Shown here one piece after another: positions 1 through 28,629 of a stretch of DNA of 28,629 bases. The stretch is from a virus. The notes under the pieces are model-generated. The model was given only the letters and a program-made list of their open reading frames with translations, was not told the DNA's origin and did not search any database. The stretch spans positions 1 to 28,629 of the IMG/VR virus record IMGVR_UViG_3300025030_000352, one strand, 5' to 3'. A program made the translations under genes and the position numbers. Within the stretch, counting starts at the first letter, position 1. Each line of letters opens with the position of its first letter.

Positions 1-759
1 AGTCGTATCCATCACATATGCTCCTGTTCCAAAAGTTCCTGCTAATACCGAGGCTGCCGGAAGTCCTGTGGCATTGGTTAATACAAGAGCTGATGGAGTG
101 CCAAGAGCTGGAGTGATCAATGTCGGCGATGTCCCCAATACTACCGCGCCCGTGCCGGTAGAAGTCGTAGTCCCTGTGCCGCCGATAGCCACTTCCAGCG
201 TCCCTGTAGAAAAGAATGAAGTTGCGCTATCTCCTGTCAATGCCCCCCCCGCCTCCGCGTCCCCTGCGGCATAGTTACCAGTGGTATCGGTTGTCAGAGC
301 TACGGAATTGGCCTGTATCGTAGCCGTTGCGCCAGAAGTAACCACATCCCCGGTTAATGCTCCTGCCTGATAACCAGAGCAAACTGAACCCGTAGTGCAG
401 GCAGTTCCTGTCTCGGCAGGCAAGGTAATGATCGTAGTTCCCGCTATTGCAGTAGGTTTCAGGGCCGTAGTGCCAGAGGTTGCGCCTTTGAAGGTAAGGG
501 TATTACCTTGTGTGCCGTCAAAAGCCGCGCCAGATGTAATGTCGCCTACAGTGGTAATGTCGCCAGATCCTCCGGCTAAAGAGGCAGTGCCATCTGCATT
601 GTCGGTAAGTTCAGAGTTACCCACTTTTAGTTTATAAACAATAATAGATGGGCTTCCATCTTCTTCCTCTACCCAGGTTTTTATCCCTTCCGAACTATCC
701 TGGGCGTAAAGCGGAGTCAACAGAAATAACCCAAACAAGAGTATGAATATTTTTTTCAT
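1..759 (-). CDS. Fibre-like protein with signal peptide (3' end cut by window edge)
   Basis: The frame is open from an ATG at 759 to base 1, giving 253 residues with no stop, so the C-terminus lies outside the window. The first 20 or so residues (MKKIFILLFGLFLLTPLYA, then QD) have a positive start, a hydrophobic core and an L-Y-A cleavage site, as in a Sec signal peptide. The rest is low-complexity Gly/Thr/Ala sequence. It includes LITPALGTPSALVLTNATGL, a motif common in phage tail-fibre and collar-associated proteins. The start overlaps the TGA of the upstream gene as ATGA. No good Shine-Dalgarno is seen, so translation is probably coupled. The fibre-like role is inferred from composition and position at the end of the tail module. 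A signal peptide on such a protein is odd: it could instead be an exported host-surface protein. Confidence 0.75.
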   Translation of the reverse strand, partial: MKKIFILLFGLFLLTPLYAQDSSEGIKTWVEEEDGSPSIIVYKLKVGNSELTDNADGTASLAGGSGDITTVGDITSGAAFDGTQGNTLTFKGATSGTTALKPTAIAGTTIITLPAETGTACTTGSVCSGYQAGALTGDVVTSGATATIQANSVALTTDTTGNYAAGDAEAGGALTGDSATSFFSTGTLEVAIGGTGTTTSTGTGAVVLGTSPTLITPALGTPSALVLTNATGLPAASVLAGTFGTGAYVMDTT

Positions 760-1070
760 CGTAAATATGTTACTTGTGCTGTTGCCGAAGTAGCGCCTGT
801 GCGGATGAACTTTACATTATTTAGCTGGCTATAGCCTTCCAATAATAAAGATTGTGTTGGATTGTATAAATGCCCGACTGTAGAGCTGGGGTCAGTCCCG
901 TCCATCCGCATCCGGCATTGAGAAGTTTCAAAAGTAATGAATACCCGCTTGGACTTTGGCGCAGAAGCGAGTTTGCTGGCAGTCAATCCTATGGCTATGT
1001 TGGCAATGGTAATGGTTTCAAAGTCGTAAGGCGTATATTTACCGATTATATGCTGCCGCGCGTCTATCAT
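756..1070 (-). CDS. Small beta-rich phage protein, probable virion component
   Basis: This 104-residue protein lies between the giant polyvalent protein and the fibre-like gene. It overlaps both by ATGA (stop/start at 1067-1070 and 756-759), so the three are probably translationally coupled. The sequence is rich in alternating hydrophobic and Thr/Ser residues. A central segment reads like phage small structural proteins: ITFETSQCRMRMDGTDPSS, then a SLLLEGYSQ stretch, and a C-terminal beta strand (AQVTYLR). It has no signal peptide, membrane helix or enzyme motif. The family resemblance is from memory and no search was run. The structural role is inferred from position and composition. Confidence 0.75.
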   Translation of the reverse strand: MIDARQHIIGKYTPYDFETITIANIAIGLTASKLASAPKSKRVFITFETSQCRMRMDGTDPSSTVGHLYNPTQSLLLEGYSQLNNVKFIRTGATSATAQVTYLR

Positions 1071-4000
1071 TGGTTTAGTTTTTTCCTTTCATTCTTTTCT
1101 TTCCGGATAATGAACGCTTGTGCTTCGTCTGGGTCTATGCGTTTAATATAAATTCCCGATAATAAACTTAGCAAAATATCATCTTTATAATTTAAGACAG
1201 GCTTATCTATTGTAGTCCGTCTGCCTACCGCTCCCGTAACTGCACCCTCAACAGGCACTCTTATCGTTCTTATTTTTCCGTGTAATTTATCTTGCAAATC
1301 GTTGTCAGTTGTCGGAATAACTTTAGTAAAAGACTGATAGAAATATTCCTGTTTTCTCTGGAAGGGGTCATTCATTCTGGAAATATCATTTAGTATCCTG
1401 TATCCTGGCATAAAAGTTGCTATACTGTCTCCTAATATCACAGGGACAGGGGTATAGAGTTGATACTTATTTCTATAATCAAGCGCCAACATCCCCATTT
1501 GTCCCACAGGGCCCAAAGAACCAAGCATATCGGACAACTGGTCTTTGCCGGCTTCCCAGTGTCCCTCCGCGAATTGCATCCCCGCTTCACTTAAATTAAA
1601 GAAGGGATATTTAGCCGTCCGGACGAACATCTCCAGGCCTTCCTTGTCAGCACCGATAAAAAGCCTGCCGCGTGGAGATACATAAGCGGGTGTTTCTTCC
1701 GTGCCTTCAGGAGTAAGTTGCTTTTCTTTTTGTTTATTACGCAACATAGCATAAACAGACACGAGTGTCGTTATGGTCAGGAGGTTTGCCAATCTTTCCC
1801 GCCAAGACAAAGTCCTATCAAAGATTGACCCTATTATGTTTAAGACCTGCTTTGCGTATTTATAAGGATATTTTAAAAAAGGTTTGATAGCCGAACCAAG
1901 CGGATGACGGTTAAACTCCTCAAGCTGTCCGGGGACATTATTATAGTTATACGCGTATAAGTCAACAGCATTATTCAGTTCAACCAATAACTGCCTTTCT
2001 TCATTCGTCGGAATTGCCAGCCCTTCTTTCGTTACTTGTTTTAACCTGTCTAATGTAGAAACATTTTCAGAGAGTAAAATAACCTTCTTCCAATATCTTT
2101 CTACCGCCCCATATAATTTTAAGGTTTTATCCGCGTAAGCATCAACCGCTTTGCTTAATCCTGGCTTTTCAGTGAATTGTCCGTAGAAACTTGAAACATC
2201 TCCGCCATACATCCAATCTTCCGCCTCAAACCACCCTCTCGGCATAAGGGCTTTTACTATTGCCGACACATCCCGCTTTGTCTGTGTAAACTCTAATTGG
2301 CCTGTAAGCAATTCAGTGTAAAAATCCGATACTATCTTATGCGTATATTGTATTCCCCCGCTAATAAAGTTAGTCCCCGTCAGACCAAGGTGGAACAAGA
2401 TATTTACCCGCCAATACCTATTCAAGTCATTTACAACCCTCATCATTGTAGTCGCTTCATCCTGCAAATCCTTTATCAGTTTATAGCGCTTATAAATGGC
2501 TTTGGGCATTTGGTAGCGGACTTGTCTCGCGACAAAGGTTTTGCCCGTAGCTTTATCTATGATTATGGTTTTCTTTTCTTGCGTTGTCCCGATGCCTTTT
2601 TTTATATCGCCGACAACCTCTATCCAGCCTGGCTCTGGCGCTTGCCCTTCCAATATAGGTTTGGTTACGCGTGGAAACCATCTCTGAATAAAATCATTGT
2701 AGGCTTTCTCTCCCTCTAAATCTACCATTGCCTTATAAAGCGACTTTTGCAAATCCTTGACAAAATCTTCTGACCCCTCCCTGTGAAATCGCGTCCCCGC
2801 TTTTGCTTCTTTAATTCTCTTGCCGCCAGGGATTGCCGCTGGCCGCCCTTCAACATAATGATGAACCCAACCCTCTATATCCCCCTCTATTTTATAGGTA
2901 GCTTTTAGCACTTCCCTATTAAATAAATCCTTGGCTTCATCTTTTTGGGCGGTGAATTCTTTAATCAGCGCCTGCCCCTCCGGCGATAGTTGAGTAAAAA
3001 AATCTTCAGCTTCCTCTGGGGTATATCTTGCTTTCGCGTATAGTGGATATTTTGTGCCATCCTCTATCCGTTCTCCCGTTAATTCCCATCCTAATTTTCG
3101 TAAATTTAACTCCTCTTGTTCGTTTTTCGCTATCTGAAAATCCCTTGTCCCGAATTCCGGTTTTCCGCTTTTAGTTACTTTGATGGACTCCGCGGCATTA
3201 AATAATAATTCCGGACTATCTTTAACCCCTTTAAATTTAGTATTCAGGAATCTCTCAAGGATTGTCTTGGCTCTTTCTTTTAACGCTTGATATGCCAATA
3301 TATCGCCATAAGCTAACTCGCCTACCCTTTTGCCCGACTGTCTAAGATGCATCTCTCTTAAATCTGGCAAGATATAAAACTTTGTTTGTCCTTTGTCTAT
3401 GGTCTCTCGCATTGCCTCCAGGAATTCCCCGATTATTGGATGCTTAACAGCTTGTTTCTGAAAATTATCCCAAGCCGTAGGGGCAATTTCCCCTAAATTA
3501 CCAGGCGACTCTATCATCTTCTGCATAAATCTTGCCAGCAGTTCGGTCTTTTGCAAGTAGTATCGCGGATTACCGCTTACCGCGGCCTCGCCTTCCAAGG
3601 CTTTTGTAACAGCGATAAGCTCATCTTTTATCTTTGCGATAATATCCGGGGTTAGGTCATCGCCAAAAACTTTGAAAGTTTCCTTATTTATACTTTTTAA
3701 CAAATTCCATTCTAAGGCGTGGCCCAATTCGTGAGCTAAAACAGAGGCATAATTAAATGGTGGCTCTATGTATTCTGATCGCAGTCTAACTTCTCCCGTA
3801 GGCAATACCCGCTTAGTAAGTTTGCCCTTGCCCGGCCTGACAAACTGCCCTACCGCCTGCTTCTTAGAAATTCCGCCAGTTCGCCTTAGTATTGATTGCA
3901 TCTGTCCAAATTTATTCAACTGTTCTATGGTCTTTTTCCATTCTTCGGGTGTCTTGGCTATATGCGTTACATCAATTTCCCGTGGGCGACTGGGTTCTTT

Positions 4001-6256
4001 GGCAAACCCCGTGCCGGAAACGGATGATTTAAATAACTCCCCCTGTTTTTCCGTAGACAATCCGAACTTTAACGCAGTAAGCTTCTCTTCGGCTTGGGGT
4101 TTGGCTGCTCTTAGCCCGCCAGGGGGCATTGAACGCTGTTCTGTGCGTTGAGAAAGTTTATCCCACTCTGCTTTTAGTTGAGGGAGGGTTTTGGATGACT
4201 GAGTCAATCTTGCATTATCAAATATAGCCCAATGCCACGCTTCCTTGTCCCCACCCTCAAAAGCATAGTATTTAACCGAGTCGTATCCGTTCAATTTAGC
4301 CCACTGTAGAGTTTCGCTAAAGTTTCCGTGTTCACCAGTATATTTTGAGAAGCTTGGTATTTTACCGAGGTCTAATGTTCGACCACTATTTAACTTCCAC
4401 GTGGTAACTTCTCCTAAACTAACATCTTCCAATAATTTTGATTCTAACGCCTTCCTTTCCTCTACTAATCTTTCATATTCCCCCCTTTTCTCTTCGGGGA
4501 CTGTATGCGTCCAAGGGTCTTCCATTGCTCTTGTTTGTTTATATAAGGCATCAAGCCTGCCACCCGCCCCCTTGTAATAGGCAAGCCCTTCTGCGTAAGA
4601 TTTCGCTGTCGGTATCTCCTCTGATACGAAGGTTGCTAATTTTGCTGATTGTGCCTTTGTTGCCGCGCCGCGAGTTGCAGTATTAAACTCACGTATTCCT
4701 TTCTCCCCTCCGTGAAACACTACCCCCTGTCCCTTCACCCACTCATCAAAAGATTGACCTGCGGCTTTGACTTGCTGGATTGAGGCGGGTAAACTTACCT
4801 TCCCTTCGCCCACCGGTTTATCCGGTAATTTGGCAAGGTCTAATTTTGCTTTGGGTATGATAAGTATAGGCGGCGGTGTTGGTAATTCACCTATCTTTGC
4901 TTTTGCGTTTTCTACCGATTTGCGCACCATATCAAGCTCATTGCTGTCCATCTTTTTCCCTGAAATATTCTTCCCGGATTTCAATATCATTTCTCCTTCA
5001 GCAATACTGTTTCTTATCGTCTGGATTCTGGCTTTGTCGGTAATAACGGCAGGAGTAAACGAAACAACAGGTATTGGGGCGATTGGCGGTTGAGCGATTG
5101 CAGCTGACGGAAGTGGAATAGTCGAGGTGGCAGGTTTAAGCTGAGGTAATAATCCAGCGGTAGCTGGCCTCGGCTTTTCTGCTGATGCAGCCGTTATCTT
5201 TTCAAACGGTTTAATTCCAAAGGCAGATTTTATCTTACCCCAGAATGGCTTATCAGTTAATCTTACAATCTTTTCAGCAGGGATGTTAATATCTATCCCT
5301 TTTTGTAAAGCATCTCTCAATTGATGACTTTTTAATCCCAAGCTCCCATATAAAGATTGTTGTTCAGGTGTAGTCAACTTCTCTGTCTGATAAATATCTT
5401 TTACCTGCTTAGAAGACAATCTAACTGTTTTGGGCAGATTATATTCCGTTAATTTGGTTTTAGTAAATTTCTCTAATGCCGCGGGCGCTTTTCTGAATAC
5501 TCCGCCTACAATCGCACCCTTGCCAATAAAATCCGCTAATTCAATAGCGGTTCTCACATCATCATTTATATCAGAGGGAATAAATTTTTCAGTAGGAATA
5601 AGTTTATCCAAAACTCCAAAAGCAGTTAATCCCGCCAATGTCCCTACTGGGTTCACTGCTAATCCTGCCGCCATTAAAGGAGCGGTTGCTAATTCCATAT
5701 ATTCTTTTTTGCCTATGCCCGGCCTTATACCTGTAATTTTCTCTTGCCGGGCTAATTCTTGATAATTTTTTCTTACTTCCGGCAACGGAATCCCCGCCGC
5801 TTGTGAAATAGCATAGATATTTTGCGCTTTAGCAATTCCCACTTGAGGGGACTCCCTAAAGAATCCTTTTATCTTTTCGCCGATAGTTGAAGGCGGGGCT
5901 TGTCTAATTTCTGGAATCCCCCTCGCTTGGGGAATAGAAGCAATGTCTTGCATTACGGCAGGAATATCCGTAATACCAGAAATATCAGCTCCTCGCTTCA
6001 TAGCTTCAGGAGAAAACGCTTTCCTATCCAGGGCTATACCTGGCTCTTGGGCTAATAGATTTGGAATGTTGGCTAATCGAAGTTTTTGCAACCCTGCACT
6101 TTCCTCGTGTGGTTTTTTTTTAAATAAAGATGGTTTTGGCGGTTTACTAACTTTAGAAGTTATTGTCCTCCCCTCTATTTCTTTTGAGTAGAAATCTTCC
6201 GTAGGGGAGAGTGTTGCGACATTGCCCGCTATTTCTTCAGCGAAGAAATCCTTCAT
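1067..6256 (-). CDS. Giant polyvalent ejection-type protein with ART-like and HExxH protease segments
   Basis: This 1729-residue protein is the largest in the window. It sits where short-tailed phages keep proteins ejected into the host with the DNA. The N-terminal part (about 1-350) is Pro/Lys-rich with a hydrophobic stretch near residues 192-216. Residues about 512-684 resemble the ADP-ribosyltransferase domains of phage polyvalent proteins: VVFHGG around 512-517, then GYDSVKYYAFEGG and WHWAIFD ending near 681. A zinc-metallopeptidase motif HELGH is at 842-846, followed by ALEW and a downstream ELLARF segment that could supply a further ligand. The C-terminal 450 residues are helical with hydrophobic patches, including LTITTLVSVYAML. 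The start overlaps the upstream stop as ATGA, with AGGAA nearby. Delivery into the host and enzyme activity are inferences; the HExxH motif is seen directly. Confidence 0.85.
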   Translation of the reverse strand: MKDFFAEEIAGNVATLSPTEDFYSKEIEGRTITSKVSKPPKPSLFKKKPHEESAGLQKLRLANIPNLLAQEPGIALDRKAFSPEAMKRGADISGITDIPAVMQDIASIPQARGIPEIRQAPPSTIGEKIKGFFRESPQVGIAKAQNIYAISQAAGIPLPEVRKNYQELARQEKITGIRPGIGKKEYMELATAPLMAAGLAVNPVGTLAGLTAFGVLDKLIPTEKFIPSDINDDVRTAIELADFIGKGAIVGGVFRKAPAALEKFTKTKLTEYNLPKTVRLSSKQVKDIYQTEKLTTPEQQSLYGSLGLKSHQLRDALQKGIDINIPAEKIVRLTDKPFWGKIKSAFGIKPFEKITAASAEKPRPATAGLLPQLKPATSTIPLPSAAIAQPPIAPIPVVSFTPAVITDKARIQTIRNSIAEGEMILKSGKNISGKKMDSNELDMVRKSVENAKAKIGELPTPPPILIIPKAKLDLAKLPDKPVGEGKVSLPASIQQVKAAGQSFDEWVKGQGVVFHGGEKGIREFNTATRGAATKAQSAKLATFVSEEIPTAKSYAEGLAYYKGAGGRLDALYKQTRAMEDPWTHTVPEEKRGEYERLVEERKALESKLLEDVSLGEVTTWKLNSGRTLDLGKIPSFSKYTGEHGNFSETLQWAKLNGYDSVKYYAFEGGDKEAWHWAIFDNARLTQSSKTLPQLKAEWDKLSQRTEQRSMPPGGLRAAKPQAEEKLTALKFGLSTEKQGELFKSSVSGTGFAKEPSRPREIDVTHIAKTPEEWKKTIEQLNKFGQMQSILRRTGGISKKQAVGQFVRPGKGKLTKRVLPTGEVRLRSEYIEPPFNYASVLAHELGHALEWNLLKSINKETFKVFGDDLTPDIIAKIKDELIAVTKALEGEAAVSGNPRYYLQKTELLARFMQKMIESPGNLGEIAPTAWDNFQKQAVKHPIIGEFLEAMRETIDKGQTKFYILPDLREMHLRQSGKRVGELAYGDILAYQALKERAKTILERFLNTKFKGVKDSPELLFNAAESIKVTKSGKPEFGTRDFQIAKNEQEELNLRKLGWELTGERIEDGTKYPLYAKARYTPEEAEDFFTQLSPEGQALIKEFTAQKDEAKDLFNREVLKATYKIEGDIEGWVHHYVEGRPAAIPGGKRIKEAKAGTRFHREGSEDFVKDLQKSLYKAMVDLEGEKAYNDFIQRWFPRVTKPILEGQAPEPGWIEVVGDIKKGIGTTQEKKTIIIDKATGKTFVARQVRYQMPKAIYKRYKLIKDLQDEATTMMRVVNDLNRYWRVNILFHLGLTGTNFISGGIQYTHKIVSDFYTELLTGQLEFTQTKRDVSAIVKALMPRGWFEAEDWMYGGDVSSFYGQFTEKPGLSKAVDAYADKTLKLYGAVERYWKKVILLSENVSTLDRLKQVTKEGLAIPTNEERQLLVELNNAVDLYAYNYNNVPGQLEEFNRHPLGSAIKPFLKYPYKYAKQVLNIIGSIFDRTLSWRERLANLLTITTLVSVYAMLRNKQKEKQLTPEGTEETPAYVSPRGRLFIGADKEGLEMFVRTAKYPFFNLSEAGMQFAEGHWEAGKDQLSDMLGSLGPVGQMGMLALDYRNKYQLYTPVPVILGDSIATFMPGYRILNDISRMNDPFQRKQEYFYQSFTKVIPTTDNDLQDKLHGKIRTIRVPVEGAVTGAVGRRTTIDKPVLNYKDDILLSLLSGIYIKRIDPDEAQAFIIRKEKNERKKLNQ

Positions 6257-6798
6257 TGTATTCCTAATCTGCGTTTAGCTTCTTCCTGGGATATACCTCT
6301 TGCGCGCAAAGCATTATAAGCCCCTTTCTTGTCTTGTCCATAATCTGCGTATCCTGGCAACACTCGCAAAGGATTAAATTTCCCCGTAGGAGCGGGCGGA
6401 AGATTGGCCTTCGCTTTGTTAATATCTTTTAAAGAAGTTGCCACGGTTTCTTCTGCTTTAATTTTCCTTAAATAAGGGCTTCCCTCCGCGTTATATCCGG
6501 CAATCTCAAACCCTTCAGGGATGTTTTGAGCGTCAAATTCCTTGCTTTTATACTTCCCCGTCAGCCCAGGCACATCAAACCCGCCTTCTTCGGTAGGCTC
6601 AATAACGCCTTTTAGCAGTCCTTCATAGCCAAGTAGGTTTTGTTTCTCCGTTAATGCCTGCTTACCTTCTCTTTCTTGCCGCAAACGGTCCGCTACCTTG
6701 CCGATTATTGAGCCTAAATTACTGACTCGCCCGCCGGTCTGCCGGCCCATAAGATAGCCGCGTTCAAGATTTTGGCCTAACTGTGAAAATCCTGACAT
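6253..6798 (-). CDS. Uncharacterised protein of the ejection block
   Basis: This 181-residue protein lies between two ejection-type proteins. It begins with MSGFSQLGQNLERGYLMGRQ, contains a charged helical segment (VADRLRQEREGKQALTEKQN) and a Pro/Gly-rich middle, and ends in a helix (GISQEEAKRRLGIQ). No membrane segment, signal peptide or catalytic motif is visible. A good Shine-Dalgarno (AAGGAG) lies about 6 bases before the ATG, and the gene ends in ATGA overlap with the giant protein. Small N-terminally helical proteins in this position of podovirus operons are often internal virion proteins, so that is the best guess. I do not recognise the family. Confidence 0.75.
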   Translation of the reverse strand: MSGFSQLGQNLERGYLMGRQTGGRVSNLGSIIGKVADRLRQEREGKQALTEKQNLLGYEGLLKGVIEPTEEGGFDVPGLTGKYKSKEFDAQNIPEGFEIAGYNAEGSPYLRKIKAEETVATSLKDINKAKANLPPAPTGKFNPLRVLPGYADYGQDKKGAYNALRARGISQEEAKRRLGIQ

Positions 6799-6808
6799 AT
6801 TATTCTCC

Positions 6809-8278
6809 TTATTGGCCGATATTTATATTCAATCCGCCAGACTTCTGAACGCCTTGGCCTCTTAACAATAATTCTACACCAAGCGTTCCCAGGTTTTCTC
6901 TGATGGCTTGCACATCCGCGGTCTTCGCGCCGTATATCATCGCGGCGGTTTGCACATCTAATCCCGTAAGACCGGCTAAATCGTCCATAACATTTTTATC
7001 CACTCCCAATGCATCTTGGGTAGCCGTGTATTGTGCAGTTCGGGCAAGCTCAAACCTTCTTTGCTCTGTTTCTGCCGCAAGCCCGCTTTCCGTCCTGGCT
7101 AATTCTTCCTTTAATTTCGCCTTTGCCGCTAAATGCTCACCGCTTCCATACATACCCGCGTTATTGTATGCGGCGTCTAATTGTTCCTCGGCGGTAGCAT
7201 AAGACTGCCTTGTCCTGCGGAGTGCCGCGTTATAAAACTCATCATTCGCGGTAGGGTAAAGTTCAGACGGCTTAGAGGCCATTATCTTTGATAACTCACT
7301 CCTTGCCTGCTGGCCTAATGGCGATAATGCCTCCCCCTGCATTAGCTTGGCCTGTATGTCGGCTACTTGAGAAGGCATCTCAAATTGCGGAGTTTTGGGA
7401 GCTTGGGAAGCCATTAGCGAGCCTGCACCTAAAATAGTTTCCGGCTTGATAAAGCTTTTTCCTAATCCTTCCATTAGTGATGGAGTTCCCGCGTTGGCAA
7501 CGCCGCCACTAACAGAAGAAGCAGGAACTTGGGCTAATGAGGCAAATCCCTTGGCGGCCTGTGCTTCCGTAGCCGGGCCAACTAAACCGCTGGGAGAACC
7601 TAATAAATTGGCAGTATTTGGCTTAACAATGCCCATATTCACCGCGGATGTTGGTGAAACCAATCCTGAAGGAGCGCTTCCGCCAAGTAATCCCTGGCCG
7701 CCCAATAAAGAAGTGCTTTGTCCTGCAGGTGTAGTGAATGTCCCCGTTCCAGCGCCCTGCACCGCTGAACCCAATATGCCGCCTAAACTCTTACCTGCCT
7801 GCATACCGGCCTTAGCGCCACTTACTGCCCCACCAGCGGCCTTACCGCCCATATAACCGGAAACGCCTTGCACTAACGCGCTTCCAATACTCGGGGGTCC
7901 TAACTCTTCCGGATGCCTGGATTGCGCGGCTTGATTTAATCCCACATTAAGTCCTGCCGCCAAAAGCGGCCCTACCCCGGGTATAAATGCCGCAGCGATC
8001 GGAAGTATTGTTCTTAGCGCTCCACCCTTTTTCCATCTAATGTTATTCTCATCTTCGTGTTCACTATTTTTCGCCAACAGTTCTTGCAGCTCGTGCTGCA
8101 TTGTGCTTTCGTCCAATTCGGCGACTCCGGTCTTTCTGACATACGCCTCACCCCTATCTTTAATGGCAAAGCCCAAAGAGTTTTTTAAATCTTCCACCCT
8201 TACATCGGAGATAACTTCGTGCAAGGCCTCATAATTCTTATCGTCTAATACCTGAATTGTGAAAATCCTGTTTTTCAT
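6809..8278 (-). CDS. Putative internal virion (DNA ejection) protein
   Basis: The ORF opens at 8329, but the ATG at 8278 is the likely start (489 residues). It has AAGGAGATAAG directly upstream and overlaps the preceding TGA as ATGA. The first 80 residues are acidic and helical. Then comes a hydrophobic, glycine-rich region beginning ILPIAAAFIPGVGPLLAAGL and continuing as a long Gly/Ala/Ser stretch. The C-terminal third is helical with Arg and Glu (YNAALRRTRQSYATAEEQLD, then ELARTESGLAAETEQRRFEL). A hydrophobic Gly/Ala-rich segment followed by a long helical tail resembles podovirus ejection or pilot proteins such as those of P22. That resemblance is by composition and position, not confirmed homology. 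Confidence 0.8.
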   Translation of the reverse strand: MKNRIFTIQVLDDKNYEALHEVISDVRVEDLKNSLGFAIKDRGEAYVRKTGVAELDESTMQHELQELLAKNSEHEDENNIRWKKGGALRTILPIAAAFIPGVGPLLAAGLNVGLNQAAQSRHPEELGPPSIGSALVQGVSGYMGGKAAGGAVSGAKAGMQAGKSLGGILGSAVQGAGTGTFTTPAGQSTSLLGGQGLLGGSAPSGLVSPTSAVNMGIVKPNTANLLGSPSGLVGPATEAQAAKGFASLAQVPASSVSGGVANAGTPSLMEGLGKSFIKPETILGAGSLMASQAPKTPQFEMPSQVADIQAKLMQGEALSPLGQQARSELSKIMASKPSELYPTANDEFYNAALRRTRQSYATAEEQLDAAYNNAGMYGSGEHLAAKAKLKEELARTESGLAAETEQRRFELARTAQYTATQDALGVDKNVMDDLAGLTGLDVQTAAMIYGAKTADVQAIRENLGTLGVELLLRGQGVQKSGGLNINIGQ

Positions 8279-8613
8279 CTTATCTCCTTTTTGTATAGTC
8301 TTGTTATTTCTCCATTCCACCTGCGCCAACTAATCTGATGAACATTAGGAAAATTGGTTTTTATGTAAACTTTAAACCTGCGCCAAACCGTAAAAGCCAA
8401 TTTAAAGTTTTCTTTCAAAGTTAATAATTGAGAAACATAGCATATCCTGCCATCAGGATTATCATCTTGCGCCATCCAAGGATCAGCTTGTATGTAAGGT
8501 GTTTCATCATCAGTAATATAGAAAGTAAAAAGACAAACTAATTTATCCTGATGAAAAAACGGAATAAGCCTCCCTCGTTCCAACATCTCATCGTAAAACT
8601 GCTTATTCATCAC
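8275..8613 (-). CDS. Small GNAT-like phage protein
   Basis: This protein of 111 or 112 residues lies between the nozzle-associated and ejection genes. It has alternating beta and helix stretches (LVCLFTFYITDDE, then ICYVSQLLTLKENFKLAFTV) and ends in an aromatic/basic region (WRRWNGEITRLYKKEIR). Size, pattern and position recall the GNAT-fold internal virion protein (gp13) of T7-like phages, but no clear acetyl-CoA-binding P-loop (Q/RxxGxG/A) is visible, so activity is doubtful. The start is ambiguous. A GTG at 8613 overlaps the upstream TGA as GTGA and lies 8 bases after GGAG. An ATG at 8610 overlaps as TGATG and lies 11 bases away. Function is not certain. Confidence 0.75.
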   Translation of the reverse strand: MMNKQFYDEMLERGRLIPFFHQDKLVCLFTFYITDDETPYIQADPWMAQDDNPDGRICYVSQLLTLKENFKLAFTVWRRFKVYIKTNFPNVHQISWRRWNGEITRLYKKEIR

Positions 8614-9212
8614 GATAACTTCTCCACGCAGATATAAAGCGCGTAAGCGGGGCCTCCTGCTCCGCCGGTAATCGTTGCGGCATAAGTTATCGCCGCCGCG
8701 GTTGCGCTGATAAACGCGTTGCCCGTTGCGCCGTTAGCGGTAGAGGTTAAGGTTACATCTGCCGCGGGGCTGATTGTTTTCGCCCCCACAATATCAGTCC
8801 ATCCTATTACCGAATTCAATGTCCCCGCGCTTCCCGCGGTGGAACAAATCTGATAAACGCTTACCCTATATAATCCCGCGGCTGGCGGAGTATAAATCGT
8901 GGTCGTAGCGATATTTCCCATCTGCCCCGTAAGTGAAACTATCGCCGCTATCGTTGCCTGTCCTAATCCCGAATTATTCCATTCTATAAACTCCCAGGTT
9001 GAGTTTGTGTCGTCATACCAGTAAAACCTTCGGACAGTTCCCGATATATAAAGCAGGTGTTCTCCGCCTTCGCCAGTCCAGTCGGGGACAGAGGTTACCA
9101 CCCGCATTTGATACCGCCCCAAATTGAGAATATTACGCAGTTCGGAAACCAAATCCAAGAAAGTTGTTTCCTGCCGAAGTTTATTACTAAAGTCAAAATC
9201 TTGTAATTTCAT
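8610..9212 (-). CDS. Beta-rich tail-associated virion protein
   Basis: An upstream TTG at 9236 gives a longer ORF, but the ATG at 9212 (MKLQDFDFSNK) is preferred. It starts one base after the TGA of the nozzle gene, so the two are probably coupled, and gives 200 residues. A short helical N-terminus (LVSELRNILNLGRYQMRVV) is followed by beta-rich sequence with aromatic clusters (RRFYWYDDTNSTWEFIEW). The C-terminal half is Ala/Thr/Gly-rich and ends ALYICVEKLS. Position directly after the nozzle gene and a beta-rich make-up suggest a tail or fibre-attachment component. The exact role is unknown. Confidence 0.75.
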   Translation of the reverse strand: MKLQDFDFSNKLRQETTFLDLVSELRNILNLGRYQMRVVTSVPDWTGEGGEHLLYISGTVRRFYWYDDTNSTWEFIEWNNSGLGQATIAAIVSLTGQMGNIATTTIYTPPAAGLYRVSVYQICSTAGSAGTLNSVIGWTDIVGAKTISPAADVTLTSTANGATGNAFISATAAAITYAATITGGAGGPAYALYICVEKLS

Positions 9213-9213
9213 A

Positions 9214-11922
9214 TCAGCTCGCCGCTCTTGCGCCAATATCCTGTCCTAATGGTATCCCATATAAATCACATCCATAAATCGTGGGAGCGGGATTAGTGGA
9301 ATTATTCTTAATTTTAATCTGAAGCATATTCTCTACCGTGCCAATGTCAAACAGACCGGTCTTGCCAAAGGCCAATTCGTCATTGTGGTCATAGTTGATA
9401 TTCTCGGCAGTATTCCAGGATACATTCCAATCTATCCTGAATTGAAAGGCAAGATTTAAGGTTGAGACGGAAGTAATCTCTTTCAAATGTATTGCTAATT
9501 GTAACATCTTAGTCGTTAAACTTGCCACGACGGGTTTAATTTTTCCAGATACAAAATAAGCATTTATCGCCGAACCATCATCAGAATTGCCGCTTTCCAT
9601 CTGCCAGAGATAGCCGCTATATCCCGCGGTATAAAGTAGTTTCGCTTTATTGGTAGACATAGCAAAAACAGAGCTGGCGAAAATCTGGCCATCATAAGGA
9701 TAAATCCCACCCGTCTTATAGTCTAAAACAAAGGCATAATTTATCGCGGTATCGCTTCCCAACACGCAATACAGAATATATTCGTGAGTATCGCTTTTGA
9801 CTACGGCGTGGAATAAATCGGCATAGACCAGGTTCATATCGGCAAAACTCAAGGGTTGATCATCTGCGGCGGCAAATAAATCGTTGCTTTCTTCGGCCAA
9901 GACATCGCTTAATACCTGCACATTATAGCCGTCAAAAATAGCCAGTTTTTTATCGGTAGTCAGGAAAATAAGGACTGTGCCAAGTTCCCCACCCATATCT
10001 ACCTCTTTAATGCTGTAATGCGATGGCGTGCCAATACCAAGTATCGGGTCAACCTGGAATGTAGGGTTAGAGCCAAGATAACTTATTCTGTGAATAGAAT
10101 ACCGTTTAAAAACATAGAGCTTGCCTTTAAGTATTCTTACACCAGTTATAGAGTCTCCATCATTAGTATTGAAGGCATTGCTAAAGGTATTGGCTGCGGG
10201 CCAGGTAGTATAATCAGAAAGCGCAGACCATTGGCCATTATTCGCTGAACCGCGTATTCCGAAAACAAGAGCATAGTTTTTCCATATTACCAGGAATTTG
10301 CCGATTGGAGCGGCGGAAACAGCGGAAGCATTACCCGATCCAGTATAAGTATAAAGCCCGATATCTGTATTTATCAAAGCCCGGCCTGACTGCCAATCGC
10401 TAAATGTCCAATAGCGAGAGGAAGTAATAGCTAACGCGGTTGCAGAATAAGCCGCTGTCGGTGGAGTGAAATTAGCAGTCCATCTGGCTATACCTTTTGA
10501 AATCCTAAATTCATCCATCCAACCATTCAATTCTACCCCATTTATATTTTGTCTTGCACCGATAGTAGGAATTGTAGTAACAGATATATTCTGAGAATTC
10601 GTCCCCGTAGAACCTTTTTGAATTCCATCAATAAAAACTTTACAGTCTGTGCCATTTCTTACTACTGCAATATGATACCAAGTATTAGTTGATGGTGACC
10701 ACTGCCCAGAGGTTACATTTACTGCTAATGAACCCATTATATACCACTGTAAACCGCCAGTAGCACCTGCTAATCTTATAGCGACTCCTTCACCTGCTCC
10801 AACATCTAATCCAGAATCAAATAAGAATTGCTGGGAAATAGTATTAAATCTAAATTGTCCATCAATAGTAAAATCCCCTGTGCCAAAATCCCAATCAGCG
10901 TGGTCAGGTGTTGAAAGATAATCCCCTGTGCCGTCAAATAATCCACTTGCAGTGCCAAATTTCTTTTGCGCGGTGTCTATTTGGGCATTGCCAACGGCGG
11001 TTACGACCTTGCCTATCTCATCAGTAAAAGTAGTCGCGGCATCTATTCCATCACAATGAAGCATTAACTTAGTATAGCTATCCCAGGCAGAGCCGCCGCC
11101 TATCGCACTCCAAGTCCCATTGGGCGTGCCTACTGAATTTTTATCCATTTTATACAACTGTGTGCCAAAAATACCTAAAAGCATATTCTTAGAGGCGAAA
11201 TCCCAGACAGCTACCCCGTCATTACCCCTCGCTCCATTCGTAATATAGACCTCAAAGCAGGCATTATATAAACTATCTGTTATCCAGGTTGTGTCGTCGT
11301 AATACGACATAGAACCGTTGGCATAAACTATATCATAATTATCAGCTCCCCATTGCACATAGTTGCTTGTGCTTATGGTAAATGCTCCCTGCAAGACCAA
11401 ATGGTATTGCGTGCCGGCAGTAAGTGAAGGATTGGTAGTAAAAGTAAATTCCACCCAAGCGTAAGAAGTGGTTAAAGTGTCAGAAATATCAACCGTGTTG
11501 GATGTGCCATTAGTAACTGCCGAGCCAGAAGGAACACCGGAACTGTTTGTCTGAATAACTAAAGTCAGGGTATCCGTTCCCGCGGGAATGCCTGTTTTTT
11601 TGAGCCATAATCTTATCTTGGTCACAGTTGAAGATGTATTCGGCTTAAATCCCTGCGAAATTTGAGTATATGTAGAGACATCCCGAAGTGAATAATTATA
11701 GGTTTGGTATCCTGGTGAATAATATTCATCAAGATTATCGCTTTCCACCGCTGAAGAATTTACTTTAGCAAAACCTCCTCTTCTCATCAGCCTATTTCCT
11801 ACCCCAGCACAATGGAAATTCCTCATATTCGGGCTTTTATTTAAGCCCATTTTTAATATGGGGGTTTTAGTGTCTTGCCCGCCTGACCAATCGTCAATTA
11901 CCGACACCGCGTTTTTAATCAT
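9214..11922 (-). CDS. Tail nozzle-like protein with two inserted beta-sandwich domains
   Basis: The ATG at 11922 (MIKNAVSVIDDWSGGQD) gives 902 residues; an in-frame TTG at 11934 is less likely. The N-terminus (WSGGQDTK, then SPNMRNF and RRGGFAKV) and residues about 490-902 match the beta-propeller layout of podovirus nozzle proteins (T7 gp12-like). Visible propeller-like pieces are GKFLVIWKNYALVFG, GVRILKGKLYVFKRYSIHRI and GTVLIFLTTDKKLAIFDGY. Two domains interrupt this core. Residues about 70-230 form a jelly-roll-like region (GFKPNTSSTVTKIRLWLKK to FEVYITNG). Residues about 285-490 form a LamG/concanavalin-like domain, with LMLHCDG, GTASGLFDGTGDYLS, NTWYHIAVVRNGT and GWMDEFRISKGIARW. Both could bind host glycans. 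The gene follows the adaptor gene but is separated from it by a 133-bp insertion. Confidence 0.82.
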   Translation of the reverse strand: MIKNAVSVIDDWSGGQDTKTPILKMGLNKSPNMRNFHCAGVGNRLMRRGGFAKVNSSAVESDNLDEYYSPGYQTYNYSLRDVSTYTQISQGFKPNTSSTVTKIRLWLKKTGIPAGTDTLTLVIQTNSSGVPSGSAVTNGTSNTVDISDTLTTSYAWVEFTFTTNPSLTAGTQYHLVLQGAFTISTSNYVQWGADNYDIVYANGSMSYYDDTTWITDSLYNACFEVYITNGARGNDGVAVWDFASKNMLLGIFGTQLYKMDKNSVGTPNGTWSAIGGGSAWDSYTKLMLHCDGIDAATTFTDEIGKVVTAVGNAQIDTAQKKFGTASGLFDGTGDYLSTPDHADWDFGTGDFTIDGQFRFNTISQQFLFDSGLDVGAGEGVAIRLAGATGGLQWYIMGSLAVNVTSGQWSPSTNTWYHIAVVRNGTDCKVFIDGIQKGSTGTNSQNISVTTIPTIGARQNINGVELNGWMDEFRISKGIARWTANFTPPTAAYSATALAITSSRYWTFSDWQSGRALINTDIGLYTYTGSGNASAVSAAPIGKFLVIWKNYALVFGIRGSANNGQWSALSDYTTWPAANTFSNAFNTNDGDSITGVRILKGKLYVFKRYSIHRISYLGSNPTFQVDPILGIGTPSHYSIKEVDMGGELGTVLIFLTTDKKLAIFDGYNVQVLSDVLAEESNDLFAAADDQPLSFADMNLVYADLFHAVVKSDTHEYILYCVLGSDTAINYAFVLDYKTGGIYPYDGQIFASSVFAMSTNKAKLLYTAGYSGYLWQMESGNSDDGSAINAYFVSGKIKPVVASLTTKMLQLAIHLKEITSVSTLNLAFQFRIDWNVSWNTAENINYDHNDELAFGKTGLFDIGTVENMLQIKIKNNSTNPAPTIYGCDLYGIPLGQDIGARAAS

Positions 11923-12065
11923 ATTTATCCGCAAATCTTACCCAAAAATCTATTGTAAAATCTCCATTCAAATAAAAGTCATCGTGGTTAGGTATAGTAA
12001 GATAATCACCTGTGCCATCAAATAATCCACTCGCGGTGCCGAAGTTTTTAATCATATTTATCCGC
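11911..12065. repeat. 22-bp direct repeats flanking a 111-bp LamG insertion
   Basis: The 22-bp sequence GTTTTTAATCATATTTATCCGC occurs identically at 11911-11932 and 12044-12065, 133 bp apart. On the minus strand each copy holds the end of the adaptor gene context and the first codons of the nozzle gene (ATG ATT AAA AAC). Removing one copy plus the 111 bp between them would place the nozzle ATG two bases after the adaptor stop, matching the tight spacing of the rest of the operon. This looks like an insertion with junction duplication. Confidence 0.8.
11915..12055 (-). pseudogene. LamG-domain fragment ORF (46 codons)
   Basis: This small open frame starts at an ATG at 12055, in the same MIKN context as the nozzle gene, and stops at TAA 11915. 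It encodes a partial LamG module, FGTASGLFDGTGDYLTIPNH followed by DFTIDFWVRF. The matching nozzle stretch is FGTASGLFDGTGDYLSTPDH followed by DFTIDGQFRF. It covers only about 38 residues of a roughly 200-residue domain, so it cannot fold as a whole LamG. It is similar to the nozzle LamG but not a recent exact copy, because the second half differs. It overlaps the nozzle start by 8 bases. Best read as a remnant of domain exchange or a recombination by-product; a short translated peptide cannot be excluded. Confidence 0.6.
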
Positions 12066-12765
12066 CATAATCAACCAACCTGACTCCGCTTGAACTATTT
12101 ATCGCAATCAGAGGCCTGCCTAATCTCGCCTGCCGGCCCTGCTTCTTATCATCAACCTTATGCGCCGCATTCAATAAGCGCATTGCCTTAACTTCCCAGG
12201 AAGTCATTCCGCCGACATCGCCCTGCTTACCGAGTAAATCCGAGACTGCCAGATATACAATCGCCATTTGCTGGGAAGTATCAGGGACATCAGGGACATC
12301 GGTATCCGCGGACAATTCTACAGGCTTTTTTACATAATCATAATTGATTGTAGAATATTGTGAAACGAAAGAAGCCGAGGGGCGAGGGGAGAATTGTATT
12401 TTTATTGTGCCATCGGCTTTAGTGATACGGCAATACTGCGGAGAGGCATCCGTGGAAGCAAGGACAACCTGCGTCCACTTATCGTCATCCACAACATCAA
12501 TCGGTATCTTTATGCCATTAGAATTATACCAGCAAGAGATGATGTGGTTAAAATTAGAAGCCAGAGTATATGCTTGAGTAGAAGCAACCGGCGTAATGGT
12601 CGCCTCGCGTTTGAGGTTTTCCCAATTCCGCAGAGATGCTATTAGCCGCAAAGCGTCATTTACCGCCCGCTTGGCTTTTACATCGGCATTAACGACATTA
12701 TTGATATTAGCGTAATCTTTAACGCGGGTATAAATGTCGGAAAATTCCAACCCAAAATTCGCCAT
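12058..12765 (-). CDS. Head-tail adaptor (connector) protein
   Basis: This 235-residue protein is encoded just upstream of the nozzle gene, which is where podoviruses encode the adaptor that seals the portal and docks the tail. The N-terminal third is helical with Arg/Asn/Trp features typical of phage adaptors (AKRAVNDALRLIASLRNWE). Then comes a beta-rich middle with ITPVASTQAYTLASNFNHI and IKIQFSPRPSASF, and a helical C-terminal part with QQMAIVYLAVSDLLGKQGD. GAGGTGAT lies about 5 bases before the ATG. The gene ends ...DYGG-TAA inside the 22-bp repeat. The adaptor call rests on pattern and gene order. Confidence 0.75.
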   Translation of the reverse strand: MANFGLEFSDIYTRVKDYANINNVVNADVKAKRAVNDALRLIASLRNWENLKREATITPVASTQAYTLASNFNHIISCWYNSNGIKIPIDVVDDDKWTQVVLASTDASPQYCRITKADGTIKIQFSPRPSASFVSQYSTINYDYVKKPVELSADTDVPDVPDTSQQMAIVYLAVSDLLGKQGDVGGMTSWEVKAMRLLNAAHKVDDKKQGRQARLGRPLIAINSSSGVRLVDYGG

Positions 12766-12778
12766 TTATCACCTCATA

Positions 12779-13219
12779 TTAAATATTCTTTATAGCTTCG
12801 CTAATCATCAACAACAAAGCTTTTATCTTCTGAATTTTTATCTTGCCCTCGACTTCCTGTATGGCCAGATTATTTTTCATCCCTTCATTAGATTTGATTA
12901 AATCGGAAGCGGCTTTTAAATGATCTTTCAATTCTTCCTGTTTCTGCACGCTCTCTGCTTCTCTGGCATTGGCTTTATTGACTTTATCTTGAGCAAATTC
13001 AATCATCTCTCCTGACTTAGTCTCGGCAGCCTTAACCTGTTTTTCAATTTTTTCAGCAAGATTAGAAATTTCCGTATCTAACCCATCTCGTTTGGCGGTC
13101 AAATCTTTAACATTCGTTTCTAATCCTACTTTTCTTGTGGTTAATATCCTAAGCTCGGTCTCCAACTGTTTCACAGACTCATTGACATCTATTATCGCGC
13201 TTACATTTCGTCTGGGCAT
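12779..13219 (-). CDS. Coiled-coil protein of the late operon
   Basis: This 146-residue protein is almost entirely charged helix. From about residue 12 it shows heptad-like spacing (VKQLETELRILTTRKVGLE, then LTAKRDGLDTEISNLAEKI), as expected for a long coiled coil. It ends in a more hydrophobic helix (KALLLMISEAIKNI). A strong Shine-Dalgarno (AGGAGGGG) precedes the ATG. No enzyme motif, signal peptide or membrane segment is seen. Position between head and tail genes suggests a structural, assembly or chaperone role, but no function is recognised. Confidence 0.75.
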   Translation of the reverse strand: MPRRNVSAIIDVNESVKQLETELRILTTRKVGLETNVKDLTAKRDGLDTEISNLAEKIEKQVKAAETKSGEMIEFAQDKVNKANAREAESVQKQEELKDHLKAASDLIKSNEGMKNNLAIQEVEGKIKIQKIKALLLMISEAIKNI

Positions 13220-13230
13220 CGTATCCCCTC

Positions 13231-13506
13231 CTATTTTTTATGTTTAGTTTTACTGTGGACAAGCAGGCCTTGTTCTGATTTTGCCACAAACCCGCACTTA
13301 TCACATTCTAACTTTCGTTTTTCCTGTTCTTTTGGTTCTTCCATCGCAACCCTGAACTCCCCCCTATTCGGAAGACTGAAGATATGGTTTATCATCGCGG
13401 GGTTATCGGTTTCCGCGGCACGCCCATTTTCTTTAGTAAAATAGAGCGACTCCCTGTTTAATGTTACTTTCAGCCAAGTCCTACCCCCAACATAAAGAAT
13501 TCTCAA
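13231..13506 (-). CDS. Small C2H2 zinc-finger protein, TTG start
   Basis: The frame is open upstream to 13638, but that part overlaps the membrane protein gene. The best start is a TTG at 13506, which overlaps the upstream TGA as TTGA and lies 6-7 bases after a strong GGAGGTGG. This gives 91 residues starting (M)RILYVGGRTWLKVTLN. The N-terminal part is a small beta-rich domain with NRESLYFTKENGR. A basic C-terminus carries one classical zinc finger: CDKCGFVAKSEQ, GLLVHSKTKHKK, that is Cx2C-x12-Hx4H. Single C2H2 fingers occur in some phage late-operon proteins. DNA binding, head-gene regulation or a structural zinc site are all possible. Confidence 0.75.
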   Translation of the reverse strand: MRILYVGGRTWLKVTLNRESLYFTKENGRAAETDNPAMINHIFSLPNRGEFRVAMEEPKEQEKRKLECDKCGFVAKSEQGLLVHSKTKHKK

Positions 13507-14591
13507 ATTACCACCTCCATTTTGGTTATCTCCGCAAAACTCAATAATACAATTCCGGTCCCCGCTATCCTGGCAAAATGTATTGGCGATTGTCCCAAGC
13601 AGATTATCGCAAGGATAAGACAACTTGCGACAATACAACGGGATAAATCCGCCCTGCCGAAGGTAAACCTATCTTTTAAAAACATCATTAGACAAATTAA
13701 CGCGGGTATGCCTGCGTAAAAAGCAATGCTCAAATACTCATTGTAAATCCACTCTGCAAGGCCCATTGGAGTTACTGCCGAAAATGTCCCTAACCCTGCT
13801 CCAATCCACGGATGCCTAAAAATCTGCCTTATAACATCAAGCCATATATCAGCCCGCAAAGAAAGCTTATAAGTTGCGCTTTGTGAGATCCTCGCCAGGA
13901 ATACTATGGAAATCCCTGTTAGCGCGACCAGCCCAATCAAGGCAAGGTTAATGATTATCTTTCTTCTTTGCGGATACCAGAGATAAGTTAAGCCCACCAA
14001 TAAGGCAAGAAACGGAGTAAGCGACTTTGATAAAAGTAAACCGATAAGCGGAATAATTGAAAGATATGGATTTATTGCCCAGCATACAGGAATAGCTATC
14101 GCTTGGTATGCCCCCAGGTGCGACATTGAACACATCAGCCCGGCGTATTTATAAATTACAGGGATACCAAAAAATTGCAGAACCGCGGCAATGGTATTTA
14201 GTATTGATACAAAAATAATGCTATAAAGTAATGGCTTGATATTCACAGTATAGGCTACCACCAGATAATATAACAAGCTCCCCAGGAATATAGGTAAAAA
14301 AGCGTTGATAGTTTTAGGATGAAACAACACACTCAAGGCACACAAGCCCAGGAAGCCCGCGAAGTATTTATCTCTGAATTCCCTGACCGGCTTCCGTGAT
14401 AAGGCGAGAATAAATAAAGCTATAATCCCATATTGAAAAAACTGGAATTGTAAAATATTGTTATTAAAAGACATTGTCTTAAACTGATAAAATTGCAATG
14501 CCATTACCTGTCCGTTCACCCTGGCAGGAAAACCCACCAAAACGATTATTGGCGATAAAAATAAGAATATCCCCAATGCAAAGTTAAACAT
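13503..14591 (-). CDS. O-antigen ligase/polymerase-like polytopic membrane protein
   Basis: This 362-residue protein has about ten hydrophobic segments, for example GIFLFLSPIIVLVGF, YGIIALFILAL, PLIGLLLSKSLTPFLALLVG and GIVLLSFAEI. The second half shows the Wzy_C/WaaL hallmark: an Arg before a Trp-containing helix (LRADIWLDVIRQIF, R246), then HPWIGAGLG at 260-268, then WIYNEYLSIAFYAGIPAL (N284) in a long loop before the next helix. Family members transfer or polymerise lipid-linked glycans on the periplasmic face. The usual H-N pair before the last helices appears here as Y-N-E-Y. The gene overlaps its upstream neighbour as TAATG. A membrane glycan enzyme in a head-tail gene block is unusual; altering host surface polysaccharide is an inference. 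Confidence 0.75.
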   Translation of the reverse strand: MFNFALGIFLFLSPIIVLVGFPARVNGQVMALQFYQFKTMSFNNNILQFQFFQYGIIALFILALSRKPVREFRDKYFAGFLGLCALSVLFHPKTINAFLPIFLGSLLYYLVVAYTVNIKPLLYSIIFVSILNTIAAVLQFFGIPVIYKYAGLMCSMSHLGAYQAIAIPVCWAINPYLSIIPLIGLLLSKSLTPFLALLVGLTYLWYPQRRKIIINLALIGLVALTGISIVFLARISQSATYKLSLRADIWLDVIRQIFRHPWIGAGLGTFSAVTPMGLAEWIYNEYLSIAFYAGIPALICLMMFLKDRFTFGRADLSRCIVASCLILAIICLGQSPIHFARIAGTGIVLLSFAEITKMEVVI

Positions 14592-14950
14592 TATTCGTAT
14601 TCTACCACCACATTAGCGTTATTTACCACTAAATAAAGCCCTGTTGAACCCTCTATCGGTTTACCAACAAAATCAAGCGGCTTACCATTGCCTGATGTCG
14701 CTTCTGAACCTTCGGTCTTTACATTGGTATTTGAACCTTCCCCCGCGGTTAAGCTATCATAAACGGTAAAAGAGCCATTGGCCGCCGTAGCAACATAGCT
14801 TATCCGATAAATCTTCCAATCGCCCCGCTTGATTAAAATATTAGAGGTATAGCCCGCCGTTGTGGATGTGTTCCTATCGGCCAGGACAGGGCTTAATAGA
14901 AATAGTCCAACCAAAAAAATGCCCATCATAACAAAAATCCCTTTTCTCAT
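14591..14950 (-). CDS. Small beta-rich protein with signal peptide (paralogue B)
   Basis: This 119-residue protein begins MRKGIFVMMGIFLVGLFLLS and continues PVLADRN: a basic start, a hydrophobic core and a V-L-A cleavage site, a convincing Sec signal peptide. The mature part is a compact beta domain (WKIYRISYVATAANGSFTVY, then TEGSEAT and KPLDFVGKPIEG, ending LYLVVNNANVVVEYE). It is clearly paralogous to the gene immediately upstream: both share the AAN, EG-EAT, LDF, GL-VV-N and V-EY positions. A similar fold is common in small phage proteins encoded just after the capsid protein, so head decoration is one idea. The signal peptide argues for export or membrane anchoring. AAGGAG precedes the ATG; the stop overlaps the ligase-like gene (TAATG). 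Confidence 0.8.
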   Translation of the reverse strand: MRKGIFVMMGIFLVGLFLLSPVLADRNTSTTAGYTSNILIKRGDWKIYRISYVATAANGSFTVYDSLTAGEGSNTNVKTEGSEATSGNGKPLDFVGKPIEGSTGLYLVVNNANVVVEYE

Positions 14951-14968
14951 TTTTCTCCTTTTTTACAA

Positions 14969-14999
14969 CGGAGAAGGCGGGTTACCCCCGCCCTCTCCG
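14969..14999 (-). other. Strong RNA hairpin between the two paralogues
   Basis: Read on the minus strand, CGGAGA pairs with TCTCCG and GGCGGG with CCCGCC, with one G-U pair between the two stems and a five-base loop, about 13 pairs in all. It starts 10 bases after the stop of paralogue A and lies 18 bases before paralogue B. No U-tract follows, so a full intrinsic terminator is unlikely. An mRNA stabiliser or processing site, giving capsid and paralogue A more message than downstream genes, is possible. Confidence 0.6.
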
Positions 15000-15008
15000 C
15001 CATAAACC

Positions 15009-15377
15009 TTAAATATACTCAATAGTTACATACGCACCATTAGTTACAACCACCAACCCGCTACTGAAAGTAATTCCCTCATCCCCGAAATCAAGAGTAG
15101 GGAGAGAGTCATACTGGGTTGCCTCGCCGCCTTCTACCTTACAGGTAGAAGCTGTGGCAGCGCCAAGAGTAGAAGCATTATACAAGCCATACACGGCGTT
15201 TGCCGCATTAGCATATCCCGTAACCTTGTATAATGTAACCCCTTGCGTAGAGGTAACTTCATCCGCGGTTATAACTTTTGACTTCCTCGCGATTGTCCTG
15301 GTTTCATCAGCTTGAGAAAAAGAAAACAAGCCGAAGCCCATTAGCATTACGAGGATTAAAATAAATGTTTTTTTCAT
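15009..15377 (-). CDS. Small beta-rich protein with signal peptide (paralogue A), next to capsid gene
   Basis: This 122-residue protein is encoded 11 bases after the major capsid protein. The N-terminus (MKKTFILILVMLMGFGLFSF, then SQADE) has a Lys-rich start, a hydrophobic core and an S-Q-A cleavage site. The mature part is Thr/Ala-rich beta sequence (GVTLYKVTGYANAANAVYGL, then KVEGGEAT, PTLDFGDEG and a C-terminal VVVTNGAYVTIEYI). It shares the conserved positions of paralogue B. Proteins of this size and pattern after a capsid gene are usually decoration or head-fibre proteins, which are assembled in the cytoplasm; a Sec-like leader is therefore unexpected. A GGGAGG Shine-Dalgarno lies close to the ATG. 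Function is unknown; tandem duplication is well supported by eye. Confidence 0.8.
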   Translation of the reverse strand: MKKTFILILVMLMGFGLFSFSQADETRTIARKSKVITADEVTSTQGVTLYKVTGYANAANAVYGLYNASTLGAATASTCKVEGGEATQYDSLPTLDFGDEGITFSSGLVVVTNGAYVTIEYI

Positions 15378-15388
15378 TTCATCCTCCC

Positions 15389-16729
15389 TTATATGCTAAT
15401 TGGATTATCGGAATAGGTCTTCAGCAGGACATAATTTACCGCACTGCCCGCGCTATCCTTTATTACCGATTGCCCGTAAACTGCGGCTATCCCAAGGCCG
15501 TTTTCAAAATAACTGCCATCAGGAAACTTATAGTCGCGTCCCTGGGTAATCGGGACCGGCTTCATTCCCCATCCACGCAACGCTATTTCCGCCCCAAAAC
15601 CGATTACAGTGGCGATATTGCGTTGTGTAATAAGGTCGCCGGCAGTATGCGCGGCGGCAGTTGTTCCGTTTACTCCTCTGATGCAACCTGCAAACCGGTA
15701 AGTTGAACCGGTTACTCCACCCACGGTTACGCTGGTATAGGTTGTTTCCTCGCTACCGATTGTAATCGTATCAGAGGAAGCAAAGAAATCACCTAAATCC
15801 TTCTTGGTTGTAGAAACGTCAAAATCAATCGTAGTGGCGCTTGCATTGATATTGGCATACAACCTTACTTCCGGCCGTAATGGTGAACCCTGTATGTTAT
15901 TGGCTGACTTTTTGGCCCGATGAACATACAGAATTACTCCATTGTATATCCCCAAAGCGCCGGTAAATATTCTATTCTTACCGTAATCCCTGGGTCCTGC
16001 GTCTCTTTGGGCCTGAGACCACACCGAGTCGCCTTTCAGCCAATACTCATCCATTTCCGAAATAACCGCGCCGTAATACTCTTCCTCTTCGCCGTTTTCC
16101 CCCTCAACACGAATTGGGATGGCGGTTCTGGAAAGAGCTAATTTTATGCGGTCAATTTCTTCTGTGCCAAAATGGTCATTAACGCCAAGTGTGGCATTGC
16201 TTATCGCGTCTCCTGCATACATCGTATTACTTGCGTTGGAGATAAGCGCGGAGAACATATCGGAGTCAATCTTCCTTTTCAGCCAATCGGACAGTTCAGT
16301 CCTGATTGTCTGACCAATATTAAAATTGACTCTTTTCTCCAAGCTCTTGGTGTAGGCAACCGCGTTCCTCAACCAATCTACGGTTAAGGTATATTGGCCT
16401 AATGCTAATTGGTCTTCGTTAGTTTCCAATGAATTTTCACCAGTTACGCCAGCAGAGAAAAGCTGGGATACGACATTAAACTTAATCGTTTCCCCCGGCT
16501 TCTTGGTAAAATCTTCATTTACAATTATAGGCTTACGAGAACCTTCCTTGCCCTCAAACCTTGACCCCCAAAATGCGCGCCTGATTGCGTCATCACGCAA
16601 ACGGTCAGCCCAGTAGGTCGGGACTGCGTTCTGCAATACTCCCGCCCCGGAGTCATAACCCATCGCGTTTAGGGTTTCGCCTCTTTCACTACCTAATAGT
16701 GAAAAGAGATGTCTCAAAAATTTAAACAT
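15389..16729 (-). CDS. Major capsid protein, N4-gp56/DUF4043-like, with inserted domain
   Basis: The ATG at 16729 is preferred over an upstream in-frame start at 16789. It lies 5 bases after AGGAGG and two bases after the scaffold stop, giving 446 residues. The first half matches the N4-gp56-like capsid family: WADRLRDDAIRRAFWGSRFEG, KKPGETIKFNVVSQL, GVTGENSLETNEDQLALGQY, then TVDWLRNAVAYTKS and LSDWLKRKIDSDMFSAL. Later parts include GALGIYNGVILYVHRAKKS and IALRGWGMKPVPITQGRDY. Residues about 295-372 look like an extra beta domain (TTIDFDVSTTKKDLGDFF, IGSEETTYTSVTVGG, CIRGVNGTTAAAHTAGD) of a kind found in many phage structural proteins; it probably sits on the capsid surface. The protein forms the icosahedral head. 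Confidence 0.88.
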   Translation of the reverse strand: MFKFLRHLFSLLGSERGETLNAMGYDSGAGVLQNAVPTYWADRLRDDAIRRAFWGSRFEGKEGSRKPIIVNEDFTKKPGETIKFNVVSQLFSAGVTGENSLETNEDQLALGQYTLTVDWLRNAVAYTKSLEKRVNFNIGQTIRTELSDWLKRKIDSDMFSALISNASNTMYAGDAISNATLGVNDHFGTEEIDRIKLALSRTAIPIRVEGENGEEEEYYGAVISEMDEYWLKGDSVWSQAQRDAGPRDYGKNRIFTGALGIYNGVILYVHRAKKSANNIQGSPLRPEVRLYANINASATTIDFDVSTTKKDLGDFFASSDTITIGSEETTYTSVTVGGVTGSTYRFAGCIRGVNGTTAAAHTAGDLITQRNIATVIGFGAEIALRGWGMKPVPITQGRDYKFPDGSYFENGLGIAAVYGQSVIKDSAGSAVNYVLLKTYSDNPISI

Positions 16730-16730
16730 A

Positions 16731-17504
16731 CTATCCTCCTTGTTGTGCCAAATCATAGGCATCTTTTTCATCCGAAGAAAGTTTGTCATATTCTTCGTAA
16801 GGTAGCGCCTTTTTAATCCCAGCGGCCTTAGATCCTGGCCCCTGGATTGCCCCCAACTTATTCTTATTCACCGGTTGCGCTGCCGCCTGCTTCTCCCGTT
16901 TGGACAATATCGCATACGCCTCAACGGTAGCCTGGTATTCGGCCTCCGGTGTAGTGTATTTCTGAAAAGTCCCATCTGGAGCAAATACGGCGTATTTATT
17001 GACGATTATCTCATTTGCCAACTGATACAGCGGACTCGCGGTATTCATTTTACCGTCTTTGGCGAAACCAAAATCCGCGCCGAACTCTTCCATCGCTTTA
17101 CTGCGACTCGCCTGCACTCCTGAATTGTAATCATTCAAGAACGCAGATTCCTTTTGCGACTCGGCGATTGCGGACTTGATTTGCGCTTTCGTATAACCTG
17201 CCAATGCCTTCTTAAACTCCGGATCATAACCCTCCAATACCTTCTCAAAGTCCTCATTGCTGTTGGTTTGAGCCGGCGCGGCTTGGGTTTTCGGTTTCCA
17301 GGTCTTGTCATTGTGGTCATACTCGGCAAACTGCTGCAAAGTCCTTACTAACGGCTGCACTTGGCCCTGGCTGTCCGAATAGCGTTTTCTATACGGATTA
17401 GCTTCGTTCTCCCAGTCCACTGTTGGTGGAATGGTTACTTCGGGATTTTCCACGCCTTCCGCTTCTGGCAGGTTAGGCTGGGTTAAATCTTCCGGCTTTG
17501 GCAT
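16731..17504 (-). CDS. Putative head scaffolding protein
   Basis: This 257-residue protein is encoded directly before the major capsid gene, the usual place for a scaffold. It is hydrophilic, rich in Glu, Lys, Gln and Pro, and mostly helical. It opens with an acidic Pro-rich N-terminus (MPKPEDLTQPNLPEAEG), has helical middle parts (EDFEKVLEGYDPEFKKALAG, then AQIKSAIAESQKESAFL) and a short basic segment before the end (GSKAAGIKKALPYEEYDKL) that could contact capsid. It has no membrane or catalytic motif. GGAG lies about 8 bases before the ATG. It is the first gene after an intrinsic terminator, so it may start a separate capsid transcript. The scaffold role is inferred. Confidence 0.72.
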   Translation of the reverse strand: MPKPEDLTQPNLPEAEGVENPEVTIPPTVDWENEANPYRKRYSDSQGQVQPLVRTLQQFAEYDHNDKTWKPKTQAAPAQTNSNEDFEKVLEGYDPEFKKALAGYTKAQIKSAIAESQKESAFLNDYNSGVQASRSKAMEEFGADFGFAKDGKMNTASPLYQLANEIIVNKYAVFAPDGTFQKYTTPEAEYQATVEAYAILSKREKQAAAQPVNKNKLGAIQGPGSKAAGIKKALPYEEYDKLSSDEKDAYDLAQQGG

Positions 17505-17575
17505 TTCTACTCCTTTTTTTGCTGTTCTCTCATTGCCTAAAGGTTACAGCGGTTTTTAATAGCGGGGCAATCCGC
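17505..17575 (-). promoter_or_regulatory. Leader of the capsid block, no clear promoter found
   Basis: The 70 bases between the terminator and the scaffold gene must hold any promoter for the capsid transcript. I see AT-rich stretches (for example CTATTAAAAACC on the minus strand) but no convincing -35/-10 pair with proper spacing. A phage-specific late promoter or partial readthrough of the terminator are the alternatives. Confidence 0.25.
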
Positions 17576-17622
17576 AAAATAAAAAAGGCGTAATCAACGG
17601 ATATTATTCCGTCAATTACGCC
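17576..17622 (-). terminator. Intrinsic terminator between the portal block and scaffold
   Basis: On the minus strand a 15-bp stem (GGCGTAATTGACGGA with TCCGTTGATTACGCC, two G-U pairs) closes a six-base loop and is followed at once by TTTTTTATTTT. This is a clear Rho-independent terminator. It lies about 30 bases after the last small gene of the portal block and about 70 bases before the scaffold gene, so it should limit readthrough into the capsid genes. Confidence 0.85.
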
Positions 17623-17653
17623 TTCGCTTAATTACTTGCGGTGGTGCGCTAAA

Positions 17654-17794
17654 TTATTTTAAATCTATACCTTCTTTTACTTCAATCTTATTCGCCATAT
17701 CTCCTTCGTGAAAATTTATCCGTAATTGTGCTGACTTTTTATTCTCCATCAATTCTTTGATAAACTTAAAAAGTTTTTCTATCTTTTCGTTCAT
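17654..17794 (-). CDS. Very small protein, portal block (46 aa)
   Basis: This 46-residue ORF (MNEKIEKLFKFIKELMENKK, then SAQLRINFHEGDMANKIEVK and a short tail) starts at an ATG that overlaps the upstream TGA as ATGA and ends just before the terminator. The first half is an amphipathic Lys/Glu helix; the second half is beta-like with alternating residues. Coupled translation, good coding character and position make it likely real. No function is recognised. Confidence 0.65.
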   Translation of the reverse strand: MNEKIEKLFKFIKELMENKKSAQLRINFHEGDMANKIEVKEGIDLK

Positions 17795-18150
17795 TCTTCC
17801 ATTACTTCCTTTTCGTCGGATTTGTCTTTTTCCTCTTCGGACATCTTATCGTATTCGTCCTTAGAGACATTGCCGCCGCCGCAAGCCGCCTCTTTGATTT
17901 TTATTTCATATTCAGCTTCTTCTTTGTTACTATAATCTTCCCTTATTCCGCCAACCTCGCCTACGATGTGCAATTCTATGCCATCGCCATACTTCTTCCC
18001 TTTTAATTCGGGAAGCTGTTTGGAAGATATGCTAATGGATGGATAGTGCTTTTCTTTTTTATTGCTTTCAGGGCTTGCTCTCACCGGCCCATCGGTATTC
18101 CTTATTTCTCCCATATCACGCATCTTATGTTTTCCGTGCATAGCCATCAT
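17791..18150 (-). CDS. Small acidic phage head-region protein
   Basis: This 119-residue protein has a basic Met/His-rich start (MMAMHGKHKMRDMGEIRNTD), a central beta-type stretch (YPSISISSKQLPELKGKKYG, then IELHIVGEVGGIRED) and a very acidic Lys/Glu/Asp C-terminal tail. The SSKQLPEL segment followed by a beta strand recalls small proteins found near portal and capsid genes of other phages; this is recollection, not a search result. The start overlaps the upstream stop as ATGA, with GGGAGG just ahead. A role in head assembly or stabilisation is possible. Confidence 0.72.
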   Translation of the reverse strand: MMAMHGKHKMRDMGEIRNTDGPVRASPESNKKEKHYPSISISSKQLPELKGKKYGDGIELHIVGEVGGIREDYSNKEEAEYEIKIKEAACGGGNVSKDEYDKMSEEEKDKSDEKEVMEE

Positions 18151-18425
18151 TTTCCTCCCGTGGCATTATCCTGTAATTCTTTTGGTATCCGCTTGACTTC
18201 AAGATAAACTTGAAGGGCAAGTTGTAACCGTTTTAAATCTTCACCGGTCAAACTCAAATCGTATTCTATCTTATGTTTGATATTTTCTATCTTTCGGTCT
18301 AATCTTTCACAATACGACTTCCAACCTTCGCTTTTGGCAATATCCAGCCAGGAAATAAAATCCTGCCTGGCAGCCGCTATTGCTTCCTGTCTTGCTTTTC
18401 TTTTTTCAAAAAGATTTTTAAACAC
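18147..18425 (-). CDS. Small helical protein after portal
   Basis: This 92-residue helical protein (MFKNLFEKRKARQEAIAAAR, then FISWLDIAKSEGWKSYCERL, and a C-terminal LKRLQLALQVYLEVKRIPKE) overlaps the end of the portal gene by 8 bases and the next gene by ATGA. It is strongly basic at the N-terminus with no membrane or catalytic motif. Small helical proteins of this size downstream of the portal are frequent in phages of this type and usually have no assigned role. Confidence 0.72.
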   Translation of the reverse strand: MFKNLFEKRKARQEAIAAARQDFISWLDIAKSEGWKSYCERLDRKIENIKHKIEYDLSLTGEDLKRLQLALQVYLEVKRIPKELQDNATGGK

Positions 18426-20280
18426 CCGTCCCTGCCTTTGCCTGCTGCGCTTGCGCCTGCGCCTGCAAGACAGCCGCCTGCGCCTGTTGTGCCTGCGCTT
18501 TTTCCTGTTGTATCTGCTCTTCCGTCTTTAATCGGACATTACGAATATCTTTTGACATAAAATAATTTTTAGTAACATCAATCATTGTTTGTTCGCTGAC
18601 AGCGGGATTTTTTCCATACGAATTAACCATCGTATTATACGATGTTTCCGCGTTTGCCTGCTCTATCCCTCTGTTAATATTTATGGAATTACCTACCGAC
18701 TCAAAATCATAGTTTCCGCCCCAGGCGGATTTATTTATAGACTTAAAAGGATTGCCTTGCTGTTCGGTAAGCTGATAAAGGAAATTATCCTCAAGGTTGT
18801 CCGAATTAAGATTAACAATAAAATCATATAAATCCTCGTTGACATCCTGCAATGCCCGTATCATATCATCAAACTTAATGTTGCCTTCACCGATTACCGA
18901 CAAAATCCCGCTTGCCGTCCTGTTTCCCGCCAATCCTCCTGTATCCGCTACGGCGTAATCCATTACTCCGAATAACTTCTGGACCATCCCAAGCATAAAT
19001 TCTAATTTGGAAAATTCCATTTGTTCGGATTTGGGAAGTTCCAAGACTCTGTATCCGGCGGGGTTCTCGGTTTTCCACTTCACACCAGGGCCAAAGGGAT
19101 TAAGCTCTTCTTCGTGGTCTGGCGGGACGAGGATTGGAGGATTGTTGGTGATTGAACCCCTGTCTACCATCTGATTGAATGTAGCGTCTATCAGGTCCCG
19201 CAGGCCTATCAGGAATTCAGGGACACCCTTACCATAAGGCCGTCCCTCCATAGGGATAATCTGGTAGTGAAAGAATGGACGCACAGGAAAGTTACTAAAC
19301 ATCCAGCCCAGTAATATTTTCAGTTTAGGGCAGACAAAAACAATCAACTCCTCATCTTTGCCATCTTCGTTTATATCATACTTGCCATACCATTCATAAA
19401 TCAATATAGGCTTACGCATCGCGGTATTATGATTTGACACGCCTTCAATGACTTTCTCTTTGACCTCACCCACATTCTTGAATTTGCCATCCTGCATATC
19501 GCCTTCCCTGCGGGCCAACCAGTCAAATGTCACTTCATAGGTATCGCAAATCCAGTCCCATTCCTCAATTTCGGGGCTGATGGCATTTTTGGGAATAATA
19601 ATTTCTTTGATTGTCCGGCCATAAACTATCGGCCCCTCGTAAACAACTTTTTCCTCCGGAACTTCTTGCTTAACTACTTCCGGGATATTCCCAAAAGCGT
19701 CAGGCTGTGGCTTAAAATCACTCTTTACCGTAACTGGTGAACCGCCTTCATCCCGGATAAACTCTCCTGTAATCGGATTACGCAGATAATAAGTTAAATT
19801 TATGAATGGCCTGGTCTTTTTTTCCCATACGCATTTGGCGAAACCATCGCCTTCCATAGTTACAGTTTTAAATATCAATTTCATTCTGCGGTAAATTTTA
19901 ATCAAGCGGGTAAGCTGATAATTCAGGGCTTCTTGCACCGTCGGGGCGTTAGGGACATCACTTGGCCCGATGCCTCTTGTCCAGACAATCGGCTTTGAAC
20001 CATAACAAACCTTAAGAAATCTTGGCAATAATCCTTCAATGGTAAACGCGTCAATGGGGATACCGACATCCGCGCACCCGGGCCAAGGTTCATCTTTCGG
20101 GTTCTTCTTCGGGTCTTCACCCCAGCCTAACAATCCGGAGATAGACCTCTTGGCTTCATAACGCTTGGAATACTCTTTGACTTCAAGTATCCTTGGCTGT
20201 TGATAACCGGCCGATTCTTCAACTTCACGGATAACATAATCCCGCAATTCGTCTTCTCGGTCTACTTTTGGTATCGGCAT
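18418..20280 (-). CDS. Portal protein
   Basis: This 620-residue protein is encoded shortly after the large terminase, as expected for a portal. The N-terminal part includes WPGCADVGIPIDAFTIEGLL, a motif typical of P22/podovirus-type portals, and a helical stretch before ALNYQLTRLIKIYRRMKLIF. The core has EWDWICDTYEVTFDWLARRE, the stem-region segment VPEFLIGLRDLIDATFNQMV, and NNPPILVPPDHEEELNPFGP. The C-terminus (from about residue 580) is a Gln/Ala-rich repeat helix, like the barrel helices of P22-type portals. The protein forms the dodecameric DNA gateway and terminase docking site at one head vertex. The gene starts one base after the stop of a small upstream gene. Confidence 0.88.
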   Translation of the reverse strand: MPIPKVDREDELRDYVIREVEESAGYQQPRILEVKEYSKRYEAKRSISGLLGWGEDPKKNPKDEPWPGCADVGIPIDAFTIEGLLPRFLKVCYGSKPIVWTRGIGPSDVPNAPTVQEALNYQLTRLIKIYRRMKLIFKTVTMEGDGFAKCVWEKKTRPFINLTYYLRNPITGEFIRDEGGSPVTVKSDFKPQPDAFGNIPEVVKQEVPEEKVVYEGPIVYGRTIKEIIIPKNAISPEIEEWDWICDTYEVTFDWLARREGDMQDGKFKNVGEVKEKVIEGVSNHNTAMRKPILIYEWYGKYDINEDGKDEELIVFVCPKLKILLGWMFSNFPVRPFFHYQIIPMEGRPYGKGVPEFLIGLRDLIDATFNQMVDRGSITNNPPILVPPDHEEELNPFGPGVKWKTENPAGYRVLELPKSEQMEFSKLEFMLGMVQKLFGVMDYAVADTGGLAGNRTASGILSVIGEGNIKFDDMIRALQDVNEDLYDFIVNLNSDNLEDNFLYQLTEQQGNPFKSINKSAWGGNYDFESVGNSININRGIEQANAETSYNTMVNSYGKNPAVSEQTMIDVTKNYFMSKDIRNVRLKTEEQIQQEKAQAQQAQAAVLQAQAQAQQAKAGTGV

Positions 20281-20281
20281 A

Positions 20282-20431
20282 TCAGGCCCTTCCCAATATA
20301 TTTACTTTACCGCCGGCATTACCTTTGACGGCTTTCTTCTTTTTAACTTTAGTCCAGCTCCTGCGCTCATCAAAATCGCTTAACTTATATTTTTTTCCGG
20401 TATCAGGGTCTACATAAGTATCTTTATCCAT
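20282..20431 (-). CDS. Very small basic protein between terminase and portal genes (49 aa)
   Basis: This 49-residue ORF (MDKDTYVDPDTGKKYKLSDF, then a Lys-rich run ending KVNILGRA) starts at an ATG overlapping the upstream TAA as TAATG, with AGGAG about 7 bases before it. Its TGA is one base before the portal ATG. The DPDTGKKYKL stretch looks like a small beta-hairpin domain. The tight fit between two genes and the good ribosome site make it likely real. No function is recognised. Confidence 0.68.
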   Translation of the reverse strand: MDKDTYVDPDTGKKYKLSDFDERRSWTKVKKKKAVKGNAGGKVNILGRA

Positions 20432-20754
20432 TATCTTCTCCTAAAAATCTTGCGGGCAAAATTCAGCATACTGCCTTGCGCGGGCATTATCTTCGGCGAT
20501 TGCATTTTTGCTTCTTTCACAATATCCTTGCAATATTCTAACAATCCTAACGCGCGGCATTTATCCTGCCAGAATTCCGGAGGAGCGTCTATCATACACC
20601 GGCCGTTTCTTATCCAGATTTCGGCAACCTTAAAATCTGTCGGAGGTATAGGCGGAGTTTCTTTTTTGATTTCTTCTTTTACGGTTTCCGCTTGCCCCAA
20701 AATAGGACTATTCACTTTTTCTTTCTGCGTTTTTAAGTCTCCATTGTCGCCCAT
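20431..20754 (-). CDS. Uncharacterised small protein between terminase and portal
   Basis: This 107-residue protein has a charged, likely disordered first third (MGDNGDLKTQKEKVNSPILG, then KEEIKKETPPIPPTDF). The folded-looking middle (VAEIWIRNGRCMIDAPPEFW, then RALGLLEYCKDIVKEAKMQ) is followed by a basic tail (FARKIFRRR). A strong AGGAGG lies about 6 bases before the ATG, and the gene starts 9 bases after the terminase stop. It has no recognised motif. A role in packaging or portal assembly is only a positional guess. Confidence 0.7.
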   Translation of the reverse strand: MGDNGDLKTQKEKVNSPILGQAETVKEEIKKETPPIPPTDFKVAEIWIRNGRCMIDAPPEFWQDKCRALGLLEYCKDIVKEAKMQSPKIMPAQGSMLNFARKIFRRR

Positions 20755-20763
20755 TTAATCCTC

Positions 20764-22464
20764 CTAATACCCGCTTAATCCCCTGTAATGCTTTCTTCGC
20801 GCCGGAGGAGTAAACCGCTCTTTATACGGCTGTTCTAATCTGACCTGCCCCGCGATTGCCCTGGCCATCACCATATCGTCCGATTTACCTTTCTCGGCTT
20901 CAGGCTGTCCCCGCTTGGTGTTATTGATAAAAGTCCAGCTCTGGCTGATCAGGCTATTATCCACCAGTTCAGTTGAACCTTCCGCGATTTCTTCGGCTAA
21001 TTGCGCCAACATCTGCGGACGGGTTGAGCTGTTAGTATTCCAGCCCAACTCCATAGTTTGTTCTTTAATTCCTGTTTTAGTCCTTATTCTGCGATAAACC
21101 TTGCCATACCTTTTGTATAATCCCTGATTGACTGAAGTGCCATAGCCCTTACTCTCGCAAGCAATGATTGACTCATTATAATAATACCCCATCTTAATCA
21201 GGTCTTCCTCAAACCTTTCAGGCGGGATGTTGTGGTTATAAGCGCAGACTGTTTTATTAGACCTTTTATTGATTACGATACCGGCCGACTTATCCCCGTG
21301 CTCCAACCCTTCCGCGGGGTCGCCGCCTATAACATACTGTTCATTCTTTTTTGGAAACTCATAAATCTTAAACAGCCCCGCAGGATCTTCGCGAAAGATA
21401 TACTTGCTTTCTTCTTTGATGATATTTCCCACAGCGACAGGAAATTTCGCCTTCTGTAATTTTAACGCCTCACGGTTAAAAAACAAATCTCCGGTAGCCA
21501 CAAAGGCTTCTTCCGGACAGCTTGGGTTTTCTTGCCTGAATTTATTTATATCGCCCGCGCAGTTATTCACGATATCCCACCTGCGCCAATTTAATTGTTC
21601 GTCAGTAAGATTGTATTTGCTTTTAATCAACCTTTCTTCAGCAAAGAAATTTTCCTTTTCGGAAGGTGTGATAAATTTTATATTGTCTATCGGATATAAT
21701 TGCCCACCCTCTAAGGTCAGGGAATATTCAGGCATTTCGTGCCAGGCAAAAAATAGCGGCACCCAGTCAGTCTTTCCGCTTATAGCGCTATTCCATAGGT
21801 CATAGAACTCGTTATAGCCCATTGCCGTTGATTCCAAAAACACCATCGTTGCCGGAGCATTAGGGATAGCGTGCCCCAAGCCAATCATCAGCTCATTAAG
21901 CGATTTCTGGAAACGACCTACTTCCGAAAGATGAACAAATTGGAAAGTATACTTCCGACCAAGATTGGGATTCTCCGCGGTGTCTATGAGTATCTGGCTG
22001 TTTAATCCCTGAAACGCCATCTTCTTTTCGTTGGAATGTTTCAACTGCGGCTTTAAATGCTTCTCTAACCGCTCCTGAAATAACTTCTGCATTTCAAAGA
22101 TGTAATTGGCTCCGTCTAAATCATCGGCAATAACGCAGGCATTTATACCTTTCATCCGCGATACAAAAGCATAGATTATTGCCTCTATTATCGTGGATAT
22201 CCCCGTCTGCCTGGCCTTGAGGATTACTACCCTTACCGGCTTACTCGCGTAAAATAATTCCCGTATCTTAGCGATAAACCGCTTCTGCACGGCATTAGGA
22301 TATAATCTGTTAATCCCAGAGCTCTTTGTCTTTATAGACAAAAATCCGTGCTCTACTAACCTAAACGGGTCTTCAGCAATGAGCCGCAATTCTTCCTTCT
22401 GTATCTGCTCGGAAGTTAATTGTTCAGTGGGAATTACTCCTATTTCAGTGAAGACTTCGGACAT
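20764..22464 (-). CDS. terL: Terminase large subunit (packaging ATPase-nuclease)
   Basis: This 566-residue protein has the two domains of a packaging motor. In the ATPase half, Walker A is KARQTGIS at residues 83-90, the variant typical of many terminases. Walker B is FVHLSE at 176-181 with catalytic Glu181, followed by a coupling segment FLESTAMGYNEFYDLW. In the nuclease half, Asp382 lies in VIGGDPAEGLEHGDKSAGIV, Glu437 in IACESKGYG, and Asp529/Asp530 in GKSDDMVMARAIA, matching the RNase H-like acidic triad. It translocates DNA into the prohead through the portal and cuts concatemers. AAGGA precedes the ATG. It overlaps a 35-codon upstream ORF by 25 bases. All key residues are present. Confidence 0.93.
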   Translation of the reverse strand: MSEVFTEIGVIPTEQLTSEQIQKEELRLIAEDPFRLVEHGFLSIKTKSSGINRLYPNAVQKRFIAKIRELFYASKPVRVVILKARQTGISTIIEAIIYAFVSRMKGINACVIADDLDGANYIFEMQKLFQERLEKHLKPQLKHSNEKKMAFQGLNSQILIDTAENPNLGRKYTFQFVHLSEVGRFQKSLNELMIGLGHAIPNAPATMVFLESTAMGYNEFYDLWNSAISGKTDWVPLFFAWHEMPEYSLTLEGGQLYPIDNIKFITPSEKENFFAEERLIKSKYNLTDEQLNWRRWDIVNNCAGDINKFRQENPSCPEEAFVATGDLFFNREALKLQKAKFPVAVGNIIKEESKYIFREDPAGLFKIYEFPKKNEQYVIGGDPAEGLEHGDKSAGIVINKRSNKTVCAYNHNIPPERFEEDLIKMGYYYNESIIACESKGYGTSVNQGLYKRYGKVYRRIRTKTGIKEQTMELGWNTNSSTRPQMLAQLAEEIAEGSTELVDNSLISQSWTFINNTKRGQPEAEKGKSDDMVMARAIAGQVRLEQPYKERFTPPARRKHYRGLSGY

Positions 22465-22547
22465 TGTTTATCCTTGGATAATTTACTAATTTCTTCTCGT
22501 AATTCGTTTATCCTTCTTCGCATTTCTTCAAACTTTTCTTCGGTCAT
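22440..22547 (-). CDS. Possible tiny helical ORF overlapping the terL start (35 aa)
   Basis: A 35-codon frame (MTEEKFEEMRRRINELREEI, then SKLSKDKQCPKSSLK) runs into terL by 25 bases. Its first 25 residues have a clean amphipathic, coiled-coil-like pattern, which favours real coding. The ribosome site is weak (AGG about 11 bases before ATG), and a TATAAT-like hexamer lies just ahead of the ATG without a good -35. It may act as a leader for terL translation or be spurious. Confidence 0.4.
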   Translation of the reverse strand: MTEEKFEEMRRRINELREEISKLSKDKQCPKSSLK

Positions 22548-22725
22548 AATATTATACCTTTATTTAAATCTCAAAATGAGCGAAAATTAAGACGGGGGAA
22601 CTGAGTATCCCTACCGCCCATCAACTGTGCCCCCTCCCCCCCTCCTTTTTCGCAGGGAAAACTTCCCTATGTCAACTACGCCATATTAGCGTAACCTTAT
22701 ACACCGTATATAGTTACGCTATACA
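22548..22725. other. terS-terL intergenic region with two inverted repeats
   Basis: This 178-bp gap holds two perfect inverted repeats: AGGGAA-AAC-TTCCCT at 22655-22669, and TAGCGTAAC with GTTACGCTA (22687-22695 and 22713-22721, 17-base spacer). A TTGACA on the minus strand lies next to the first palindrome, but no matching -10 is seen. A purine/pyrimidine-biased C-run (CCCCCTCCCCCCCTCC) follows. Neither repeat has a U-tract, so these look like protein or RNA-structure sites more than terminators. Confidence 0.5.
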
Positions 22726-23160
22726 TTAGCATTGTTTGTTAACCGTCAGGGCTGTTATATTAACTCCCTCAACCGGAATTGCCCGCATCCGCGCCAGTCG
22801 GCCTACGGAAAACTGTCCGTCGGTGGCCTCGACTGGCACTATCTCCAGCCGGTCCCGCCACATCGCCAGCCAGCGGCCACAGAGCTCATCACACCTCACC
22901 GCTGTAGAAAAGTCCTTATCGGCGATTGCCAGGCTCTTAATATTTTGAATAGATTTTAAAACTGATTCAACGGTGATTTGTTTTTTGATGTCTCTCTCAA
23001 TTTCAGCCTGGCATATTCTAACCGAGGAAACGGTCGAGGAATTTTCCGCTGTTGATTGAGCATATCCAGCGTCGAGAAGTGCTTGTTTTATTGTTTTTTT
23101 TGGATCGAGCAAACCTTTTTTGAGGAGTGCTTTTCTGATTGGATTAATTTTGCAGGGCAT
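22726..23160 (-). CDS. terS: Terminase small subunit candidate
   Basis: This 144-residue protein is the first gene of the late operon and precedes terL. The N-terminal part has a helix-turn-helix-like pattern common to small terminases: KKTIKQALLDAGYAQSTAEN, followed by VRICQAEIERDIKKQITVES. A helical middle (SVLKSIQNIKSLAIADKDFS) would form the oligomerisation part. The C-terminus is beta-like and would contact terL. Small terminases recognise the packaging site and feed DNA to the motor. A consensus promoter lies about 35 bases upstream. The ribosome site is weak. Identification rests on fold pattern, length and position. Confidence 0.78.
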   Translation of the reverse strand: MPCKINPIRKALLKKGLLDPKKTIKQALLDAGYAQSTAENSSTVSSVRICQAEIERDIKKQITVESVLKSIQNIKSLAIADKDFSTAVRCDELCGRWLAMWRDRLEIVPVEATDGQFSVGRLARMRAIPVEGVNITALTVNKQC

Positions 23161-23195
23161 ATTTTATCGTTGCGTTATATGCTTTATTATTTAGA

Positions 23196-23224
23196 GGTAT
23201 ACCACACTTTTCGCCGTCTGTCAA
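23196..23224 (-). promoter_or_regulatory. Sigma70-type promoter for the late operon
   Basis: On the minus strand TTGACA (23224-23219) is followed by a 17-base spacer and TATACC (23201-23196). This is a near-consensus housekeeping promoter about 36 bases ahead of terS, implying that host RNA polymerase starts the late operon. Confidence 0.82.
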
Positions 23225-23430
23225 GTTTTTTTTTAAAAAATGTCAGGAGTGTTTTTAAGACCCCTAAAATCGCCAGGGAGGCAGGAAACTCTTCCGTGGG
23301 CCCCTACATATAGGAAATAAAAATAATAATAAAATTATATATATATTATTACTGTCCAGACTACCCGGATTTTTTTACCCCAGAAAAAAAGATTTTCACC
23401 GTCGGAGAATAAAAAAAAAGAAAAAAAAGC
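23225..23430. other. Divergent intergenic region with A/T tracts
   Basis: The rest of the roughly 360-bp gap between terS and the plus-strand cassette has long A and T runs (for example near 23411-23428), the bipartite repeat copy, and no convincing gene. A 136-codon minus-strand frame runs through it but has poor coding character and covers a promoter, so it is not called. Confidence 0.6.
23291..23351 (+). repeat. Bipartite noncoding repeat, copy 1
   Basis: This copy has CTTCCGTGGGCCCCTACATA continuing TAGGAA (23291-23316), then the 18-mer ATTATATATATATTATTA (23334-23351). A second copy at 24792-24836 matches 23 of 26 bases in the first part and all 18 in the second, in the same orientation. 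The two lie about 1.5 kb apart and bracket the plus-strand cassette and two minus-strand membrane genes. Confidence 0.7.
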
Positions 23431-23458
23431 TTGACAAGTTGTGTATATATGGTATACT
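23431..23458 (+). promoter_or_regulatory. Sigma70-type promoter for the plus-strand cassette
   Basis: TTGACA (23431-23436), a 16-base spacer and TATACT (23453-23458) form a near-consensus promoter. The expected start near 23465 leaves a roughly 55-base leader before the first gene. The leader contains a short hairpin (GTCCG at 23488-23492 with CGGAC at 23501-23505) and GGACACG repeated at 23477 and 23502, just ahead of the ribosome site. Confidence 0.85.
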
Positions 23459-23520
23459 CTACATAGATAGAGAGAGGGACACGGCAAGTCCGGCCGCAGA
23501 CGGACACGAGGAGGAGAGAG

Positions 23521-23802
23521 ATGGAAAAGATAACATACGAGATGGTGTACCGCGTATTGGGGGTTACGGGTAAGAGGCCTTGTAACGGAATAAAAAAAGT
23601 GAATGAGTTGCTGGAGGCAGGAATACCGGAAGCGAAACTACATATTAGGCGAGGCACCTGGAGATACGTCGGCAACACGGGCAGGGATTTAATTTCAAGG
23701 GAATTTCCACGCGCGCACTTCCACCTGCTCGCCTGGGGGCGGAAACAGGGTGAAGACAAAATACTCGTCATAGACGCAGAGGAAAATAATGAAACCCGAT
23801 AA
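23521..23802 (+). CDS. Unknown 93-residue protein, first gene of plus cassette
   Basis: The ATG lies just after a purine-rich Shine-Dalgarno (GAGGAGAG), and the gene is the first after a strong promoter. The sequence opens MEKITYEMVYRVLGVTGKRP, has a helical LNELL-type stretch (GIKKVNELLEAGIPEAKLHI), then RRGTWRYVGNTGRDLISREF, a His-rich FPRAHFHLLAWG, and an acidic tail. Cys21 and His41/67/69 could form a metal site or be coincidental. No membrane segment is seen. Small proteins made early from host-type promoters are often anti-host or regulatory factors, but nothing in the sequence proves this. Family not recognised. Confidence 0.72.
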   Translation: MEKITYEMVYRVLGVTGKRPCNGIKKVNELLEAGIPEAKLHIRRGTWRYVGNTGRDLISREFPRAHFHLLAWGRKQGEDKILVIDAEENNETR

Positions 23803-23959
23803 ACTCACCCGTATCAAAGCCCACGCCCAGGCCGTCTATGCCTGGGCGCTCGAAGAGCATTACCGCCAGGTAGAGAAGCACGCCAGGCGGCAGAAAAAAG
23901 AGAACCCAAACCGCAGAGGAGGAGAGAGATGGATAAGGCGAGAGAAAAGATCACTGTAA
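23789..23959 (+). CDS. Small basic protein, plus cassette gene 2 (56 aa)
   Basis: This 56-residue ORF overlaps the end of the first cassette gene by 14 bases and has AGAGGAAA just ahead of its ATG. The sequence (MKPDKLTRIKAHAQAVYAWA, then LEEHYRQVEKHARRQKKENP, then a basic tail RRGGERWIRREKRSL) is a strongly basic amphipathic helix, compatible with nucleic-acid binding. It overlaps the next gene by 31 bases; the next gene's ribosome site is inside this one. Function not recognised. Confidence 0.6.
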   Translation: MKPDKLTRIKAHAQAVYAWALEEHYRQVEKHARRQKKENPNRRGGERWIRREKRSL

Positions 23960-24105
23960 AAAGGACCTGGGACATCTGTCCGTGGATAGTCATCTCAGGG
24001 GCAACCTACCGCGAGGCGCTGACCTACCGCGAGGATTTACGGCGTAGGGGAAACAATGCACTGTATCCTCACCCGCGTCTCATACCAGGGGATTCGGGAA
24101 GATAA
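23929..24105 (+). CDS. Small protein, plus cassette gene 3 (58 aa)
   Basis: This 58-residue ORF follows an excellent Shine-Dalgarno (AGAGGAGGAGAG). It reads MDKAREKITVKRTWDICPWI, then VISGATYREALTYREDLRRR, and GNNALYPHPRLIPGDSGR. A beta strand with WDICPWIVI followed by a helix with YREALTYREDLRRRG, then a Pro-rich end, suggests a small alpha/beta fold. A different frame over the same DNA (24056-24430) lacks a good ribosome site and is not called. No family is recognised. Confidence 0.65.
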   Translation: MDKAREKITVKRTWDICPWIVISGATYREALTYREDLRRRGNNALYPHPRLIPGDSGR

Positions 24106-24171
24106 GATTGACTATAATAGGAATTGCTGGAACCAAAAGGAGGCCGAAGAGGCCGGAAAGGAGGTCAACCA

Positions 24172-24315
24172 ATGCCAGAAAAAAAGCAGGTCATTGTCAA
24201 GTGCCCGCAGTGCGGGAAGGGGTATCGCGTTCAGACCGGCGCGTCAGGTAAAAGCCGGTGCACTATCTGCGGGTATCGCGGAGATACGCAGGAATTTTTA
24301 CAACCCAAAGAGTAG
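24172..24315 (+). CDS. Small zinc-ribbon protein, plus cassette gene 4 (47 aa)
   Basis: The best start is the ATG at 24172, close behind AAAGGAGGTCAACC; the frame is open further upstream but without a good start. The 47 residues are MPEKKQVIVKCPQCGKGYRV, then QTGASGKSRCTICGYRGDTQ and a short tail. Two CxxC pairs (CPQC and CTIC, 18 residues between pairs) form a clear zinc ribbon. Such small proteins bind nucleic acids or other proteins, and phages often use them as transcription or translation factors. The gene is followed by an intrinsic terminator. Confidence 0.75.
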   Translation: MPEKKQVIVKCPQCGKGYRVQTGASGKSRCTICGYRGDTQEFLQPKE

Positions 24316-24321
24316 TCTCGC

Positions 24322-24355
24322 GCCCCCGTTCACTATTGGCGGGGGCACTCTTTTT
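24322..24355 (+). terminator. Intrinsic terminator of the plus cassette
   Basis: GCCCCCG (24322-24328) and CGGGGGC (24340-24346) form a GC-rich stem with an 11-base loop, followed by ACTC and TTTTT. It ends the plus-strand operon 6 bases after the zinc-ribbon stop. It overlaps the 3' end of the convergent minus-strand gene. Confidence 0.78.
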
Positions 24356-24509
24356 CTGAGGCTGGATAAAGAGTCTGACAAAAAATCTTCAGGTCAACAG
24401 GTGGAACATAAATTTTATCTACCACCCTGACAATCTCTGGCTTGCCAGTCAACCTCCCCGCCCAAAAACAAGCAATTCCAATCATAATCATAATCCCAAA
24501 CATTCTCAT
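24333..24509 (-). CDS. Small membrane-anchored protein (58 aa), spanin- or accessory-like
   Basis: The ATG at 24509 overlaps the upstream TGA as ATGA and is chosen over a GTG at 24518. The protein begins with one hydrophobic helix (MRMFGIMIMIGIACFWAGRL), followed by a soluble part (TGKPEIVRVVDKIYVPPVDL, then KIFCQTLYPASEKECPRQ). A single N-terminal helix with a short Pro/Cys-containing tail resembles small lysis accessory proteins, but there is no lipobox followed by a mature Cys, so a classical o-spanin is not supported. It lies in tandem with a two-helix membrane protein. Function uncertain. Confidence 0.6.
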   Translation of the reverse strand: MRMFGIMIMIGIACFWAGRLTGKPEIVRVVDKIYVPPVDLKIFCQTLYPASEKECPRQ

Positions 24510-24757
24510 CGCCTCCACCCCTCCCTACTCCTAATCATCCCCGCAACCACACTAACCACTAAAAAAATCAGGCTAAACACTCCCACAATCAGCAAAACCG
24601 GCATACGCACCCCCTCCCACCAGGCTTCATAACGGTCAATCCAAAGATACCAGCCGCCCTCAACCAGCCAGACAATGACCCCGGCGAAAAATCTTCCCAG
24701 CAAAACCCACAATCCCAGGCTGATTAATAATACAGGTAGAAATATATACCAACGCAT
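24506..24757 (-). CDS. Small two-helix membrane protein, holin-like candidate
   Basis: This 83-residue protein has two strong hydrophobic helices (MRWYIFLPVLLISLGLWVLL and MPVLLIVGVFSLIFLVVSVV). They are separated by a Trp-rich amphipathic loop (VWLVEGGWYLWIDRYEAWWE) and followed by a basic tail (MIRSREGWRR). GGAGGTGAG precedes the ATG. Size, two-helix layout and charged C-terminus fit a holin or other phage membrane protein, and the next gene also encodes a membrane-anchored protein. No endolysin is visible nearby, so the lysis role is only a candidate. Confidence 0.65.
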   Translation of the reverse strand: MRWYIFLPVLLISLGLWVLLGRFFAGVIVWLVEGGWYLWIDRYEAWWEGVRMPVLLIVGVFSLIFLVVSVVAGMIRSREGWRR

Positions 24758-24791
24758 AGCTCACCTCCAAAAGTAATTCCCTCCGTGATTC

Positions 24792-24836
24792 CCTCCGTGG
24801 CCCCCTACATACAGGAAGATTATATATATATTATTA
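24792..24836 (+). repeat. Bipartite noncoding repeat, copy 2
   Basis: CCTCCGTGGCCCCCTACATA continuing CAGGAA (24792-24817), then ATTATATATATATTATTA (24819-24836), matches copy 1 at 23291-23351. It is preceded by a short tandem duplication of TTCCCTCCGTG (around 24777-24800) and runs directly into an ATATT tandem array. Confidence 0.7.
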
Positions 24837-24890
24837 TATTATATTATATTATATTATATTATATTATATTATATTATATTATATTATATT
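24834..24890. repeat. ATATT pentanucleotide tandem repeat
   Basis: About eleven perfect copies of the five-base unit ATATT run to 24890, ending at the stop codon of the minus-strand gene at 24889. The array is pure A/T and would melt easily. It may be a DNA-unwinding element, a slippage-prone phase-variable tract, or simple-sequence noise. Confidence 0.85.
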
Positions 24891-25194
24891 AAGTAATTTT
24901 CACCAATTTCCCCCCAAACATCTCCCTTACCTGGTTAACCTCCCGCGGAATCGCGCCACGCTCTACCAGAGCGCTTAGGATAGCGTTTTTTTGCTCCTCC
25001 GGCATAATCTCCCACTTCTGGTCAACCTGCGCTTCGAGCGCCCTGAAGGCCTTTAAATGGGGGGCATTATCCAGCCCTTGGGCTTCTCGTTTAGCCAACC
25101 AGGCGGCCCCGGCCCGGAATTTGGCGTATAGGGCCAAAAATGCCTGGTTATCCGGCTTTTGCTCGGCCTCTTGGTTTTTTAGCTCTTGGAACAT
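24889..25194 (-). CDS. Uncharacterised helical protein
   Basis: This 101-residue protein is mostly helical, with Ala/Glu/Lys repeats (MFQELKNQEAEQKPDNQAFL, then LYAKFRAGAAWLAKREAQGL, and ALEAQVDQKWEIMPEEQKNA) and no membrane or catalytic motif. GGAG lies about 6 bases before the ATG. It overlaps the preceding gene by 47 bases in another frame. Its stop codon abuts the ATATT array. No function is recognised; position downstream of the primase-helicase suggests a role in replication or early regulation. Confidence 0.68.
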   Translation of the reverse strand: MFQELKNQEAEQKPDNQAFLALYAKFRAGAAWLAKREAQGLDNAPHLKAFRALEAQVDQKWEIMPEEQKNAILSALVERGAIPREVNQVREMFGGKLVKIT

Positions 25195-25339
25195 TTGGTC
25201 TCCTTTCTAATGGTTTAAAGTCTTCTCTATATTCCGCCATCCTGCAACTGTTTTCAGGTTTACGAAGATAAATTATACAATCATCTTTAGTTTTGCGGCA
25301 GATTCCGTTTAGTTCTTTAAAAGTGCAATTTTCTTTCAT
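25148..25339 (-). CDS. Small Cys-containing protein
   Basis: The ATG at 25339 is taken as the start (MKENCTFKELNGICRKTKDD); a GTG at 25354 adds five residues. Four cysteines (C-x8-C-x6-C-x10-C) in the first half could form a small metal site. The rest is a basic Pro/Arg/Lys tail (RRPNVPRAKKPRGRAKAG) suited to nucleic-acid contact. The ribosome site is modest (GGAAG). The gene overlaps its downstream neighbour by 47 bases. Function not recognised. Confidence 0.55.
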   Translation of the reverse strand: MKENCTFKELNGICRKTKDDCIIYLRKPENSCRMAEYREDFKPLERRPNVPRAKKPRGRAKAG

Positions 25340-25382
25340 ATTTTTTTCTTCCACACCCCCACACCCCCCGAATTGTCAAAAA

Positions 25383-25679
25383 GTAGGAGTTCGGTAGGAG
25401 TTCAAACCCAAAAGTAGGAGTTCAAAGTCCTACCCTTAACCCATTACTTTTTAACGATTTACAACAAAAAAATACAGAAGTAGGAGTGGTAGAGCCCAAA
25501 ACATATGTGTGCGTCTGTGCGTGAATAATATTCATCAGACCCCCAAAATTATTTTTTCTCGCAAAATATGTATTTTGAACTCCTACACTCATACTTTTGT
25601 TGTAACCCATTGATTTATCTATCTTTAAGGGTAGGAGTTGGACTCCTACCGAACTCCTACCGAACTCCTACGCTCCTAC
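25383..25679. repeat. Iteron array (GTAGGAGTT), candidate replication origin
   Basis: About eleven copies of GTAGGAGT(T), or its complement AACTCCTAC, lie in this region. On the plus strand, direct copies start at 25383, 25394, 25414, 25480 and 25631. Inverted copies start at about 25427 (degenerate), 25578, 25641, 25652, 25663 and 25672. Several neighbours are spaced 11 bp apart, about one helical turn. The two ends form a large imperfect inverted repeat (CAAAAAGTAGGAGTTCGG and its complement), and AT-rich sequence fills the middle. The array begins inside the last codons of the primase-helicase gene. Phased, symmetric iterons beside a replication gene are typical of an origin; a regulatory operator array is the alternative. 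Confidence 0.7.
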
Positions 25680-28145
25680 TTTTGGCGAGGTTAGCTCTTT
25701 AAGCCGTTCCGAACTGGCTTCAAAATCAAAAACTACGCAACTAAGGTTATGATTATTTATTTTTTTCTGGACCATTGTATCCACGAATCCCGGCTCATCT
25801 TTTAGGTAATCTCTAATCGCGGACTGTTTAAAAGGTGGTTCACGCCTACGCCTTTGATAATCTTCTGCCCAGTCGTTATATAGGCCGTGTAGATATATAT
25901 AGATTTTTCCGTCATTATCTTGTAACCAATAGTCATCCTTGAGCCTACCTTTGACTTTTAACGCCAGCAGGTCATCGAAAAACATTGAGGTCATCGTTTC
26001 CGACCTATTTTCCTGGGCTGTGCGCTCCGTTTCCGCAACCACCCACTCCGCGAAGTTTAGATCCGACTCCCCAAATACCGCGGCATAACCGGCAACTGCT
26101 ATGGCGTAGTTTATGGATACCCTGGCATTGCGTCTTTTGGAGGCGAAATATTGCGTAGCTTCCTCTAAAACCCTCAGAAAAACCAAAGAAAGGGCTTTTT
26201 TGCGCCTCAAAACATCGTAGGCGAACCAGGAGAAATTGATTTTATTCTCCATACACCAGCGCAAATGTTCTTTGTTGCGGGCTTTTTCGCTGATGAAAAT
26301 CGGGATACAACGCTCCAGGAGCGCGGCATCGTGCGGGGTTTCCTCACCACCAAAGCAAACTGTGCCTCTAATCTTAACCTCCCTAATTCCAAACTCTGTC
26401 TTTAACCCCTTACCTGCCGATTGGCGGTTATAAACATTGCGGAAAAAGCCGTCTTTGGCCTGGGCCTTCTCCGTGTTGCGGTAATCATCAAACATCACCG
26501 GCAAGCTGGAAAAATACCCCAAATACCGGCCTGCGGCTACCGTGGTGGTGCTCTCTATACTGTAACCCTCCCCCTCTATACCCAGGCAGGCCAATATCCA
26601 GGAGAGGACTTTTGTCTTGCCCGAACCCTTGAGGCCCCGCAGATAAAGGAATGGGAAACAACCGTGGAGTTTAAAAACTTCGGCCATAAACAAATTAGCC
26701 GCCATCCAACCCAGACAAAGATTTGCTTGCATAGGATTTATGGTATCGGACAGCCTGGTTTTAAATTCACCAATATCAAATTGATTGAGACTAAGCGCGG
26801 GAACGCCGGAATTGATTGTGTTTTTGCCCGTGGTAACCACAATGCCGATAGGCCGTATACCCCGCCGTTCTGTCCAGAATATACCATTTTCATCGGGCCG
26901 GAGTTCTGAGCCGTCATTTTTAATCGCCACATTGCCGAATAACCACATCTTCTCATCGTCCAGCCATCCTATGTGGTCATATTCCACGATAAACCGCATA
27001 TCCTCGGCATTGACAAATTCCGACTCCCATAATACCAGGAGGTCATCCGGCTTACCTTTCCAAACATAATTCCCCGCTTTCCAGCAGAATGTCCGGAAAG
27101 CGTCGTTGTTCATTTCTTCGGCGGTAATGGAGAGGGATTTTGATTTTCCGCCGCTTTTGTGCGTAAGCACTACCTCCCTGATTAACCCCTCCGAGGTATC
27201 GTGGATAGCGATTATAGAGAGAGTAAAATTTGATATTTCTTCGGGGAATGGCTCGCCGTTGCGGTATCGTGTAGCCACATAACAGCCGTGGGCAATGCTA
27301 ATATGCGAACGGAAATACCTTTTGTCCTTTTTCTTGCGGATAATCTTCTGGGCTTCTTTCGGCAGGATGTCAAAATACTCTTTCGCGGATAGAGCAGAAG
27401 CGATGACTTGCTTAATATCATCAGCGGTTCTGCCTTGCGCTAACGCGCCATCCAGGTCAATTTTGCCATTAACCCGCCAGCCCTCCGGCAATACTCCTAT
27501 GCGGACAGACTTACCCTCTCGCTCCAGGAGATAAGCCATTAGGTAACTGTAATACTCCGTGTCATAGCGTTGAGCGGGATTGGCTTTGTAGTTTGGCAGT
27601 CCTGCTTCGGATTTGTTTTCCGAATCGTAAATGATACAGATGTCTCTGATTTGACGGTCATTAAGCGCCTTCACCAGCTCCGGGAAATGCTCACCGGAAA
27701 ATGAACCAACGCCAGGCAGGGCGATAGCGTCAAAACCTAACTGTGCCGCCGCCACCGCTTTGAATTCCCCTTCTGTAATAATGAGATTTTTCCCCCAGGA
27801 AGCGACGTAAACTTGTATGCCGGTGTCTTTTAACCCGAATTTGTGTGGTCGTAGTAGAGTAACAGTGCCGTCATCAATGTATGGTATAATAATTTTGTCA
27901 GCCAGAAGCTGGGGATTAAGGGTGGGGGATTTGCCGGTGTTAATCATCACTCCGGCGGCAAGTAGTGCGTCTGGCGTGAAAGATTTATTTAATTCCGCTT
28001 CCGTTTTGAGCAGATATTCTCCGCCGCTGAAAAACCTGAATTTATCTATCGTCTCATCGGTGAATCCTCTCTTTTCTTTTAGCTCTTTGCGGTGGGCGGA
28101 GGTAAGTATTCCTTGGGCACAAATAGATTCATATATGGATTGCAT
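25668..28145 (-). CDS. Primase-helicase: TOPRIM plus P-loop ATPase
   Basis: This 825-residue replication protein has an N-terminal TOPRIM-like domain of the DUF3854 type. Its parts are KIIIPYIDDGTVTLLRPHKF, then NLIITEGEFKAVAAAQLGFD with the TOPRIM Glu125, GVGSFSGEHF, and ICIIYDSENKS with Asp174/Glu176. A middle region follows, with WESEFVNAEDMRFIVEYDHIG. The P-loop ATPase of the DUF927/D5-like helicase type has Walker A GLKGSGKT (residues 504-511, Lys510) and Walker B LPVMFDDY (Asp553/554), followed by a conserved CFGGEETPHDAALLERCIP arginine-finger-like segment. It would prime and unwind DNA at the origin. AAGGA precedes the ATG. The last codons lie inside the iteron array. Domain names are from recognition, not a search. 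Confidence 0.85.
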   Translation of the reverse strand: MQSIYESICAQGILTSAHRKELKEKRGFTDETIDKFRFFSGGEYLLKTEAELNKSFTPDALLAAGVMINTGKSPTLNPQLLADKIIIPYIDDGTVTLLRPHKFGLKDTGIQVYVASWGKNLIITEGEFKAVAAAQLGFDAIALPGVGSFSGEHFPELVKALNDRQIRDICIIYDSENKSEAGLPNYKANPAQRYDTEYYSYLMAYLLEREGKSVRIGVLPEGWRVNGKIDLDGALAQGRTADDIKQVIASALSAKEYFDILPKEAQKIIRKKKDKRYFRSHISIAHGCYVATRYRNGEPFPEEISNFTLSIIAIHDTSEGLIREVVLTHKSGGKSKSLSITAEEMNNDAFRTFCWKAGNYVWKGKPDDLLVLWESEFVNAEDMRFIVEYDHIGWLDDEKMWLFGNVAIKNDGSELRPDENGIFWTERRGIRPIGIVVTTGKNTINSGVPALSLNQFDIGEFKTRLSDTINPMQANLCLGWMAANLFMAEVFKLHGCFPFLYLRGLKGSGKTKVLSWILACLGIEGEGYSIESTTTVAAGRYLGYFSSLPVMFDDYRNTEKAQAKDGFFRNVYNRQSAGKGLKTEFGIREVKIRGTVCFGGEETPHDAALLERCIPIFISEKARNKEHLRWCMENKINFSWFAYDVLRRKKALSLVFLRVLEEATQYFASKRRNARVSINYAIAVAGYAAVFGESDLNFAEWVVAETERTAQENRSETMTSMFFDDLLALKVKGRLKDDYWLQDNDGKIYIYLHGLYNDWAEDYQRRRREPPFKQSAIRDYLKDEPGFVDTMVQKKINNHNLSCVVFDFEASSERLKELTSPKVGA

Positions 28146-28202
28146 TATGATTCCTTTCGGTGGGACAGCGGTTCTCGATAGAGCGCTTTGACTGTTTGTT
28201 AT

Positions 28203-28629
28203 TTAATACGGCCTGGCTTCTTCCTGTGGCTGGCCCGATTCTTCGCCTTGCGACCCCTCCTCGTGTGTCTTTATCTCTTTGCCGCGGAATTGCTCATACC
28301 ACGCCTCGGCAATGGTGAAATCCTCCTTGTTCGCTTTGCCAATCGGCGCGACATCAAGGATATAATATTTTATCCCATCCTTGTCAGCCTGTTTAACTTT
28401 CAGCGCGTATGTTTTGGAGAACATATCGCCTCCGCTAAACTGCGCCAGGGAGATAAGCTTTTTCCCCGCCTTGTAGCTGGTCTTGGAAAAACTCAAAACC
28501 ACCGGCATTGGCACATAGGGGAAATAACAGAGGAAATTCATTGTCTTGATTGCCGTCGGCTTTGAACCGTCTTCGCTAAACCGGCACTCGACAGTGCGCG
28601 GGTCGGCGGGGTCATTAGTCCGCCAGATT
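28203..28629 (-). CDS. Unassigned phage protein, 5' end cut by window edge
   Basis: The frame is open to the right edge, so the start lies outside; at least 141 residues are present. The visible part includes ECRFSEDGSKPTAIKTMNFL, YVPMPVVLSFSKTSYKAGKK, a GGDMFSKTYALKVKQ stretch, and YYILDVAPIGKANKEDFTIA, ending in an acidic Gln/Glu-rich tail (THEEGSQGEESGQPQEEARP). A beta-rich core with an acidic tail, next to a primase-helicase, recalls single-strand-DNA-binding-type phage proteins. That is a guess; I do not recognise the family with confidence. Confidence 0.65.
   Translation of the reverse strand, partial: IWRTNDPADPRTVECRFSEDGSKPTAIKTMNFLCYFPYVPMPVVLSFSKTSYKAGKKLISLAQFSGGDMFSKTYALKVKQADKDGIKYYILDVAPIGKANKEDFTIAEAWYEQFRGKEIKTHEEGSQGEESGQPQEEARPY

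Follow-up and report, generated by a model that had tools for sequence, protein, structure and literature searches.

The catalytic base of the O-antigen ligase WaaL has been described as His338 and the PH1 arginine as the coordinator of Und-PP (PMC10449877), and in the oligosaccharyltransferase PglS His324 is needed, the H324A form serving as an inactive control (PMC12800693). In phages, Wzy_C proteins appear in the open-access literature searched in lysogenic conversion only (PMC4815439). Virion proteins of the mycobacteriophages Che8 and Rita are glycosylated by phage-encoded glycosyltransferases (Freeman et al. 2023, cited by PMC11256854), and no precedent for a periplasmic glycosylation route in phages was found in the open-access literature searched.

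Here we analyse a 28.6-kb IMG/VR record in its full length (28,629 nucleotides, hereafter the window), the minus strand of which encodes, in order, a terminase, a portal, a scaffold-like protein, a major capsid protein (MCP) of the N4-gp56 type, two proteins with Sec signal peptides (SPa and SPb), a polytopic membrane enzyme, a small protein, a coiled-coil protein, an adaptor and a large virion protein, with the roles of the last three assigned also by comparison with Pan3 (Table 1). Sec-exported proteins followed by what would be the phage's own membrane glycosyltransferase are unexpected behind a capsid gene, as tailed phages assemble in the cytoplasm.

Table 1. Features of the window around the slot between capsid and adaptor genes, and at the window end; arrows mark predicted signal-peptide cleavage.
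Feature	Coordinates	Strand	Basis or detail
Major capsid protein, N4-gp56 type	15389..16789	minus	TIGR04387, E 5e-19, above cut-off; phrog_334, E 1.7e-28
SPa, 122 aa, SPb paralogue	15009..15377	minus	Sec signal peptide (..SFSQA↓DETRTI)
SPb, 119 aa, predicted beta-sandwich	14591..14950	minus	Sec signal peptide (..SPVLA↓DRNTST)
Predicted Wzy_C / O-antigen-ligase-fold membrane protein, 362 aa	13503..14591	minus	Pfam, VIA-align 2, alignments A4, A8 and A10, omega
Small protein, zinc-finger-like, C2H2-like CxxC...HxxxxxH end	13231..13506	minus	Comparison with L002 and others
Coiled-coil protein, position conserved	12779..13219	minus	
Tail adaptor-like protein, closing the slot	12058..12765	minus	phrog_6013 tail protein, E 1.6e-8; same place as Pan3 adaptor
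Fibre-like protein, start, cut at window end	1..759	minus	Sec signal peptide (MKKIFILLFGLFLLTPLYA↓Q)

Family, fold and active site of the membrane enzyme

The Pfam Wzy_C profile (PF04932) matches the window enzyme with an E-value of 7.2e-8 and 32.8 bits, above the curated cut-off of 31.7, and the enzyme of the related record L052 reaches 35.5 bits, with the profile detecting just six of the 12 members of our main family alignment (A4). An omega of 0.15 between the window and L002 enzymes reflects purifying selection, which, together with the retention of the family in many records, argues for a real gene. Searching the PDB with a profile of 12 relatives returned WaaL (7TPG) as the sole match, at an E-value of 0.024, with the PH1 arginine and the H-N motif aligned. 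An AlphaFold model built on this alignment of relatives is of moderate quality (pLDDT 64.7, pTM 0.69). In VIA-align 2 it overlays on WaaL (7tpg) with a Z of 16.8 across 317 aligned residues at an rmsd of 4.9, followed by FtsW (Z 9.7) and RodA (Z 9.1). Foldseek gave no useful match for the model against the PDB, and the WaaL match came from the re-alignment of the same PDB candidates by VIA-align 2. Moreover, the enzyme had no match in PHROG, no useful match in NCBIfam, no separate match to a PglL-type family, and a chance-level match only in a tblastn search of GenBank phages. Aggregated, sequence and model support a place in the Wzy_C family with a WaaL-like GT-C fold. The resemblance to O-antigen ligases or polymerases that had been proposed for this 362-residue minus-strand reading frame hence finds backing in the profile search as well as in the predicted structure, where WaaL is closest by a wide margin.

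Alignment with cellular O-antigen ligases, including that of E. coli, places R246 at WaaL R288 and Y283 at H338. R246, the equivalent of the Und-PP-binding arginine, is invariant across all aligned phage and cellular sequences, and the asparagine of the H-N motif is present as N284. The His338 position is however occupied by Tyr283 in the window and by tyrosine in every relative except L058, whose enzyme retains the canonical H-N motif and reads RHNDYL. The catalytic histidine of PglS-type oligosaccharyltransferases (H324) is likewise unmatched, its place being taken by Tyr283, and no invariant Asp, Glu or His was found in the 12 members of A4. The loop pattern claimed in the preliminary description, R246, HPWIGAGLG at 260-268 and N284, was recovered residue by residue, but the catalytic set that it evoked is incomplete, the histidine of the H-N motif being a tyrosine. 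With His338 replaced, it is doubtful that the enzyme employs the classical WaaL ligase chemistry, and the replacement, in a main family where no acidic residue or histidine is invariant, renders activity itself uncertain.

Exported partners and recurrence of the cassette

Relatives were gathered by searches with the capsid protein, the enzyme, SPa and the terminase. The order MCP, SPa, SPb, enzyme, small protein, in some cases coiled coil, and adaptor recurs in L002, L003, L004, L005, L007, L009, L010, L017, L018, L019, L020, L051 (which ends ahead of the adaptor), L052 and L063. Altogether the enzyme directly follows at least one exported partner in 16 records, namely the window and 15 further IMG/VR records including L058, which with near-identical pairs taken into account represent about a dozen lineages. 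The cassette is present in every record spanning a slot with a Wzy_C enzyme, even as enzyme identity among its carriers falls to about one third; in L052, SPa occurs in two copies. In the window the TAA that ends SPb shares sequence with the start codon (ATG) of the enzyme; nearly all records show such an overlap, of 1-8 bases, and one has a 1-base gap. Pairwise distances of the enzyme correlate with those of SPa (r 0.78) and SPb (0.52), while SPb and MCP distances correlate at only 0.26. The setting is therefore no accident, and its carriers are a group of uncultured short-tailed phages. Scans of genome contigs with the enzyme and the terminase returned no relatives.

These data uphold the remaining structural claims made at the outset: the enzyme lies between capsid-associated and adaptor genes inside the head-tail operon, and it is tightly coupled to signal-peptide proteins. 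The non-lysogenic setting is equally sustained, as a search of 11 related records, mostly fragments, detected no integrase, and lysogenic conversion was rejected on this ground and on gene context.

SPa and SPb are paralogues (hhalign profile match, E 1.8e-21), and in all copies an n-region with Lys/Arg and a hydrophobic core precede a cleavage site of A-X-A type. Signal peptides were called by a simple in-house rule rather than SignalP; the rule picked a later site in two SPa copies, where SNA↓D and SSA↓D are expected, and gave no match in Pan3, in ctDrO704 or in the parts of CRP-7 and ctuNt529 that were covered. SPb is confidently predicted as a beta-sandwich (pLDDT 84.5), and the model resembles small proteins (about 95 aa) encoded by uncultured Caudovirales. 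Against the PDB, the cement protein of phage KHP40 scores a Z of 6.6, tied with many unrelated folds and thus too even to name a family. Neither protein was matched in GenBank phages by tblastn. Enrichment of Ser/Thr in the mature N-termini of the exported proteins is weak (30% versus 20%), and the sequences counted are related to one another.

Several observations concern the neighbouring genes. The annotated start of the major capsid gene may be too early. The small protein downstream of the enzyme begins at a TTG that overlaps the enzyme stop by 4 bases, and a longer frame reaching 13638 is probably an overcalled start. The coiled-coil gene has zero nucleotide differences to its counterpart in L002 (4229-4669), where the neighbouring genes show a dS of 0.12-0.23, reflecting recent exchange or strong constraint. 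A 1729-aa protein with a HELGH metalloprotease-like motif (1067-6256, minus strand) has several domains and is probably ejected. Sec signal peptides are also present on fibre-like late proteins, at the end of the window as well as in all five long relatives (L027, G003; L029, G005; L037, G006; L032, G004; L036, G001), mostly behind a conserved MIDARQ-type protein of about 104 aa, and the C-terminus of the one in G003 (38487-40583) resembles an S74-type chaperone domain.

Further peculiarities were seen in individual records. The L018 portal (2672-5701) and the terminases of L054 (6180-8648), L058 (3615-6155) and L006 (317-3127) are oversized by several hundred residues compared to relatives, and the portal insert, starting CYTPDTEILTKKGW, is intein-like. 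A Phage_capsid_3 capsid frame in L061 (7210-8838) opens with a hydrophobic, signal-peptide-like segment, and behind another Phage_capsid_3 gene, in L060 (12166-13690), two proteins (one of 422 aa) possess signal-peptide-like N-termini, with no membrane enzyme within the part analysed. The 47.7-kb record G006 (L037-L039) contains two diverged copies of one tail gene block (1-5400 and 42704-47743) and may be composite or carry a duplication.

Other occupants of the slot

In Pan3 the adaptor directly follows the capsid gene. In L054, SPa and SPb are instead succeeded by a 487-aa membrane protein with clear C-terminal TPRs and a DD (D29-D30) in the first loop, an architecture like that of the TMTC O-mannosyltransferases (PMC7801869). 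Its match to PMT_2 covers positions 15-157 of 160 and is sub-threshold, with an E-value of 0.011 and 16.4 bits where the cut-off is 26.1, and no match was found in the PDB, phages or plasmids. Based on this one match and the architecture, it is a probable PMT/TMTC-like membrane glycosyltransferase, probably unrelated to the Wzy_C enzyme. In L058 a Mu-gpT-like capsid protein is followed by a protein with a signal peptide and by a Wzy_C protein (E 1.7e-4, below the Pfam cut-off); scans for relatives with the L058 capsid protein, and with the L054 slot protein, each returned the query only.

In ctDrO704, a distantly related GenBank phage, the capsid-side proteins are without signal peptides. The slot between these proteins and the adaptor (L066, 10891-14324) accommodates a TPR protein, an HNH endonuclease, a methyltransferase and a GT8 glycosyltransferase. 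The TPR protein was considered as a membrane enzyme and rejected, being soluble from its sequence. The isolates KLEP18-1 and POI1126 encode, immediately after the capsid gene, a protein without a signal peptide that bears a structural or virion-associated annotation; no similarity in sequence between it and SPa or SPb could be detected.

Candidate roles and comparison with known systems

We tentatively favour a role of the enzyme as a periplasmic glycosyltransferase acting on the exported phage proteins with which it is co-translated, a reading which gene order, the matching of compartments in few cases and the enzyme class bring close to, yet still short of, an even chance. The head-tail operon would express a polytopic inner-membrane enzyme of the WaaL/Wzy_C type (GT-C, SEDS-like), translationally coupled to the preceding exported protein; SPa and SPb would cross via Sec into the periplasm, where sugars would be moved onto them from a host undecaprenyl-linked donor in the manner of an O-oligosaccharyltransferase, and the glycosylated proteins would act on the capsid side or in the envelope, for example decorating virions at lysis. 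Gene order points to SPa and SPb as putative acceptors. For the slot as a whole, the most economical reading would be that its enzymes glycosylate phage proteins encoded next to them, and do so in the periplasm if those proteins are exported.

The preliminary description had instead suggested a late surface-remodelling module. In such a scheme, late in infection, the enzyme would polymerise Und-PP-linked host glycan or ligate it to LPS or capsule, and receptors would be masked by the exported proteins, so that rivals are excluded and progeny is kept off debris. Surface polysaccharides are indeed what the Wzy_C/WaaL family works on, Wzy-beta is used by phages D3 and epsilon15, in D3 with resistance to superinfection (PMC4815439), and the same phages studied here also encode exported fibre-like proteins. 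However, the D3 and epsilon15 genes belong to lysogenic conversion of temperate phages, a setting at odds with the lack of an integrase in the 11 records, the window enzyme is devoid of the catalytic histidine, and nothing indicates host LPS or capsule as the substrate. Moreover, one exported protein is what the enzyme is coupled to, and in L054 and ctDrO704 a probable glycosyltransferase of PMT/TMTC type or soluble glycosyltransferase genes take its slot, so that glycosylation of phage proteins fits better; we consider surface remodelling unlikely.

The altered active site might also hint at a catalytically dead decoy, which would bind Und-PP-glycan or the host ligase, polymerase or SEDS machinery through the conserved arginine and block it, so that the envelope is weakened or receptors are removed ahead of lysis. 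Congruent with this are the exchange of His for Tyr in all relatives but one and the lack of invariant acidic residues or histidine in the main family alongside an invariant R246, FtsW and RodA as the next best structures, and a host-polymerase inhibitor encoded by D3 (PMC4815439). Nevertheless, L058 keeps the canonical H-N motif in a similar cassette, the PMT-like replacement in L054 suggests that transfer activity matters, and Tyr283 is itself conserved, as expected of a used residue, making a decoy quite improbable. Even less probable is that the enzyme, without any sugar chemistry, helps SPa and SPb in lysis, export or assembly, an old glycosyltransferase fold being reused in a chaperone-like manner: strict coupling to SPb and relaxed catalytic residues would agree with it, but the Und-PP-binding arginine and the GxGxGxF-type loop are conserved, and the same slot holds probable glycosyltransferases of other kinds.

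Extending the favoured periplasmic glycosylation of phage proteins to the whole lineage, these phages might operate a periplasmic line of their own, in which capsid-side and perhaps fibre proteins are Sec-exported, glycosylated from host lipid-linked sugars and joined to virions at or after lysis, with unrelated classes of glycosyltransferase able to stand in for one another and signal peptides tracking the membrane side of the enzyme; this broader scenario we regard as rather doubtful. If the exported proteins are glycosylated and virion-borne, part of virion maturation would take place beyond the inner membrane; were they to remain on the cell, they would amount to a late exclusion device of these phages.

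Compared with WaaL from C. metallidurans (7TPG) and E. coli K-12, the window enzyme has in common the GT-C (SEDS-like) fold, the Wzy_C loop, the Und-PP-binding arginine and the H-N asparagine, as far as predicted; it differs in being phage-encoded within a virion operon, in the tyrosine at His338 and in the coupling to exported phage proteins. The O-linked oligosaccharyltransferases PglL and PglS belong to the same superfamily, and transfer of an Und-PP-linked glycan to an exported protein would be a common activity, although the histidine needed in PglS (PMC12800693) is a tyrosine here and the acceptor is putative. With the Wzy-beta serotype conversion of D3 and epsilon15 our locus shares a phage-encoded Wzy_C protein, but theirs reside in temperate lysogenic-conversion units and ours between capsid and adaptor. 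The L054 slot protein resembles the TMTC/PMT O-mannosyltransferases in its membrane N-half, first-loop DD and C-terminal TPRs, whereas other TMTC motifs look degenerate. Finally, the glycosyltransferases acting on mycobacteriophage virions, as in Che8 and Rita, are probably soluble, whereas a membrane enzyme with Sec-signal-peptide partners would place the corresponding step in the periplasm.
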